This document shows positions 1 through 64,000 of a DNA stretch of 64,000 bases, piece by piece. The notes under the pieces are model-generated. The model was given only the letters and a program-made list of their open reading frames with translations. It was not told the origin of the DNA and ran no database searches. Origin of the DNA: Rhizobium johnstonii 3841 (GTDB taxonomy: Bacteria > Pseudomonadota > Alphaproteobacteria > Rhizobiales > Rhizobiaceae); assembly GCF_000009265.1 (NCBI RefSeq), contig NC_008380.1, forward strand, positions 1,493,501-1,557,500. The letters are read 5' to 3'. The translations under genes were made by a program, and so were the position numbers. The first letter of the stretch is position 1. Every line of letters begins with the position of its first letter.

Positions 1-48
1 GCGCTTGCCAGGGAACTCGGCATCGCCACGGAGGGAGCGACGCAATGA
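1..48 (+). CDS. ccmI: Cytochrome c biogenesis protein CcmI (CycH), 3' end
   Basis: Only the last 15 codons (ending GIATEGATQ) are in the window. The stop overlaps the ccmE start in an ATGA motif, as in the cycHJKL operon of rhizobia. The identity rests on this position alone; CcmI presents apocytochrome c to the haem ligation machinery. Confidence 0.6.
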
Positions 49-572
49 CGCGCAAGCAGAAGCGCCTCGCGGTGATCGGCGGCGGCATGGGCTTCATCAT
101 CGCCGCCGTGTTGCTGGTCATGTTCGCCTTCAGCCAGTCGGTCGCCTATTTCTACATGCCGGCCGATCTCGCCAAGACGCCGGTGGCGCCGGAAACCCGC
201 ATCCGCCTCGGCGGCCTGGTCGGCGAGGGCAGTGTCGTGCGCGGCACCGGCTCGACGGTGGAGTTTGCCGTCACCGACGGCAGCACCAACGCCGTGAAGG
301 TCAAATATACCGGCATTCTCCCCGATCTCTTCCGCGAGGGCCAGGGCGTCGTCACCGAAGGCATGTTCACTGCCGGAACGAACGTCTTCGTCGCCGACAC
401 CGTGCTTGCCAAGCATGACGAGACCTATATGCCGAAGGACGTGGCCGACAGGCTCAAAGCCCAGGGACTGTGGAAGGAAGGCCAAGGCCAGGAAGCTCAG
501 GGCCAGGAAGGTCCTGGGAAGCAAGGCCCAGGAAAGCAAAGCCAAGCGCAGGAAGTGAAGGCGACGCCATGA
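45..572 (+). CDS. ccmE: Haem chaperone CcmE (CycJ)
   Basis: CcmE binds haem covalently in the periplasm and passes it to the CcmF/CcmH ligation complex for cytochrome c maturation. The 175-residue protein has a short cytoplasmic N-terminus, one membrane segment at about residues 10-30, and the OB-fold domain. The haem-binding His lies in [12 protein letters not shown] near residue 125, followed by the conserved Tyr. The last 30 or so residues are a Gly/Gln/Lys-rich low-complexity tail encoded by short imperfect DNA repeats. The gene overlaps ccmI and ccmF by ATGA, so translation is probably coupled. Confidence 0.95.
477..560 (+). repeat. Short imperfect tandem repeats in the ccmE 3' end
   Basis: Variants of the decamer GGCCAGGAAG recur about every 12-18 bases and encode the [10 protein letters not shown]-like tail of CcmE. 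The repeats remain in frame. Confidence 0.6.
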
Positions 573-2557
573 TCATCGAGATCGGCCATTACGCGCTGGT
601 GCTGGCGCTGGCAACGGCGCTCATCCTCTCGATCGTGCCGGTGATCGGAGCCCGTCGTCACGACCGGGCGATGATGGATGTGGCGACGGTCGGCTCGCTG
701 GCGATGTTTGCGCTGGTCACCTTCTCCTTCGGCGTGCTGACCTATGCCCATGTCGTCTCGGATTTCTCGGTCGAGAACGTCTGGGAGAATTCGCATTCGC
801 TGGTGCCGCTGCTCTATAAATATTCCGGCGTCTGGGGCAATCACGAGGGATCGATGATGCTCTGGCTGTTGATCCTGACGCTGTTCAGCGCGCTGGTCGC
901 CATCTTCGGCTGCAATCTGCCGGAGACGCTGAAGGCCAATGTATTGGCCGTGCAGGCCTGGATTTCGGTCGCCTTCACGCTGTTCATTCTTTTGACCTCC
1001 AATCCCTTCCTCCGTCTCGATCCGGCGCCGGCCGAGGGCCGCGATCTCAACCCAGTTCTTCAGGATGTCGGCCTGGCGATCCACCCGCCGCTGCTCTATC
1101 TCGGTTATGTCGGCTTCTCCGTCTGCTTCTCCTTTGCCGTTGCGGCCCTGCTGGAAGGGCGCATCGACGCCGCCTGGGCACGCTGGGTGCGGCCCTGGAC
1201 GCTGGCCGCCTGGACCTTTCTGACGCTTGGCATCGCCATGGGCTCCTACTGGGCCTATTACGAGCTCGGCTGGGGCGGCTGGTGGTTCTGGGACCCGGTG
1301 GAAAACGCCTCCTTCATGCCGTGGCTCGCCGGCACCGCACTGCTGCATTCGGCGCTTGTCATGGAAAAGCGCGAGGCACTGAAGATCTGGACGGTGCTGC
1401 TCGCCATCCTCACCTTCTCGCTGTCGCTGATGGGCACCTTCCTGGTGCGCTCCGGCGTGCTGACCTCGGTGCATGCCTTTGCCAGCGACCCCTCCCGCGG
1501 CGTCTTCATTCTCTGCATCCTGCTGATCTTCATCGGCGGGGCGCTGTCGCTCTTTGCCTTCCGCGCGCCGAAGCTGTCGGCAGGCGGGCTGTTTGCGCCG
1601 ATCTCGCGCGAGGGCGCGCTCGTCGTCAACAATCTGATCCTGACGGTTGCTTGCGGCACGGTGCTGACGGGCACGCTCTATCCGCTGCTTTTGGAAACGC
1701 TGACCGGCGACAAGATTTCCGTCGGAGCGCCCTTCTTCAACCTTACCTTCGGCCTGCTGATGGCGCCGCTGATCGTCATCGTGCCCTTCGGGCCGATGCT
1801 TGCCTGGAAGCGCGGCGATCTGCTCGGTGCCCTGCAGCGGCTCTATGTCGTCGCAGGTCTGGCCTTCCTTGTCGCGGTGGCCTTCTTCTATATCCAACAT
1901 GGCGGGCCGGTGCTTTCAGTGCTCGGCCTCGCTGCCGGGCTGTTCCTGGTCCTCGGTGCGGTGGCCGATCTCTGGTACCGCGCCGGCATCGGCAAGGTCG
2001 CGGGCAGTCTCGCCTGGCGCCGGCTTTCCGGCCTGCCGCGTTCGGCCTTCGGCACCGCGCTCGCCCATGCCGGGCTCGGCGTCACCGTGCTCGGCATCGT
2101 CGCCGTCACGACGTTCGAAAGCGAGCATGTCATCGAGATGAAGCCGGGGCAGGTGACCGAGGCCGGCGGTTACAGCCTGCATTTCGACGGCATGCAGCCG
2201 GGGACTGGGCCGAACTATACCGAGGACCGCGGCCACTTCACCATCCGGCGTGGCGGTGTCGCTGTTGCCGATACGTGGTCGGCCAAGCGGCTCTATACCG
2301 CCCGGCAGATGCCGACGACGGAGGCGGGCATCCTGACCTTCGGGCTCAGCCAGCTCTACGTGTCGCTCGGTGACGCCACCAAGGATGGCGGCATCGTCGT
2401 GCGCATCTGGTGGAAGCCGTTCATTCTCTGCATCTGGGGCGGAGCGGTGTTCATGGCCTTCGGCGGCCTGGTCTCGCTCAGCGACCGGCGCCTGCGTGTC
2501 GGCGCCCCGCGCCGCAAGGCGAAGCCGGCAGCTCCCGCAATGGAGCCGGCCGAATGA
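569..2557 (+). CDS. ccmF: Haem lyase subunit CcmF (CycK)
   Basis: CcmF is the polytopic haem lyase that joins reduced haem to apocytochrome c. The 662-residue product is almost all membrane segments and carries the Trp-rich WWD haem-handling motif, seen as [18 protein letters not shown] near residues 234-251. The ATG at 569 is preferred because it overlaps the ccmE stop as ATGA; an upstream extension in this frame would lie wholly inside ccmE. Length is normal for the family. Confidence 0.96.
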
Positions 2558-3009
2558 TGCGGCGTCTGCTCCTGGCTGTCGCTTTGCTGCTGATGGCGGC
2601 CCCCGCCTTTGCCGTCAATCCTGACGAGGTGCTGGCCGATCCGGCGCTCGAAGCGCGCGCCCGCGCCCTTTCGGCGGAACTGCGCTGCATGGTCTGCCAG
2701 AACCAGTCGATCGACGATTCCAACGCCGATCTGGCCAAGGATTTGCGCCTGCTGCTGCGCGAGCGCATCGCCGATGGCGACAGCGACGAGGCGGTGCTGA
2801 CCTATATCGTCTCGCGCTACGGCGAGTTTGTGCTGTTGAAGCCGCGTGTCAGCATGAAGACGGTGCTGCTCTGGGGCGCACCGGTACTGCTGGTGCTTGC
2901 CGGCGGGCTGTCCCTGCTGGTCTTTGCGCGCAAGAGGGCCGGCAAGCCGACCGGCAGCAAGCTGACGGCAGACGAGCAGGCGAAGCTGAGCGAGCTTCTG
3001 AAGAAATAA
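2554..3009 (+). CDS. ccmH: Cytochrome c maturation protein CcmH (CycL)
   Basis: CcmH keeps the CXXCH cysteines of apocytochrome c reduced. The 151-residue protein has a signal peptide, the family LRCMVCQNQ motif with the redox CXXC at about residues 46-49, and a C-terminal membrane anchor near residues 105-125. The start is one of two adjacent ATG codons overlapping the ccmF stop. It is the last gene of the ccmI-E-F-H operon. Confidence 0.95.
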
Positions 3010-3223
3010 TCGACCAGGCTGAGCCTGCAGGCGAGCATTTCTGGCCGCATCCAGGTCGCCCGGAAAAGCCGTCGGCACGTTTGGCCGAAAGCGAACCATG
3101 CAAACATTACCAACTTTTCATTGGCCGGACAGTTCGCAGTAAGGTGCGGCGTCCTATATCTTTAGTCATCGACTGATCCGGCGCCGCCGGTCTGAAGATT
3201 TAAGAACAAGAGAAGGTGCTCCA

Positions 3224-4819
3224 ATGCTCAAGAATTTCAACGGACGTCCGTCCCTCGCTACTGTGCTCAAGGCTTCTACCGTCGCCGGTATCGCAGCCGC
3301 TGTGCTTGCAACCGGCGTTCCGCTCGAAATCACCCGGTCTTATGCCGAAGCTGTCAAGGTTCAGGCGCCTGCCGTTCCGAGCTTCGCCAACGTCGTCGAC
3401 GCCGTTTCACCGGCTGTCGTTTCCGTCCGGGTCGAGAACCGCGTCAATCCCGTCTCCGACAACAACAATGACGGCTTCTCCTTCGATTTCAACGGCCGCG
3501 GCTTCGACGACCTTCCCGACGATCATCCGCTGAAGCGGTTCTTCAAGCAGTTCGGCCAGGATCCGAATGACCAGCAGGGCCATTCCAGGCGCTTCGGCCA
3601 GAACGGACCGAATGGCGGCCCGAATGGTCCGGGCGGCAAGGGTCGCCTCCGCCCCGTCGCCCAGGGTTCCGGATTCTTCATCTCCGAGGACGGCTATATC
3701 GTCACCAACAATCACGTCGTTTCCGATGGCCAGGCCTTCGTCGCGGTCATGAATGACGGCACCGAGCTCGATGCCAAGCTGATCGGCAAGGATCCGCGCA
3801 CCGACCTCGCCGTGCTGAAGGTTGATGGCAAGGGCAAGAAGTTCACCTACGTCAACTGGGCCGACGACAATAATGTCCGCGTCGGCGACTGGGTCGTTGC
3901 CGTCGGCAACCCCTTCGGCCTCGGCGGCACGGTCACGGCCGGCATCGTCTCGGCCCGCGGCCGCGATATCGGCTCCGGTCCCTATGACGATTACCTGCAG
4001 GTGGATGCCGCCGTGAATCGCGGCAACTCCGGCGGTCCGACCTTCAACCTCAGCGGCGAAGTCGTCGGCATCAACACCGCGATCTTCTCGCCGTCGGGCG
4101 GCAGCGTCGGCATCGCCTTCGCCATTCCCGCCTCGACCGCCAGGGACGTCGTCGCCGATCTGATGAAGGACGGCCAGGTCTCGCGTGGCTGGCTGGGTGT
4201 GCAGATCCAGCCGGTGACCAAGGATATCGCCGAATCCATCGGCCTCTCCGAGCCGAGCGGCGCCCTCGTCGTTGCCCCGCAGGCCGGGTCACCGGGTGAC
4301 AAGGCCGGCATGAAGGCCGGCGACGTCGTCACCGCGCTGAACGGTGAGACGATCAAGGATGCCCGTGATCTCAGCCGCCGCATCGGCGCGATGCAGCCGG
4401 GCAGCAAGGTCGAGCTTTCGGTCTGGCGCGCCGGTAAGGCCCAGCCTCTCACCGTCGAACTCGGCACGTTGCCGATCGACCAGAAGGATGCGTCCGCCGA
4501 TGACAACAGCCAGCCGCAGCAGCCTGAGGCACCGGCTTCCGAGAAGGCGCTTGCCGATCTCGGCCTGACGGTCGGCCCGTCTGACGACGGCAAGGGCCTG
4601 GCGATCACAGGCATCGATCCGGACTCCGACGCTGCCGACAAGGGCATCAAGGAAGGCGAAAAGATCACTTCGGTCAACAACCAGGAGGTCGCCAGCCCTG
4701 AGGATGTCGTCAAGGTGCTGAACCAGGCCAAGAAGGACGGCCGCACCCGCGCGCTCTTCCAGATCCAGTCCAATGAAGGAAGCCGTTTCGTCGCGCTTCC
4801 GATCAACGGCCAGGGCTGA
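3224..4819 (+). CDS. degP: Periplasmic Do-like serine protease DegP/HtrA
   Basis: This is a trypsin-like protease and chaperone for misfolded envelope proteins. The 531-residue product has an N-terminal export signal, a catalytic triad at about H164 (TNNHVV), D194 (RTDLAV) and S269 (RGNSGGP), and two PDZ domains at about 310-400 and 440-525. A Gly/Asn-rich stretch near residues 118-140 sits in the position of the LA loop. It follows the ccm operon after 214 bases and is closed by a strong hairpin. The ATG is preceded by AGAAGG. Confidence 0.95.
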   Translation: MLKNFNGRPSLATVLKASTVAGIAAAVLATGVPLEITRSYAEAVKVQAPAVPSFANVVDAVSPAVVSVRVENRVNPVSDNNNDGFSFDFNGRGFDDLPDDHPLKRFFKQFGQDPNDQQGHSRRFGQNGPNGGPNGPGGKGRLRPVAQGSGFFISEDGYIVTNNHVVSDGQAFVAVMNDGTELDAKLIGKDPRTDLAVLKVDGKGKKFTYVNWADDNNVRVGDWVVAVGNPFGLGGTVTAGIVSARGRDIGSGPYDDYLQVDAAVNRGNSGGPTFNLSGEVVGINTAIFSPSGGSVGIAFAIPASTARDVVADLMKDGQVSRGWLGVQIQPVTKDIAESIGLSEPSGALVVAPQAGSPGDKAGMKAGDVVTALNGETIKDARDLSRRIGAMQPGSKVELSVWRAGKAQPLTVELGTLPIDQKDASADDNSQPQQPEAPASEKALADLGLTVGPSDDGKGLAITGIDPDSDAADKGIKEGEKITSVNNQEVASPEDVVKVLNQAKKDGRTRALFQIQSNEGSRFVALPINGQG

Positions 4820-4835
4820 TCCCTAAGACAACTTG

Positions 4836-4865
4836 GAGCCGCGCGGACGAAACTCCGCGCGGCTC
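4836..4865 (+). terminator. Hairpin terminator after degP
   Basis: A perfect 12-bp stem (GAGCCGCGCGGA with TCCGCGCGGCTC, 4836-4847 and 4854-4865) with a 6-base loop is followed by a weakly T-rich stretch. It lies 17 bases after the degP stop and only 30 bases before the regulator start. Confidence 0.75.
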
Positions 4866-4895
4866 GATTCTTCTGACCTTTGAAGGATGATCGCG

Positions 4896-5642
4896 ATGAG
4901 CGCCGCCCCGCAGGAAGATGCTTTGAGCCTTGCCGAAACGCAGCCGGCGGGTAATGTCGGCCGCATGAAGATTCTCATCATCGAAGATGATCTCGAAGCA
5001 GCCGTCTACCTCACGAAAGCCTTTCGCGAGGCGGGCATCGTCGCCGATCACGCCAGCGACGGCGAGAGCGGCCTGTTCATGGGGTCGGAAAATACCTACG
5101 ACGTCATCGTCATCGACCGCATGCTGCCGCGCCGCGACGGGCTCTCGGTCATCAGCGAGTTGCGCCGCAAGGCTATCCATACGCCGGTCCTCATCCTCTC
5201 GGCACTCGGCCAGGTCGATGACCGCGTGACCGGTCTTCGTGCCGGCGGCGATGACTACCTGCCGAAGCCCTATGCCTTCAGCGAGTTGCTGGCGCGCGTC
5301 GAGGTGCTTGGCCGCCGCAAGGGCACGCCGGACCAGGACGTCGTCTATCGCGTCGGCGATCTCGAACTCGACCGGCTCTCCCACGAGGTGCGCCGCGGCG
5401 GCAAGGAGATCCCGCTGCAGCCGCGCGAATTCCGCCTGCTGGAATATCTGATGAAGAATGCCGGCCAGGTGGTGACCCGCACCATGCTGCTCGAAAACGT
5501 CTGGGACTATCACTTCGACCCGCAGACCAACGTCATCGACGTCCATGTCTCGCGGCTGCGCTCGAAGATCGAAAAGGACTACAGCCAACCGCTCCTGAAG
5601 ACCATTCGCGGCGCGGGGTACATGATCAAGGATGAGGGATGA
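4896..5642 (+). CDS. OmpR/PhoB-family response regulator
   Basis: This is a two-component regulator with an N-terminal receiver and a C-terminal OmpR winged helix. The acidic pocket (IIEDD) and phospho-acceptor Asp (VIVIDRMLP, D74 from this start) are intact. The ATG at 4896 has AAGGA eight bases upstream; a later ATG at 4965 (MKILIIEDD) would give the usual length but has no good ribosome site. The gene overlaps the kinase by ATGA, so the two form a pair. Its place after degP suggests an envelope-stress role, which is inference. Confidence 0.9.
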   Translation: MSAAPQEDALSLAETQPAGNVGRMKILIIEDDLEAAVYLTKAFREAGIVADHASDGESGLFMGSENTYDVIVIDRMLPRRDGLSVISELRRKAIHTPVLILSALGQVDDRVTGLRAGGDDYLPKPYAFSELLARVEVLGRRKGTPDQDVVYRVGDLELDRLSHEVRRGGKEIPLQPREFRLLEYLMKNAGQVVTRTMLLENVWDYHFDPQTNVIDVHVSRLRSKIEKDYSQPLLKTIRGAGYMIKDEG

Positions 5643-7051
5643 GCCGTTTCAAGGTTCTCTTCAAGTCCACAGCAGTCCGCCTTTCGGCACTCTATATCCT
5701 GCTTTTCGCCATCTGCGCCGCGACGCTCGTCTTCTATGTGACGGCAATGTCTGAACGGCTGCTGACCGGCCAGATCCGCGACGCCGTCAGGCAGGAGGTG
5801 GAGCAGGTGCAGCGCGCCTACGACACCGGCGGCATGAACCTTCTCCTGCGCACGATGGAGCGGCGTGCCCGCCAGCCGGGCGCCAACCTCTATATCATCG
5901 CCGGTCCCTCGGGCGATATTCTCGCCGGCAACGTCGCGTCGGTGCAGCCGGGTGTCTTCGAGGAGATCGGCTGGACCTCCGCGCCCTTCGGCTACCAACG
6001 CTATACTGACGGCGGGGGTGTCGAGCGCCGCCACAAGGCGATCGCCAATATTTTCGTGCTCGATAATGGCCTCAGAATCCTGATCGGCCGCGACCTCGGC
6101 GACCCCGAGCGGTTCCGTCTGCTGGTGCGCCAGGCGCTGATGGTGGCCCTGGCGATCATGGGGCTTGGCGCCATCATCATCTGGTTCGCCATCGGCCGCA
6201 ACGCGCTGAAACGCATCGACCGCATGTCGGATGCCAGCAAGAAGATCATGGCCGGCGACCTGTCGCAGCGCCTGCCTGTGGGCGGATCCGGCGATGAATT
6301 CGACCGCTTGTCGATGTCGTTGAATACCATGCTGGAGCGCATCGAGAAGCTGAACGAGGGCCTGCGGCAGGTCTCCGACAACATCGCCCACGATCTCAAG
6401 ACACCGTTGACGCGGCTCCGCAACAAGGCGGCCGATGCGCTCGATATCGCCGATGGCGAGACGCGGCGCACCGCACTCGAAGGCATCATTTCCGAATCGG
6501 ACCAGTTGATCCGCACCTTCAACGCGCTGTTGATGATCTCCCGCGTCGAGGCTGGATCGGTCGCCGCCGAGATGTCGCCGGTGGAGCTTTCGGCCATCGT
6601 CTCCGATAGCGCCGAGCTTTACGAGCCGGCGGCGGAGGAGGCCGGCCTTGGCCTGAGCTCCAGCATCGAGCCGGATGTCGAGGTCCAGGGCAATCGAGAG
6701 CTGATCGGTCAGGCAATCTTCAATCTGCTCGACAATGCCATCAAATATTCCTCCGATACGGAAGGGGCGGGCAAGGTATCGCTGAAGCTCTCCCGCCGCC
6801 CGGATGGCATCTGCCTTTCGGTGGCCGACCATGGACCGGGCGTTCCGGCCGACAGGCGCGACGACGTGGTGAAGCGCTTCGTCCGCCTCGATGAAAGCCG
6901 ATCGAAGCCGGGAACGGGGCTCGGGCTTTCGCTGGTGGAAGCGGTGATGGAGCTGCACAACGGCCGGTTGGAACTCACCGATACCGATCCCGACAAGCCC
7001 GAAAAGCGCGGATTGACCGTCAGCATGATCTTCCCCGCCAAGGCTGCCTGA
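5639..7051 (+). CDS. Two-component sensor histidine kinase
   Basis: The 470-residue membrane kinase has transmembrane segments at about 15-37 and 165-186 flanking a periplasmic domain. A HAMP linker (about 187-240), the phospho-acceptor H251 in the H-box IAHDLKTPLTRL, an N-box with N365 and G-boxes DHGPG and GTGLGLSLV follow. It is the cognate partner of the overlapping response regulator. The ligand is unknown. Confidence 0.93.
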   Translation: MSRFKVLFKSTAVRLSALYILLFAICAATLVFYVTAMSERLLTGQIRDAVRQEVEQVQRAYDTGGMNLLLRTMERRARQPGANLYIIAGPSGDILAGNVASVQPGVFEEIGWTSAPFGYQRYTDGGGVERRHKAIANIFVLDNGLRILIGRDLGDPERFRLLVRQALMVALAIMGLGAIIIWFAIGRNALKRIDRMSDASKKIMAGDLSQRLPVGGSGDEFDRLSMSLNTMLERIEKLNEGLRQVSDNIAHDLKTPLTRLRNKAADALDIADGETRRTALEGIISESDQLIRTFNALLMISRVEAGSVAAEMSPVELSAIVSDSAELYEPAAEEAGLGLSSSIEPDVEVQGNRELIGQAIFNLLDNAIKYSSDTEGAGKVSLKLSRRPDGICLSVADHGPGVPADRRDDVVKRFVRLDESRSKPGTGLGLSLVEAVMELHNGRLELTDTDPDKPEKRGLTVSMIFPAKAA

Positions 7052-7184
7052 TGGCCCGCTGCCGATGATCGGCTGAATCGCGTATTGGCGGTTTTCCGCC
7101 AAGACCCTAGTTTAATGCCGGTCGAAGGAGGCGTTCCCGTGATTCTGCGGGACCGTACCTTAGGCGCTAAAGCAGGGAGAGCGC

Positions 7185-10142
7185 ATGCTGACGAAATCGA
7201 CGCATGGCCTGAAGGATGTGGCCGAAGGGCTGCTGCGTCCGCTGAACCAGGCGGAGTTGAAGCTGGCGCTGGCCGACCTTCAGGAGGCCGGCAGGAGCGA
7301 GCCGTCGGTGGCTGCGATGCTGAAGACGGAAGGCCCGCTTCGCGATTTCATTGCGGCCGTGCTGACGCTGTCGCCTTATCTGCGCGAAATCGTCAATCTC
7401 GATCCCGCCATCCTCGCTGGTGCCATCACCCAACCGTTGGAGCCGCAGATCGAGGCGCTGGTCGCCGAGGCGCGGCGCTGCTGGCAACGGGACGGAGAGG
7501 GGGCAGCACCTTCGGAATCCGTGGTGATGAGCAGGCTGCGCATCATCAAGCGCAAGGTGGCCTTCCTCGTTGCACTCGCCGATCTCGCGCGCATCTTCGA
7601 CGGGCGGGCGACAACGGCCTGGCTGAGCGAGCTTGCCGAAGCTTCGGTTGCCGCCGCGATCGATCATCTGCTGCTGGCGGCGCATGAGGGTGGAAAGCTG
7701 CGGCTGCGGGATGTGGCGGCACCGAGCGACGGCTCTGGGCTGATCGTGCTCGGCATGGGCAAACTCGGCGCATCCGAACTCAACTATTCCTCCGATATCG
7801 ACCTCGTCGTCGTCTTCGACGAACAGGCCGGCATCGTGCCCGACCCGGATGACGCGATCGAAGTCTTCCCGAGAATGATGCGGCGGCTGGTGCGCATCCT
7901 GCAGGAGCGCACAGCCGACGGCTATGTCTTCCGCACCGATCTAAGATTGCGCCCCGATCCCGGCTCGACGCCGCTGGCGATCCCGGTCGATGCGGCGATG
8001 ATCTATTATGAGGGCAGGGGGCAGAACTGGGAACGGGCTGCTTTCATCAAGGCGCGCGCGGTTGCCGGTGACTTGGCCGCGGGCGGCGATTTCCTGCGTG
8101 GGCTCGCCCCTTTCGTCTTCCGCAAATATCTCGATTACGCGGCGATTGCCGATATCCATTCGATCAAGCGGCAGATCCACGCGCATAAGGGCCACGGCGC
8201 CATTGCGGTCAAGGGTCATAACGTCAAGCTCGGCCGCGGCGGCATTCGCGAGATCGAATTCTTCGTCCAGACGCAGCAGCTGATTGCCGGCGGCCGCATG
8301 CCGGCATTGCGTGGACGGGCGACGGAGGAGACGCTCGGTGAACTCACCAAGGCGAAATGGATCGACGCGGAAACCCGTGACGAACTGACCGAGGCCTACT
8401 GGTTCCTGCGCGATGTCGAGCATCGCATCCAGATGGTGCGCGACGAGCAGACCCACCTGCTGCCGGAGACGGATGCCGACCTGAAGCGCATCGCCTTCAT
8501 GATGGGCTTTTCCGACACGCCGAGCTTCTCCGAACGACTGGTCGGCGTGCTGAAGACGGTCGAGCGGCGTTATGCCCATCTTTTCGAGCAGGAGAGCAGG
8601 CTTTCCACAGACACCGGAAATCTCGTCTTCACCGGCCAGGGCGACGACCCGGATACGCTGGAGACGCTGAAGAAACTCGGTTTTACCAGACCATCCGATA
8701 TTTCCCGTATCATCCGCACCTGGCACTACGGCCGCTACCGGGCGACGCAATCGGTCGAGGCGCGCGAAAGGCTGACGGAGCTGGCGCCGGAGCTCCTGCG
8801 GGTCTTCGGCGAAAGCAAACGCGCCGACGAAGCGCTGCTGCGCTTCGACAGTTTCATCTCCGGCCTTCCCTCCGGCATCCAGCTGTTCTCGCTGCTCGGC
8901 AGCAACCCGGCGCTGCTGTCGCTGATCGTCAACATCATGTCCTCGGCACCCCGGCTTGCCGAGGTGATCGCCGCCAAGCCGCATGTCTTCGACGGCATGC
9001 TCGATCCCGGCCTGATGGCCGAGCTGCCGACGCGCGATTATCTCGGCGAGCGGCTGAAGGGCTCGCTTGCCCAGGCGCGCCACTATGAAGAGGTGCTCGA
9101 CCGGCTGCGCATCTTCGCCGCCGAGCAGCGCTTCCTGATCGGCATCCGCCTGCTCACCGGCGCGATCAACGGCGTGATGGCCGCACGCGCCTTCACCCAT
9201 CTCGCCGATCTCATCATTGCGGCGGCACTCGATGCCGTGGTCGGCGAGATGCGGGCAGCACACGGCGACTATCCCGGCGGGCGCATTGCGGTCGCCGGCA
9301 TGGGCAAGCTCGGCAGCTTCGAGCTGACGGCCGGGTCCGACATCGATCTGATCCTGCTCTATGATTATGACGATGCGGCTTCCGAATCCGACGGGCCGAA
9401 GCCGCTCGATGCGACGCGTTACTTCACCCGCATCACCCAGAGGCTGATGGCCGCCTTGTCAGCGCCGACCGCCGAAGGCGTGCTCTATGAGGTCGATATG
9501 CGGCTGCGCCCATCCGGCAACAAGGGGCCGGTCGCCACCCGCATCAATGCCTTCGGCAAGTATCAGCGCGAAGAGGCATGGACCTGGGAACATATGGCGC
9601 TCAGCCGCGCCCGGCTGATTTGCGGCAATGAGAGCTTGATCGCCGAGGCGGAACTGATCGTCCGGGAGGTCCTGTCGGCCGATCGCGATATTGCCAAGGT
9701 GGCGCATGACGTCGCCGAAATGCGCGAACTGATCGACAAGGAAAAGCCGCCCTCCGGCCCATGGGACCTGAAGCTGATCCCCGGCGGCGTCATCGATCTC
9801 GAATTCATCGCCCAGTATCTGGCGCTGATCGCGCCGACCAAGGGCGTCGGCATTGCCGTGAATGGGGTGAGCACCGGCGAGGCCCTGAAACTGCTCGGCG
9901 ACCGGCTGATGGCAACCACCGATCTCGACATATGTCTCGAGGCCTTCACGCTTTATACCGGACTTTCGCAACTGATCCGCCTCTCCATCGACGGCCTGTT
10001 CGATCCGAAGGAAGCGCCGGCCGGCCTCGTCGAACTTGTCTGCCGCGCCGGCGACTGCCCAGACATCAAGACGCTCGAAGCGGAGGTGAAGCGGCTGTCG
10101 AAAGCGGTTCGGAAAATATTCCTGAATGTCGTGAAAGCCTGA
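7185..10142 (+). CDS. glnE: Glutamine synthetase adenylyltransferase/adenylyl-removing enzyme
   Basis: GlnE attaches AMP to glutamine synthetase or removes it, under PII control. At 985 residues it has the full bifunctional length. Both nucleotidyltransferase domains carry the G-M-G-K-L-G...S-D-I-D-L signature: near residues 188-206 (adenylyl-removing half) and near 705-722 (adenylylating half). The gene begins 133 bases after the kinase, preceded by AGGGAGAGC. Confidence 0.96.
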   Translation: MLTKSTHGLKDVAEGLLRPLNQAELKLALADLQEAGRSEPSVAAMLKTEGPLRDFIAAVLTLSPYLREIVNLDPAILAGAITQPLEPQIEALVAEARRCWQRDGEGAAPSESVVMSRLRIIKRKVAFLVALADLARIFDGRATTAWLSELAEASVAAAIDHLLLAAHEGGKLRLRDVAAPSDGSGLIVLGMGKLGASELNYSSDIDLVVVFDEQAGIVPDPDDAIEVFPRMMRRLVRILQERTADGYVFRTDLRLRPDPGSTPLAIPVDAAMIYYEGRGQNWERAAFIKARAVAGDLAAGGDFLRGLAPFVFRKYLDYAAIADIHSIKRQIHAHKGHGAIAVKGHNVKLGRGGIREIEFFVQTQQLIAGGRMPALRGRATEETLGELTKAKWIDAETRDELTEAYWFLRDVEHRIQMVRDEQTHLLPETDADLKRIAFMMGFSDTPSFSERLVGVLKTVERRYAHLFEQESRLSTDTGNLVFTGQGDDPDTLETLKKLGFTRPSDISRIIRTWHYGRYRATQSVEARERLTELAPELLRVFGESKRADEALLRFDSFISGLPSGIQLFSLLGSNPALLSLIVNIMSSAPRLAEVIAAKPHVFDGMLDPGLMAELPTRDYLGERLKGSLAQARHYEEVLDRLRIFAAEQRFLIGIRLLTGAINGVMAARAFTHLADLIIAAALDAVVGEMRAAHGDYPGGRIAVAGMGKLGSFELTAGSDIDLILLYDYDDAASESDGPKPLDATRYFTRITQRLMAALSAPTAEGVLYEVDMRLRPSGNKGPVATRINAFGKYQREEAWTWEHMALSRARLICGNESLIAEAELIVREVLSADRDIAKVAHDVAEMRELIDKEKPPSGPWDLKLIPGGVIDLEFIAQYLALIAPTKGVGIAVNGVSTGEALKLLGDRLMATTDLDICLEAFTLYTGLSQLIRLSIDGLFDPKEAPAGLVELVCRAGDCPDIKTLEAEVKRLSKAVRKIFLNVVKA

Positions 10143-10242
10143 TCTCACGCCAGATGGAACGACCGGGAGGATTATCTCGAGCATGGCCTGTCGGATTCTC
10201 GTTTAGCCAGTCGTCTTCAGGACAAAGCTATGGAGAACACCA

Positions 10243-10893
10243 ATGACGATTACCATTACCGCCTTTGAACGATCGCCCGATCGCGGCAGGGGTCTGGCAC
10301 GTGACATGCGCGTTCGCTGGGCGCTCGAAGAAGTAGGCCAGCCTTACGACGTTCGTCTTGTTTCGTTCAAGACGATGAGAGAACCCGCGCATCTGGCACT
10401 TCAGCCTTTCGGGCAGATCCCGACCTATGAGGAAGGCGATCTCGCTTTATTCGAGTCCGGCGCCATCGTCTTCCATATCGGCGAGCGCCATGCGGGCCTG
10501 CTGCCGGACGATGCGAATGCCCGGGCGCGGGCGCTCACATGGATGTTTGCCGCGCTCAACACGGTGGAACCACCGATCTTCGACCGCGCTCTCGTCATGA
10601 TCCTCGAGCGCGACAAGCCCTGGTACGACCATCGCCTTTCTGCCCTTGAGGACAGCATCCGGAAACGGCTGACCGACCTCTCCCGCCGTCTTGGAGATGC
10701 CGACTGGCTCGACGGCGCCTTCAGCGCCGGTGACCTGCTGATGGTGTCGGTGCTGCTCAGGTTGAAGGGATCTGCTATACTCGAAGAATATCCGAACCTC
10801 TCCGCCTATGTCGCCCGCGGCGAAGCGCGGCCAGCATACAAGCGTGCTTTCGCCGCTCAGCTGGCGGTTTTCACCGCCGCATCAGCCGACTGA
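10243..10893 (+). CDS. Glutathione S-transferase family protein
   Basis: The 216-residue protein has a thioredoxin-like N-terminal domain (ERSPDRGRGLARDMRVRWAL, then QIPTYEEGD and FESGAIVFHI matching the glutathione site) and an all-helical C-terminal domain. Substrate unknown. It has its own GGAG ribosome site and lies 100 bases after glnE. Confidence 0.85.
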   Translation: MTITITAFERSPDRGRGLARDMRVRWALEEVGQPYDVRLVSFKTMREPAHLALQPFGQIPTYEEGDLALFESGAIVFHIGERHAGLLPDDANARARALTWMFAALNTVEPPIFDRALVMILERDKPWYDHRLSALEDSIRKRLTDLSRRLGDADWLDGAFSAGDLLMVSVLLRLKGSAILEEYPNLSAYVARGEARPAYKRAFAAQLAVFTAASAD

Positions 10894-10916
10894 AAAAGGT
10901 CGACTCTGATCCTGGC

Positions 10917-13226
10917 CTAGACATCGTCGGGGATGCGCAGCGAGATCACCGTGCCGACCGCTTCGCGTGAGCGGATCTTCATGCGGCCGCCGTGCAGCGA
11001 GGTCAACGAGCGGGAGATGGCGAGCCCGAGGCCGGAGCCGCCCTTGCTCTTGGCATACTGGCTCTGCACCTGCTCGAAGGGCTGGCCGATCTTCGACAGC
11101 GCCGAGCGTGGAATGCCGATGCCTGTGTCGGCAATGGTGACGAAGACGGCGCCGTCGACGCGGCGTGTACGCAACGCAATGCGGCCGCCATTGTCGGTGA
11201 ACTTGACCGCATTGGAGAGCAGGTTGAGCAGCACCTGTTTCATTGCCCGGCGGTCGGCCATCAGCGTCAGGCCGGAGCAGATGCGCTGTTCGATGACGAT
11301 GTTCTTTTCAGCTGCGGGCATGGCGGTGAAGCGCAGGCTTTCCTCGATCAGCGGTACGAGGTCGATGCGCTCGCAGTGCAGCCTGACATGGCCGGCTTCG
11401 ATCTTCGACATGTCGAGAATGTCGTTGATGACGTTGAGCAGATGTTTGCCGCTGTCATGGATATCGCGGGCATATTCGTCGTATTTCAGCGAGCCGAGCG
11501 GCCCGAACATCTGGTTCTGCAGGATTTCCGAGAAGCCGAGGATGGCGTTGAGCGGTGTGCGCAGCTCATGCGACATGTTGGCGAGGAATTCCGATTTCGC
11601 CTTGTTGGCGGCCTCGGCGCGTTCCTTCTCCGCCTGGTAGTTGGCGTTGGCCGTCGAAAGCTCGGATTTCTGGATCTCCAACGTCTGGCGCGAAGCGGAC
11701 AGATCGCCGATCGTCGCCATCAGCCGGCGCTCGGATTCGCGCAGCCGCTCCTGATGGCGTTTCATCAGCGTGATGTCGGTTCCCACCGAAACCCTGCCGC
11801 CGTCGCGGGTGCGCCGCTCGTTGATCTGCAGCCAGCGCTCGTCGGCAAGCTGCACCTCCGTCGTACGCGAATAGCCGGAGCCGTCGGCATCGGAAATCCG
11901 CCGCTCGATGACGGGCCGGGCGGCGGCGGCATTGACGGTCGAGCGCTCGGTGCCGGGCACGAGCACGCTGTCCGGCAGGCCATAGGCCTGCTGGAAATGC
12001 GTGTTGCACATGACCAGCCGATCGTTCTTGTCCCAAAGCACGAAGGCTTCCGAGGTGCATTCGATGGCGTCGGCCAGGCGCTGGTCGGCTTCTGCGTAGC
12101 GCTGGGCGAGCCGATGCTGTTCGGTCACGTCCATGGCGATGCCGATCAGGTGCATTCGGCCGGAATTGCTGCGGATCACCTGGGCACGCGCCCGCATCCA
12201 GACATAGTGGCCGCCGGCATGGCGCATGCGGAAGATCTGATCGACCTGGCCGGAAGAGCCCTTGCCGATGGCGCGCGCGATCTCGTAGAGCCCGCCGTCA
12301 TCGGGATGCATCAGGCGGGCGGCTTCGCCGAAACCCATCGTCTTGTCGGAGCCCGGCAGACCGAGCATGTCGTACATCGAGCGCGACCAGAAGAATTCGC
12401 GGTTCTCGAAATCGAAGTCCCAGAGGCCGCAGCGGCCGCGCGACAGCGCCGTCTCGACGCGCAGGTTCGATTCCAGGAAGATGTCGTCGGCGTCGCGGGC
12501 GCGTTTCACCTGCGTGTAATAGGCGTAGAGGATGACAAGCAGGATCGAGGAGATGCCGGCAAACAGCGTGACGTTGAGCGCCAGTTCCTCGCGCCAGAGC
12601 CGGTCGATCTCGTCAAGCGAGGTGGCAGCCACGATATAACCGCCGGCATTGCCCATCAGCGTGATCTCGGCATAATGCGGCACGCCGCCGATCGTCGTTT
12701 CGATGACGTCGGCGCGATCGCCGAAGCGGCGGATCGCCGAGACCTCGGGGAAGAAATCGCCGACATTGCTGCCAACATGCGAAAGCCCTGCGGTGGTTGC
12801 GGCAAAAACCTTGCCGCTTGCCTGCACGAGCAGCACGAAAGCGCCGCTATCCAGCCGGTCTTGCGGCAGGTATTTGGCGAGGCGAGCCTGCGCTCCGGTG
12901 ATATCGCCGCTGTCGAAGATGTCGGCCGCATCGGCAAACACCGCAGAGGCGGTCGCCGCCGAAAGTGCGGTGGCATGGCGCGCCGAGGCCTCCAGACGCC
13001 CGTATTCGCTCATCATGCCGAAGAAGTGCGAGGCGGCGACGACGGAGAGGAAGGCGACGATCAGCGCCGGGATGGCCCGCTTCAAGACCAGCTCGGCCTT
13101 CGGCAGATAACGGAGAAGTGGTTCCGATGTCGCATGGCCGGAAAGGCTGTCGCGCCAGGCTTTGAGCCCGTCAAAATCGACACGCAGCCGTCCTCCGGCC
13201 ACGGTTGCCCGCCGCACGTCCATCAT
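10917..13226 (-). CDS. pleC: PAS-domain sensor histidine kinase, PleC-like
   Basis: The 769-residue kinase has two transmembrane segments (about 50-70 and 218-238) around a periplasmic sensor, then two PAS domains (about 255-370 and 380-490), a coiled linker and an HisKA/HATPase core. The H-box KSEFLANMSHELRTPLNAIL (H553) is typical of the PleC/DivJ/PdhS group that acts on DivK in the alphaproteobacterial cell cycle. From memory, the S. meliloti pleC lies in this same neighbourhood. There is no fused receiver domain. The PleC assignment is probable; another PdhS-family member is the alternative. Confidence 0.75.
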   Translation of the reverse strand: MMDVRRATVAGGRLRVDFDGLKAWRDSLSGHATSEPLLRYLPKAELVLKRAIPALIVAFLSVVAASHFFGMMSEYGRLEASARHATALSAATASAVFADAADIFDSGDITGAQARLAKYLPQDRLDSGAFVLLVQASGKVFAATTAGLSHVGSNVGDFFPEVSAIRRFGDRADVIETTIGGVPHYAEITLMGNAGGYIVAATSLDEIDRLWREELALNVTLFAGISSILLVILYAYYTQVKRARDADDIFLESNLRVETALSRGRCGLWDFDFENREFFWSRSMYDMLGLPGSDKTMGFGEAARLMHPDDGGLYEIARAIGKGSSGQVDQIFRMRHAGGHYVWMRARAQVIRSNSGRMHLIGIAMDVTEQHRLAQRYAEADQRLADAIECTSEAFVLWDKNDRLVMCNTHFQQAYGLPDSVLVPGTERSTVNAAAARPVIERRISDADGSGYSRTTEVQLADERWLQINERRTRDGGRVSVGTDITLMKRHQERLRESERRLMATIGDLSASRQTLEIQKSELSTANANYQAEKERAEAANKAKSEFLANMSHELRTPLNAILGFSEILQNQMFGPLGSLKYDEYARDIHDSGKHLLNVINDILDMSKIEAGHVRLHCERIDLVPLIEESLRFTAMPAAEKNIVIEQRICSGLTLMADRRAMKQVLLNLLSNAVKFTDNGGRIALRTRRVDGAVFVTIADTGIGIPRSALSKIGQPFEQVQSQYAKSKGGSGLGLAISRSLTSLHGGRMKIRSREAVGTVISLRIPDDV

Positions 13227-13383
13227 CTCTTCGCCTTGTCCCTCGTGTGATTCGCGCGCCGCTCGCTCGAACCTGACCTAGAGAATCATGGGTGATTCGC
13301 CTTGTCCAGAGGCAAAGGTAAAAATCCGTTAACTATTTATAATTTGGTGTTTTTCAGGCGATTCGAATCACGGCTGCAGACGA

Positions 13384-13404
13384 CCGTCGCGCTTTTCGCG
13401 ACGG
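13384..13404 (-). terminator. Hairpin downstream of pepN
   Basis: An 8-bp perfect stem (CCGTCGCG with CGCGACGG) with a 5-base loop lies 15 bases after the pepN stop. There is no clear U-tract. Confidence 0.5.
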
Positions 13405-13418
13405 CCGAATGAAGCAAA

Positions 13419-16067
13419 TCACCCCTTAAGCGTACGCTCGACGATATCGCGCACGTCGGTCGAAAGATCGGCGGCCCGCTCGATCTCGATCAGCGCCGAG
13501 CGGGCGTGATCGGCACGCACGGATTCGAGCGAACGCCAGGAGCGCATCGAGGTCAGGATGCGGGCGGCAAGCTGCGGGTTGCGCCCGTCGATATCGAGAA
13601 TCTGATCCGCGAGGAAGCGATAGCCTTCGCCGTCGGCGCGGCCGAATCCGGTCGGGTTGGCAAAGGCGAAGGTGCCGACCAGCGACCGCATCCGGTTCGG
13701 ATTGGTGCGCTTGAAGAGCGGATCGTCCATCAGAGCGCGGACCCTTCCCAGGGTTTTTGCGCCCGGAATGCCGGCCTGGATCGCGAACCATTTGTCGATG
13801 ACGAGCGCATTTTCCGCGAAGCGCTCACGGAAGGTGGCGAGCGCCTCGCTCGTCTCCGCGCTGTCGGGAAAACGATGGGCGAGGATGGTCAGCGCATGGC
13901 TGAGATCGGTCATATTGTTGGCCGCATCGAAGGCGGCCTTGGCGCGGGCCGGCGTCTGTTCGGCATGCGAGAGATAGGTGAGGGCGCTATTGCGCAGCGC
14001 CCGCAGGCCGGCGCTTTTCGCATCCGGGTTGAAATCGCCTGATGTCGTCATCGCTGCGTAGAGGCCGGCAAAGACATCCTTTCCGGCATCGGCGATCTGT
14101 TTCAGGACCGCCTGCCGGCCGGCATGGATGGCATCGGGATCGTTGTTGCCGCCAAGTTCCCGGGCGATATCGGATTCGCTCGGCAGAGCCAGCGCCTGGG
14201 CGCGGAAGGCGGGCTCGAGGCTCTCGTCGGCGGCGGCGGCAATTAACGTCTCGACGAAGGTCGCCTCGCAGACCACAGGCTTGCCCTCGCGGGCGTCGCG
14301 TGCCGCTTTCAGCAGGTTCGGCAGCGCCAGATCGGTCAAGGCCTGCCAGCGGGCGAAGTGATCGGTCTCATGGCGGGCGAGATGGGCAAGATCGGCCGGG
14401 CTCTGATCGAAATGCAGGTTGATCGGCGCCGAGAAGCTGCGGTTGATCGAAACGACCGGCCGCGAGCCAACGCCATGGAACACGGCCGTCTGCGTGCGCC
14501 CTGTAAGATGCAGCACCTCGCCGGCATATTCCGCGCCGTCGACCGAGGTCGGCTCGATCTTGCCGCCGTTTTCGCCAAACAGCGCGAGGCTGAGCGGAAT
14601 ATGCATCGGCTCCTTGCTCGGCTGGCCGGGCGTTGCCGGGATCATCTGTTCGAGCGATAGGGTGAAACTGCCGGCCGCCGCATCATAGCTGCCCGATGCG
14701 GTGACGAGCGGCGTGCCGGCCTGATGGTACCAGAGCGAAAATTGCGTGAGGTCGCGCCCGCTTGCATCCTCGAAGCATTTGACGAAATCCTCGATCGTCA
14801 CGGCCTCACCGTCATGGCGGTCGAAATAGAGGTCCATGCCTTTCTTGAAGCCGTCCTTGCCGAGCAGCGTCGCGATCATCCGCGTGACTTCGCTGCCCTT
14901 TTCGTAGACGGTCGTCGTGTAGAAATTATTGATCTCGCGATATGTCGTCGGCCGCACCGGATGGGCGAGCGGGCCGCCGTCCTCCGGGAACTGCTCCGAT
15001 TTGAGATGGCGCACTTCGGCGATGCGCTTGACGGCGCGCGAGCGCTGGTCGGAAGAGAATTCGTGGTCGCGATAGACCGTCAGGCCTTCCTTGAGGCACA
15101 GCTGGAACCAGTCGCGGCAGGTGATGCGGTTGCCGGTCCAGTTGTGGAAATATTCATGCGCGATGATCGTTTCGATATTGGCATAGTCGGCATCGGTGGC
15201 GATCTCGGGATCGGCAAGCACGTATTTGTCGTTGAAGACGTTGAGGCCCTTGTTCTCCATCGCGCCCATGTTGAAGTCGGAGACGGCGACGATCATGAAG
15301 ATGTCGAGATCGTATTCGCGGCCGAACCTCTCTTCATCCCACTTCATCGAGCGTTTCAGCGCGTCCATGGCATAGGCTGCGCGCGGCTCCTTGCCGTGCT
15401 CGACATAGATTTTCAGCACCACCTCACGGCCGGACATGGTCGTGAACGTGTCTTCGACGACGCCGAGATCGCCGGCGACGAGCGCAAAGAGATAGCTCGG
15501 CTTCGGATGCGGATCGAACCAGGCGGCGAAATGCTTGCCGGGGCCATAGCCGGCGCCGCCGAGGAAGTTGCCGTTCGACAAAAGCAGCGGGTTGGCGTCC
15601 TTGTCGGCAACGATGTTGACCGTGAACGGCGCAAGCACGTCGGGCCGGTCGGGGAAATAGGTGATGCGGCGGAAACCCTCCGCCTCGCACTGCGTGCAGT
15701 AGATGCCGCCGGTGCGGTAAAGGCCCATCAGCTTGGTGTTGGCCTCAGGGTTGATGACAGTGGTGATCGTCAGTTCGAAGGGCGCGCTCTCCGGCAGGTC
15801 GCGCACCGTCAGGCTTTCCGGTGTTGCGTCGTAACGCGAAGGGTCCAACTCCACCTGGTCGAACAGCAGCCCCGACAGTATCAGTTCGTCGCCGTCGAGA
15901 ACGATCGGCGCTGCCGGATCGGTGCCCGGGCGACGATGAAAGATCAGACGTGCCTCGACCTTTGTCTCCGTCGGGTCGAGTTCGAAAGTCAGGTCCACAC
16001 GTTCCAGCACGAAGTCGGTGGGACGGTAATCTGCCAGATGAATGACCTGGCCGGTATCTGTTCGCAT
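13419..16067 (-). CDS. pepN: Aminopeptidase N (M1 family)
   Basis: This zinc aminopeptidase removes N-terminal residues from peptides. The 882-residue protein has the exopeptidase motif GAMEN (268-272), the zinc site HEYFH (304-308) with the third ligand in KEGLT near 327, and the long C-terminal helical domain of bacterial PepN. It is monocistronic and ends in a hairpin. Confidence 0.96.
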   Translation of the reverse strand: MRTDTGQVIHLADYRPTDFVLERVDLTFELDPTETKVEARLIFHRRPGTDPAAPIVLDGDELILSGLLFDQVELDPSRYDATPESLTVRDLPESAPFELTITTVINPEANTKLMGLYRTGGIYCTQCEAEGFRRITYFPDRPDVLAPFTVNIVADKDANPLLLSNGNFLGGAGYGPGKHFAAWFDPHPKPSYLFALVAGDLGVVEDTFTTMSGREVVLKIYVEHGKEPRAAYAMDALKRSMKWDEERFGREYDLDIFMIVAVSDFNMGAMENKGLNVFNDKYVLADPEIATDADYANIETIIAHEYFHNWTGNRITCRDWFQLCLKEGLTVYRDHEFSSDQRSRAVKRIAEVRHLKSEQFPEDGGPLAHPVRPTTYREINNFYTTTVYEKGSEVTRMIATLLGKDGFKKGMDLYFDRHDGEAVTIEDFVKCFEDASGRDLTQFSLWYHQAGTPLVTASGSYDAAAGSFTLSLEQMIPATPGQPSKEPMHIPLSLALFGENGGKIEPTSVDGAEYAGEVLHLTGRTQTAVFHGVGSRPVVSINRSFSAPINLHFDQSPADLAHLARHETDHFARWQALTDLALPNLLKAARDAREGKPVVCEATFVETLIAAAADESLEPAFRAQALALPSESDIARELGGNNDPDAIHAGRQAVLKQIADAGKDVFAGLYAAMTTSGDFNPDAKSAGLRALRNSALTYLSHAEQTPARAKAAFDAANNMTDLSHALTILAHRFPDSAETSEALATFRERFAENALVIDKWFAIQAGIPGAKTLGRVRALMDDPLFKRTNPNRMRSLVGTFAFANPTGFGRADGEGYRFLADQILDIDGRNPQLAARILTSMRSWRSLESVRADHARSALIEIERAADLSTDVRDIVERTLKG

Positions 16068-16180
16068 GGTGTTTCCTGAAGACCGTTATTTGATAACCGC
16101 GGAATACAGAGGCGGGCGCACTCTGCCATAAATTTTGCCGGGAATGATTACATTAAAGTCTGAACTAAACTTAAAGCAAA

Positions 16181-16209
16181 TTGCCCGCGAACACCAAGTT
16201 CGCGGGCAA
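16181..16209 (-). terminator. Terminator after the chemoreceptor-like gene
   Basis: A perfect 12-bp stem (TTGCCCGCGAAC with GTTCGCGGGCAA) with a 5-base loop lies 46 bases after the minus-strand gene that ends at 16256. On the minus strand it is followed by TTTGCTTTAAGTTT. Confidence 0.75.
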
Positions 16210-16255
16210 AATATCTCATTGGACATGGATGAACGCCACCGGCGCAAGATGAGTG

Positions 16256-17362
16256 CTACTTCAGGTTGAGGGCGGCCTTGATCGTCGCGTCGTTTTCCGT
16301 CTGCTGCACGACGACGCCGTACCAGCCGAGCCCGTCGTAATCCTCGTAACCGAGAGTGCGCGCGAAGGCGACGATCGAGCCATTATTGTCGTAGTAGCTG
16401 CCTTTTCCCTGGCCGGACGGATTGGCGAGCGCGAAATGGGAAAAGAGCAAGGCGGGATTGGTGGTGGCGATGACCCGGCTCTTGCCGTCGAGCAGCATGA
16501 CCGTCGTTCTTTCCGCCAGCTGCGGTGGCAGGTTCGCCTCCTTCTCGACGATCGCCTGGCCCTGGTTCTGCCAGTCGAAATAGACGCCGAGCGTGCCGAC
16601 CAGCCGCCCGTCGAGCTTGCCCTCTTCGCGGATGCCTGTGGCATAAACGAGCGCATGCCTGGCGTCGTGGAGCGGGCTCGCTTTGACATCATCGACGATA
16701 TAAGCGTCGCCGGAGGAGCAGGCCGACGCCGCGCGGAACCACGGATCACCGGCAAGGCTCGTGCCTGCGATCTTGCGCTGGAACTTGGGATTGGCGGATG
16801 CGATCACCTTGCCCGAGAGATCGGTCATGACGAGATCGAGATAGACGGTGTAGAAGCGGTTGATGGCGCCGAGACGCTCCGCCGCAAAGGCGACGGTTTC
16901 ACGGGCTGGATTCTGCAGCGCCTGCCAGAGCGCCGAATCCGTCGCCCACCAGCGCACATCGGCCGTGCGCTCGAAGAGATTGCGGACGATGAGCTGCACC
17001 AGCGTCTGCGCCAGATCGGTGAGGCGAACGCCCTCCATCTCCTCGACCAGCGAATCGGCCATGGCGCGGCTGAGGCCGATGCGGCCCAGCACGTTGCTCT
17101 CGAACCTGCCGGTAATGTCGGTTGCAATTTGCGCCAGCCGCTGCACCTCGTTGGCAACGACGGCAAAGCCCTTTCCGGTCTCGCCGGCTCTGGCCGCCTC
17201 GATCAGCGCATTGATCGCCAGCAGCTTGATCTGCTTGACGATATGGGTGTTGTCGGCGCTGAAGCGCTCGAGGTCGGTGCTGATGCCGTCGGTGACGACG
17301 CGCATGGAGCGCGGTGTCGCATTCTGCGACTGGGCAATGGTTTCGGCGCTAAGCGGCTTCAT
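16256..17362 (-). CDS. Soluble methyl-accepting chemotaxis-like protein
   Basis: The 368-residue protein has no obvious transmembrane helix. The conserved tip of an MCP signalling domain lies unusually near the N-terminus (residues about 40-78: [20 protein letters not shown] followed by [11 protein letters not shown]), and a sensory domain resembling a Cache fold fills the C-terminal two thirds. Most receptors have the reverse order. The ATG at 17362 is preferred to a TTG one codon upstream. It probably feeds into a Che pathway from the cytoplasm; the signal is unknown. Confidence 0.8.
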
Positions 17363-17632
17363 CAAGTGGGATCCTGAAACGAGCGGGCAATTATTTGTGC
17401 GGTGAAGAAAATTTCGAGATCAGCGATAAAAAACGATGCTTGCCTATGGTTTTCAATTGGTTAACGCCGAGCGCCGCGAGATGAACATTTTGGGGGTGAA
17501 TGGCTCAAATAGGGAAATTTCAGAGCGGTGGCGCGCAATCAGCACGGTTGAACCCGAACTGACGGCGATTCTGTGATTCTCTCATATTGCTTGCGGTTTT
17601 TTCGCCAATCGGGTTTTTCTTTCGCTACGATG

Positions 17633-17644
17633 GGTGACGTCACC
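17633..17644. promoter_or_regulatory. Perfect 12-bp palindrome upstream of the EamA gene
   Basis: GGTGACGTCACC is a perfect palindrome 65 bases before the transporter ATG, possibly a dimeric regulator site. The rest of the 346-base gap between 17363 and 17708 shows no other gene or structure I can support. Confidence 0.3.
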
Positions 17645-17708
17645 TGCTGCGTTCCCGAGTCGAACGCGTCTCCCCGTTCCGGTTAAGTCAGTATCAAGAG
17701 CCAGGATC

Positions 17709-18647
17709 ATGCACTCGGTTCTCAGAAACCCGATGAGAGGCATTGCGCTGAAAGTCTCGTCGGTCGTGGTCTTCCTGGCCATGCAGACCTTCATCAAGCT
17801 GGCGGGCTCGGACATCCCGCCGGGTCAGGTCACCTTCTGCAGGTCGTTCTTCGCGCTCTTCCCGATCATGGCCTATCTGGCCTATAACAGGCAGCTGCGC
17901 GCCGCCTTCTACACCGCCAATCCAATCGGTCACCTGAAGCGCGGCACGATCGGCATCTTGTCGATGGCTTTCGGTTTCTACGGGCTGCTGCATCTGCCGC
18001 TGCCGGAGGCGATCGCGCTCGGCTATGCGCTGCCGCTCGTCGCCGTCATCTTCGCTGCCGTTTTTCTCGGCGAGACCGTGCGCATCTATCGCTGGAGCGC
18101 CGTCCTGGTCGGCATCGTCGGCGTCGCCATCGTTTCCTGGCCGAAACTCACGCTGTTTCGCGACGGCGGCATGGAAGCAGAACAGGCCGTCGGCGCGCTC
18201 TGCGTGCTGCTGTCTGCCGTTCTCGGCGGAGTGGCGATGATCCAGGTGCGCCGCCTCGTCGAGGAAGAGAAGACGGCGACGATCGTGCTCTATTTCTCGA
18301 TCACCGCCTCGGTCTTCTCGCTGGCTTCTCTTCCCTTCGGCTGGCTCATCCTGGCATGGCCGACGGCGCTCTATCTGATCGCCGCCGGTTTTTGCGGCGG
18401 CGTCGCGCAGATCCTGCTGACGGAAAGTTACCGCCATGCCGATGTCTCCACCATCGCGCCGTTCGAATATACGTCGATCCTGCTCGGCGGCATTGTCGCC
18501 TACTTCGTCTTCGGCGACGTGCCGAGCGTGACCATGCTGATCGGCACCGTCATCGTCGTCGCCGCCGGCATCTTCATCATCTATCGCGAGCATCAGCTGG
18601 GCATCGAGCAGAGAGAGGCGCGCAAGGCCACGACGCCGCAAGCCTGA
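17709..18647 (+). CDS. EamA/DMT-family transporter
   Basis: The 312-residue inner-membrane protein has about ten hydrophobic helices in two EamA repeats, the layout of drug/metabolite exporters. The ATG at 17709 is chosen because the preceding codons of the open frame are Arg/Pro-rich and unlike a membrane N-terminus; AAGAGCCAGG lies upstream. Substrate unknown. Confidence 0.85.
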   Translation: MHSVLRNPMRGIALKVSSVVVFLAMQTFIKLAGSDIPPGQVTFCRSFFALFPIMAYLAYNRQLRAAFYTANPIGHLKRGTIGILSMAFGFYGLLHLPLPEAIALGYALPLVAVIFAAVFLGETVRIYRWSAVLVGIVGVAIVSWPKLTLFRDGGMEAEQAVGALCVLLSAVLGGVAMIQVRRLVEEEKTATIVLYFSITASVFSLASLPFGWLILAWPTALYLIAAGFCGGVAQILLTESYRHADVSTIAPFEYTSILLGGIVAYFVFGDVPSVTMLIGTVIVVAAGIFIIYREHQLGIEQREARKATTPQA

Positions 18648-18892
18648 CGCCTGCAAGCGCATGTTTATCAAGGTTTTAACGCAGGGATTGCGGCGGCTTT
18701 AAACTTGCGCTCAAAGAGTGAAAAGAATGGTGAATTCTTGGGATACCGTCGGCCTGGGGAATATGATTGTTGAACATGAGAGAGTATCATTTATTCCAAA
18801 CTGTGCATGTCTGAATGGTCGCTGATGCCGGAGGAGCTCTCGGTGTCGTTGCTCCGAACGCTGGCCGGCGAGCGGGGGTGGAGAAAAGCATA

Positions 18893-19765
18893 ATGGCATT
18901 CACAGCGGAGCAATTGGTGGGGAACTCTTCCTTTCTGATGAGCATTCGCTTTTTGGCTGGGCAGATGCGCGGCATGTTCGATGCCGGTCCGCGGCTGGCG
19001 CGACTGCTCGCCTCCCATCAACGCTGGCTTCTGACCCAGACTGCCTATGCCCTCCACCTGGAATATGATCCGCGCGACCCGACGTCGGGTTTCACAGCCG
19101 TGCGGCTGACCGGGCGCATCACCGCGCACAAGGTGGCGAGCCGTAACACCGTGCTCGCCTTCATCGAAGAACTCTATACCTACCGCTTCATAACCCACAC
19201 GCCCGGCGACGAGCGGCGGCGGCCACGTCATTTCGAGCCGGCCGACGTCAGCCATCAGGGAATGTTTGCCTGGCTTTTTTCCAATCTCGGCGCGCTCGAC
19301 CTGCTCGACGGCGGTCAAAGGGCCGCCTTTTTCCAGGCAAATCCATCACTGATGCGGCTCATTCAGCCGCGCATTGCCCGCCATTGCCTCGAAGATGCCG
19401 CCTGGCGCGAGCCGCCGGAGCAGGTGGCGCTCTTCCTCTGGACGGAAGCCGGCGGCCTCGTCGTCGACAACTTCATCGCCCGGATGGCTATGGAAAGCAG
19501 CGAGCCGAAGAGGCTGTCCGTCGGCCGTGTCGAAACCCGCGCGCTCGCGGCCGATTTCATGATGTCGCGCACCCATCTGCAGCGGCTGTTGGCAAAAGCG
19601 GCGCAACGCGGCTGCGTCGGCTGGCAGGACGAGCCGCGCAAGACGCACCTTTGGATATCGCGGGATTTCGTCGAGGAATATTGCGCCTGGCAGGCGGTCA
19701 AGTTCGCCTATGTCGACGAAGCCTTCGAATGGGCGAAGGCCCAGATCGAGGAAATGGCGGTCTGA
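18893..19765 (+). CDS. Hypothetical protein with winged-helix-like C-terminus
   Basis: I do not recognise this 290-residue protein. The N-terminal two thirds are helical and basic (IRFLAGQMRGMFDAGPRLAR). The C-terminus has a segment like a helix-turn-helix (ALAADFMMSRTHLQRLLAKA) followed by a short wing (GWQDEPRKTHLWIS), so DNA binding is possible. The ATG at 18893 follows GGAGAAAAGC; the upstream open frame is not protein-like. No signal peptide or membrane segment. Confidence 0.7.
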   Translation: MAFTAEQLVGNSSFLMSIRFLAGQMRGMFDAGPRLARLLASHQRWLLTQTAYALHLEYDPRDPTSGFTAVRLTGRITAHKVASRNTVLAFIEELYTYRFITHTPGDERRRPRHFEPADVSHQGMFAWLFSNLGALDLLDGGQRAAFFQANPSLMRLIQPRIARHCLEDAAWREPPEQVALFLWTEAGGLVVDNFIARMAMESSEPKRLSVGRVETRALAADFMMSRTHLQRLLAKAAQRGCVGWQDEPRKTHLWISRDFVEEYCAWQAVKFAYVDEAFEWAKAQIEEMAV

Positions 19766-19924
19766 TCAGAGAACGATGGCTGTAGCGCCTGCGTCAATGC
19801 GCGTGCCGGCATCGGCCGGCTTGACCGAAAGCTCGCGCTCATATTCCCGCGCGGCGCAGACGGCAACGCGGATATGTTCGAATGTTTCGATGTTGCGCAG
19901 AAGCGATATCAGGATCGTCGACAT
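19766..19924 (-). CDS. Small hypothetical protein (52 aa)
   Basis: This short ORF begins MSTILISLLRNIETFEHIRV and ends with an Ala-rich tail. AAGAG lies seven bases before the ATG. It sits 44 bases after another small minus-strand ORF and may form a two-gene unit with it. No domain recognised. Confidence 0.45.
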   Translation of the reverse strand: MSTILISLLRNIETFEHIRVAVCAAREYERELSVKPADAGTRIDAGATAIVL

Positions 19925-19968
19925 GTTGGGTACTCTTGACACGAAAGGGCAGGCGAAGTGCCTGCCGC

Positions 19969-20160
19969 TCAATATTGCTGGAAGTCCGAAAAAATGGCGT
20001 TCGGGCGCGCCGTGCGGCTGTTGATGCCGGTGCCGCGGGCGATCATCTGTTCGTTCGTGGCAAAGCCGAAACGGCTGTAGCCTTGAGTGGAACGAACCTG
20101 GTCGCCGGCGAGGCGAAGGGTTTCAAACCCGCTATGGATAGGACGAAAACGTTTGTTCAT
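19969..20160 (-). CDS. Small hypothetical protein (63 aa)
   Basis: A basic, Gly/Thr-containing small protein beginning MNKRFRPIHSGFETLRLAG. AGGA lies ten bases before the ATG. There is no signal peptide. Function unknown. Confidence 0.45.
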   Translation of the reverse strand: MNKRFRPIHSGFETLRLAGDQVRSTQGYSRFGFATNEQMIARGTGINSRTARPNAIFSDFQQY

Positions 20161-20291
20161 GGCCTTGGTTCCTGTGATTCCTCCCAAGACACAGCTGATA
20201 TTGCGATGCAGCATAGATTCCGCAATGCATCACGGCGGGATGCAGCCATGCGAAAATCGCATAGATTGATTCACAAATTATTCAACTTTGG

Positions 20292-21191
20292 CTAATTTCT
20301 AAGCAAAGAGAGGGACTTAAGCTTCGCTTGAAAGGCGAGCAGGTCGTTCCAGGCCAGCCGCTTGTTTACAGGTGCGGTTAACAGATCCTGCGGATGCAGG
20401 CTGGCTATGGCAGGAATGACACAGTCCGCAGCGGCAATCTCCTTCCAACGGCCGCGCAACCCGTGAATCGTGTCATTTTCGCCAAAGAAGAAACGCGCCG
20501 AAAAATTGCCGAGAAGCAGGATCGCCTTCGGTTCGGCAAGTGCGATCTGCCGCTCGATGAAGGGTCGGCAGATGTCCATTTCCGCGGCCGAGGGCGCACG
20601 ATTGCCAGGTGGTCGCCAGGGGATGACCTGCGTCAACAGAATGGCTGAGCGGGTCAGCCCGATCGCCGCCAGCATCTTGTCGAACAGCTGGCCGGATTTT
20701 CCCGAGAAGGGCATGCCCTCGCGATCGTCTTCGGCGCTCGGCGCCGAGCCGATCACCATGATCCCGCTTTCGGCATCGCCGCTGGCAAAGATGGTCGAGC
20801 GGGCGCTGTGCTTGAGGTTGCAGCCGTTGAAGGATTCGATCGCGGTCTTGAGCTCGACGAGCGATCGCGCGGTTTCGGCGACGAAGCGCGCCTGCTGCAC
20901 CGCCTCGCCATCCGGGATTGCCGGTTGCGGACCGGACGCTGCGCGTTCGGCAGGCGCTGGGCGCACCGCTGCATTCGGGCGCACCTGTGCCTGACCTGGG
21001 GCAGGGCGTTCTCCAGCGGCGGGACGTTGCTGCTGCGCCTGTGCCGCCGGGCGGCGGGCGGCCTTCATCGCCTCGAACTCGGCGAAGCGGTCGATCGCCT
21101 CTTCCTCCAGCAGCCATTCCACGCCGGCATCGGCATGGAAATGCAGAAGCGCTGCGAGCTCGGCTGGGGAAAGGTCGTTGGCGGAGATCAT
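20292..21191 (-). CDS. Uracil-DNA glycosylase superfamily protein (family 4/5-like)
   Basis: The C-terminal 180 residues match the UDG fold of families 4 and 5: motif A region GSAPSAEDD (148-156), PFSGKSGQLF, RPPGNRAP (193-200) and SLHPQDLL (264-271). Residues 45-100 are a Pro/Ala/Gln-rich linker after a helical N-terminus. Family-4 enzymes hold a 4Fe-4S cluster with four Cys. Here only C124 and C208 occupy ligand positions; the first is Phe and the one before RPPGNR is Trp192. Uracil excision is likely but a cluster is doubtful. Confidence 0.85.
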   Translation of the reverse strand: MISANDLSPAELAALLHFHADAGVEWLLEEEAIDRFAEFEAMKAARRPAAQAQQQRPAAGERPAPGQAQVRPNAAVRPAPAERAASGPQPAIPDGEAVQQARFVAETARSLVELKTAIESFNGCNLKHSARSTIFASGDAESGIMVIGSAPSAEDDREGMPFSGKSGQLFDKMLAAIGLTRSAILLTQVIPWRPPGNRAPSAAEMDICRPFIERQIALAEPKAILLLGNFSARFFFGENDTIHGLRGRWKEIAAADCVIPAIASLHPQDLLTAPVNKRLAWNDLLAFQAKLKSLSLLRN

Positions 21192-21260
21192 GCGGGCAAG
21201 CTTAGCGGAGTGACAGGGGCATTGAAAGGGCGGGCGGCCGATTGCCCGACCTTGCCGGCT

Positions 21261-22553
21261 CTATTGCACAGTCCATTGCGCGATGTCGTCGCGTTCGCCG
21301 ATCAGCGCCAGGCCATGGGCGATCGACAGCAGCTCGCCGCCGCTTTCGATCCGGTCGCGCTCGAAGCGTTCGGTAAAGATGCGGCGCACCGCCGGCACGA
21401 AGGAGGTGCCGCCGGTCAGAAACACCTTGTCGATCTCCGATGGTTTCGTCTCGGTCTTGTCGAGCACGTCGTCGAGCGCGCCTTCGATACGGGCGAGATC
21501 ATCGGCGATCCAGCCTTCGAAGTCGCTCCGCTTGATGCTGCGATGTCCGCTGCGGCCAAGCGGCGCGAAATCGAAAGGCGCCTCTTCTGCGGCCGAGAGC
21601 GCCATCTTCGTCGCCGACACCGCCTGATAGAGCGGGTAGCCCTCGTCATGATCGATCAGGTCGATGAAGATTTCGAGCTTTTCCGGTTCCAGGCTGGTGC
21701 GCACCAGCTTCTTCAGATCCTCGAATTCGCGCGTCGTCTTGAAGATCGACAGCTGATTCCAGCGGCCGAAGCTGGAATAGTAGTTGGACGGCACTTCGAG
21801 GATCTTGTCGAAGCTTTTGAAATGGCTGCCCTTGCCGATCAGCGGCGCGACGATGTTGTCGATCATCCTGTAGTCGAAATGGTCGCCGGCGACGCCGACG
21901 CCTGAATGGCCGATCGGCGTTGCCGTCAGTCTGCCGGCGACGGTCTCGAAGCGGATCAGCGAATAGTCGGTCGTGCCGCCGCCGAAATCGGCGACTAGCA
22001 CGGTGGCGTCCTGCTTGAGGTTCTGCGCGAAGTAGAAGGCGGCGGCGACCGGCTCATAGACATAGTGGATTTCGGGAAAGCCGAAGCGCGACAGCGCCTC
22101 GTTGTAGCGCTCGGTCGCCAGCGCCGGATCGGGGCTGGCGCCGGCAAAATGCACCGGCCGGCCGGTGACGATGCGGCTGACATCCGAAGGCCAGTGGTCG
22201 CCGGCATAGTTGCGCAGGCGCCTGACGAAAATCTCCATCAGATCTTCGAAATTATGCCGCTTGGCGAAAATCAGCGTGCCCTGGAACAGCGCGCTCGCCG
22301 CAAAGGTCTTGATCGACTGCAGAAAGCGACATTCGCCGGGATTGTCGATGAATTGGCGGATCGCCGCATGGCCCGCTTCCACCTTCAGCGCCGAAGCGCC
22401 GAGCTGGGCATCCTTCATGAAGGAAAGCGCCGTGCGCATGCTGTCTGCCGTACCTTCCGTGCTTGTGAACGCCATCGAGCGCGTCGCCCCGCCATCTGCC
22501 ATGGCGAGAACCGTATTCGTCGTGCCGAAGTCGAAACCCAGCGCCTGAGCCAT
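21261..22553 (-). CDS. yegD: YegD-like Hsp70-family chaperone
   Basis: The 430-residue protein has the Hsp70/actin ATPase fold: phosphate-1 motif FDFGTTNTVLAMAD at residues 6-19, phosphate-2 VADFGGGTTDYS near 193-204, and adenosine motif FLTGGTSFVPAV. It lacks the Hsp70 substrate-binding domain, as is usual for YegD. Client proteins are unknown. Confidence 0.88.
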   Translation of the reverse strand: MAQALGFDFGTTNTVLAMADGGATRSMAFTSTEGTADSMRTALSFMKDAQLGASALKVEAGHAAIRQFIDNPGECRFLQSIKTFAASALFQGTLIFAKRHNFEDLMEIFVRRLRNYAGDHWPSDVSRIVTGRPVHFAGASPDPALATERYNEALSRFGFPEIHYVYEPVAAAFYFAQNLKQDATVLVADFGGGTTDYSLIRFETVAGRLTATPIGHSGVGVAGDHFDYRMIDNIVAPLIGKGSHFKSFDKILEVPSNYYSSFGRWNQLSIFKTTREFEDLKKLVRTSLEPEKLEIFIDLIDHDEGYPLYQAVSATKMALSAAEEAPFDFAPLGRSGHRSIKRSDFEGWIADDLARIEGALDDVLDKTETKPSEIDKVFLTGGTSFVPAVRRIFTERFERDRIESGGELLSIAHGLALIGERDDIAQWTVQ

Positions 22554-22697
22554 GCCCGCACCTCTTCATGCCGATTGTTATTGGAGACGGAGCATCGCTC
22601 CGCGAAGGGGCGTAAGCACGCCCCGGAATCAGGAGGGCGGGTGATGCCACAGGGGCGTGACATATTCAAGAGGAGCAGAAGTTGATGTGATCGCGGG

Positions 22698-22731
22698 CGC
22701 ACTTCTTCTCCCGGTTAGAAGAAGAAGTGCG
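22698..22731 (-). terminator. Hairpin downstream of the RND operon
   Basis: A perfect 12-bp stem (CGCACTTCTTCT with AGAAGAAGTGCG) with a 10-base loop lies 43 bases after the RND permease stop. There is no U-tract. Confidence 0.55.
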
Positions 22732-22773
22732 TCGCAAGGGTCAATCGGCAATGTCGAATTCAGAGGGCCGTCA

Positions 22774-25700
22774 TCACTCGGCGGCCATCGCCCTTGCCTC
22801 TTCCAGCTGCGGCTCCTCGACCTTCTTGTGGCCGATCAGGCGGCCGAGGAAGTTTCCGAAGCGGTCCATCTCGACGAAGATGACCGGGGTGATGAAGAGC
22901 GTCAGCATCTGCGAGACGATCAGGCCGCCGACGACGGCGATGCCGAGCGGCTGGCGCAGTTCCGAGCTTGCGCCGGTGCCGAGCGCGATCGGCAGGGCGC
23001 CGAGCAGGGCACAGAAGGTCGTCATCATGATCGGCCGGAAGCGTCGCACGCAGGCCTCGTGGATCGCCACCGTCGCCTTTTCGCCGGTCGTTCGCATGGT
23101 CTCCACCGCCACGTCGATCATCATGATCGCGTTCTTCTTGACGATGCCGATCAGCATCAGCAGGCCGATAAGGGCGATGATCGACAGGTCGAAGCCCATG
23201 ATCTTTAGCGCCAGCAGCGCACCGAATGCCGCCGCAGGCAAACCGGAAAGGATGGTGAGCGGGTGGATGAAGCTCTCGTAGAGCACGCCCAGCACGACAT
23301 AGATGGTCAGCACCGCCGCCAGGATGAGGTATGGCGTATTGCCCTGAGACTGCTCGAAGATCTGCGCTGTACCGCCATAGGAGGTGAAGACGTCGGCCGG
23401 CATGCTCATTTCCGTCTTGATCTGGTCGATTGCCGCCGTCGCGTCGCTGAGCGAGACGCCTTCCGGCAGGTTGAAGGAAACGGTGGTCGAGACGAGCTGG
23501 CCCGTCTGGTTGATTGTCACAGGCCCGACCGTGCGCTCGACATGCGCGAAGTTTGAAAGCGGCACCAGGCTGCCATTGGCCGAGGCGACACGGATCTCCG
23601 AGAGCTTCTGGTCGTCCCAGGGCTTGCTGGTGTCGTATTCGACGATGACGTCGTAGCTGTCGCCGGTCGACTGGATTTCCGCCGCTGCATATCCGCTGAA
23701 GGATTCCTGCAGCGTCGTGCGCAGCGTGTCATTGTCGATCCCGTAGGCGGCTGCCCGCTCGGTATCGATGACGATATTGGCCTGCAGCGCGTTGTTCTGC
23801 GCGTCCGACGTCACGTCCGTGAAGAGGCGATCCTTGCGCATCGCCGCCTGGATCTTGCCGGCCCAGAGGTTGGTCTGGTCGGCGTTCAGTGCCTGCACGA
23901 CCAGCTGATATTGGCTGGCGGTCTGGCGGCCACCGAAGCGCAGGCTCTGGTTCGGCGTCACGAAGGCCTGCAATCCGGGGATCTTGTTGATCGCCGTGCG
24001 CAGTTCGCGCAGCGTCTGGTCAAGCGGCGCACGTTCCTTCTTGTCCTTGAGTTCGACGAACATCGAGCCGTTGTTTTGTGGCTTGTTGGGGTTGCCGCCG
24101 ATCGTCGACATCACGTGGTTGACCGCTGGGTTCGCCTTGACGACGGCTGCCGCCTGCTGCTGCAGCGCCGCCATGGCGGTATAGGAAATGTCCTGCCGGG
24201 CCTGCGTGCTGATCGTGAGGCGGCCGATATCCTCCTGTGGGAAGAAGCTTGTCGGCAGCGTCATGAAGAAATAGATCGTCAGTGCCACCGAGGCGAGGAA
24301 AACGCCGAGGATCGTGGGGCGGTGGCGAAGGCACCAGCCGACAGCCCTGTCATAGCCGCGCAGCGTCCGTTCGAAGCCGGCATCGAAGATGCGGATGATG
24401 AGCGGCGGGCGGCTCTGGTGGTTGGACAGACGCGAGGCGAGCATCGGCGTCACGGTCAGCGAGACGATCGCCGACGAGATGATGGCGATGGCAACCACCA
24501 TGCCGAATTCGTTGAACACGCGGCCGACAACGCCGCCCATCAGCAGGATCGGGATGAACACCGCGATCAACGAAACCGACATGGAGATGATGGTGTAGCT
24601 GACTTCGCCCGCACCCTTGATCGCCGCTTCCCGCACGGGCATGCCTTCCTCGACATGGCGCAGAATGTTCTCGAGCATGACGATGGCGTCATCCACCACC
24701 AGCCCCACCGCGAGCGTTAGCCCGAGCAGCGAGATGTTGTCGATACTGTAGCCGAGCACATACATCATGCCGAAAGTCGAGATCAGCGACAGCGGAACGG
24801 CAAGCCCGGGAATGATCGTTGCTGTCGCATGGCCGGTAAAGAGGTAGATGACGAGAACGACGAGGCCGATCGTCAGCAGCAGCGTGAACTTCACATCGGA
24901 GATGGCATCGCGAATCGGCTTTGCGGCGTCATTCATGACGACCGTGTTGACGGAGGGCGGGATTTCGGCGTGAAGCTGCGGCAGCTTGGCGTTGATCGCA
25001 TCGACGACATCGACCGTGTTGGCATCCGGCTGGCGCTGGATGGCGAGGATGATGCCGCGTTGGCCGTCGTACCAGCTGCCGGTATATTGGTTCTCGACAC
25101 TGTCTTGCACATCGGCAATATCGCCGAGGTGGATCGGTGCGCCGTTCGGATTGGCAATGACGAGCGAACGGAATTGTTCGGCGCTGGTGCGCTGCGTGTT
25201 CGCCGTGATGGTCATGCTCTGCGAATTGTTCTGCAGCGTTCCCACAGGCTGCTGGCTGTTGGCGGCAGCAAGCGCCTTGTTCACGGTGTCGATGCCGATG
25301 CCGCGGGTCAAAAGCTTGTTGGGATCGACCTCGACGCGCACGGCATAGGTCTGCGCACCGTAGACGCTGACCTGGGCAACGCCGGGAAGCGTCGAAAGCG
25401 ACGGCGAGATGATGTTCTCGGCGATGTCGTCAAGCTTGCTGCGCGGCATGGTGTTGCTCTGCACCGAGAGCAGCATGACAGGCGCATCGGCCGGGTTCGT
25501 CTTGCGATAACTTGGCGGTGTCGTCAGATTGTCGGGCAGTTGCCGGGTCGCATGCGAGATCGCGGCCTGCACATCGGCTGCGGCCGCATCGATATTACGA
25601 CTGAGGTCGAACTGCAGCACGATGCTGGTGCTGCCGAGCGAACTGGAGGCGCTGATTTCGGTGATCCCGGGAATGGTCTCGAACTGCTTGATCAGCGGCG

Positions 25701-25890
25701 TCGAAACCGAGGTCGCCATCGTCTGCGGCGAGGCGCCGCTCAACTGCGCCGAAACGTTGATGGTGGGAAAGTCGACCTGCGGCAGCGCTGCGACGGGTAC
25801 GAGCTGATAACCGGCAAGACCGGCCAGAATGACGCCGATCGCAAGCAGCGTCGTCGCGACGGGGCGCTGGATACAGAAATTCGGGATCAT
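22774..25890 (-). CDS. RND multidrug efflux permease (HAE1/MdtBC type)
   Basis: The 1038-residue inner-membrane proton antiporter has the RND layout: an N-terminal helix (FCIQRPVATTLLAIGVILAG), two large periplasmic loops and two blocks of helices. The helix-4 motif GLVVDDAIVMLENILRHVEEG carries the proton-relay acidic residues. It overlaps the adaptor gene by 4 bases. It resembles MdtC-like pumps more than AcrB, and no outer-membrane factor gene is adjacent. Confidence 0.94.
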   Translation of the reverse strand: MIPNFCIQRPVATTLLAIGVILAGLAGYQLVPVAALPQVDFPTINVSAQLSGASPQTMATSVSTPLIKQFETIPGITEISASSSLGSTSIVLQFDLSRNIDAAAADVQAAISHATRQLPDNLTTPPSYRKTNPADAPVMLLSVQSNTMPRSKLDDIAENIISPSLSTLPGVAQVSVYGAQTYAVRVEVDPNKLLTRGIGIDTVNKALAAANSQQPVGTLQNNSQSMTITANTQRTSAEQFRSLVIANPNGAPIHLGDIADVQDSVENQYTGSWYDGQRGIILAIQRQPDANTVDVVDAINAKLPQLHAEIPPSVNTVVMNDAAKPIRDAISDVKFTLLLTIGLVVLVIYLFTGHATATIIPGLAVPLSLISTFGMMYVLGYSIDNISLLGLTLAVGLVVDDAIVMLENILRHVEEGMPVREAAIKGAGEVSYTIISMSVSLIAVFIPILLMGGVVGRVFNEFGMVVAIAIISSAIVSLTVTPMLASRLSNHQSRPPLIIRIFDAGFERTLRGYDRAVGWCLRHRPTILGVFLASVALTIYFFMTLPTSFFPQEDIGRLTISTQARQDISYTAMAALQQQAAAVVKANPAVNHVMSTIGGNPNKPQNNGSMFVELKDKKERAPLDQTLRELRTAINKIPGLQAFVTPNQSLRFGGRQTASQYQLVVQALNADQTNLWAGKIQAAMRKDRLFTDVTSDAQNNALQANIVIDTERAAAYGIDNDTLRTTLQESFSGYAAAEIQSTGDSYDVIVEYDTSKPWDDQKLSEIRVASANGSLVPLSNFAHVERTVGPVTINQTGQLVSTTVSFNLPEGVSLSDATAAIDQIKTEMSMPADVFTSYGGTAQIFEQSQGNTPYLILAAVLTIYVVLGVLYESFIHPLTILSGLPAAAFGALLALKIMGFDLSIIALIGLLMLIGIVKKNAIMMIDVAVETMRTTGEKATVAIHEACVRRFRPIMMTTFCALLGALPIALGTGASSELRQPLGIAVVGGLIVSQMLTLFITPVIFVEMDRFGNFLGRLIGHKKVEEPQLEEARAMAAE

Positions 25891-27194
25891 TGCTGAGCTC
25901 CCACCGCGATTGTCTCGGAGGGCTGCTGTTGCCGAAGCTCTTCGGCGGAGGCGACATCAAGCGCCTTTTCGTCGAACTGCTCGTTGATCGCCTGCTGGTC
26001 GTTGAGCTGGCCCTGGCCCTCGACGACGACGTGATCGCCTGCCTGAAGACCTGATTCTATGGCAGTGAAGCCGCCATTTGCGCGGGCAACGGTGACGGCC
26101 GTCAGATGCGATTTGCCGTCCTTGGCGACGAAGGCGAAGAAACCCTCCGGGCCGGGGCTGACGGCAACCGTCGGCACCACCACCTGCTGTTCGTCATTGT
26201 TGAAATGCACGACGATGTTGACCGATTGGCCGGGCCAGAGCGCGCCGGAGGCATTCTCGAATTTCGCCTTGGCAAGGATCGTGCCCGAGGCGGTGTCGAC
26301 CGTATTGTCGTAGAAGCTGATCTCACCCTTTCGCACTTGCCCCTTGGTGGAGTTGGGGGCGGTGCTGACCTCGACCGGACCGCCTGCCAGAGCGCTCTTC
26401 AGCTCCCGCAGGTAGCGTTCCTGCAGGTGGAATTTCACATAGATCGGATCGTATTTCGCAATAGTGACGATTGCCGCGCCGGCGCTGAGGAAAGCGCCCT
26501 TGCTGACAACAATATCGCCGAGCCGGCCGTCGAAGGGAGCGCGGATGTCGGTGTGCTCGAGCAAGATCTGATCGGAAGCCAGCGACGCCTTGTCGGCGTC
26601 AACAGTGGCTGCAGCGGTATCGCGGGCGGCGACCGCCTGGTCGAGGCTCTGCTGGGTGCCGGCCTTCTGGTTGAAGAGATCCTGCGCGCGCGTCAATGCG
26701 GTCTCGGCTTCCGAAAGGGTTGCCGCGTCGCGCACAATCATCGCATTGTCCTTGTCGACGGTCGCCTTGGCCGTCCGGTCGTCCAGCTTGGCGATCAGGT
26801 CGCCGGCTTTGACGGTCGCCCCGTCCTGCGCATCGATGCTGACGATCAGGCCCTGTTCCTGCGCGGCAATGGTCGTATTGTCATCGGCATCGGCCCAGCC
26901 GGTCGCCGTCACATCCATCGGCAGCGTCGTTTTCACGGCTGCAACAGTCTTGACGACGGTTGGGCCGCCGCCGCCGCGTCTGCGCCCGCCGCCCTGATGT
27001 TGGCCACCGTCTTGCGCCTGATTGGCCTGCTGATCGGCCTGTGCCTGCTGCCCGCCGCCATTGCCGCCGGCCGGCTGCTTGATGAACTGCGAGAGGTAAG
27101 GAATTCGGGAGGCATAAGGGATCATATTCCCGAATTGCCAGACGCCGATGGCGGCAATTGCGATAACGCTGACGGTGATCCAAAATTTCTTCAT
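25887..27194 (-). CDS. RND efflux periplasmic adaptor (membrane fusion protein)
   Basis: The 435-residue protein has an N-terminal membrane anchor (about 5-25), a Gln/Gly-rich linker (about 43-80), the split lipoyl domain, a helical hairpin and beta-barrel domains of HlyD/AcrA-type adaptors. It should link the RND permease to an outer-membrane channel encoded elsewhere. It is the first gene of the two-gene operon, with a divergent gene 289 bases away. Confidence 0.93.
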   Translation of the reverse strand: MKKFWITVSVIAIAAIGVWQFGNMIPYASRIPYLSQFIKQPAGGNGGGQQAQADQQANQAQDGGQHQGGGRRRGGGGPTVVKTVAAVKTTLPMDVTATGWADADDNTTIAAQEQGLIVSIDAQDGATVKAGDLIAKLDDRTAKATVDKDNAMIVRDAATLSEAETALTRAQDLFNQKAGTQQSLDQAVAARDTAAATVDADKASLASDQILLEHTDIRAPFDGRLGDIVVSKGAFLSAGAAIVTIAKYDPIYVKFHLQERYLRELKSALAGGPVEVSTAPNSTKGQVRKGEISFYDNTVDTASGTILAKAKFENASGALWPGQSVNIVVHFNNDEQQVVVPTVAVSPGPEGFFAFVAKDGKSHLTAVTVARANGGFTAIESGLQAGDHVVVEGQGQLNDQQAINEQFDEKALDVASAEELRQQQPSETIAVGAQQ

Positions 27195-27325
27195 GAGCGA
27201 GAACCGGTCTTGAGCAAGGTTGCAAATTTTATGCTCTGATTGAGCTGCTTATATTGCGGCGCAAAAAAGACATAATTCCCGGTGCGCGATCACTAAGTGG
27301 TTATAACGGCTTAAAATTTTGTAAT

Positions 27326-27360
27326 GAATATTCCGTAATATTCAAACTATACTAATATAG
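27326..27360. promoter_or_regulatory. AT-rich tandem dyads between the RND operon and the divergent gene
   Basis: GAATATT-CCGT-AATATTC (27326-27343) is a perfect 7-4-7 inverted repeat and CTATA-CTAA-TATAG (27347-27360) a perfect 5-4-5 repeat, three bases apart, in an AT-rich divergent intergenic region. They are candidate operators; no regulator gene is adjacent. Confidence 0.4.
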
Positions 27361-27483
27361 AGCCAGTGTAATCCGATGCCGTCCGACGGCGGCGGCGCGG
27401 GTGGTGCGCCCGGCAACGATGCCGACCCGTATGCCGTCCATCGCGCGGGAAGAATGCGGAAAAACTAGAGAAGGCAGATCGTC

Positions 27484-28362
27484 ATGACCGAGTTGGACGC
27501 CAGCCAGTTTCGCTCTCTCATAACGAGCATATATCCTGAACTCACGGCCTCCGTCTTCAGGCTGGCGGCGAAGGGCTGGGATTCGCTTGCCGTCGACGTC
27601 GACGACACGCTGATCTTCAAGTTTCCGCGCCATCCAAGTGCGGAAAGAGCGCTTGTGAAGGAAGCCGCCTTGCTCGATGTCGTTCGGCCGTCGCTGTCGA
27701 TGGCGGTTCCCGACATGCGCATTCACGACGGGCCGCCGATCTTCTCCAGCCATGCCAAGCTCGACGGCGAACATCTCATTGCCGAAGATTACGATGCGCT
27801 TGGCGAAGGCGATCGTCAGCGCCTCGCGGAAGATCTCGCGCGTTTTTACGCCGAGTTGCATGTGCTCGATGCCGATCGCATACGGTCGGCCGGTGCAGGG
27901 GCTATCCGGCCATGGCAATCGCCCGAGACGGCACGAACCAAGGCTTTGCCGCTGCTGCCGCCCGACATCAGGAGCTTTGCGCAGGCCATTATTTCGGATT
28001 TCGAAGCCTTGCCGCCCGACCCCTACGGCAACATCTACGGCTTCTTCGACGGTCATGGCTGGAACATGGCCTTCGACCATGCGCAAAGGAGGCTGAACGG
28101 CATCTATGATTTCGCCGATTCAGGCTTCGGCCCGCTGCACCAGGAATTCATCTACTCGAACTTCATCTCGCCCGATCTGACCGCGCGCATCATATCGGCC
28201 TATGAAATGCTGACCGGACGCAGGCTCGACCGGCGCCGCGTTGCGATCCTGACCGGCTTCCATCGTCTGTCCGAGCTCGCCGAACTTGCGGACGATCCGG
28301 CGAACGTCGAACAGATGATCCGAAGTGTGGCGACATGGGCGGCGGCTGCCCGCGTCGGCTGA
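27484..28362 (+). CDS. Aminoglycoside phosphotransferase-family protein
   Basis: The 292-residue protein has the APH/choline-kinase fold: an N-lobe with VFRLAAKGWDSLAVDVDDTLIF around the glycine loop, a helical C-lobe, and the catalytic loop FFDGHGWNMAFD. Asp and Asn keep the D-x4-N spacing but the usual HG before Asp is FF. The metal motif is DFADSGFGP. The substrate is unknown, and resistance should not be assumed. Confidence 0.8.
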   Translation: MTELDASQFRSLITSIYPELTASVFRLAAKGWDSLAVDVDDTLIFKFPRHPSAERALVKEAALLDVVRPSLSMAVPDMRIHDGPPIFSSHAKLDGEHLIAEDYDALGEGDRQRLAEDLARFYAELHVLDADRIRSAGAGAIRPWQSPETARTKALPLLPPDIRSFAQAIISDFEALPPDPYGNIYGFFDGHGWNMAFDHAQRRLNGIYDFADSGFGPLHQEFIYSNFISPDLTARIISAYEMLTGRRLDRRRVAILTGFHRLSELAELADDPANVEQMIRSVATWAAAARVG

Positions 28363-28371
28363 GAGGGAATG

Positions 28372-29160
28372 TCAGACGGATCGTGCCGCGCCGCCATCGC
28401 AGCGGATGAGCGAGCCGGTGATGTAGCTTGCCGGTTGGCTGCAGAGGAAGGCTGCGGTTGCGGCGAATTCCTCGACCCTGCCGTAGCGGCCGACCGGAAT
28501 GCGCGCTTCCTTGTCGGTGCGGATCTCCTCGAGGCTCTTGCCGGTCCGCTTTGCCGCAGCCCCGTCGAGATCGTCGAGCCGCGCGGTCAGGATGCTGCCG
28601 GGCAAGAGCAGGTTGGTGGTGACGCCGAAGCCCGCCACTTCGGAGGCAAGCGTCTTGCTCCAGCCGGCAAGGGCCGGGCGCAGCGTATTCGACAGCGCCA
28701 GATTGGCGATTGGTTCGATCACGCCGGACGAGGCAACCGTCAGGATGCGGCCCCAGCCCTGCGCCTTCATGCCGGGCAGCAGCGCATTGGTGAGCGTGAT
28801 CACCCGCGCGACCATGGAGAGGAAATAGCTTTCGAGCTTTTCGCCCGTCATGTCCTCCGTCGTGCCGGGCGTTGGTCCGCCGGTATTGTTGACGAGGATA
28901 TCGAGCCCGCCGAACCTCTCCTTCACCGCCGTCGTCACCATCTCGACGAAGCGTTCGTCCCCGAGATCGGCCCAGATCCAGTCGGCCCGGCCTTTGCCTT
29001 CGGCATTGATCGCCTTGCAATTGGCCTCCAGCTGTTCGCCGCTGCGCCCGCAGAGCAGCACGTTTGCGCCCTCCCGCGCCAGCGCCACGGCGATGCCGAG
29101 GCCGAGGCCGCGCGAAGAGGCGAGGACGAGTGCCCGTTTGCCCTTGATGCCGAGATCCAT
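28372..29160 (-). CDS. Atypical short-chain dehydrogenase/reductase
   Basis: The 262-residue Rossmann protein has the cofactor motif ASSRGLGLGIA (about 13-23) and NNTGG (near 90). At the catalytic site the usual Tyr-x3-Lys is Ser-x3-Arg (ANLALSNTLRPALAG), so classical SDR catalysis is doubtful. The ATG at 29160 is used because the upstream open frame is not protein-like and GGAGGACAATC precedes this ATG. It ends 9 bases past a convergent gene. Confidence 0.85.
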   Translation of the reverse strand: MDLGIKGKRALVLASSRGLGLGIAVALAREGANVLLCGRSGEQLEANCKAINAEGKGRADWIWADLGDERFVEMVTTAVKERFGGLDILVNNTGGPTPGTTEDMTGEKLESYFLSMVARVITLTNALLPGMKAQGWGRILTVASSGVIEPIANLALSNTLRPALAGWSKTLASEVAGFGVTTNLLLPGSILTARLDDLDGAAAKRTGKSLEEIRTDKEARIPVGRYGRVEEFAATAAFLCSQPASYITGSLIRCDGGAARSV

Positions 29161-29248
29161 GATTGTCCTCCGATAGCTTTGAGCGATGTATAAGGCGCAA
29201 GCGGCGGAAAAGGAAAGGGCATGTAACCGGTTCGGCAGCGTTTGATAA

Positions 29249-29265
29249 TTGACGTTGACGTAAGC
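29249..29265. promoter_or_regulatory. Possible LiuR-like operator upstream of ETF-QO
   Basis: TTGACGTTGACGTAAGC resembles, from memory, the operator of LiuR-type MerR regulators that control branched-chain amino acid and fatty acid oxidation genes. It sits in the 251-base divergent region before the ETF-QO start. Confidence 0.3.
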
Positions 29266-29411
29266 GTTATGTAATTCTTTCCCACGAGGCCTCATCATTG
29301 TGCGAATTGGAAGATTGGCTGTCGTATCCCGGCTCGACAATGCTTTCTCGTTTTGACAAGAAAGTGCCATGACGGGATGACGGCCGCGTGCCGCCAAGCG
29401 GAGACGAGTGA

Positions 29412-31076
29412 ATGACCGAGACGACTGAGCTGCCAGAACGCGAGAGCATGGAATTCGACGTTGTGATCGTCGGCGCCGGTCCTGCCGGTCTTGCGGCGGC
29501 GATCCGGTTGAAGCAGGTCAATCCGCAACTCTCCGTCGTCGTGCTGGAGAAGGGCGCGGAAGTCGGCGCCCATATCCTCTCGGGCGCCGTCGTCGATCCG
29601 ATCGGCATCGACCGGCTGCTGCCCGGCTGGCGTGACGAGGCCGATCATCCGTTCAAGACCAAGGTCAGCGCCGATCACTTCCTGCTGCTCGGCCCCGCCG
29701 GCTCTGTTCGCCTGCCGAATGTGCTGATGCCGCCCTTGATGAACAATCACGGCAACTACATCGTCTCGCTTGGGCTCGTCTGTCGCTGGCTGGCGACCAA
29801 GGCCGAAGAACTCGGCGTCGATATCTATCCGGGTTTTGCCGCAACCGAAGTACTCTACAATGAAGAGGGCGCCGTCATCGGGGTCGCGACCGGCGATATG
29901 GGCATCGAGAAGAACGGCGAGCCCGGCCCGAACTATACCCGCGGCATGGAACTGCTCGGCAAATATGTGCTGATCGGCGAGGGGGTGCGCGGCTCGCTCG
30001 CCAAGCAGTTGATTGCCAAGTTCGATCTTTCGAAGGACCGTGAACCGCAAAAATTCGGCATCGGCATCAAGGAGCTCTGGCAGGTCAAGCCGGAAAACCA
30101 TCGGCCAGGCCTGGTGCAGCATTCCTTCGGCTGGCCGCTCGGCATGAAGACCGGCGGCGGCTCCTTCCTCTATCACCTGGAAGACAATCTGGTGGCCGTC
30201 GGCTTCGTCGTCCACCTCAATTACAAGAACCCCTATCTCTATCCTTTCGAGGAGTTCCAGCGCTTCAAGACCCATCCGGCGATCCGCACCACCTTCGAGG
30301 GCGGCAAGCGGCTGTCCTATGGGGCGCGTGCCATCACCGAGGGCGGCTACCAGTCGGTGCCGAAGCTTTCCTTCCCCGGCGGGGCGCTGATCGGCTGTTC
30401 GGCCGGTCTGGTCAACGTGCCGCGCATCAAGGGCAGCCACAATGCGGTGCTGTCGGGCATGCTGGCGGCCGAGAAGATCGCCGCCGCGATCGAATCCGGC
30501 CGCAGCCATGACGACGTGATCGAGATCGAGAATGAATGGCGCAAGGGCGATATCGGCCGCGACCTCAAGCGTGTCCGCAACGTCAAGCCGCTCTGGTCGA
30601 AGTTCGGCACCGCGCTCGGCGTGGCGCTCGGCGGCTTCGACATGTGGACCAACACGCTGTTCGGCTTTTCCGTCTTCGGCACGCTGAAGCATGGCAAGAC
30701 GGATGCCCAGTCGCTCGAACCTGCCTCGATGCACAAGCCGATCGCCTATCCGAAGCCCGATGGCGTCTTGACCTTCGATCGCCTCTCCTCGGTGTTCCTG
30801 TCGAACACCAATCACGAGGAGGACCAGCCGGTGCATCTGCAGGTCAAGGACATGGCGCTGCAGAAGTCGTCCGAGCATGACATCTATGCCGGTCCGTCGA
30901 CGCGCTACTGTCCGGCCGGAGTCTACGAATGGGTGGAAAAGGACGGCAAGGACGTCTTCGTCATCAACGCCCAGAACTGCGTGCACTGCAAGACCTGCGA
31001 CATCAAGGATCCCAACCAGAACATCAACTGGGTGCCGCCGCAGGGCGGCGAGGGGCCGGTCTATCCGAATATGTGA
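29412..31076 (+). CDS. Electron transfer flavoprotein-ubiquinone oxidoreductase
   Basis: ETF-QO passes electrons from acyl-CoA dehydrogenases, through ETF, to ubiquinone at the inner membrane. The 554-residue protein has an N-terminal FAD motif (VVIVGAGPAGLAAAIRL), the membrane-associated quinone domain, and a C-terminal 4Fe-4S site with C500 (RYCPAGVYEW) and C523, C526 and C529 (NCVHCKTCDI). The length matches mitochondrial and bacterial homologues. ETF subunit genes are not in the window. Confidence 0.96.
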   Translation: MTETTELPERESMEFDVVIVGAGPAGLAAAIRLKQVNPQLSVVVLEKGAEVGAHILSGAVVDPIGIDRLLPGWRDEADHPFKTKVSADHFLLLGPAGSVRLPNVLMPPLMNNHGNYIVSLGLVCRWLATKAEELGVDIYPGFAATEVLYNEEGAVIGVATGDMGIEKNGEPGPNYTRGMELLGKYVLIGEGVRGSLAKQLIAKFDLSKDREPQKFGIGIKELWQVKPENHRPGLVQHSFGWPLGMKTGGGSFLYHLEDNLVAVGFVVHLNYKNPYLYPFEEFQRFKTHPAIRTTFEGGKRLSYGARAITEGGYQSVPKLSFPGGALIGCSAGLVNVPRIKGSHNAVLSGMLAAEKIAAAIESGRSHDDVIEIENEWRKGDIGRDLKRVRNVKPLWSKFGTALGVALGGFDMWTNTLFGFSVFGTLKHGKTDAQSLEPASMHKPIAYPKPDGVLTFDRLSSVFLSNTNHEEDQPVHLQVKDMALQKSSEHDIYAGPSTRYCPAGVYEWVEKDGKDVFVINAQNCVHCKTCDIKDPNQNINWVPPQGGEGPVYPNM

Positions 31077-31157
31077 GACCGGATTATCCCCACCGCGAAA
31101 ATTCTTGCGTGCTGACGCCTTCGTGATCGCCTTCTGCCGGAGGCTGTTAGCCGTTCG

Positions 31158-31165
31158 TTAACCAT
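31158..31165 (+). promoter_or_regulatory. Possible CtrA half-site before the L,D-transpeptidase
   Basis: TTAACCAT, followed by AATTTCCTTA, lies 48 bases before the ATG. It matches a known alphaproteobacterial CtrA motif; envelope genes are common CtrA targets. An 8-base match is weak evidence. Confidence 0.3.
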
Positions 31166-31212
31166 AATTTCCTTAGCTTGCGACATCAAGTTGACGCACT
31201 AAGGACACATTC

Positions 31213-31827
31213 ATGACGATCTCCCGCCGGGGCTTTCTGATCGCTCTGCCGCTTTTCGTGGCCGGCTGCTCTTCGACCGTTCTGAACAGCCAGACGAATT
31301 ATGCCGCACTTCCGGACGAAAAATTCCCGTTGAAGCAGGTGCCGATCGACAAGATCAGGCCGGAGCTCCGCCGCCAGGAAGTGGCCTACGAAACCACGCA
31401 TGCTGCCGGCACCGTGATCGTCGATACACCCGCGCGGCGCGCCTATTACGTCCTCGGCGGCGGCAGGGCGATGCGTTATGGCGTCGGTGTCGGCCGCGAG
31501 GGGCTGGCCTTTGCCGGCAACGCCTATATCGGCCGCAAGGCCGAGTGGCCGAGCTGGACGCCCACCGAAAACATGCAGCGCCGCGAAGAGCGCTATCGCA
31601 AGCTCGCCGGCGGCATGCCGGGCGGCCCGAACAACCCGCTCGGTGCGCGGGCGATGTATCTCTTTCGTGGCGGCAACGACACGCATTTTCGCATCCACGG
31701 CACCAACCAGCCGCAATCGATTGGTCTTGCCATGTCGAGCGGCTGTGTCCGCATGATGAACCACGATGTGATTGACCTCTATAGCCGCGTCGAAGTCGGC
31801 GCCAGGGTCGTCGTCATCCAGGCCTGA
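31213..31827 (+). CDS. L,D-transpeptidase (YkuD), lipoprotein
   Basis: This enzyme makes 3-3 peptidoglycan cross-links or attaches proteins to the wall. The 204-residue protein begins with a twin-Arg-containing signal and a lipobox (FVAGC, lipid Cys19). The YkuD motif is complete: H162 in IHGTN and catalytic C178 in SSGCVRMM. It is monocistronic and ends in a convergent terminator. Confidence 0.93.
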   Translation: MTISRRGFLIALPLFVAGCSSTVLNSQTNYAALPDEKFPLKQVPIDKIRPELRRQEVAYETTHAAGTVIVDTPARRAYYVLGGGRAMRYGVGVGREGLAFAGNAYIGRKAEWPSWTPTENMQRREERYRKLAGGMPGGPNNPLGARAMYLFRGGNDTHFRIHGTNQPQSIGLAMSSGCVRMMNHDVIDLYSRVEVGARVVVIQA

Positions 31828-31868
31828 CGTGTTCGTCCCAAGCTCGGTAAGGACGCTGTCTTCATGAA

Positions 31869-31901
31869 AAAGCCGCCGCAGCGATGGCTGCAGGCGGCTT
31901 T
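31869..31901. terminator. Bidirectional terminator between convergent genes
   Basis: AAAGCCGCC pairs with GGCGGCTTT around an inner GCAG/CTGC stem, with one unpaired A. It sits between the L,D-transpeptidase and EamA stops, with A/T ends on both sides. Confidence 0.75.
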
Positions 31902-31924
31902 CCATCTGCTGTTGGTGTTGGATT

Positions 31925-32830
31925 TCAGCGGCGTGGCGTGGCGATACCCGTCGAAAGCGCCACACCGATGCCGGTGATCACGGCGGCGCTGATTTCCGTC
32001 ATGCCGATCGCTTCGCCAAGCAGCAAGCCGCCGCCAAGCGTCGCGAGCACCGGCGTCAGCGCCGTGAAGGCGGCGGCCTGTGTTCCACCGAGTGTTCTGA
32101 CGGCGGTGCCGTAGGCGACCATCGCGACGAGGCCGGAAAGAACGCCCTGGCTCAGCACCTGCAGGCCGATCTCCGGGAGAGTAGCCTGTGGCAGCGAGAC
32201 GCCGAAGACGAGGGCAAGCGTGCCCATGATCAGGAACGACCAGACGGCGATCAGGGCGCTCGCCTGGACGGCGGTCAGACCGGAGCGGCGAAAGGCATGC
32301 GTATAGCTTGCCCAGAGAACGGCGCCAGCCGGCAGCAATACGAAGCTGGTCCATGGCAGCGAGGCGTCTGCAAGGCTGCGCGTGAGCAGGATCAGCACGC
32401 CGGCAACGATTGCGATAAGCCCGGCGATGCGTGTGCCGTCAGGTCTTTCGCGAAACAGCGCAATCCCGATCAGCGCCGCGGCGAGCGGCATCGAGCCGCC
32501 GAGAAGAATCCCCGAAGAGGCCGCCGGCGTGGAATGGATTGCCAGGGTGGTCAGCAGGAAGAAGACGGCGCCCGAACCGGACACCATGATCGCCAGCAGG
32601 TGAAGCGGCAGGCCCTTCGGCAGCAGTCCGGTCTTCAGCCAGACAGGCGAAAGCACCAGCGCCGGAATTCCGAAGCGGATCAGCCCGATATCGATCGAGC
32701 CGAGGGGCGTTGCGGCGCTGTGGCGGGTGACGAGAAACCATGTCGCCCAGATCAGCACGGTAATGGTGCCGCCGGCATAACCCAGCACCTGCGACGGCGA
32801 CTTGTCGTTTGTAAATGCAATGGTGGTCAT
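31925..32830 (-). CDS. EamA/DMT-family transporter
   Basis: The 301-residue protein has ten predicted membrane helices in two EamA halves. AAGGATCG precedes the ATG. It is divergent from an Lrp-family regulator whose start is 145 bases away, an arrangement common for amino-acid exporters controlled by their neighbour. Substrate unknown. Confidence 0.87.
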   Translation of the reverse strand: MTTIAFTNDKSPSQVLGYAGGTITVLIWATWFLVTRHSAATPLGSIDIGLIRFGIPALVLSPVWLKTGLLPKGLPLHLLAIMVSGSGAVFFLLTTLAIHSTPAASSGILLGGSMPLAAALIGIALFRERPDGTRIAGLIAIVAGVLILLTRSLADASLPWTSFVLLPAGAVLWASYTHAFRRSGLTAVQASALIAVWSFLIMGTLALVFGVSLPQATLPEIGLQVLSQGVLSGLVAMVAYGTAVRTLGGTQAAAFTALTPVLATLGGGLLLGEAIGMTEISAAVITGIGVALSTGIATPRR

Positions 32831-32975
32831 CGTCTCGATCCTTTCTTCCGTCCGGAGCCTGTCCGGTTGAAGAAAAGATTAGCGCCAGAGGCCAAGGCAT
32901 GTCCTTGCTATCTATGGCTCTAAAATATTGCTATACGCAATCTTCTGCCAATTGACGCCGACAGGTATCGCGAAA

Positions 32976-33449
32976 ATGCCAAATCTCGACAAATTCGATA
33001 TCGCCATCCTGAAGTGCCTGCAGGAGGATGCGCGCGCCACCAATGTCGAAATCGCCGAGAAGGTGAACCTCTCGCCGTCGCCCTGCCTGCGCCGCATCCG
33101 CAATCTCGAACGGTCCGGCATCATTCGCGGCTACAGGGCGGATATCGACCGCAAGGAGGTTGGTCTCGGCCTCACCGTTTTCGTCGAATTCAAGGTCGTC
33201 CATCACAGCCGCGAGAATTCCGAGGCGCAGCAGAAGGCGCTGCTTGCCATCCCCGAGATCGTCTCCTGCTTCCTGATTTCGGGTACTGCCGATTTCCTCG
33301 CCGAAGTGGTGGTGGAGGATCTCGCCGCCTATGAACGGCTTCTGACGGAAACGCTGTTGACCTTGCCGAATGTCAGCGACATCCGCTCGAACTTCGCCAT
33401 CCGCAGCATCAAGACGCATGGGCCGTTGAAGCTGCCCGAGGGAAAATAA
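32976..33449 (+). CDS. Lrp/AsnC-family transcriptional regulator
   Basis: The 157-residue protein has an N-terminal helix-turn-helix (DIAILKCLQEDARATNVEIA, then LSPSPCLRRIRNLE) and a C-terminal RAM ligand domain (LLAIPEIVSCFLISGTADFL). The ATG at 32976 fits the family N-terminus; the open frame extends upstream without similarity. It probably regulates the divergent EamA exporter. Confidence 0.92.
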   Translation: MPNLDKFDIAILKCLQEDARATNVEIAEKVNLSPSPCLRRIRNLERSGIIRGYRADIDRKEVGLGLTVFVEFKVVHHSRENSEAQQKALLAIPEIVSCFLISGTADFLAEVVVEDLAAYERLLTETLLTLPNVSDIRSNFAIRSIKTHGPLKLPEGK

Positions 33450-33473
33450 TTCCCCTCGGGGCTTGCTTGCGGG

Positions 33474-34847
33474 TTAGAGCAGCGTCCCGCTGAGGATGAG
33501 CAGCGCCACCGAGAAGTAGATGACGAGCCCGGTGACATCGACCAGCGTGGCGACGAAGGGGGCTGACGCGCTGGCCGGATCGAGCCGGAGCTTCTGCAGC
33601 ACGAAGGGCAGCATCGAGCCGCATATCGAGCCGAAGGTGACGATCCCGATCAAGGCGGCAAACACCGTGACGGCGACCATCTGCCAGTGCGGGCCGTAAT
33701 CGTAGAGCCCGGCCGACTGCCAGAAGACTATGCGGATGAAGCCGACCAGGCCGAGAATCGCGCCCAGCACGATGCCCGTCGGCAGTTCGCGCAAAAGCAC
33801 CTTCCACCAGTCCGAAAGCTTCAACTCACCGAGCGCAAGCGCCCGGATGATCAGCGAGGTCGCCTGCGAACCGGAATTGCCGCCCGAGCTCATGATCAGC
33901 GGGATGAACAGCGTCAGCACCACGGCCTTTTCCAGCTCGCCTTCGAAATGCTGCATGGCGCTTGCCGTCAGCATCTCGCCGAGGAAGAGCGCAGCGAGCC
34001 AGCCGGCGCGCTTGCGGATCATGCCGGCGAAGCTGATCTTCATGTAGGGCTGGCCGAGCGCCTCCATGCCGCCGAACTTCTGGGCCGCTTCCGTCGTGTC
34101 TGAGATCATCGTGTCGATCACGTCGTCGACGGTGACGATGCCGAGAATCTGCCCCTGTTCGTCGGTGACGGGCAGGGCGAGCAGGTCGTGTTTGCGGATC
34201 AGCCGGGCGACATCCTCCTGCTTCATCAGCGGATTGGCCGAAACCGGCGCGCCCTTCTGTGCCACCGAGAGGATTGAAGCCTCGGGCTCGCCGGTGATGA
34301 GGCGACGCAGCGTCACCACATGCAGCAGCGCATGGCTGACCTCGTCCAGCACATAGATGGCGTAGACGGTCTCGCGCGAGCGTTCGACCTGGCGCACATG
34401 GTCGAGTGTACGGGCGACGGTCCAGCTGTCAGGCACGCTGACGAACTCCGTCGTCATGATGCCGCCGGCCGTGCGCGGCGGATAGCCCATCAAGTGCTGG
34501 ATCGCAATGCGCACCGGTTCGTCGAGGCTGGAGAACAGCCGGGCGCGGGTCTCGCCGTCGAGCTCGAGCAGCACGTCGGCGACGCGGTCGTTCGACATGC
34601 CGTGCAGCAGCCGTGCGGCGTCTTCGGCGCTGATCAGCGCAAGAATCTGTGCGGCGTTGCGAAGCTCCGGCCGGTCGAGGATGTTGACGGCATAGTCCAG
34701 CGGCATGCCGGTTAGTACACGTCCGGCGTCCTGTACGCTGAGCGCGTTCAACGCTTCGACGCGTTCGGCGATCGTTGCGCCGCGGCTGTTGTTGATGAAG
34801 GCACGGGCGGCATGGCCTGCCCGAAGAGGGAAGCGATTGATATTCAT
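33474..34847 (-). CDS. mgtE: Magnesium transporter MgtE
   Basis: MgtE is a Mg2+-gated magnesium channel. The 457-residue protein has the N-terminal MgtE helical domain (about 20-130), paired CBS domains (about 135-260, PPRTAGGIMTTEFVSV and ITVDD-type motifs) and five C-terminal transmembrane helices with the pore segment LIMSSGGNSGSQA. A long untranslated leader with stable hairpins precedes it. Confidence 0.94.
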   Translation of the reverse strand: MNINRFPLRAGHAARAFINNSRGATIAERVEALNALSVQDAGRVLTGMPLDYAVNILDRPELRNAAQILALISAEDAARLLHGMSNDRVADVLLELDGETRARLFSSLDEPVRIAIQHLMGYPPRTAGGIMTTEFVSVPDSWTVARTLDHVRQVERSRETVYAIYVLDEVSHALLHVVTLRRLITGEPEASILSVAQKGAPVSANPLMKQEDVARLIRKHDLLALPVTDEQGQILGIVTVDDVIDTMISDTTEAAQKFGGMEALGQPYMKISFAGMIRKRAGWLAALFLGEMLTASAMQHFEGELEKAVVLTLFIPLIMSSGGNSGSQATSLIIRALALGELKLSDWWKVLLRELPTGIVLGAILGLVGFIRIVFWQSAGLYDYGPHWQMVAVTVFAALIGIVTFGSICGSMLPFVLQKLRLDPASASAPFVATLVDVTGLVIYFSVALLILSGTLL

Positions 34848-35060
34848 TTGAGGCTCGCCTTTCCGTCGATCCGCCGTAGCGTCCGATCGGGCGAGCCGAC
34901 AGGAGTCGGTCAGCGCACGAGGGCCGCGTACGGCAAAGGCAATCGACTACTACTGTCGCTTGGCATCGTTATGATGGCTCCGTTGAAATCCGTGGCTGAC
35001 GAGCGTCATCCACGTGAATGCTAGGTGGTCTCGCACGCGGAAAAAGTCAAGCGGGATAAA
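34848..35060 (-). promoter_or_regulatory. Putative structured 5' leader of mgtE
   Basis: About 210 bases upstream of mgtE hold no ORF. On the transcribed strand they contain a CTTGAC -35-like box (35051-35046), hairpin GTGG-A-TGAC-GCTC-GTCA-G-CCAC (35013-34992) and a second hairpin CCGAC-TCCT-GTCGG. The -10 is unclear. I cannot match the leader to a named riboswitch. Confidence 0.35.
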
Positions 35061-35067
35061 TGCTTAA

Positions 35068-35106
35068 CGCCAGAATGCCGCACCCCCGCGATGCGGCATT
35101 CTGGCG
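35068..35106 (-). terminator. 15-bp hairpin terminator of the quinone reductase gene
   Basis: A perfect 15-bp stem (CGCCAGAATGCCGCA with TGCGGCATTCTGGCG) with a 9-base loop lies 57 bases after the gene ending at 35163. On the minus strand it is followed by TTAAGCATTTAT. Confidence 0.75.
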
Positions 35107-35162
35107 GACATGGTTTGTAGATCTTGCTGCTCCGAAAAACACCGGCCCTGCCGGCTGCGATC

Positions 35163-36176
35163 TCAGAATCCTGCAAGCACCGCCTTGCCCTTCATCCTGC
35201 CGCTTTCGACCATGGCATGCGCCGTCTGGAGGTTTGCCGCATTGATCGGCCCGACGATCTCCGAAAGCGTGGTGCGGATCTTTCCGGCGTCGATGAGCTC
35301 GGAAATCTTGTTCAGCAGCTTGTGCTGCTCGATCATGTCAGGCGTGCCGTAGAGCGGGCGGGTGAACATCAGCTCCCAATGAACGGAGACGGCCTTGCGC
35401 TTAAAGGGCACGATATCGAGCATCTTCGGATCGTCGATCAGCGCGAAGCGGCCCTGCGGCGCGATCGCTTCGACGATGTCGCCGATATGGCTGTCGGTAT
35501 TGGTGGTGGAGAATATGAATCCCGGCGCGCCGATGCCGAGCGCTGCAACCTGCGGCGCGATCGGCCTGGAATGGTCGACGACATGATGTGCGCCGAGTTC
35601 CTTCACCCAGCCCTGCGTTTCCGGGCGCGAGGCCGTGGCGATCACCGTCAGGTCGGTCAATGCCCGGGCGATCTGAATGGCGATCGAGCCGACGCCGCCG
35701 GCGCCGCCGATGATCAGGATGGCGCGTCCCGCTCCCGAAACCGCGTCCTGCACCTTCAGCCGGTCGAACAGCGCCTCGTAGGCCGTGATCGAGGTCAACG
35801 GCAGGGCGGCGGCGGCAGCGAAGTCGAGGCTCTTCGGTTTGGTGCCGACGATGCGCTCGTCGACGAGATGGAATTCGGCATTGCTGCCCGGGCGGCTGAT
35901 GACCCCGGAGTAGAACACCTCGTCGCCGGGCTTGAACAGGGTGACATCAGCGCCGATGGCCTTGACGATGCCGGCGGCATCCCAGCCGAGCACCTTCAAC
36001 TCGTCTGCGGGCGGTGCGGAATGGGCGCGCACCTTGACGTCGACGGGATTGACCGAAACGGCTTTGATCTCGACGAGCAGATCATGGCCTCCAGCCTCCG
36101 GCATCGGCAGCTCGACATCGATCAGCGAGGTTTCGGCGGAGATCGGTTGGGGCGTTTTATAGGCGACGGCGCGCAT
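35163..36176 (-). CDS. Zinc-type alcohol dehydrogenase/quinone oxidoreductase (MDR family)
   Basis: The 337-residue protein has an N-terminal GroES-like fold and a Rossmann domain with IIGGAGGVGSIAIQIA (near 155). It has no structural-zinc Cys cluster, as in QOR-type quinone reductases. The ATG at 36176 (MRAVAYKT) is the family start. It is divergent from an HxlR regulator across a 103-base gap, a pairing typical of quinone or electrophile stress modules. Confidence 0.9.
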   Translation of the reverse strand: MRAVAYKTPQPISAETSLIDVELPMPEAGGHDLLVEIKAVSVNPVDVKVRAHSAPPADELKVLGWDAAGIVKAIGADVTLFKPGDEVFYSGVISRPGSNAEFHLVDERIVGTKPKSLDFAAAAALPLTSITAYEALFDRLKVQDAVSGAGRAILIIGGAGGVGSIAIQIARALTDLTVIATASRPETQGWVKELGAHHVVDHSRPIAPQVAALGIGAPGFIFSTTNTDSHIGDIVEAIAPQGRFALIDDPKMLDIVPFKRKAVSVHWELMFTRPLYGTPDMIEQHKLLNKISELIDAGKIRTTLSEIVGPINAANLQTAHAMVESGRMKGKAVLAGF

Positions 36177-36256
36177 GGGAAACTCCTGTGTTCGTTGCAC
36201 GGAAGCTAGATGCGCACTATGTTCTGACAACGCAAGAATGCACAAATTCTGTACGT

Positions 36257-36274
36257 AGTACCCAAAAGGATACT
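36257..36274. promoter_or_regulatory. Candidate HxlR operator
   Basis: AGTACCC-AAAA-GGATACT is a near-perfect dyad (one mismatch) that overlaps the ribosome site of the HxlR gene, in the shared divergent promoter. Its outer AGTA/TACT ends resemble sites of HxlR-family quinone sensors. Autoregulation is inferred. Confidence 0.4.
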
Positions 36275-36279
36275 GTAAA

Positions 36280-36684
36280 ATGTCATTGCCGCGCGCCAAG
36301 CTCGTCAAGAATTTCCCCGGCTGCCCGGTCGAAGCGACGCTGACTTACCTCGACGGGAAGTGGAAGGGCGTGATCCTGTTTCATCTGATGCAAGGAACCC
36401 TGCGCTTCAACGAATTGCGGCGTAAACTGCCGGCCGTGACCCAGCGCATGCTGACCAAGCAGCTGCGTGAACTGGAAGAGTCTGGCCTGGTATCACGCAC
36501 CGTCTATCCGGTTGTGCCGCCAAGGGTCGAATATGCAATGACGCCGCTCGGCATGACGCTCGAGCCCGTCATCCAGGCATTGGCCGCCTGGGGTGACGAT
36601 TATGTCTTCTGCAGCCCGGAAGGCCGCGAGCTGCGCCTGGCCTCAGACGGCCTGCGCGCTCCGATCGCGGCGCTCGAGGCGTAG
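36280..36684 (+). CDS. HxlR-family transcriptional regulator
   Basis: The 134-residue winged-helix protein has the HxlR signature: C-P-V-E near residue 12, GKWKGVILFHL, LRFNELRRKLPAVTQRMLTK and the wing VPPRVEYAMTPLG. The Cys near the N-terminus is the usual redox or electrophile sensor. It faces the quinone reductase and probably represses it. The 3' end overlaps the convergent MFS gene by 42 bases. Confidence 0.92.
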   Translation: MSLPRAKLVKNFPGCPVEATLTYLDGKWKGVILFHLMQGTLRFNELRRKLPAVTQRMLTKQLRELEESGLVSRTVYPVVPPRVEYAMTPLGMTLEPVIQALAAWGDDYVFCSPEGRELRLASDGLRAPIAALEA

Positions 36685-37869
36685 AGAGGCTGCAAAGACG
36701 AACAGGCCGAGGAAGGACAGCGCCGCGCCGACATAACCGGTCGCCGCAAAACCGTAACCCCCGGCGATGACGAGGCCGCCGAGCCAGGCGCCGATCGCAT
36801 TGGCGATGTTGAAGGCGGAATGGTTGGACGCGGCCGCAAGCGTCTGCGCGTCGGCGGCGACATCCATCAGCCGCGTCTGCAGCGCCGGGCCGGCGGCAAA
36901 GCCGCAGCCGACGAGGAAGACGGAGAGACCGAGCAAATAGGGATTGGCGGCGGTCAGCGAGAAGGTGGTCAGCACGACGATATTATAGATCAGCGACCCG
37001 CCGATCGTGCCGAGAAGCGATTTGTCGGCGAGCCACGAGCCGATGAAATTGCCCGCATTCATGCCGACGCCGAAGAGGACCAGCATGATCGGAACGGCTG
37101 TTTCCGGCAGCATCGCCACCTCAGTCGTCGTCGAGGCGATATAGCTGAACATCGCGAACATGCCGCCGTAACCGACGGCGGCGATGCCGAGCGTCAGCCA
37201 CACCTGCGGCCGGCGGAAGGCGCCGAGTTCTCGCAGGAAGCCCGCTTCCGCGGAAACCCTGTCCTTCGGAACGTAGAACCAGATCAGCACCACGGTCAGC
37301 AGGCCGAGCACGCCGACCGAGAAAAACGCCACCTGCCAGTCGAGCGACTGGCCGAAGAAGGTCGTAAAAGGCGTGCCGAGAAGTGTGGCAACGGTCAGGC
37401 CGAGCATGACGCGGCCAACGGCACGGGCGCGGCGATGCGCCGGCACCATCGAGGCGGCGACAAGGGCCGCGACGCCGAAATAGGCGCCATGCGGCAGGCC
37501 ACTTACGAAGCGCAGCAGCGTGAAGCTTTCGAATGTCGGCGCCATGGCGCTCGATATATTGCCGGCGGCAAAGATCAGCATCAGGGTCAAAAGCAGCGTG
37601 CGGCGCGCCATCTTCGCGGCGAGCACGGCAATAACAGGTGCGCCGACGACGACACCGAGCGCATAGGCGCTGATGACGTAGCCGGCTTGCGGCGTCGTGA
37701 CCGAGAAGGTCTGGGCGACATTGGGCAGCAATCCCATGATCGCGAATTCGCCGGTGCCGATGCCGAAGCCGCCGCAGGCGAGCGCCAGCTGGACCAGTGC
37801 CACGGTCATTGCCGACGGCAGCTCTTGATCCCGGCTATCAACTGAAATATTGGCGGCAATCTCACTCAC
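36643..37869 (-). CDS. MFS transporter, AraJ/YdhP-type sugar or drug efflux
   Basis: The 408-residue protein has 12 predicted membrane helices and N-terminal motifs typical of the DHA1/AraJ group (GGFGIGTGEFAIMGLLP, then a motif with RR between helices 2 and 3). The start is taken as the GTG at 37869, which has GAGGAG seven bases upstream; a longer frame to 37980 is Arg/Pro-rich. Confidence 0.87.
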   Translation of the reverse strand: MSEIAANISVDSRDQELPSAMTVALVQLALACGGFGIGTGEFAIMGLLPNVAQTFSVTTPQAGYVISAYALGVVVGAPVIAVLAAKMARRTLLLTLMLIFAAGNISSAMAPTFESFTLLRFVSGLPHGAYFGVAALVAASMVPAHRRARAVGRVMLGLTVATLLGTPFTTFFGQSLDWQVAFFSVGVLGLLTVVLIWFYVPKDRVSAEAGFLRELGAFRRPQVWLTLGIAAVGYGGMFAMFSYIASTTTEVAMLPETAVPIMLVLFGVGMNAGNFIGSWLADKSLLGTIGGSLIYNIVVLTTFSLTAANPYLLGLSVFLVGCGFAAGPALQTRLMDVAADAQTLAAASNHSAFNIANAIGAWLGGLVIAGGYGFAATGYVGAALSFLGLFVFAASLRLERRDRSAQAV

Positions 37870-38170
37870 GAGAGCTCCTCGAGGCGGTTTCTGCTTGGCA
37901 ATGGCCCTGGCGCGCAGGCGCGGCCGCAAGCCGATCGGTGGAAATGGCGGGAGGTGGAGACGATCTCTCCGATAGAGCATCTATCCGTGAGGTCCGGCCT
38001 GCCGTCGAGTGCATTTTTTGCAGTGCAGCGTCCTGCTATGTGCATACGTCTATTGCAATTTTTGCATTTCTGCCCTTTGTCAGGAAAGAAGGTTGCGCTT
38101 GAAATCGGCGATACCGCAACCATCTCAGGGGCAAGGCAGGAGCATTTCCGCGCCAGAGACGGGAGCTCTT

Positions 38171-39115
38171 ATGAAGCTTGTAGGCTTTTTCAATCGCGAC
38201 GGCGGAACCTTCAAGACCACCGACATGCTGGCCTATGAAAAAAGGGCGGAGACGGCTTTCCGCGAAGCGGGGCACGATTTCGACGCCATCGTCTTCTCAG
38301 GAAAGGAAATCGTTCCTGCCATGGAGCGGGCGGCCAAGCGCGACGATATCGACGGCATCGTTGCCGGCGGCGGCGATGGCACGATTTCGGCGGCGGCATC
38401 GATTGCCTGGAAAAACGGAATTGCGCTCGGCGTCGTGCCAGCCGGCACGATGAACCTCTTTGCCCGCTCGCTGCGTGTGCCGCTCGATATCTGGCAGGCG
38501 CTCGATGTGCTTGCCTCCGGCGAGGTCGACAATGTCGATATCGCCAGCGCCAACGGCCGGCCCTTCATCCACCAGTTTTCCGCCGGCCTGCATGCCCGCA
38601 TGGTGCGCTACCGCAACGCCTACAGCTATCGTTCCCGGCTGGGCAAGATTCGGGCGAGCACCAAGGCGGCTTTGGGCGTCATCTTCAACCCGCCGGAATT
38701 CGAGGTCGAGTTCGAGGCGATCGGCATGCGCGAGCGCCGCAGGGTGTCGGCCATATCAGTCTCCAACAATCCCTTCGGCGAGAACGCGCTGCTCTACGCC
38801 GATAACTTGAGAAGCGGCGAACTCGGCTTCTACACGGCAAATCCGCTGAAACCCCTCGGCGTCGCCCGTCTCGCCATCGACATGCTGCGCGGCAAGGTCC
38901 GCGAGAATGCCGATGTCATGGTGATGCACCCGGCCGAAGTGCACCTGCATTTCCCGAAACTGCGTTCCAAGGCCAATTGCGTCATGGACGGCGAGCTGCT
39001 GCCGCTCGAACGCGATGTCTCGATCCGGCTGCATCCGGGCGAATTGAAGGTTCTCGTCAAGCAGGGTCTCGCCGCTCAAGTGAATGCGGACGAACGCCGC
39101 GAGCCCGCTGCGTAA
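38171..39115 (+). CDS. Diacylglycerol kinase-family lipid kinase
   Basis: The 314-residue protein has the DAGK catalytic motif VAGGGDGTISAA (about 64-75), VPAGTMNLFARSL, and the C-terminal beta-sandwich of YegS/DgkB-type kinases. It should phosphorylate diacylglycerol or a related lipid. The ATG at 38171 gives the family N-terminus; the upstream frame is not protein-like. Confidence 0.88.
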   Translation: MKLVGFFNRDGGTFKTTDMLAYEKRAETAFREAGHDFDAIVFSGKEIVPAMERAAKRDDIDGIVAGGGDGTISAAASIAWKNGIALGVVPAGTMNLFARSLRVPLDIWQALDVLASGEVDNVDIASANGRPFIHQFSAGLHARMVRYRNAYSYRSRLGKIRASTKAALGVIFNPPEFEVEFEAIGMRERRRVSAISVSNNPFGENALLYADNLRSGELGFYTANPLKPLGVARLAIDMLRGKVRENADVMVMHPAEVHLHFPKLRSKANCVMDGELLPLERDVSIRLHPGELKVLVKQGLAAQVNADERREPAA

Positions 39116-39149
39116 GTCGGCCCGCTGCGTAAGTCGGCGCTGCGTAATT

Positions 39150-40502
39150 TCAGAGCCGCGGCAGATAGGTGCGGTAGTCGAAATCCGAAACGGTGCGCAG
39201 ATGCGCAAGCGCTTCCTTGCGCTTGGTGTCGCCGTAGAGCGCCTGATAGCGCGCGCCGAAGATATCGGCGATGAACGGCGAGGTGCGGAAGGTCTCGACG
39301 GCGCTGAGGAAATCATGCGTCAGTCGCGTCGTATTCGCAGGTATGTGCGAGGGCGTCGTCTCTTCGCCGGGGTCGAGTTCGCCATCGAGACCGGCGAGCA
39401 TGCCGCCGAGGATCGCTGCCAGCAGCAGATAGGGATTGGCGTCGGCGCCGGCGACGCGGTGTTCGATGCGTGCGGCCGGGCCATCCTTGTCGGGGATGCG
39501 GATCGCCGTGCCGCGATGGCCGCTGCCCCATGTCAGATCCACAGGCGCAAACGAGCCCGGCTGGAAGCGGCGGTAGGAATTGGCAAAGGGAGCAAAGATC
39601 AGTTGCGCCGCGCGCATGGTATCGAGCAGGCCTGATATCACCGATTTGATGAGCTTCGGTTCGCCGCCCTTGGCATCGAGAATGTTGCGGCCTTGCCCGT
39701 CGATGATGCTCGCATGCACATGCAGGCCGGAGCCGGCATGTTCGGAATAGGGCTTGGCCATGCAGGTCGATTTCAGCCCATGCCGGCGCGCCGCCTGTTC
39801 GGCGATGCGCTTGAGATAGAGGCAATCGTCTGCGGCTGCCAGCGCATCCGCGCGGTGCAGCAGGTTGAACTCGAACTGGCCCGGACCGAACTCCGCCGTC
39901 GTCGCATCCGCCGGCAGGTTCTGCGCCTTCGCATAGGCCCTCAGCGTCTGCAAATAGCCATCGAGCGCGTCGACGGCGCTCATGTCGTAGAGCTGGAAAC
40001 CGTTCGGTTCGCCGCGATAGGTCAGGCTTTCCGGCGGGCAGGGGCGTCCGGTCTCGCGCCAGTCACCCGACATCACGTAAAATTCCAGTTCGGTGGCGAC
40101 GACGGGCGTCAGCCCGCGCGCCGCATAGCGCTCGACCACCGAGGCGAGGATGGCGCGCGGATCCATGAAGCTCGGGCTGCCGTCGAATTCATGCATGGTT
40201 GCGAGCACCTGCATCGAGCCCTCGGGCGCCCAGGGCATCGGCGCCAGGCTGCGCCGGTCGGGGATGACCTTGCCGTCGGGATCGCCGATCGTCAGCGACA
40301 GCCCGGTGATATCGTCATTGTCGTCGCCCCAGATGTCGAGCGATTGCGTCGAGGTCGGCAGGCGGATGTCGCCGGCCCAGACCTTGTCTTCGGTGCCAGG
40401 CGGAAGCTGCTTGCCGCGCAGGTCGCCGTTCATGCCGACGATCAGGACCTCGAAACGCGGGTCACCGTTGTCGGCCTTGCCGTGCATCCTGTCGCTTGCC
40501 AT
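39150..40502 (-). CDS. Glutamine synthetase-family protein, gamma-glutamylpolyamine synthetase type
   Basis: The 450-residue protein has the GS beta-grasp and catalytic domains: VVATELEFYVM (Glu metal ligands), HEHAGSGLHVHASI-type segment SEHAGSGLHVHAS, and RRFQPGSFAPVDLTWG. It resembles PuuA/GlnA-like enzymes that glutamylate putrescine rather than GlnA. The ATG at 40502 is used (GGAGG twelve bases upstream). It is divergent from an aminotransferase of polyamine type, which supports a polyamine catabolic role. Confidence 0.85.
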   Translation of the reverse strand: MASDRMHGKADNGDPRFEVLIVGMNGDLRGKQLPPGTEDKVWAGDIRLPTSTQSLDIWGDDNDDITGLSLTIGDPDGKVIPDRRSLAPMPWAPEGSMQVLATMHEFDGSPSFMDPRAILASVVERYAARGLTPVVATELEFYVMSGDWRETGRPCPPESLTYRGEPNGFQLYDMSAVDALDGYLQTLRAYAKAQNLPADATTAEFGPGQFEFNLLHRADALAAADDCLYLKRIAEQAARRHGLKSTCMAKPYSEHAGSGLHVHASIIDGQGRNILDAKGGEPKLIKSVISGLLDTMRAAQLIFAPFANSYRRFQPGSFAPVDLTWGSGHRGTAIRIPDKDGPAARIEHRVAGADANPYLLLAAILGGMLAGLDGELDPGEETTPSHIPANTTRLTHDFLSAVETFRTSPFIADIFGARYQALYGDTKRKEALAHLRTVSDFDYRTYLPRL

Positions 40503-40584
40503 GACCTTGAAAATCCTCCGGGACAAGGCCAAGCTCCTATCTCATCGACATCAGCCTTTCAATCCGCAAGGGTCTTTACCAATC

Positions 40585-41952
40585 ATGCCCGATACTTACC
40601 CACCCTCGAACCTTGCCGCGATCGACGCTGCGCACCACCTGCATCCCTTCGCCGACATGAAGAAGCTGAATGCCGAGGGCGCGCGTATCATCCAGCGCGG
40701 CGAGGGCGTCTACATCTTCGACAATCACGGCAGGAAATATCTCGATGGCTTCGCCGGCCTCTGGTGCGTCAATATCGGCTATGGCCGCCGGGAGATCGCC
40801 GATGCCGCCACCAGGCAGATGAACGAGCTGCCCTATTACAACACCTTCTTCGGCACGACCTCGACGCCGGCGACGCTGCTGGCGCAGAAGGTCACTTCCC
40901 ATGCCGGCGAGCGGTTCAACCATATCTTCTTCACCGGCTCCGGCTCGGAGGCGAACGACACCTGGTTCCGCATGGCCCGCGTCTATTGGAGCGCCGTCGG
41001 CAAGTCGTCGAAGAAGATCGTCATATCGAGAAAGAACGGCTATCACGGTTCGACCGTCGCCGGCGCCAGCCTCGGCGGCATGAAATACATGCATGAGCAG
41101 GGCGACTTGCCGATCCCGGGCATCGTCCATATCGGCCAGCCCTATTGGTATGGCGAGGGCGGCGATCTCTCACCCGCCGAATTCGGTCTCAAGGTTGCCC
41201 GCGAGCTCGAAGCGAAGATCGACGAACTGGGCGAGGAGAATGTCGCCGCCTTCGTCGCTGAGCCGGTACAGGGGGCTGCCGGCGTCATCATCCCGCCCGA
41301 GACCTACTGGCGGGAGATCGACCGCATCTGCAAGGCGCGCAATATCCTGCTGGTGACCGACGAGGTGATCTGCGGTTTCGGCCGTCTGGGCGCCTGGTTC
41401 GGCCACCAGTATTTCGGCGTCGAACCCGATCTGGCACCGATCGCCAAGGGGCTTTCCTCCGGCTATCTGCCGATCGGCGGCGTGCTCGTCAGCGACCGCG
41501 TCGCCGATGTGCTGATCAACGAGGTCGGCGACTTCAACCACGGTTTCACCTATTCCGGCCACCCGGTCTGCGCTGCCGCAGCCCTCGAAAACCTGCGCAT
41601 CATCGAAGAGGAAAGACTGGTCGAACGCGTGCGCGACGATATCGGCCCCTATTTCGGCAAGGCCTGGGCAGCGCTGGCAGACCATGATCTGGTCGGCGAA
41701 GCCGTCAGCATCGGCCTGATGGGCGGCCTGCAGCTTGCCGCCGAGAAGAGCACGCGCACCCGTTATGCCAAGCCCGATCAGGTCGGTGCGTTGGTGCGCA
41801 ACCACGCGCTGGCGAACGGTCTGGTGCTGCGCGCCACCGGCGACCGCATGCTCGCCTCGCCGCCGCTCGTCATCAGCCACGCCGAGGTGGACGAGATGGC
41901 GAGGATTACCAGGCTGGCGCTCGATTTGGCCTGGAAGGAGCTGAAACCCTGA
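40585..41952 (+). CDS. Class III aminotransferase, putrescine/polyamine-pyruvate type
   Basis: The 455-residue PLP enzyme has the class III motifs: FFTGSGSEANDTWFRMARVY, LLVTDEVICGFGRLG and the Schiff-base Lys K288 in PIAKGLSSGYLPIGG. It resembles SpuC/omega-amino acid:pyruvate transaminases. The start 82 bases from the divergent glutamine synthetase gene suggests joint control in polyamine use. Confidence 0.9.
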   Translation: MPDTYPPSNLAAIDAAHHLHPFADMKKLNAEGARIIQRGEGVYIFDNHGRKYLDGFAGLWCVNIGYGRREIADAATRQMNELPYYNTFFGTTSTPATLLAQKVTSHAGERFNHIFFTGSGSEANDTWFRMARVYWSAVGKSSKKIVISRKNGYHGSTVAGASLGGMKYMHEQGDLPIPGIVHIGQPYWYGEGGDLSPAEFGLKVARELEAKIDELGEENVAAFVAEPVQGAAGVIIPPETYWREIDRICKARNILLVTDEVICGFGRLGAWFGHQYFGVEPDLAPIAKGLSSGYLPIGGVLVSDRVADVLINEVGDFNHGFTYSGHPVCAAAALENLRIIEEERLVERVRDDIGPYFGKAWAALADHDLVGEAVSIGLMGGLQLAAEKSTRTRYAKPDQVGALVRNHALANGLVLRATGDRMLASPPLVISHAEVDEMARITRLALDLAWKELKP

Positions 41953-41958
41953 TTGCGC

Positions 41959-43443
41959 TCAGCCAGGCTGATTGACCCAGGCATAGCCGAAACGGTAGCG
42001 GTCGTCGCCGCGCCCGTAGAAATAGGGCACGTCGATCACCGACGCCTCAGGTGCGGACGTGCCGAGATTGGCCTGCAGCCATTCAGCCATATCAGGCGGC
42101 AGCGCTTCGCTTCCGCCCTTGGGGAGGAGCCACACGAGGAGAAGCGGTCGTCGGCTGGTAAGATCCGGGTTGAAGCCGGGATAATCCGCGGAGAGGATCG
42201 GCACGCCGGGAATATCCTGCCTGAGATTGCCGGCGAGCAGGCTGTCGCCGGCAAGGATCGCCGCCGGTTCGGCCTGTTTGCGCAGGATTTCCAGCATGCC
42301 GGCATAAGGCCTGTTCAGCCGCTCGTAATGGCCGGTGAAGCGTGCGGCCGCAACACTTCCGTAGAGGGCCGCCGGCACGCCGATCATGATGACGGCGACG
42401 ACAGGTATGAAGCGCCGCAACGCCTTGCCGGTCTCGACGCCCGCGGCCTCGATCTTCAGGCAGAAATAGAGCGGCAGGATGAAGAGCATCGGCACCAGCC
42501 AGCGATCCTTGATGCCGGCCGCACCGCCGAAGACGATCAGAAGCAGAATGCCGGCCAAGAAGACGAGCATCATCCGCTCGAGAAGCCGCGTCCATTCCGA
42601 GCCGGAGCCGAGCGCCGGACGAAGGCTCTTGCCGAAGACGATCGCGAACACCGCCACGGTCAATGCGGCAAAGCTGATGATGGCGAGAGCGAGCGAGCTG
42701 ACGCCCATCGCCACCTGCGTGAGATAGCTCGCATCGCCGCTCGCGGTCATCTTCTCCAGTGTGCGTGCGGTGGCGAAATCGAGATTGTCCTTCAGCCAGA
42801 AGAGATGCGGCAGGGTGATGACGAGCGCCACCGCCGCCGTCAGCCCCAGCCGCCAGTCGAAGATCCGCGGCCGCAGGCGCGCATCCGAAAGCGCGGCAAT
42901 CAGGGCTGCCGCCGGCAGGATCGCGAAATTATATTTGGCAAGCAGGCCGAAACCGATGCCGATGCCTGCGATCAGATAGGAGGCAAGGCTTGGCTGCTTC
43001 AGGCTGCGGATGAAGCCGTAGAAGAAGATGCTGGCCGAGAAGAACACCGCGACCGTGTGCGTCAGGTCGCGCTGCATCTCGAAAGCCATCTGCGGGATGG
43101 TCAGCAGCCCGAGCGTGGCGATCGCCACCAGCGCCTTGTCGCGCAGCACGAGCCGCGCGGTCAGGCCGTAGAGCAGATAGGAGATGAAGAGCAGAAGGTT
43201 CTTCACGATGGAAAGGGCGGTTAGCGAGACGCCGGCAAACTGGAAGACGGTGTATTGCAGCCAGTTGTAGAAGGGCGGCTGCGGGCCGTAGCCGGCGGCA
43301 AGCCATTGCGAGCGGAAGGCCTGTTCGGCCTCGTCGAGATCGAGCGAATGCGAGGTTGCGAGCCGCACGCCGACCTGGAGCACGAAATAGGCGGCCAGCA
43401 GGGCGAAGATCCAACTGATGTCGCGACGGTTGCTCTCGGTCAT
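41959..43443 (-). CDS. rgtC: LPS core galacturonosyltransferase, RgtC-like (GT39)
   Basis: The 494-residue membrane enzyme of the ArnT/PMT fold has about 11 helices and a first periplasmic loop with [10 protein letters not shown]...[12 protein letters not shown]. Rgt enzymes use dodecaprenyl-phosphate-galacturonic acid as donor; RgtC is reported to modify the core mannose, RgtA and RgtB the outer Kdo. It is the most divergent of the three paralogues here, which fits the RgtC role, and is the last gene of the cluster, 1 base after rgtB. The individual letter is inferred from order and divergence. Confidence 0.8.
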   Translation of the reverse strand: MTESNRRDISWIFALLAAYFVLQVGVRLATSHSLDLDEAEQAFRSQWLAAGYGPQPPFYNWLQYTVFQFAGVSLTALSIVKNLLLFISYLLYGLTARLVLRDKALVAIATLGLLTIPQMAFEMQRDLTHTVAVFFSASIFFYGFIRSLKQPSLASYLIAGIGIGFGLLAKYNFAILPAAALIAALSDARLRPRIFDWRLGLTAAVALVITLPHLFWLKDNLDFATARTLEKMTASGDASYLTQVAMGVSSLALAIISFAALTVAVFAIVFGKSLRPALGSGSEWTRLLERMMLVFLAGILLLIVFGGAAGIKDRWLVPMLFILPLYFCLKIEAAGVETGKALRRFIPVVAVIMIGVPAALYGSVAAARFTGHYERLNRPYAGMLEILRKQAEPAAILAGDSLLAGNLRQDIPGVPILSADYPGFNPDLTSRRPLLLVWLLPKGGSEALPPDMAEWLQANLGTSAPEASVIDVPYFYGRGDDRYRFGYAWVNQPG

Positions 43444-43444
43444 C

Positions 43445-44944
43445 CTATCTGGTCTCCGGCCGAACCCAGGCGTAGCCGAGCGCGAAATTGTCGCCCTGGC
43501 GGCCGAAATAATAGGGAAGCGACAGCGAGCCGATCTCCTGCAGCGCGATGCCCGCCGCCGTCAGCGCCGAAGAGAACCGCTCCGGCATGACCGCATCGGC
43601 AGCCGTCGCCGTCTTCTTGCCGCGCCAGACGATCAGCACCGGCCCCTTGGCCTCGGCATAGGCTGGAATGCCCGGCGCCGGAAAATCCGGGATCACTACC
43701 GGCACATCGGGAAATTGCAGCCGCATGTTTCCGCCGATATAGGTGTCGGAAGCAATCACCAGCGCCGGTTCCGCCTGTCGCGTCATCTCGCGCGCGAAAC
43801 CCGCCATTGGCACATTCGGCCGGCTGTAAGTGCCGATCAGCCCGGCGCCGACGACGCGGAAGCCGAGTGCGATTAGCACGCAGGCCATCAGCACCGGCAG
43901 CACCGGCCGGAAGCGGCGCAGTCCGGCGGAAAGGTCGAGCCCGGCGGCCTGCATTTTCGCCAGGAAATAGATCGGCAGCACCAGCAGGAAGGGGTCGAGC
44001 CAGCGCTCGCGCACCGTGGTGGAGCCGGTGAACAGCACGATGAGAGCAATGCCGGCAAGACTTGCGAGCATCATCCGCTCCATCATCCCTGTCCAGCGGT
44101 TGCCTGCCGAAAGCGCCCGGACAAAATCCCGGCGGAAGGTGGCGGCGAATATCACCACCGGCAGCGCCGCAAAGGCGATGATGGCGACGAGAAAGGCGAG
44201 AAGGCCTTTGCCGATCCGCACGGCGCCTGCGGGTTCGCTGCCGGCGGCCATCTTGACCAGAGTGTCGGAGGAGGCGAATGCGAGGTTGCCCTGCAGCCAG
44301 ACCGCGTGCGGCAGGACGATGACGAGCGCGACGGTGATCGCTGCCAGCATGCGCCAGTCGAGCGCCCGGCGCCGCCATTCGGCGTCGGGCAGGATGGCGA
44401 TCAAGGCGACGACAGGCATCAGCGCGAAATTATATTTCGAGATCAGCCCGATGCCGGTCGCAAGCCCGAGCAGCAGGTAGCTCGCCATATCGGGCCGGTC
44501 GAGCGTGCGGAAGAAGCCGTAGAGAAACAGCGAGCTGGCAAAGAGCAGCGCCGTCGTGTGGGTCAGATCCTGCTGGGCCATGTAGGAGACCTGGGGCAGG
44601 GTGATCAGCGCCAGCATGCCGACAGCGGCAAGCGCCTCGTCCTTCAGCACGCGCCGCCCGGCGAGGCCATAGAAGAGATAGGACAGGAACAGCAGGATGT
44701 TCTTCGGAACGATCAACGCTCCGATCGAGATGCCCGTCACCGAAACGACGGCATATTGCATCCAGTTGTAAAAGGGTGGCTGCGGGCCGTAGCCCGCCAG
44801 CAGATATTGCGAGAAGAAGGATTGCTCGGCCTCGTCGAGCTCCAGCGAATGCGGAAGCACGATGCGCAGCACGATGTTGAGCACGAAATAGGCTGCAAGC
44901 AGCAGGCCCGCGGTTTTAATCGTCCTCGTCGCGCGCTCCAGCAT
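43445..44944 (-). CDS. rgtB: LPS core galacturonosyltransferase, RgtB-like (GT39)
   Basis: The 499-residue polytopic GT39 enzyme begins [20 protein letters not shown] and has the family loop [20 protein letters not shown]. It is strikingly similar along its length to the rgtA-like gene at 46111-47604 and less so to rgtC. It lies 12 bases after rgtE and abuts rgtC, so the three are one operon. The role, adding a galacturonosyl residue to outer Kdo, follows from the R. leguminosarum homologues. Confidence 0.83.
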
Positions 44945-44956
44945 CGTGCTGCCGGC

Positions 44957-45973
44957 TTAGGCTTGGCTTTGATCGTCGAAGATCTGCCGCACGATATAAT
45001 TCGGAGAGGCATCGTCGCGGTAATAGGTGCGCGCGATCATTTCCGCCAGGATGCCGGTGGTGATCATCTGCACCGACGACAGCAGCAGCACGACGCCGAC
45101 CATCAGCATCGGTCGCGTGCCGATGTCGTTGCCCAGGATGAACTTGTCGAAGCCGAGATAGAGCAGGATCAGCATGGCGAGAGCGCCGAGGCCTAGGCCG
45201 AGCGAACCGAAGAAATGCCCCGGCCGCGCCTTGTAGCGCATGAAGAACATCACCGACAGCAGATCGAGGATGACGCGGAACGTGCGCGAGATGCCGTATT
45301 TCGAAACGCCGTGCTCGCGGGCGTGGTGGGTGACGGCCATCTCGCCGATGCGCGAGCTCGGCACGACACCGGCGACCCAGGCGGGGATGAAGCGGTGCAT
45401 CTCGCCCATCAGCTTCACCTGCTTGATTATCGAGGCACGGTAGATCTTCAGGCTGCAGCCGTAATCGTGCAGCTTGACGCCGGTAATGCGGCCGATCAGG
45501 TAGTTGGCGCACCAGGAGGGGATCTTGCGCAGGAACAGACCGTCCTTGCGGTTCTTGCGCCAGCCGACCAAGAGATCGAGTTCACGCCGTTCCAGCTCGG
45601 AGACCATCGAAGGAATGTCCTTCGGATCGTTCTGCAGGTCGCCGTCCATCGTCGCGATCAGGCGGCCACGGGCGGTATCGATGCCGGCCTGCATGGCGGC
45701 TGTCTGGCCGAAGTTGCGCTGCAGCTCGACGATCCTGAGCGCCAGCCCCTCGCGTCCGACATATTTGCGGGCGTTGACGAGCGTCGCATCCGTGCTGCCG
45801 TCGTCGACGAGGATCAGCTCCCAGCGATGGGGGTAGCTGACCATCGCAGCCGCGACACGCTCGACGAGCGGGCCGACGCTTTGCTCTTCGTTGAAAATGG
45901 GCACGACCAGCGACAGTTCGAGCGATTGTACCGGATCATTCGTACCGCGAATGGGCTCTACGGTTGTCTGCAA
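44957..45973 (-). CDS. rgtE: Polyprenyl-phosphate galacturonosyl synthase, RgtE-like (GT2)
   Basis: The 338-residue ArnC/DPM1-type enzyme has the GT-A domain (VVPIFNEEQS, LVDDGSTDAT, metal-binding TMDGDLQNDP) and two C-terminal membrane helices near 235-305. RgtE makes the dodecaprenyl-phosphate-galacturonic acid donor used by RgtA/B/C. The start appears to be TTG at 45973 with GGAG seven bases before it. An ATG seven bases upstream is out of frame and opens a 14-codon frame. Confidence 0.85.
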   Translation of the reverse strand: MQTTVEPIRGTNDPVQSLELSLVVPIFNEEQSVGPLVERVAAAMVSYPHRWELILVDDGSTDATLVNARKYVGREGLALRIVELQRNFGQTAAMQAGIDTARGRLIATMDGDLQNDPKDIPSMVSELERRELDLLVGWRKNRKDGLFLRKIPSWCANYLIGRITGVKLHDYGCSLKIYRASIIKQVKLMGEMHRFIPAWVAGVVPSSRIGEMAVTHHAREHGVSKYGISRTFRVILDLLSVMFFMRYKARPGHFFGSLGLGLGALAMLILLYLGFDKFILGNDIGTRPMLMVGVVLLLSSVQMITTGILAEMIARTYYRDDASPNYIVRQIFDDQSQA

Positions 45974-46044
45974 CTTTCATCTCCAAAAGGCCGGACGGTC
46001 GAGCAATCTTTAATGCTGCCGCCGCACTTGCGGAAGGCTACTAC

Positions 46045-46090
46045 ATGAAGTGTCCGCCGGTTGCCAGCGGGCAATGCGGATTCCCGCAAT
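46045..46090 (+). pseudogene. Decayed copy of the flippase-like gene start
   Basis: From the ATG at 46045 the sequence resembles the start of the gene at 47780. The 18 bases before both ATGs are almost the same (GGAA-GCTACTAC), and the first codons read MKCPPVASGQCGF against MKSSIVESRQSWF. After about 40 bases the similarity is lost. It lies in the 137-base gap between rgtA and rgtE. Confidence 0.55.
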
Positions 46091-46110
46091 CGGCTGATCT
46101 GCCGGGGGCG

Positions 46111-47604
46111 CTATTTCGCGCCGCCTTCCACCCAGGAGTAACCAATGGAGAAGCTGCGTTTGCCGTCACCGAAGAGATAGGGCAGCGTCAGCGTCTTCAA
46201 CTCTGGCAGATGAATGCCCGATTTGACGAGGTCATTGGCGAAGCCGGGGGAAATTGTCGGATCATCTGCGGTCTCGCCGCGCCAGATAACCAGCACCGGT
46301 CCCTTCGCGTCCGCATATTCGGGAACTCCGGGGCCGGGGAAGAACGGGATCACGACGGGAACATCGGGAAACTGCAGCCGCATGTTGCCGGCAATGAACT
46401 TGGTTCCCGCCACGATGAGAACCGGCTTGCGGGTCGCGGTCAATTCAGCCACGTAGCCGGAAAAGGGTACGTTCGTTCTCGTATAAGTGCCGATGTATTG
46501 AATGCCGACGATCCGGAAAAGAAGGATCGACAGGATGACGACCATGAAGACCGGCACCACGGGTCGGAAGCGCGCAAGACCGGCGGAAAGATCGATGTCT
46601 GCGGTTTCCAGTTTCAGGAACAGATAGATCAGCAGGACAAGCAGGCATGGGTCGAGCCAGCGCTCGTGGATATCGCTCGCGCCGGCGAAGAGGACCACGC
46701 CGACGAAGGCGAGCAGGCTGATGACCATCATCCGTTCGATCACCCGGATCATCGGGCTGGAAGAGGAGAGCGCGCGAAAAAAGTCGCGCCGGAAGGCGGC
46801 AGCGATCAGGACGATCGGCAATGCGACGAAGCCGAGGACGGCGATGACGAGAGACAGCAGTCCTTGCCCGATGCGCGGGAGGCCGGCCGGGGCCAGGTGT
46901 TCGGCAGTCATTCGCTCCAGCGTTGGCGCAGAGGCGCTGGCGAGATTGTCGGGCAGCCAGAGCGCATGCGGCAGCACGATCAGAATGGCAAGGACGGCCG
47001 CCGGCAGCAAACGCCAGTCGATGAGACGGCTGCGCCATTCCCGCTCCGGCAGCACGGCGATGAGGGCGGCAAATGGCAGGATGGCGAAATTATACTTCGA
47101 GATGAGCCCGATGCCGGTGGCGATGCCGATGAGGAGATAGCTCCCGATCGTCGGTTGGCGCAGTGTGCGGAAAAAACCGAAGAGGAAGAGCGAGGTCGCA
47201 AACAGCAGGGCAACCGTATGGGTCAATTCGCGCTGCGCCATCAGGCCGACCTGCGGCAGGGTAATCAGGCTCAGCATGGCGAGCGCTGCGAGCGAACGGC
47301 TCTTCAGCACCTCGCGGGCAGCAAGCCCGTAGAAGAGATAGCAGCCGAAGAGAATGATGTTCTTCGGCACCGAGAGCACCCACATCGATATGCCGGTCAC
47401 CGAAACGATGGCATATTGGATCCAGTTGTAGAAGGGCGGCTGCGGGCCGTAGCCGGCAAGCAGGTATTGCGAGTAGAAGGATTGCTCCGCCTCGTCGAGA
47501 TCGAGCGTATGCGGCAAGGCGATGCGAAGCGCGATGTTCAGCAGGAAATAGGCCGCCAGAAAAATGCTTGCGCTCGTAATGCTTCTGGTAATCCGCTCCA
47601 ACAT
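46111..47604 (-). CDS. rgtA: LPS core galacturonosyltransferase, RgtA-like (GT39)
   Basis: The 497-residue polytopic GT39 enzyme begins [20 protein letters not shown], aligned with rgtB; the frame extends five codons upstream. It has the same first-loop motif ([21 protein letters not shown]). Assignment as RgtA rests on the order rgtA-rgtE-rgtB-rgtC, which I recall from R. leguminosarum, and on its closeness to rgtB. It is separated from rgtE by 137 bases holding a gene-start remnant. Confidence 0.82.
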
Positions 47605-47679
47605 CGATCTCCACGTCAAGCCGGCAAGGCGCCATCACGGCCGATCGGATCGTCGGCGTGGAAGCATGTTCGCCACCGC

Positions 47680-47725
47680 CGCCATCAACTCCGTCGTTGT
47701 GCGCAACCTTCATTTCTCCTAAAAG
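47680..47725 (-). pseudogene. Decayed copy of the rgtE start upstream of rgtA
   Basis: On the minus strand, CCTTTTAGGAGAAATGAAGG followed by TTGCGCACAAC closely follows CCTTTTGGAG-ATGAAAGTTGCAGACAAC at the rgtE start. The spacing from the upstream ATG to the TTG start is 7 bases in both. Codons read LRTTTE against LQTTVE, then diverge. Confidence 0.5.
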
Positions 47726-47779
47726 GCCTGGCGACGGAACCGCTGCCTATGCCGAAGCCAAGCAAGGAATGCCTACTAC

Positions 47780-48742
47780 ATGAAGAGTTCGATCGTTGAA
47801 AGCCGGCAATCCTGGTTTATGCGCAATCGCATGACCGTTCTGACGGTCGTCATCGTCGCAGCCTATGGCCTCTTCATCCAATGGTTCTGGGGTTGGCCTG
47901 TTATCATCAGGCAGTGGGCCGATGTCGGCGCGGGTCCGGTGATCGGTGCGCTGGTGCTGCTGACGAGCACCTATTTCCTGCGCACCTGGCGTATCTATGA
48001 TTATTTTCCGAAGGAAACGGCTGGGCGGTTCGCGGTCCTCTTCCGCGTCACGCAGATCCACAATCTGCTGAACATCATGCTGCCCTTCCGCGCCGGCGAG
48101 ACCAGCTTTCCGCTGCTGATGCGCACCGAATTCGGCATTCCGCTGACGCGCGGAACCTCGGCGCTGTTCGTCATGCGGCTGCTCGACCTGCACGCGCTTC
48201 TGGCCGCCGCCGGCATCGGCTTTGCGATCGCTTCAGCCGATGCCGCTATTGCCTGGTCGCTCTGGACTGTCTTCCTGCTGCTGCCGGTCGCGGCCTTCGC
48301 CGCCCGCAAGCCGCTGCTGCGCCTGGCCGCCAGACTGCTGCCGAACAAGGCGCAGAAATTCGTCGCCGAGATCGAAAACGGCTTGCCGCTTGATGCCATC
48401 GCCTTTGCGCGCGCCTGGGCGATGACCATCGTCAACTGGGTGGTGAAGGTGATGGTGCTCGCATGGGCGCTCGGCCTGATGGGCGTGCTGCCGATGGCGG
48501 CAAGCTTCGGCGGCGCGCTCGGCGGCGAACTCTCCTCCGTGCTGCCGATGCATGCGCCAGGCGGCGTCGGCACTTATCCGGCCGGCATCACTGCCGGCGC
48601 CATCGCTTTGGGCGCCTCGAGCGAGCGGTTGGCCCTGGCCGCGCTGGCGCAGGCAAGCGTCAATGCCCACTTGCTGATCATCGTCTCGGCGCTCACCGGC
48701 ACGGCGATCTCACTACCGCTCGGACGTCGCGGCAAGCTCTGA
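47780..48742 (+). CDS. Flippase-like integral membrane protein (LPG synthase TM domain/UPF0104 type)
   Basis: The 320-residue protein has eight or so hydrophobic helices and motifs of the AglD/MprF-TM family (NIMLPFRAGE with R and E in a membrane segment, GVGTYPAG near the C-terminus). Family members are proposed to flip or handle lipid-linked substrates. It is divergent from rgtA, 175 bases away, so a role in moving the galacturonosyl-lipid across the membrane is a hypothesis. The 3' end overlaps the convergent sigma gene by 30 bases. Confidence 0.75.
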   Translation: MKSSIVESRQSWFMRNRMTVLTVVIVAAYGLFIQWFWGWPVIIRQWADVGAGPVIGALVLLTSTYFLRTWRIYDYFPKETAGRFAVLFRVTQIHNLLNIMLPFRAGETSFPLLMRTEFGIPLTRGTSALFVMRLLDLHALLAAAGIGFAIASADAAIAWSLWTVFLLLPVAAFAARKPLLRLAARLLPNKAQKFVAEIENGLPLDAIAFARAWAMTIVNWVVKVMVLAWALGLMGVLPMAASFGGALGGELSSVLPMHAPGGVGTYPAGITAGAIALGASSERLALAALAQASVNAHLLIIVSALTGTAISLPLGRRGKL

Positions 48743-49951
48743 AATCCGTCTTCTCAGAAACGCCTGCTCCGGCTCCTGCCGGCAGAGCGACAGCGCTGTT
48801 TGATAGGCGGCGATCGCCTCTTGCCTCCGACCGAGACGGCGCAGGAAATCGGCGCGCGCCGAATGGGCGAGGTGATAGGCCTGCAGCTCCCCGCGTCCCA
48901 GAATGGCATCGACCAGTTCCAGCCCCTTCGCCGGCCCTTCCGCCATGGCAATCGCCACGGCGCGGTTGAGCTCGACGATCGGGGAGGGCTGTGCTGCCAG
49001 AAGCAAATCGTAATAAAAGGCGATCCGCCGCCAGTCGGTCTCTTCGGCAGCGGGCGCCTTGGCATGTTCGGCGGCGATCGCCGCCTGCAGCGTATAGATG
49101 CCGATCTCTCCGGCTTCCATCGCCGCAGCGAGCAGCGTCAGGCCTTCCGCAATCTTCGCATGATCCCAGAGCGAGCGGTCCTGATCGGCAAGCAGCACCA
49201 GCGATCCGTCTCCGACTCGGCGGGCGGTGCGGCGGGAATCCTGCAGCAGCATCAAGGCCAGCAGGCCGGAGACGTCGGGATGCGGCAGCAGCGCCAGAAG
49301 CAGTCGCGCCAGACGGATCGCTTCTGCGGTCAGGTCGGCGCGGACCACCTCCTCGCCCGAAGAGGCCGAATAGCCCTCGTTGAAGACGAGGTAGATGACG
49401 TGCAGCACCCGGTCTAGCCGCGGCGGCAGCGCCTCGCGGCCCGGCACCTCGTAGGGGATATTCGCCGCCCGGATCCTGCCTTTGGCGCGCACGATCCGCT
49501 GCGCTACCGTCGGCGCCGGAATGAGGAAGGCATGGGCGATCTCTTCGGTGGTCAGCCCGCAGATTTCCCTGAGCGCCATCGCCATCTGCGCATCGGCCGG
49601 GATGAGCGGATGGCAGCAGGTGAAGATCAGCCGCAGCATGTCGTCCTCGATCGGTTCCATGTCGCCGATCTCCGTTGCATCGGGCGTGTAGAGGCTGTCC
49701 TCGATGTGATGCTGCGAAGCATCGAAACGCACCCGCCGCCGGATCGTATCGATCGCCTTGAAGCGCCCCGTCGAAACGAGCCAGGCGAAGGGATTGCCGG
49801 GAATGCCGTCTGTCGGCCATGTCCGGGCGGCGGCGGCAAAGGCGTCGTGAACCGCCTCCTCCGCCCGGTCGAAATCGCCGAGCAGACGGATCAGCGTCGC
49901 CAGCACCCGGCGCGACTGCGTTCGGTAGATTTCTTCGATGACGCTTTCCAA
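48713..49951 (-). CDS. ECF RNA polymerase sigma factor, ECF42 type with TPR-like extension
   Basis: The 412-residue protein has sigma-2 (about 8-75: LLGDFDRAEEAVHDAFAAA) and sigma-4 (about 110-165: LTTEEIAHAFLIPAPTVAQR) domains, then a 240-residue helical extension with TPR-like repeats. This is the layout of ECF42 sigma factors, whose genes accompany YCII/DGPF proteins. The start is TTG at 49951 with GAGGTG five bases upstream. It lies 9 bases after the last of three such genes. Confidence 0.92.
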   Translation of the reverse strand: MESVIEEIYRTQSRRVLATLIRLLGDFDRAEEAVHDAFAAAARTWPTDGIPGNPFAWLVSTGRFKAIDTIRRRVRFDASQHHIEDSLYTPDATEIGDMEPIEDDMLRLIFTCCHPLIPADAQMAMALREICGLTTEEIAHAFLIPAPTVAQRIVRAKGRIRAANIPYEVPGREALPPRLDRVLHVIYLVFNEGYSASSGEEVVRADLTAEAIRLARLLLALLPHPDVSGLLALMLLQDSRRTARRVGDGSLVLLADQDRSLWDHAKIAEGLTLLAAAMEAGEIGIYTLQAAIAAEHAKAPAAEETDWRRIAFYYDLLLAAQPSPIVELNRAVAIAMAEGPAKGLELVDAILGRGELQAYHLAHSARADFLRRLGRRQEAIAAYQTALSLCRQEPEQAFLRRRISELAATSER

Positions 49952-49960
49952 TCGGTCACC

Positions 49961-50320
49961 TCAATCCGGCAGGGTCAGTATCCGCACGGGCCGGAGTTCG
50001 ACCGCGCCGAAACGCGCCGACGGGATCCGCCCGGCAATCTCCCTGGCTTTCATCACATCCGGCGCCTCGATGACGTAGAAGCCGGCCAGGTGCTCCTTCG
50101 TCTCGACATAGGGGCCGTCCGTGGCGGAGAGCGTGTTGTTGCGAACGCGCAGCACGGTCGCCTTGTCAGGCATCTCCAAGGCATCGGAGTGGATCATGAT
50201 GCCTTCGCGGCACAGCTCCTCATCAAAAGCGAAATGCGCTTTGATAAGTTCGTCGGTTTCATCAGGCGTCAGCGTTCCGTCGGTGTCGGTGCTGCTATAA
50301 ATCAGGCAGATGTAGCGCAT
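49961..50320 (-). CDS. YCII-related (DGPF) protein 1
   Basis: The 119-residue protein begins MRYICLIYSS and has the family signature ATDGPYVETKEHLAGFYVIE. It is third in an operon of three related genes leading into the ECF42 sigma gene. Biochemical role not established. Confidence 0.88.
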   Translation of the reverse strand: MRYICLIYSSTDTDGTLTPDETDELIKAHFAFDEELCREGIMIHSDALEMPDKATVLRVRNNTLSATDGPYVETKEHLAGFYVIEAPDVMKAREIAGRIPSARFGAVELRPVRILTLPD

Positions 50321-50322
50321 GG

Positions 50323-50682
50323 CTATTTCCCATCCTGGATAGCGTAAGTCGGGCGCACTTCGATCGAGCAATATTTGAGGATCGGAAAACTCGACACGAT
50401 CGTCTTCGCCTCGTCGATATTCTCGGCTTCGATCAGCACAAAACCGCCGAGATGCTCTTTGATTTCGGCAAATGGGCCATCGGTCGCAGAGACGTCGCCA
50501 TTGCGCAGGCGGACCGTGATCGCTGTTGACGGGTCATGCAAGGCAAGCGCCACCAGCAGATGACCGCTCTCGCGCCAGCGATTGTCGCTGATGATGCACT
50601 CCTGTGTCAGCGCATCCCATTCGGTCTGGGGGACCAGCTTGCTTTTTTCCGTGTCGAACCAGATCTGGCATAGAAATTTCAT
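50323..50682 (-). CDS. YCII-related (DGPF) protein 2
   Basis: The 119-residue paralogue begins MKFLCQIWFD and has SATDGPFAEIKEHLGGFVLIEA. It ends 2 bases before the next gene's ATG. Start chosen by the family N-terminus and the upstream AGGAGAGACC. Confidence 0.88.
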   Translation of the reverse strand: MKFLCQIWFDTEKSKLVPQTEWDALTQECIISDNRWRESGHLLVALALHDPSTAITVRLRNGDVSATDGPFAEIKEHLGGFVLIEAENIDEAKTIVSSFPILKYCSIEVRPTYAIQDGK

Positions 50683-50692
50683 TGGTCTCTCC

Positions 50693-51049
50693 TCACTTAG
50701 CTCCGAATTCGTGGATTGGCCGCACTTCGATCGCGCCGAGCCTGGCCAGCGGGATGCCCGCGGCAATGCGGATCGCTTCGTTGAGATCCTTGGCCTCGAT
50801 CAGGATAAAGCCGCCGAGCGACTCCTTCGTCTCGGCGAAGGGACCGTCCGTCACCGATGTATCGCCATTGCGCACCCGTACGGTCACCGCCGATTTTGGC
50901 GGCTGCAACGCCTGGGCGACGATCATATGCCCGCGGTCGACGAGGTCCTTGTCATAGTTCAAGGAATTGGTGTCGAGTTCGGCCTTCTCTTCTTTCGTCA
51001 TGGCGTCGAGTATCCCGCCATCGAACCAGACCTGGCAGAGATATTTCAT
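50693..51049 (-). CDS. YCII-related (DGPF) protein 3
   Basis: The 118-residue paralogue begins MKYLCQVWFDGG and has SVTDGPFAETKESLGGFILIEA. It is the first gene of the operon, so the promoter should lie between 51050 and 51200, shared with a divergent small gene. Confidence 0.88.
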   Translation of the reverse strand: MKYLCQVWFDGGILDAMTKEEKAELDTNSLNYDKDLVDRGHMIVAQALQPPKSAVTVRVRNGDTSVTDGPFAETKESLGGFILIEAKDLNEAIRIAAGIPLARLGAIEVRPIHEFGAK

Positions 51050-51201
51050 TGCGGGCAGCCTCCTTGCTCTGTTCCTATAATTATGGACGAACGATCTGCA
51101 CGCATTTCGACAGCGGCGAAATTTTTTTGTGCGAACGAAGTGTCGAAATCGCAAGGCAGCACTCGACAAGGCTTCATCGAAACCTGTCGAGGAGAACTGA
51201 A

Positions 51202-51417
51202 ATGAGCATTCTTGAAATCGCCCTGGCAAGCCAGATCTGGGCACGCCGCCGTGAAAAGCGTCAGCTGGTACTCGACGATGCCGATGCGCTGAAGGTTCTT
51301 CTGCGCATCGCATATGTCTTCGTGGCCTTCACCCTGCTGATCGCTGGGCTGAACCTTGCCGCCGGCAGGCCGCAGATGCTGGCCGAGGGGTCGGCGCCTG
51401 TCGTGACGGGCAGATGA
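51202..51417 (+). CDS. Small membrane protein (71 aa)
   Basis: The sequence MSILEIALASQIWARRREKR is followed by one hydrophobic helix (about residues 35-52). An excellent GAGGAG site lies eight bases before the ATG. It is divergent from the DGPF/ECF42 operon. Function unknown. Confidence 0.6.
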   Translation: MSILEIALASQIWARRREKRQLVLDDADALKVLLRIAYVFVAFTLLIAGLNLAAGRPQMLAEGSAPVVTGR

Positions 51418-51426
51418 GGAAACGGC

Positions 51427-52929
51427 CTATTGGAAGGCCGTTTCGAAGAAGCTGCGCAGCTTGCGTGAATGCAGCGCTTCCTTCGGCATGGCGGCAAGCT
51501 TCTGGACGGCGCGGATGCCGATCTGCAGATGCTGGTTGACCTGCGTGCGGTAGAAGGCCGTCGCCATGCCCGGCAGTTTCAATTCGCCGTGCAGCGGCTT
51601 GTCGGAGACGCAGAGCAGCGTGCCATAGGGCACGCGGAAGCGGAAGCCGTTGGCGGCGATCGTTGCCGATTCCATGTCGAGCGCGATCGCGCGCGCCTGG
51701 GAGAGCCGCTTCACCGGCCCGCGCTGGTCGCGCAGTTCCCAGTTGCGATTATCGATCGTGCCGACGGTTCCGGTGCGCATGATGCGCTTCAGCTCGAAGC
51801 CCTCATAGCCGGTGATTTCGGCAACGGCCGCTTCCAGCGCCACCTGCACTTCGGCCAGCGCCGGGATCGGCACCCAGATCGGCAGGTCGTCGTCGAGAAC
51901 ATGATCCTCGCGCATATAGGCATGGGCGAGAACATAATCGCCGAGCCGCTGACTGTTGCGAAGACCGGCGCAGTGGCCGAGCATCAGCCAGGCATGCGGG
52001 CGCAGCACGGCGACGTGGTCGGTGATCGTCTTGGCGTTGGAGGGGCCGACGCCGATATTGATCATGGTGATCCCGGCATGGCCCTTCTTCTTCAGATGAT
52101 AGGCCGGCATCTGCGGCAGGCGGGCGAGGGCAGCATCCGTTTCCGGCGCGTTCGAGCCGGGCAGGGTGACGACATTGCCGGGCTCGACGAAGGCGGTATA
52201 GCCGTCGCTGTCCTCCGCCATCAGCTTGCGCGCCCAGCTGCAGAATTCGTCGATATAGAACTGGTAGTTCGTAAACAGCACGAAATTCTGGAAATGCTCG
52301 GCATGCGTCGCCGTGTAATGCGACAAGCGGGCAAGGGAATAGTCGATGCGTTGCGCGGTGAACGGCGCAAGCGGCGAGGGCTCTCCCGGCGGCGGGATAT
52401 ATTCGCCATTGGCAATCTCGTCGTCGGTGGTGTTGAGGTCGGGCGTGTCGAAGATATCGCGCATCGGAATGTCGACGAATGCGGTCGTCGATGCTTCCAC
52501 ATGCGCACCCTCGCCGAAGGCGAAGTGCAAGGGGATCGGCGTCGTCGATTCCGAGACGATGACAGGAATATTGTGGCTCTTCATCAAGAGCGCCAGCTGC
52601 TCGTTAAGGTAATGCTTGAAGAGCTTCGGACGGGTGACAGTCGTCGTATAGATGCCGGGTGCCGTGACGTGACCATAGGAAAGCCGCGAATCGACATGGC
52701 CGAAACTTGTCGTCTCGATGCTGACCTGCGGATAGAAAGCGCGGTAGCGGGAGGAGATCGGAGCGCCCTGCGCAAGTTCGGCAAAGTTCTGGATGAGGAA
52801 CGCCGTGTTGCGCTCGTAAAGCGCTGTCAGCGTCTCGACCGCCTTGGCGGGATCATCGAAGCTCTGAGGCTGGAAAGGCGGTGGAGAGGATGTGTCGAGG
52901 GGCGACAAAAGGGAGATTCGTTTGTTCAT
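51427..52929 (-). CDS. amn: AMP nucleosidase
   Basis: Amn cleaves AMP to adenine and ribose 5-phosphate. The 500-residue length is typical. It has the N-terminal AMN domain and a C-terminal nucleoside-phosphorylase-like domain with MINIGVGPSNAKTITDHVAV, LMLGHCAGLRNSQRLGDYVL and the ALDMESATIAANGFRF purine/ribose motif. It stands alone. Confidence 0.95.
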   Translation of the reverse strand: MNKRISLLSPLDTSSPPPFQPQSFDDPAKAVETLTALYERNTAFLIQNFAELAQGAPISSRYRAFYPQVSIETTSFGHVDSRLSYGHVTAPGIYTTTVTRPKLFKHYLNEQLALLMKSHNIPVIVSESTTPIPLHFAFGEGAHVEASTTAFVDIPMRDIFDTPDLNTTDDEIANGEYIPPPGEPSPLAPFTAQRIDYSLARLSHYTATHAEHFQNFVLFTNYQFYIDEFCSWARKLMAEDSDGYTAFVEPGNVVTLPGSNAPETDAALARLPQMPAYHLKKKGHAGITMINIGVGPSNAKTITDHVAVLRPHAWLMLGHCAGLRNSQRLGDYVLAHAYMREDHVLDDDLPIWVPIPALAEVQVALEAAVAEITGYEGFELKRIMRTGTVGTIDNRNWELRDQRGPVKRLSQARAIALDMESATIAANGFRFRVPYGTLLCVSDKPLHGELKLPGMATAFYRTQVNQHLQIGIRAVQKLAAMPKEALHSRKLRSFFETAFQ

Positions 52930-53100
52930 GACGCATTATAGAGAGTTGTTCTTGACAAGCAAACGACGCGCGCCGGCGGATTCCGATTTTTTATCTTCTT
53001 GCGCGTCTGGTGCGAATACCTCTTGCCCAACGTGCGCAGCGGTTTTGAGACAACGACATGCATAAACCAAAGACTCAAAGCGCATCGCGATGCGCTTTAC

Positions 53101-53280
53101 TCACCGCACCGCAGGCGCGCAGAAGGTGCCGCTTCTCTCCAGGCAGGTGTAGTTCGCCCCGAAATGCGACTGCGCGCCGCCGCCGCCATTATGCACCACG
53201 ACTGCCGAAAACGTGACCGCGAAGATCGCCGCAAACAGTGTGATGATGCTAAGGCGTCTTGCCAGAATATAGTGGTTCAT
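53101..53280 (-). CDS. Small exported hypothetical protein (59 aa)
   Basis: It begins MNHYILARRLSIITLFAAIF, a good signal peptide or anchor, then a Gly-rich segment and two Cys (YTCLERSGTFCAP). The ribosome site is weak. Family unknown. Confidence 0.5.
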   Translation of the reverse strand: MNHYILARRLSIITLFAAIFAVTFSAVVVHNGGGGAQSHFGANYTCLERSGTFCAPAVR

Positions 53281-53486
53281 TGCCTTGCCCCCGATACGCA
53301 ACTCTATCGTGAGAAGAGTTTTGGCATGCGACGGCTGAACGAGTGCTGAGATGCCGGTTCATCCGCCGTTCAGCTTGCCAGACAGGCTCGGCCAGGTTGC
53401 GGAGAGGATCAGGAGGGGTTCGCCGGGGAGTTCGACGCCATTCGACTTCGCCGGGTGGCGTAGCGGAGGAGGCCGCAAGGGGCTTC

Positions 53487-53517
53487 GAAGCATGCCGCCG
53501 TGTCGTCGGCATGCTTC
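53487..53517 (-). terminator. Hairpin after the DUF2147 gene
   Basis: An 11-bp perfect stem (GAAGCATGCCG with CGGCATGCTTC) with a 9-base loop lies 35 bases after the stop at 53553. There is no U-tract. Confidence 0.5.
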
Positions 53518-53552
53518 TGCATTTGGGATCGTTGCGCAGGCGCCCTATGGCT

Positions 53553-53888
53553 TCAGAGCCGCGTCCAGGTCTGCGACTTGCAGAGGATCTTCATCACGCA
53601 GCCCTGCATCCTCAGCGAATTGCCGGAAACCTTGCCTGCGCCGCTATAGGTCTTCTCGGCCGCCGGGTCGGTGATCTCACCAGCATAGCTGCCGCCGGTT
53701 CCCGCAAGCGTGCCGATCTTTCGGCCGGCATATTTGCCGGTCTTCAGCGTCACGCAATAACTGCCGCCGCAGGATGCGATCACCGCCGTATCGCCGGCGG
53801 CCGTCTTCCAGTTGCCGACGATCGGCTCCTCGGCATGGGCGATACCCGCGACTGTTATGACGCCGGCGAGAACGAAGCTACGGATCAT
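53553..53888 (-). CDS. DUF2147-type secreted protein
   Basis: The 111-residue protein has a signal peptide (MIRSFVLAGVITVAGIAHAE, cleavage after AHA) and a small beta-rich domain with four Cys and the family pattern GNWKT...GKYAGRKIG. GGAGG lies five bases before the ATG. Periplasmic; function unknown. Confidence 0.8.
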   Translation of the reverse strand: MIRSFVLAGVITVAGIAHAEEPIVGNWKTAAGDTAVIASCGGSYCVTLKTGKYAGRKIGTLAGTGGSYAGEITDPAAEKTYSGAGKVSGNSLRMQGCVMKILCKSQTWTRL

Positions 53889-54225
53889 CTTTTCCTCCAT
53901 GATGTCCTTGATCGTCGCGAAAATAACTGACGCGAACGTAAAGGTAAATAAGGCGATCGCTGTTCTGCGGATCGGGTGAAACGGGAGAAAAAAGCCATGC
54001 GGCGAGCTTGTAAAGATATCGCCTGCTGATTTCATGATGAATGATCCGTTTATTTTCAAATCTGAATCTTTCGTAAAATTCGAGCGAAAATCCTTAATTC
54101 GCAAGGAATCTGATGTTTAACAAAAATCCAAATTTACCAAGCATTTGCACTTTGTTTGTCGCAAATTAATCATGCATTTTAGGCGTTTTTTGAAGGCCGC
54201 TTGGCATAGTGAAGCCATCAAACGA

Positions 54226-54281
54226 GCGGGGCAAACCCGCCGGACCGCAAGGGCCGCAAGCCGCTATAGACGGCAAGGCCC
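54226..54281 (+). ncRNA. Putative structured leader of the Sel1 gene
   Basis: Three adjacent hairpins can form: GCGGG-GCAAA-CCCGC (54226-54240), GGACC-GCAA-GGGCC (54242-54255) and GCCG-CTATAGA-CGGC (54260-54274). GGGCC at 54251-54255 can instead pair with GGCCC at 54277-54281, enclosing the third hairpin, so two folds exclude each other. GCAA occurs four times. The rest of the 441-base gap (53889-54329) has no ORF I support; a thrice-repeated AACAGG lies just before the ATG. Not matched to a known riboswitch. Confidence 0.4.
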
Positions 54282-54329
54282 AGAGGTAAAACAGGGTAAG
54301 TCATAAACAGGCTAACAGGGATAAAACCG

Positions 54330-54599
54330 ATGGCACGCTTTGAAATGCACAATGCTGAAACGGCCACCATGGGTGGCGACAACAACAGCGCCGATGTCTT
54401 CTGCGAAATGGGTCTGATGTATGCGACCGGCCGCGGCTGCAAAGTCGATCTCGTTGCTGCCCACAAATGGCTGAACATCGCCGCAATCAAGGGCAACGAT
54501 CGCGCTGCCGAGCTTCGCGCCGACGTGGCCGCCGCCATGGACAAGATGCAGCTCGCAGCAGCGCTGCGCGCCGCCCGCGAGTGGATGACGGTTCACTAG
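54330..54599 (+). CDS. Sel1-repeat small protein
   Basis: The 89-residue protein has one clear Sel1/TPR-like repeat (DVFCEMGLMYATGRGCKVDL, then VAAHKWLNIAAIKGND) and a helical tail. Such proteins usually mediate protein contacts. The TAG stop lies inside the CTAG target site of the following insertion sequence, so the reading frame is untouched. A long, structured leader precedes it. Confidence 0.8.
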   Translation: MARFEMHNAETATMGGDNNSADVFCEMGLMYATGRGCKVDLVAAHKWLNIAAIKGNDRAAELRADVAAAMDKMQLAAALRAAREWMTVH

Positions 54600-54653
54600 G
54601 GGCTGTTGAGGTTCAGGGTTTCTTCTGGGGCTTGTTTGTGATTCAAGCTGCAG

Positions 54654-55001
54654 ATGGAACGATTTGTGCTGACGGACGCCCAATGGGCGAAAATGGAACC
54701 ACATTGCCACGGCAAGCCGTCTGATCCCGGCCGAAGTGGCAGCAACAACCGGCGCTTCATCGAGGCAATTCTTTGGATTGTGCGTACAGGAAGCCCGTGG
54801 CGAGATCTTCCCACGGTTTTTGGAAACTGGAACACGATCTACAAACGGTATCGCGATTGGGTCAAAGCCGATGTTTTCACAAGGCTTTTTGAGGTCTGCT
54901 CAGATGAGCCTGACATGGAATATGCCATGGTTGACGCCACCATCGTCAAGGTCCACCGCCACGGACAGGGCTCAAAAGGGGGACTCAGAGCCAGGCTATA
55001 G
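54654..55001 (+). CDS. IS5-family transposase, OrfA
   Basis: The 115-residue product carries the N-terminal domain (LTDAQWAKMEPHC, WIVRTGSPWRDLP) and the first catalytic Asp (YAMVDATIVKVH). A slippery A4G5 run at 54974-54982 allows a -1 shift into OrfB, giving the family sequence GSKGGTQSQAIGRSKGGMTTK. Confidence 0.88.
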   Translation: MERFVLTDAQWAKMEPHCHGKPSDPGRSGSNNRRFIEAILWIVRTGSPWRDLPTVFGNWNTIYKRYRDWVKADVFTRLFEVCSDEPDMEYAMVDATIVKVHRHGQGSKGGLRARL

Positions 55002-55018
55002 GGCGTTCGAAGGGCGGC

Positions 55019-55405
55019 ATGACGACCAAGATCCTTGCGTTGACTGACGCACTTGGAAATCTCGTACGCTTTGTTCTTCTGCCCGGTCATCGCTTCGACA
55101 CGGTGGGCGTTGCTCCGCTCATCGATGGCATTGGTTTTGACGGGCTGATCGCTGACAAGGCCTTCGACAGCAACCAAATCGTCGCTGATTTAAACGAGCG
55201 TGGAGCTAAGGTCGTCATCTCCCAGCATCCACGACGAAAAGCACCTCTTCCACTCGACAGCGAAATCTACAAATGGCGGCACCTCATCGAGAATTTCTTC
55301 TGCAAACTCAAAGAGTTCAAACGCATTGCAATGCGAGCGGACAAAACCGACCAAAGTTTCAGCGCAATCATTCACCTCGCGGCAGCCGTTATAAACTCAA
55401 GATGA
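55019..55405 (+). CDS. IS5-family transposase, OrfB
   Basis: The 128-residue product has the second Asp (LIADKAFDSNQI) and the Glu motif (WRHLIENFFCKLKEFKRIAMR) of the DDE catalytic core. It is expressed as a fusion with OrfA after -1 frameshifting; in this frame the coding sequence extends upstream to the slippery site. Confidence 0.88.
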   Translation: MTTKILALTDALGNLVRFVLLPGHRFDTVGVAPLIDGIGFDGLIADKAFDSNQIVADLNERGAKVVISQHPRRKAPLPLDSEIYKWRHLIENFFCKLKEFKRIAMRADKTDQSFSAIIHLAAAVINSR

Positions 55406-55422
55406 TTCTCAACAGCCCCTAG

Positions 55423-55472
55423 AGCAATTCCAGGAAAAGTGCGAAGCGGTTTTCCGTCCGGAATCGCGTCTA
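55423..55472. repeat. RIME-like palindromic intergenic repeat
   Basis: GCAATTCCAGGAAAA and TTTTCCGTCCGGAATCGC form an imperfect palindrome immediately beside the IS target. From memory this sequence type is very common between rhizobial genes. The remaining bases up to 55609 show no gene. Confidence 0.55.
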
Positions 55473-55609
55473 ACACTGCCTCCGATCAGGAATTCGACAA
55501 AGCAGCAATAACAACCTCAAAAAGAGGGGCTGGCGGGGCGCTTTGGACGGGGCCGACGCCGGGAGAACGGAACCGCGACCGGATCCTCCACCGGCCGCGG
55601 TTCTTCGCT

Positions 55610-56725
55610 TTATCGGCGGATCTGTTTCAGGACCTGCGGCAGTGTCTCTTCGAGCAGCGCCATATCCGTCTCCGGCCCGACGCTGACGCGAATGCAGCGA
55701 TTGAGCGGCGCCACGCCAGGCATGCGGATGAAGACGCCGTGCTCCATCAGCCCGTCGACGATCGCCCTGGCATAAGCGCCGTCGCGGCCGGCGTCGATCG
55801 CCACGAAATTCGTCGCCGAGGGCAACGGTTGAAGGCCGTTCGCCCGGGCAATGCCGCCGATCCGCTCCCGGCCCGCATGGATTTTCCCGACCACCTCGAC
55901 GAGATAGGCCTGGTCCTTCAGCGCCGCGAGCGCTGCTGCCGTCGCCAGCCGGTTCATGCCGAAATGGTTGCGGATCTTGTCGAAGGCCTGTGCCGTGCCT
56001 GCCGTTGAGATCGCGTAGCCGGTGCGTGAGCCGGCAAGTCCGTAGGCCTTGGAGAAGGTGCGGGTGCGAACGACGTTCGGCAGCTCGATGAGCGAGGAGA
56101 TCGACGGCAGCGAACCCGCCGGCCCCGTCTCGCTATAGGCCTCGTCGAGCACCATCAGCGTCGTCTCGGGCAGCGCACGGGCGAAAGCGACGATGCTGTC
56201 GGCATCCCACCAGCTTCCCATCGGATTGTCGGGATTGGCGAAATAGACGAGCGGCGCATTCTCGCGTTTCACCGCATCGAGCAGCCCCTCGAGATCCTCG
56301 CGGTCGTTTGCGTAGGGAACGGTCACCAACCGGCCGCCGAAACCGGCGACATGGAAATTGAAGGTCGGATAGGCGCCGAGCGAGGTAACGACGGGCGCGC
56401 CCGGCTCGATCACCAGCCGGACGATCTGGCCGAGCAATTCGTCGATGCCGCTGCCGATGGCGATATTGGCGGCCGAGATGCCGAGATGGGCGGCAAGCGC
56501 CTCCCGGAGCGCGAAATTCTCCGGATCATTGTATTTCCAGATATTGCCGGCCTCTTCGCGCATCGCTGCAAACACGGAAGCGGCTGGGCCGAAGCCGTTC
56601 TCATTGGCGCCGATGCGTGCCGAAACGGCAAGTCCGCGCTGGCGCTCGATCGCCTCGGGGCCGACGAAGGGAACTGTGGAGGGGAGGGCGCTGGCAAGAG
56701 GTGTGAAGCGCGAAAAGGCGGACAT
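55610..56725 (-). CDS. Histidinol-phosphate aminotransferase-like protein
   Basis: The 371-residue fold-type I PLP enzyme has the Schiff-base Lys K226 in TRTFSKAYGLAGSRTGYAI, VLDEAYSETG and FANPDNPMGSWW. It is HisC-like but could act on other aromatic or phosphorylated amino acids. The ATG at 56725 fits the family; no his genes are near, so it may be a second HisC-type enzyme. Confidence 0.85.
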   Translation of the reverse strand: MSAFSRFTPLASALPSTVPFVGPEAIERQRGLAVSARIGANENGFGPAASVFAAMREEAGNIWKYNDPENFALREALAAHLGISAANIAIGSGIDELLGQIVRLVIEPGAPVVTSLGAYPTFNFHVAGFGGRLVTVPYANDREDLEGLLDAVKRENAPLVYFANPDNPMGSWWDADSIVAFARALPETTLMVLDEAYSETGPAGSLPSISSLIELPNVVRTRTFSKAYGLAGSRTGYAISTAGTAQAFDKIRNHFGMNRLATAAALAALKDQAYLVEVVGKIHAGRERIGGIARANGLQPLPSATNFVAIDAGRDGAYARAIVDGLMEHGVFIRMPGVAPLNRCIRVSVGPETDMALLEETLPQVLKQIRR

Positions 56726-56838
56726 GCGAAGGTAGTTTCCCGGACATATTGACAATCGGCGCAACAATAGGCCCGGGCACGGCCAACGCAAGCAAGATTA
56801 TTTCCGCAACGGCAGCGCCGCGCGTGTCGTCGGCCTGT

Positions 56839-57240
56839 TCACGCGCGGAAGATCGGCGCACGTCGGGCGTCGATTGCTTCCATGTTGCCGATCATGAAAT
56901 CGGTGCGGACGACGCGGCGCAGAACCTCGGGGTCCATGATGTTGATGAACCGCACCCCGATGCGTTCCTTATGGCGATAGACCTCGGCGCAGCCGATCCG
57001 ATAGGCGAGGCCAAGAATGTTGAGATAATAATGCTTCGGCAGGCCGGCCGTGGTCGAGACGATGAAGGTGGCGCCGCCCTGCGAGATATCGATGATCTCG
57101 GCGCTTCGCATCGACACACCGGTCAGGCACGGGCGGACAGCGACGATGCGGGCGGGTCGCTTGACGTTGAACTCTTCCCAGCGCAGGTCGTAGACAGCGG
57201 ATTTGACCGTGGCAAGGTGTGTAGCGCGGAGCATAGTCAT
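56839..57240 (-). CDS. PilZ-domain protein A
   Basis: The 133-residue protein has a PilZ-like domain: basic N-terminal motif EEFNVKRPARIVAV and DISQGGATFIV, matching the D-x-S-x-x-G c-di-GMP motif. The Arg motif is K-R-P-A-R rather than R-x3-R. A paralogue lies at 59702-60034. Repeats lie upstream. Confidence 0.8.
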   Translation of the reverse strand: MTMLRATHLATVKSAVYDLRWEEFNVKRPARIVAVRPCLTGVSMRSAEIIDISQGGATFIVSTTAGLPKHYYLNILGLAYRIGCAEVYRHKERIGVRFINIMDPEVLRRVVRTDFMIGNMEAIDARRAPIFRA

Positions 57241-57271
57241 TCACATTCTCCGTCAGACAGGGCACATTTGG

Positions 57272-57345
57272 GGTCTTGATCACGAGCAAGCTGGTCTTGA
57301 TCGCGAGCAAGTCTGGTCTTGATTTCATTCAAGCTGGGGTCTTGC
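57272..57345. repeat. Four phased repeats upstream of PilZ gene A
   Basis: GGTCTTG(A/C) occurs at 57272, 57293, 57315 and 57338, spaced 21, 22 and 23 bases; copies one and two continue as TC(A/G)CGAGCAAG. This is about two helical turns per unit, in the promoter region of the gene that starts at 57240. The rest of 57346-57482 holds no gene. Confidence 0.7.
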
Positions 57346-57482
57346 TCCAACCAAGGTCACATGAATGTTTTGCACATTCGTCAAAGATAAAATTACAATT
57401 TTAACGAGTTTAAACTTTGTTCCCAAGCGGGACGCCCGATGTTCATTATCGGGACGCGGGCTTTCATCTCCAGGCTTCCGTT

Positions 57483-57884
57483 TCAGCCAAAAAATCTGAC
57501 GGCAAAATATCCGCCGGCGGCAGTCAGCGCCGTCAGAGCCGTGCCCCCGGCCATGTCGACCAGGCTCATGGCGAGCGGCCAGTTGCGAAGCGTGGCGAGA
57601 TTGGTGATGTCATAAGTGCCATAGGCCGCCAGTCCCAGAATGGCACCGTGGAGAAACGCGGTGGTGATCGAGCCTGTCGATAGGGCCGGCAGCACGGCAA
57701 GCACAACCACCGCGGCGGCGAAGAACAGGTAGAACAGTGCGCCGACCGCCAGATTGGGCGAGGGCAGCATCAGCGCTCCCAGTTGGTCGCGGTAGAAGTT
57801 GCGGGCGATGAGGCCGAGCCATATCCCGTCACAGACGAGAAGGGTGAGAAAGGTGCCGGCATAGGCAAGCAGTGATGTCTTCAT
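57483..57884 (-). CDS. DUF2177 membrane protein
   Basis: The 133-residue protein has four hydrophobic helices and the family features CDGIWLGLIARNFYRDQLG and AAYGTYDITNLATLRNWP. GGGAGATTGACG precedes the ATG at 57884. Function unknown. Divergent from the host-attachment gene. Confidence 0.88.
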   Translation of the reverse strand: MKTSLLAYAGTFLTLLVCDGIWLGLIARNFYRDQLGALMLPSPNLAVGALFYLFFAAAVVVLAVLPALSTGSITTAFLHGAILGLAAYGTYDITNLATLRNWPLAMSLVDMAGGTALTALTAAGGYFAVRFFG

Positions 57885-58046
57885 CGTCAATCTCCCGAGC
57901 TTGGCCTTTCTACGCAGCAAGGGTCGGCCGGATCGCCGCCCCGTTCGATTTCGGTGCAATTTTCCCGAACTCTTTCAATGGCCGAGCGTTGTGCCTTGAT
58001 CGATGAAGCACGGCGCGCTTCGAATAACGACAGCGAGGAGTTGAAG

Positions 58047-58493
58047 ATGACCGACGTCAAAATCCCTTGGAAATCATGGGTCGTGGTCTGCAACGGAGCC
58101 AAGGCTCTGATCATGCAGAATGCCGGCGATGCCCAGCTCATGAACCTGAAGGTGCTGGAAACTCTAACGCAGCCGAGCGAGCCCGACCGCGAGATCGGCG
58201 CCGACAAGCCCGGCCGCAGCCATGCCGCCGATGGCTTCAGCCGCAGTGCTGTCGAGGAGACCAACTGGCAGGATCAGGCCGAAGCCCAATTCCTGAAACA
58301 GGTCGCGGAAAGGCTGGATGAGCTGGCGCAGGAAAAGGATGTCCGCCGCATCGTCCTCGTTGCGCCGCCGAAAGCACTCGGCGCGCTGCGGCCGGCGCTC
58401 AGCGCCGATACGCAAGCAGCGATCTCCCTGGAATTGGCCAAAGACTATACCAATATGCCTGTCGATGAGATCGAGCGGCATCTCGCCGCCTGA
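58047..58493 (+). CDS. Host attachment protein family
   Basis: The 148-residue cytosolic protein has the family pattern WVVVCNGAKALIMQN at the N-terminus, GRSHAADGFSR in the middle and VLVAPPKALGALRP before the C-terminal helix. The name comes from Agrobacterium; the actual role is not established. GAGGAG lies nine bases before the ATG. Confidence 0.88.
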   Translation: MTDVKIPWKSWVVVCNGAKALIMQNAGDAQLMNLKVLETLTQPSEPDREIGADKPGRSHAADGFSRSAVEETNWQDQAEAQFLKQVAERLDELAQEKDVRRIVLVAPPKALGALRPALSADTQAAISLELAKDYTNMPVDEIERHLAA

Positions 58494-58540
58494 GCCGGTT
58501 AGCAAGCTCAGTGAACGCGGGTCGAACGGCCCGCGTTTTC

Positions 58541-59407
58541 TTATGTCGCTGCCTTATGCCCGGCAAACAGGTCTTCATGATCGGCAAAGAGCGCCGCCAG
58601 GCGGTCGATGACGATCCTGACTTCTGGCCGCTGCCGCTCGTCGTCATGCGCAACGATCCACATGTCGTAGGTCAGTTCCTCGATGACAGGCCCGGCGCGG
58701 ACGAGCCTGCGCTCCTGATCGCCGATGAAACAGGGGAGCACGCCGCGGCCGGCACCGCCGCGGATCAGGTAAAAGAGCATATGCGGCGTGTTCGTCCAGC
58801 TGGTGATCCAGGAATCCGGCTGTTCGAACGTCCATTTGTCCGCTGGCGTGATGGCGGTATCTGTGCCGAGCGAGATCCAGTTGCAGTTTTTCTCGTCATA
58901 GCCGGCCGCCTGATAAGCCGCATGCGCCACCTTGACCGAACGGCGGATCGCGACGTTGCCGCTCTCCGGCCGGCTGTGGCGAATGGCGATATGCGCCTCG
59001 CGATAGGTGAAATCGACACTCGCATCGCAGGTCTTGTAGCACATGCGGAAGCTGTCCTTCGGCGTCCAGACGCTGGCCAGATGGTCGGCGACGAAGCGCG
59101 AGGTCCAGCTGTCGGCGGCCGTCGAGACGATCGGCAGCGTCAGCACCTCGCCGCGCCAGTCGGAGATCGCACGCGCCGCATCCTGCATCAGCCGGACGCG
59201 ATCGAGCAGCTCCTGCCCGTCCTTGGCGAGCAGATAACCGGTGGGGCCGCGGCTGAAGAGCGAGCGGCCCGTCACCCGTTCGAGCGCCAGCATGCGCCGG
59301 CCGATCGTCGGCGCGCTGAGCCCGGTGCTCGCCGCCGCCGCCGAAAGCCCGCCGCCGGTCGCAACATGGAAGAAAAGCTGCAGGTCGTCCCAGCTTGCAT
59401 CTTTCAT
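58541..59407 (-). CDS. LysR-family transcriptional regulator
   Basis: The 288-residue protein has an N-terminal helix-turn-helix (DDLQLFFHVATGGGLSAAAA then TIGRRMLALERVTG) and the effector-binding domain. It resembles the AmpR/GcvA-independent subgroup often linked to toxin or solvent genes. No obvious divergent target: the next plus-strand ORF is doubtful. Confidence 0.9.
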   Translation of the reverse strand: MKDASWDDLQLFFHVATGGGLSAAAASTGLSAPTIGRRMLALERVTGRSLFSRGPTGYLLAKDGQELLDRVRLMQDAARAISDWRGEVLTLPIVSTAADSWTSRFVADHLASVWTPKDSFRMCYKTCDASVDFTYREAHIAIRHSRPESGNVAIRRSVKVAHAAYQAAGYDEKNCNWISLGTDTAITPADKWTFEQPDSWITSWTNTPHMLFYLIRGGAGRGVLPCFIGDQERRLVRAGPVIEELTYDMWIVAHDDERQRPEVRIVIDRLAALFADHEDLFAGHKAAT

Positions 59408-59499
59408 GGATGAAAACCCCCTTTCCCCAGCGCCTCTACATCGGAAGGGCGCGAAGGCTTAGCTCAAGTGCCTGAGCCAAATAGATGGAGAATGCAGCA

Positions 59500-59751
59500 A
59501 TGGATCTCAACTGGGTTGTTCTCTTTAGGGAAATCGAAATCGGCAATCGCCGGATCCGCCATGATCCCTTGGCCGATCCGCTCGATCGTCCGGAATGGCG
59601 CGGATTTCTCTGGGCCGTACCGATCATCGCGCGTCTCGCCGCAAGACGGAGCGGCGAAACAAAGGCGACGCGCCGCGATGATTCGCGGATCGGAAAAAGC
59701 CTCAGGTTTCGAAGTTCAATCGCAACACGTGGTGCAGGAATTCCGGATTGA
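59500..59751 (+). CDS. Doubtful small ORF (MDLNWVVLFREIEIG)
   Basis: An 83-codon frame, with GGAG ten bases upstream, overlaps the 3' end of PilZ gene B by 50 bases. Its first 50 residues look protein-like and the rest Arg/Ser-rich. It may be shorter or not real. Confidence 0.25.
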   Translation: MDLNWVVLFREIEIGNRRIRHDPLADPLDRPEWRGFLWAVPIIARLAARRSGETKATRRDDSRIGKSLRFRSSIATRGAGIPD

Positions 59752-60034
59752 TCAGCATGTTGAAGCTGATCGTCACCAATTCGGCTTCGCGCTTGACCAC
59801 GGTCGCACCGATCTCGTCATGGATGCCGAGGATTTCGAGGAAGAAATGGCTCGGCATTTCCAGGTTCGGGCTGACTTCGAGCAATGCGCCGGCAAGCGTG
59901 ATCGTGCGGATCAGGCAGCGCACCTGCGTTCCGGTGCTGAGGTGATGGCCGACGAAGATGATGTTGCCGGGTCTGTCGAGATTGAATTCCCTGTAAGCAC
60001 GTTCCGGCTTGGGGTGTTCTGTGTCGAGGTGCAT
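59702..60034 (-). CDS. PilZ-like protein B, degenerate
   Basis: The 110-residue protein aligns with PilZ protein A throughout (REFNLDRPGNIIFV against EEFNVKRPARIVAV; FFLEILGIHDEIG against YYLNILGLAYRIG). The c-di-GMP motif is changed to TITLAGALLEV and the second Arg is Asn. It probably does not bind c-di-GMP in the usual way. The 354 bases upstream (60035-60388) hold nothing I can support. Confidence 0.75.
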   Translation of the reverse strand: MHLDTEHPKPERAYREFNLDRPGNIIFVGHHLSTGTQVRCLIRTITLAGALLEVSPNLEMPSHFFLEILGIHDEIGATVVKREAELVTISFNMLINPEFLHHVLRLNFET

Positions 60035-60388
60035 CTGAAAGGCCCTTTTAGCCTCCGCTTGTAATACGACAGGATATTAGCCGAAGAATGCTGACATTTG
60101 CTGAAGAACACCGTTAAGATTGAATGCATATGTGAAAGCCGCGGGAAAATCGCACCGATTTCGTGCAGATTTGCCCCAAAGCTGCGCATTCCTCGGGCAG
60201 ATGCGCCATTCTTGACATCTCGGCGGTGTTCGCGCATACAAAGGCCGGTTCGAGGCGCCGGCCGCTCGCGGATGAAAATCCACGGTGAAGTCCTCGCGAT
60301 CATGGTCACGGCCCTTTGTGCATGCTGACTGACGGCAATGCGAGCTCCCATCCGCAGTCGAAGAGCATGCCTTGCGAAGGCTCACGCC

Positions 60389-60829
60389 ATGACGACGACC
60401 TATCCTGCCGTTGATGAATTGAAGGCCCGGGCCAGGCGCCTGCGCCAGGCGATGAACGATCGCGGCACCACGCTGACCCACAGTGCGGCGTTAGAAATGA
60501 TTGCCCGCCAGCACGGCGCACGCGATTGGAACACGCTCGCGGCCCTTGCGGCAAAGCCCAATGCGAGCCCGAAGACGCCGCTCTTCGTCGGCGCGCATAT
60601 TCGCGGCCGTTATCTCAATCAGCCGTTCACCGGCGAAGTTCTGGCGCTTTCGGCCCTGCCGGGCGGCGACCTCCACAGGATCACCATCCATTTCGACGAG
60701 CCGGTGGATGTCGTCACCTTCGAGAGCTTTTCCGCCTTTCGCCAGCGTGTGAACGCGCAGATCGATGCCGACGGCGTGTCGCCGCGGAAGACCTCGAACG
60801 GCGTGCCGCATCTGGTGCTCGATCTCTAA
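60389..60829 (+). CDS. Glyoxalase-superfamily-associated hypothetical protein
   Basis: The 146-residue protein has an N-terminal helical segment often fused to glyoxalase-like domains (ELKARARRLRQAMNDRGTTL, then ARQHGARDWNTLAA) and a C-terminal beta-rich part. It lacks a full glyoxalase fold. The ATG at 60389 is chosen by the family start. Confidence 0.7.
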   Translation: MTTTYPAVDELKARARRLRQAMNDRGTTLTHSAALEMIARQHGARDWNTLAALAAKPNASPKTPLFVGAHIRGRYLNQPFTGEVLALSALPGGDLHRITIHFDEPVDVVTFESFSAFRQRVNAQIDADGVSPRKTSNGVPHLVLDL

Positions 60830-60914
60830 TTTGCTCTCATTCTTTTGAGGCTGTCCGGATACGCAGGATTTTTAAGCCGGATCGTGCCTCGCCCGCTATC
60901 GCACGGATTTCTCC

Positions 60915-62282
60915 ATGACCGATCTTTCTGAAGGCAATGCCTTTCTCACCGGCTGGCTACCGGGCGTCTTCATCAAAACGGCGGCACCGATCGTCGCGAT
61001 CACCACCGTCAGCGGCCTGTTCACCGTCGTCGACGCCTATTTCCTCGGCGCCTATGTCGGCCCGGATGCGCTCTCTGCCGTCAGCCTGATTTTCCCCGGG
61101 CTGATGCTGCTGGTCGCCCTACAATCGCTGGTCTCGAACGGCATGGCAAGCATCCTCGCCCGCCGGCTCGGCGCCGGCGATCGTCAAGGCGCGCGTCGGG
61201 TATTTGCCAGCGCGCATGCGCTGGCGTTCGCCGTTACCCTCATCCTCAATCTGGTCTACTGGACGCTGGGCCGGCAGATCATCGATGCCGGTGCCGCCGG
61301 CAATGCTGCCGTGGCCGATGGCGCCAGGCTGTTCATGGGTGCGATGACCGCCTGCGCGCCGGTCGGCTTCTTCTTGTCGCTGCATCTCGATGGGCTGCGC
61401 TGCGAAGGCAAGATCGGCTTCATGACACTGGTGACGCTGTCGGCCTCGCTGCTCAACATCCTCGCCAACTGGCTGTTCATGGCGGTGATGCATTGGGGCG
61501 TGCTCGGTTCGGCAGCCGGCTCCATCGCATCGCAATTCGTCTGTCTCGCAGCCGTGCTCGCCTATCGCTGGCGCCGGCCGGCGATACTCAGGCCTTCCCG
61601 AGGGTTGGCTCTTGCCGAATGGCGCGGCATCGTCGCCTTCGGCGCGCCGATGAGCCTCGGCTTCATCGGCATATCTCTGGCCTCGGCCGCCATTCTGCTC
61701 AATGTCTCGCTCTGGAGCACACATGACTACGTCGCGACTGTTGCCGCCTACGGCATCATCACCCGGATCATGACTTTCACCTATCTGCCGCTGCTTGGCC
61801 TCAGCATCGCGCTGCAGACGATCGTCGGCAACAATCACGGTGCCGGCCTCGGGCTCCGCGTCGGCCGCAGCCTGCAGATCGCCATGCTCGCAGCGCTCGT
61901 CTATTGCACCCTGGTGGAGATCACCGTCGAATTGCTGGCCGGCCGCCTCGGCGCCGTCTTCGTCGCCGATCCGGCGATTATCGCCGAGGTCAGGCGAATT
62001 CTGCCCTGGACGATCGGCGCCTATTTTCTCTTCGGGCAGATGCTGATCCTGTCGTCCTATTTCCAGTCGATCGGCGATGCGCCGCGCGCGGCGATCTTCG
62101 GCCTGTCGCGGCCCTATCTGCTCACCCTGCCGCTCACCTTCCTGCTGCCCTTCGTCTTTGGCGAGCAGGGGATCTGGATGGTGCCGGTCTTTGCCGAGGC
62201 AGGCATGTTCATCCTTGCTTTCCTGGTGCTGTCGCAGAACGCCAAACGCCGCGGCTGGCGCTACGGGCTTCTGCCCGCCTGA
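60915..62282 (+). CDS. MATE-family efflux transporter
   Basis: The 455-residue protein has twelve predicted membrane helices and two MATE halves, with features such as SAVSLIFPGLMLLVALQSLV and APMSLGFIGISLASAAILLN. It should export cations or drugs using a Na+ or H+ gradient. It ends in a bidirectional terminator. Confidence 0.92.
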   Translation: MTDLSEGNAFLTGWLPGVFIKTAAPIVAITTVSGLFTVVDAYFLGAYVGPDALSAVSLIFPGLMLLVALQSLVSNGMASILARRLGAGDRQGARRVFASAHALAFAVTLILNLVYWTLGRQIIDAGAAGNAAVADGARLFMGAMTACAPVGFFLSLHLDGLRCEGKIGFMTLVTLSASLLNILANWLFMAVMHWGVLGSAAGSIASQFVCLAAVLAYRWRRPAILRPSRGLALAEWRGIVAFGAPMSLGFIGISLASAAILLNVSLWSTHDYVATVAAYGIITRIMTFTYLPLLGLSIALQTIVGNNHGAGLGLRVGRSLQIAMLAALVYCTLVEITVELLAGRLGAVFVADPAIIAEVRRILPWTIGAYFLFGQMLILSSYFQSIGDAPRAAIFGLSRPYLLTLPLTFLLPFVFGEQGIWMVPVFAEAGMFILAFLVLSQNAKRRGWRYGLLPA

Positions 62283-62289
62283 AACGCAA

Positions 62290-62313
62290 AAGCCGCGCAC
62301 CCCGGCGCGGCTT
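62290..62313. terminator. Bidirectional terminator
   Basis: AAGCCGCGC pairs with GCGCGGCTT (9 bp, 6-base loop) between the convergent MATE and Cys-rich genes; A/T-rich tails occur on both sides. Confidence 0.75.
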
Positions 62314-62325
62314 GTCTCATGTTGT

Positions 62326-62487
62326 TTATTCTTTGCCTGCCGAAGCGGCCGATGTCGCGGCTTCCGCCTCATTCAGCGCCTCGGCGCATTCCTGGCAGCA
62401 GACCTCGACAGTCTTGCCGCCGAGCTTGACGGTGATGGTCTCCGCGCCGAGTTCGCAGTCGCAGGCAGCACATGTGGTCTTCTTCAT
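62326..62487 (-). CDS. Cys-rich metal-binding microprotein (53 aa)
   Basis: It reads MKKTTCAACDCELGAETITV, then VCCQECAEALNEAE, with six Cys at 6, 9, 11, 30, 31 and 34. The CxxCxC...CCxxC pattern resembles YHS/TRASH-type metal knuckles. GGAGG lies nine bases before the ATG. It is convergent to the MATE pump and upstream in transcription order from no other gene; the AraC gene on the same strand ends 101 bases upstream. Confidence 0.8.
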   Translation of the reverse strand: MKKTTCAACDCELGAETITVKLGGKTVEVCCQECAEALNEAEAATSAASAGKE

Positions 62488-62588
62488 CTGGTGATCCTCC
62501 GTTGATCGTCCCGTGATCGGGACAGGCTCATAAGATCATCGAAGACGGCATCGGCGCTGTCGAAATCTTTAGCGATCGACCTGGGCTC

Positions 62589-63425
62589 TTACTTCCGCCG
62601 CAGCTGTGCCGAGCGCTGGAATTCGGCCGGAGTCTGGCCGAAGGACTGTTTGAAGGAAGCGCTGAAATGGCTGTGGCTGGAAAAGCCGAGATCGAGACCG
62701 AGCGCGGTCAGATCCTCATATTGGCCAAGCAGATCGAGAGCACGGGCAAGCCGCAGCCGCAGCTGGTAGCGGTAAAGTGGCGTCGCCTCGACCTGCTGGA
62801 AGACCTGGGTGAGATAAACGGGCGAGACGCCCACTTCGGTGGCGATTTCCGAAAGTGTCCAGCGCCGCGCGAGATCGGAGGAAAGCACCAGCTTTGCCCG
62901 GTCGACGAGTTTCTGCCGGCCGGCGCTGGCGCCCGCTGCGTGCGATGTGCGCTCGCCGAGCGAACGGCGCACGAGCGTCAGCGCCAATATTTCCGCCTCC
63001 AGTGTTTCGGCGACGTTGCGGCTGAGACCATGGCGCAGGAGCGCAACCAGCGCCTGCGCGCGCGGATCGATCCGCCGGCGCTGGCGGCGGAAGGAAAAGG
63101 GCGGGCCGGGCTGCGCCTGCTCCTTCGGCGTAAGCTCTTCGAGCATGGAGTCGTCGATCGCCAGATCGATGCAGGCGTCGCCACCCTCGATAGGGTGGCT
63201 GATCCGGTATCCCTGGCCGGTATTGAAGAACAAGACCTGATTGGCTTCCGCCACCGTATCATTGCGGCCGACATGCCGCATGAAGACGCCGCGATAGGGA
63301 TAGACGAGGCTCGTCCTGTGGGCGCATTCCTCGTCGCTCTTATGACGGCACTCGCCATTGCAGACGATGTCACGAATAGTGACCATCTTCGTTTTCAGAA
63401 GGGGTGCCGTTGAGAACTGGGACAT
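62589..63425 (-). CDS. AraC-family transcriptional regulator
   Basis: The 278-residue protein has a cupin-like N-terminal sensor and two C-terminal helix-turn-helix motifs (WTLSEIATEVGVSPVYLTQV, and LGLDLGFSSHSHFSASFKQSF). The N-terminus carries C22, C26 and C34 (DIVCNGECRHKSDEECAHRT), unusual for the family and possibly metal- or redox-sensing. Target unknown. Confidence 0.9.
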   Translation of the reverse strand: MSQFSTAPLLKTKMVTIRDIVCNGECRHKSDEECAHRTSLVYPYRGVFMRHVGRNDTVAEANQVLFFNTGQGYRISHPIEGGDACIDLAIDDSMLEELTPKEQAQPGPPFSFRRQRRRIDPRAQALVALLRHGLSRNVAETLEAEILALTLVRRSLGERTSHAAGASAGRQKLVDRAKLVLSSDLARRWTLSEIATEVGVSPVYLTQVFQQVEATPLYRYQLRLRLARALDLLGQYEDLTALGLDLGFSSHSHFSASFKQSFGQTPAEFQRSAQLRRK

Positions 63426-63476
63426 TGCATATTCCGTATCAGACAGGCCAGAACCGACAGTACTTATAACAGCACT

Positions 63477-63704
63477 TTAGTAACGGCTGTAGACATGAAC
63501 ATCGCTTTCCGTCTGCCCCCTGGAAAGGCCGATATCCTTCAGCTGTTCGTCGGAAAGCTCCATCAACGCATTCAGGTTGCGTCGTTCGTTTATTTTGCGC
63601 GCCAGCCAGCGCGCCGCCGTGATTGCGGCAGGGAACAGGCTGGGTCGAGTACGACGCGAAGAGCGAATATTTCGGGCCGGTATCGTGAAATTCAGGCTGT
63701 GCAT
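63477..63704 (-). CDS. DUF1127 small protein
   Basis: The 75-residue protein has the DUF1127 motif RKINERRNLNALMELSDEQL followed by KDIGLSRGQ at the C-terminal half. Such Arg-rich small proteins are common in alphaproteobacteria and linked to RNA turnover and nutrient stress. The ribosome site GGAGG is six bases from the ATG but lies inside a hairpin. Confidence 0.88.
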   Translation of the reverse strand: MHSLNFTIPARNIRSSRRTRPSLFPAAITAARWLARKINERRNLNALMELSDEQLKDIGLSRGQTESDVHVYSRY

Positions 63705-63710
63705 GGTGAT

Positions 63711-63734
63711 CCTCCATCCGTGTTTGGATGGAGG
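63711..63734 (-). promoter_or_regulatory. Hairpin hiding the DUF1127 Shine-Dalgarno
   Basis: CCTCCATCC pairs perfectly with GGATGGAGG over a 6-base loop. On the minus strand the GGAGG of the ribosome site is wholly inside the 9-bp stem, six bases before the start codon. Confidence 0.6.
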
Positions 63735-63793
63735 CAGTGAACCATCAGTTGCAGCTTCGCGCTGTCAGATTATTTAGCGATCGAACGCGACGC

Positions 63794-64000
63794 TTACGCC
63801 TTCAGCAGCCACTCGTGCTCGGCGGCATTGTGGAATTTCCAGATCCGCTGCGGCCCGGCCATGACGTTGAGGTAATAGAGGTCGTAGCCATGGCAGGCGG
63901 CACAGGGGTGGTAGCCCTTCGGCACCAGCGTCACATCGCCGTCCTCGAGCGCCATTGCCTCGTCAAGCGAACGATCGTCGGTATAGACGCGCTGGAAAGC
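63794..64000 (-). CDS. iolB: 5-deoxy-glucuronate isomerase IolB, 3' end
   Basis: The last 68 codons are present; the gene continues beyond 64000. IolB acts in myo-inositol catabolism. The motif VPKGYHPCAACHGYDLYYLN, followed by VMAGPQRIWKFHN and a C-terminus WLLKA, is the cupin end of IolB. A full operon should lie to the right. Confidence 0.9.
   Translation of the reverse strand, partial: AFQRVYTDDRSLDEAMALEDGDVTLVPKGYHPCAACHGYDLYYLNVMAGPQRIWKFHNAAEHEWLLKA

Follow-up and report, generated by a model that had tools for sequence, protein, structure and literature searches.

How did rgtA, a glycosyltransferase gene of Rhizobium johnstonii 3841, come to lie between a flippase-like gene and rgtE, with what looks like the same divergent gene-start region on either side of it? 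A first-pass annotation of the 64,000-nucleotide stretch analysed here (the window) had answered that a block running from the flippase start through rgtE and rgtB was duplicated in tandem and that the first rgtE was then lost, leaving vestiges of two gene starts and rgtA as a duplicate of rgtB. RgtA, RgtB and RgtC are the lipopolysaccharide-core galacturonosyltransferases of Rhizobium leguminosarum, a system that also includes RgtE; they presumably use a polyprenyl-phosphate donor to add galacturonic acid to the core. Gene content and families agree with that system: PMT_2 (PF13231) occurs three times, at 56.3-62.9 bits against a cut-off of 26.1 in proteins of about 500 amino acids, alongside a GT2 gene. 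Earlier work concerns what these enzymes do; the duplicated start region raises a different question, one of evolution. The features concerned are as follows, in positions of the window.

41959-43443, minus strand: rgtC, GT39-like (PF13231), the more distant paralogue
43445-44944, minus strand: rgtB, GT39-like (PF13231), paralogue of rgtA
44957-45973, minus strand: rgtE, GT2 (PF00535) glycosyltransferase; start codon TTG at 45973-45971
45974-46110, no strand: P1, the rgtE-proximal copy of the start region, working on its rgtE side and a relic on its flippase side; includes the short spacer past rgtA
46045-46092, plus strand: flippase-start relic in P1, ATG and about 16 codons (MKCPPVASGQ...); sequence conserved, frame not kept
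46111-47604, minus strand: rgtA, GT39-like (PF13231, PMT_2) glycosyltransferase; 497 amino acids from the ATG at 47604, the best placed and preferred start
47605-47779, no strand: P2, the flippase-proximal copy, working on its flippase side and a relic on its rgtE side; includes the spacer to rgtA
47689-47725, minus strand: rgtE-start relic in P2, with ribosome-site-like AGGAG, ATG, 7 bases, TTG (47706-47704) and LRTTTE
47780-48742, plus strand: flippase-like gene F, LPG_synthase_TM family membrane protein (PF03706), 320 amino acids from the ATG at 47780

Two copies of the start region around rgtA

A copy of one ancient two-way gene-start region lies on either side of rgtA. When 45900-46160 was locally aligned with 47630-47900, the score was 366, while 1000 dinucleotide shuffles averaged 187.5 (sd 19.1) and peaked at 263; when 45950-46110 was compared with the whole window on both strands in 250-base steps, the best non-self place was at 47626 (304; next best 202). 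The same holds at the other rgtA loci compared: the flanks of rgtA outscored each of 100 shuffles in all 50 rgtA loci (z 5.9 to 13.0, median 9.0). The resemblance first noticed from the sequence alone is thus real, and its described shape, strong at the ends and weak in the middle, was borne out too: global alignment of the intergenic core alone scored only 113, where the highest of 2000 shuffles reached 110, and most of the signal therefore lies in the two ends. Both vestiges reported there can likewise be read, that of the flippase start from its ATG at 46045 and that of the rgtE start with the same 7-base ATG-to-TTG spacing as at rgtE itself.

An extra gene flanked by segment copies in the same orientation is the pattern expected of tandem duplication, and comparison with relatives supplies the matching single-copy form. 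The 11 named leguminosarum-etli loci (L005-L015) have the order flippase, rgtA, rgtE, rgtB, rgtC; in most relatives that are without rgtA, a single P lies directly between flippase and rgtE, which in Rhizobium stand back to back across a P of mostly 69-97 nt (142 in L033). Tandem duplication with loss is the best and simplest origin of this arrangement. The ancestral locus would have read flippase <- P -> rgtE-rgtB-rgtC, its short P holding two promoters that overlapped the first codons of the opposite genes; tandem duplication of a stretch reaching from the flippase start across rgtE and into the glycosyltransferase genes, followed by partial loss, would then have given flippase - P2 - rgtA - P1 - rgtE - rgtB - rgtC. 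Within its rgtE-start relic P2 would have retained the flippase-facing arm, and it would also have kept an arm facing downstream that now serves rgtA, while P1 would have retained the rgtE-facing arm, within the flippase-start relic, and lost the one facing the flippase. This scheme as a whole, with an old duplication and putative promoter arms kept according to need, is the one we moderately favour.

The loss of a first rgtE fared less well in the form originally given. Only the first codons of rgtE are recognisable in P2, and between that relic and rgtA the search for the body of the gene did not rise above chance in any of the 7 loci tried of the 50 (share of shuffles as high, 0.05-0.47), which goes for a 3' remnant before rgtA as well. 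Since no rgtE body was recognised in those loci, that a whole copy disappeared is something we infer. The same result favours a different history, in which a circle or foreign segment bearing rgtA and its own piece of P entered by a single crossover at P and a second rgtE never existed. Two genomes (G214 and G226) carry a second rgtA outside the locus, with an upstream flank matching that of the rgtA locus; one of these two copies lies near a TniQ gene. In five genomes rgtA-like genes stand alone (L101-L105). Such an insertion gains from these signs that rgtA copies move, the TniQ neighbour among them, but requires a donor with P beside rgtA, whereas the flanks of L101-L105 showed no trace of P; tandem duplication, moreover, yields the orientation and order of P, rgtE start and GT39 gene with no donor. 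We regard insertion as rather unlikely.

Ancestry of rgtA and age of the proposed duplication

Was rgtA copied from the rgtB beside it? With 61% identity to rgtB and 43% to rgtC, it falls on the rgtB side of the GT39 tree, and its orientation and place behind an rgtE start are those of rgtB. The trees were built with near-duplicate loci left out (92 of 142 proteins in one, 42 chosen proteins in the other). In the latter, rgtA and rgtB of this clade as an exclusive pair were rejected (AU p 7e-9), because rgtA clusters with the stand-alone genes L101-L105 of the mesosinicum-like group (100/99). In a wider sense rgtA does belong with rgtB: it shares one group with mongolense-type B and the rgtB of this clade (support 84/74, or 98/91 when two further rows are added). 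The proposed descent from rgtB accordingly stands at the level of the rgtB side of the family and falls as a closest-relative pairing: the sister genes expected of a recent duplication are not found, and an older duplication is compatible with the trees.

A second line of evidence comes from codons 6-8 of the flippase start. In 50 of 50 rgtA-locus genomes they read VAS in the relic and VES in the working flippase. The flippases of all 12 mesosinicum-like loci, which represent 8 distinct genomes, also have VES, and those of the 40 other loci examined (37 distinct) all have VAS or GAS. The 52 loci outside the clade are chosen Rhizobium/Neorhizobium-type loci; those with a different P (e.g. L030, L033, L034, L037, L041) were left uncounted, and some named loci duplicate one record (e.g. 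L016 = L131). Trees of P, from 12 of the 50 genomes, group P2 with the mesosinicum-like P and leave P1 outside (97/90); when unconstrained, P1 falls among other Rhizobium with weak support, and neither P1+P2 as an exclusive pair (p 0.11) nor P1+P2+mesosinicum-like (p 0.088) was rejected. The rgtE and flippase trees join the leguminosarum-etli and mesosinicum-like groups, as rpoB does weakly. A chimeric locus, with rgtE and flippase of different ancestry, was rejected, both trees joining the same two groups.

Because the exclusive rgtA-rgtB pair is rejected and the relic is without the VES codon of both groups' flippases, the duplication probably predates the leguminosarum-etli clade. It would probably have happened no later than the ancestor that the leguminosarum-etli and mesosinicum-like groups share, and the mesosinicum-like group must then have lost rgtA, rgtB and rgtC from the locus. 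The alternative is a recent tandem duplication within the leguminosarum-etli lineage, with rgtA a direct copy of its rgtB and the relics inert. Two copies of P, the paralogy of rgtA and rgtB and the unrejected P1+P2 pair all accord with it; the rejected A+B clade, VAS in the relic against VES in the flippases of both groups, and the conservation of the relics speak against it, and we hold it to be quite improbable. Of the block duplication first proposed, the mechanism remains the favoured origin; a recent age is disfavoured.

Conservation of the relics and putative promoter boxes

Were the relics unconstrained leftovers, as the word vestige implies, they should drift like the spacers. They do not: among 28 representatives of the 50 genomes, the rgtE-start relic had a mean pairwise difference of 0.048 (Mann-Whitney p 2e-8) and the flippase-start relic one of 0.096 (p 5e-6), where pooled spacers had 0.216; change in the relics is 2 to 4.5 times slower. 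Each relic has probably been kept because it would still act as a promoter for a neighbouring gene. The boxes in question were picked by eye after the alignments had been seen, and their functions are putative.

46062-46067, minus strand: putative -35 in P1, rgtE-facing, CTGGCA inside the flippase-start relic; identical in 50/50
46040-46045, minus strand: putative -10 in P1, rgtE-facing, TGTAGT after a 16-nt spacer; T[GA]TA[GC]T in 50/50
45964-45989, plus strand: flippase-facing box of the P1 copy (TTGTCT, 14 nt, CAAAAG), which looks broken
47697-47725, plus strand: putative promoter of the flippase gene in P2 (TTGTGC, 17 nt, TAAAAG), located within the rgtE-start relic
47775-47802, minus strand: putative rgtA-facing promoter in P2 (CTTTCA, 16 nt, TGTAGT), which overlaps the initial codons of the flippase gene

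In P2, the flippase-facing TTGTGC-17-TAAAA[GC] occurs in all 50 genomes, as do CTTTCA and T[GA]TA[GC]T on the rgtA-facing side; the ribosome-site core AGGAG of the relic is altered in 12 of the 50 and TAAAA in none. Single-copy relatives have TTGT-17-TA in 42 of 42 chosen Rhizobium/Neorhizobium-type loci, a set from which loci with a different P were again excluded. The flippase-facing box of P1, by contrast with the TAAAAG form, has CAAAA, the first T missing, at a spacing of 13-15 in 50 of 50. Such a pattern suggests promoters lying within neighbouring gene starts, with an arm retained wherever it is needed.

It is possible, though on balance doubtful, that the relics owe their conservation not to core promoter elements but to some other feature, for instance a regulator-binding site, a leader peptide or an RNA structure, a reading that fits either origin of the locus. 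Firstly, the boxes deviate from consensus: a promoter scan gave no sigma-70-like site at 9 or more of 12 consensus letters, and the conserved boxes and their spacing match only partly and weakly the R. etli SigA consensus, CTTGAC-N16-23-TATNNT, as tabulated in PMC4943231. Secondly, both -35 boxes are invariant among the 28 representatives, whereas conservation of the -10 boxes (0.098, 0.086) is little or no higher than that of the inter-box spacers (0.137, 0.082). Thirdly, the P1 relic folds rather stably as a single sequence (z -2.55). Conserved RNA structure there was nevertheless rejected, the alignment fold (-7.05) being no better than column shuffles (mean -5.48, sd 2.58). A leader peptide in P2 was also rejected, its frames and lengths varying among the 50 genomes, and ORF lengths at the P1 relic range from 17 to 587 across the same set. 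The -35/-10-like spacing of the conserved parts, broken only on the arm no longer needed, also speaks against a non-promoter function, though a regulator-binding site may still be involved. Slowed silent change at gene starts, once considered as proof of embedded promoters, was dropped as unspecific because rgtB and rgtC show the same. A search turned up no transcription start-site data.

A possibly recurrent junction and its known counterparts

At least three other lineages have a glycosyltransferase in the flippase/rgtE junction, two of them with duplicated flanks: L268 (score 329, shuffle maximum 231) and L038 (score 216, reached by 1 of 500 shuffles), the latter with the same boxes on the expected sides. 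Among the five parallel loci, a duplicated flank was not seen in three, and the boxes were seen in L038 only. Tentatively, the junction may be a place where tandem duplication with loss recurs, adding lipopolysaccharide glycosyltransferase genes or changing their order, and the leguminosarum-etli clade, L038 and L268 would be separate instances; each time the two copies of the two-way promoter would share out its tasks, and gene-start 'fossils' would persist as promoters of other genes. The analysis offers: 1) an origin for the extra glycosyltransferase of leguminosarum-etli rhizobia; 2) a set of before, after and parallel genomes in which division of work in a duplicated divergent promoter can be tested; and 3) a caution that gene-start remnants in bacterial intergenic regions may persist for regulation and should not be taken for neutral fossils.

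Operons and gene orders are known to evolve by tandem duplication and subsequent differential loss, and the duplicated flank, remnant of a gene start, single-copy relatives and repeated change of order at one place are all alike here. The difference is that both remnants are conserved, apparently because control elements of other genes lie in them. Divergent overlapping promoters are likewise a known class, to which this locus, with back-to-back genes and short distances between starts, conforms; it departs from that class in that most of the putative box sequence falls within the initial codons of the gene opposite, and in that one arm of P1 is altered in every one of the 50 genomes after duplication.

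Duplicated start region around rgtA

The rgt names used for this locus are those of the first-pass annotation, and presumably apply to the following genes, in a genome of 7,751,309 bases on 7 contigs.

Genes of the locus (window positions, strand, product family)
41959-43443, minus strand: rgtC, PMT_2 family
43445-44944, minus strand: rgtB, PMT_2 family
44957-45973, minus strand: rgtE, GT2 family
46111-47604, minus strand: rgtA, PMT_2 family
47780-48742, plus strand: flippase-like gene (F), LPG_synthase_TM family

The rgtE start (45973) is TTG in the leguminosarum-etli genomes that carry rgtA (hereafter the clade) and GTG in several relatives, with first codons still similar as DNA. An open reading frame resembling ECF-type sigma factors, with scores below curated cut-offs, occupies 48713-49951 on the minus strand, convergent with the flippase gene.

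The first-pass annotation had suggested that rgtA is flanked by two copies of one divergent gene-start region (P, which separates F from rgtE), and this is borne out: flank against flank, the alignment scored 366, with a maximum of 263 in 1000 shuffles. It comprises two islands, the rgtE start and the flippase start. The copy in the rgtE-rgtA gap (P1) holds a relic of the first flippase codons and that in the rgtA-F gap (P2) a relic of the first rgtE codons. The middle was described as weak, and is so, since the intergenic core by itself scores 113, hardly more than the best of its 2000 shuffles (110). Across the genus, rgtA of at least 80% identity was found in 50 of 148 genomes examined, every one with the order F-rgtA-rgtE, gaps of 142-210 and 132-148 nt and a flank alignment above all 100 shuffles per genome.

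Among 80 rgtE loci retrieved by name, all 11 leguminosarum-etli loci read F-rgtA-rgtE-rgtB-rgtC; F and rgtE stand back to back in nearly all other Rhizobiaceae loci (exceptions L038 and L051). The order F-rgtE-rgtB-rgtC without rgtA is seen at L066, L107, L108, L109 and L110. In Rhizobium loci P mostly spans 69-97 nt (142 in L033), with both gene starts visible. Single-copy P is therefore the common state, and the two-copy state a property of the rgtA-bearing clade. No description of the duplication of P was found among the best-ranked matches (best 5 to 20 titles) in open-licence literature on rgt genes, Rhizobium promoters and start sites, or duplicated divergent promoters.

Conserved relics and putative promoter boxes

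Conservation was assessed in 28 representatives of the 50 genomes, less than 95% identical in rgtA DNA. For the rgtE-start relic in P2 the mean pairwise difference was 0.048, and for the flippase-start relic in P1 it was 0.096; neighbouring spacers and middles gave 0.312, 0.225, 0.193 and 0.173 (pooled 0.216; Mann-Whitney p 2e-8 and 5e-6, respectively, over columns that are not independent); four-fold sites differed by 0.31 in rgtA, 0.27 in the flippase gene and 0.20 in rgtE. Neither a reading frame nor an RNA fold is maintained in the relics.

Candidate boxes were selected only after the sequences had been seen. All 42 chosen single-copy loci contain a flippase-facing TTGT-17 nt-TA within the rgtE start and an rgtE-facing CTGGCA-16 nt-T[AG]TA-type box within the flippase start, the latter with -35 variants CTTTCA, CTAGCG, CTGGCG, CTGGCT and CTGGCC, and with TGTATC as -10 in the mesosinicum-like group. 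In all 50 rgtA genomes P2 keeps the flippase-facing TTGTGC-17-TAAAA[GC] intact, its TAAAA unaltered even though the ribosome-site core is altered in 12, and P1 has a spacing of 13-15 nt and CAAAA. On the opposite arm, P1 carries CTGGCA-16-T[GA]TA[GC]T, facing rgtE, and P2 CTTTCA-16-T[GA]TA[GC]T, facing rgtA, again in 50 of 50. P may be read as one divergent promoter pair, each arm overlapping the start of the opposite gene; after duplication, each copy would have retained the arm still required by some gene. We infer that the putative boxes could be promoter arms shared out between P1 and P2. Several points count against this, the choice of boxes after the fact among them. Both -35 boxes are invariant among the 28 representatives, but the -10 boxes (0.098 in P1, 0.086 in P2), set against the stretches between boxes (0.137 and 0.082), show no clear extra conservation. 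The boxes are poor consensus matches (the SigA consensus used for comparison came from a table in PMC4943231), and silent sites are conserved at the rgtB and rgtC starts too.

Age, parentage and mobility of rgtA

A tandem duplication of flippase start, rgtE and rgtB, followed by loss of the first rgtE, had been proposed, leaving rgtA as a duplicate of rgtB. As exclusive sisters, rgtA and the clade's rgtB are rejected (75 log units worse, p 7e-9); rgtA joining the clade's rgtB first gave p 0.25, and the clade's rgtB joining mongolense-type rgtB first had support of 78/77. In the tree of 42 GT39 glycosyltransferases, rgtA groups (100/99) with stand-alone genes at L101-L105, 64-66% identical to it and each on a different contig from rgtE in draft genomes; these belong to the mesosinicum-like group and are 5 of 14 genomes with an rgtE 91-93% identical and ending at residue 336. 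Neighbouring genes include, at L101, one for a VapE/primase-like protein and one for an MFS transporter and, at L103, one for a heavy-metal ATPase; by eye, the flanks of L101 and L102 are unlike those of L103-L105.

The rgtE and flippase trees unite the mesosinicum-like group with the leguminosarum-etli clade (95/92 and 99/97), rejecting a grouping with the mongolense-type (p 0.001 and 0.008), and rpoB concurs weakly (66/99.7). Codons 6-8 read VAS in the flippase-start relic of all 50 genomes and VES in the working flippase of all 50 and of 12/12 mesosinicum-like loci (8 distinct genomes), with VAS or GAS in 40 other loci examined (37 distinct). In the P tree (124 columns) P1 falls outside a group made up of P2 and mesosinicum-like P (97/90); on those columns neither a P1-P2 pair (p 0.11) nor P1 and P2 together with mesosinicum-like P (p 0.088) is rejected. 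The simplest reading of these sequences is that the duplication predates the split of the two groups; the mesosinicum-like group would then have lost rgtA, rgtB and rgtC from the locus, where its single GT39 gene is another, rgtC-side one.

A second rgtA lies outside the locus in G214 (L116) and G226 (L117). Upstream flanks match the rgtA locus in both (480 against a shuffle maximum of 274; 361 against 277), with the rgtE-start relic in L116 and only the sequence just behind it in L117; these copies thus departed from the locus after the duplication. Downstream, L116 matches clearly (316 against 246) and L117 is at chance level (228 against 249). A TniQ gene is close to the L116 copy, and more distant flanks of the two are partly similar by eye. 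Elsewhere, rgtC has an in-frame TGA in G227, and in G257 rgtC (L114) and rpoB are each split in two frames, perhaps through assembly errors.

GT39 genes in the same junction elsewhere

Recurrence was examined in 70 further rgtE loci, of which 60 lie outside the genus and 8 within it; the other two are L038 and L051, examined again. F lies within 400 nt of rgtE in 63, and a GT39 gene separates them in five (L237, L247, L268, L038, L051), these genes being of the rgtC side and occupying three or more positions in a quick tree, separate from rgtA. The flanks are duplicated at L268 (329 against a maximum of 231 in 500 shuffles) and probably at L038 (216, with 1 of 500 shuffles equally high), where the same boxes occur on the sides expected; a duplicated flank was not found at L237, L247 or L051, nor were the boxes in these three or L268. 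Counting rgtA with these tree positions, a GT39 gene has arrived in the junction between F and rgtE at least four times, and three of these cases show a duplicated start region.
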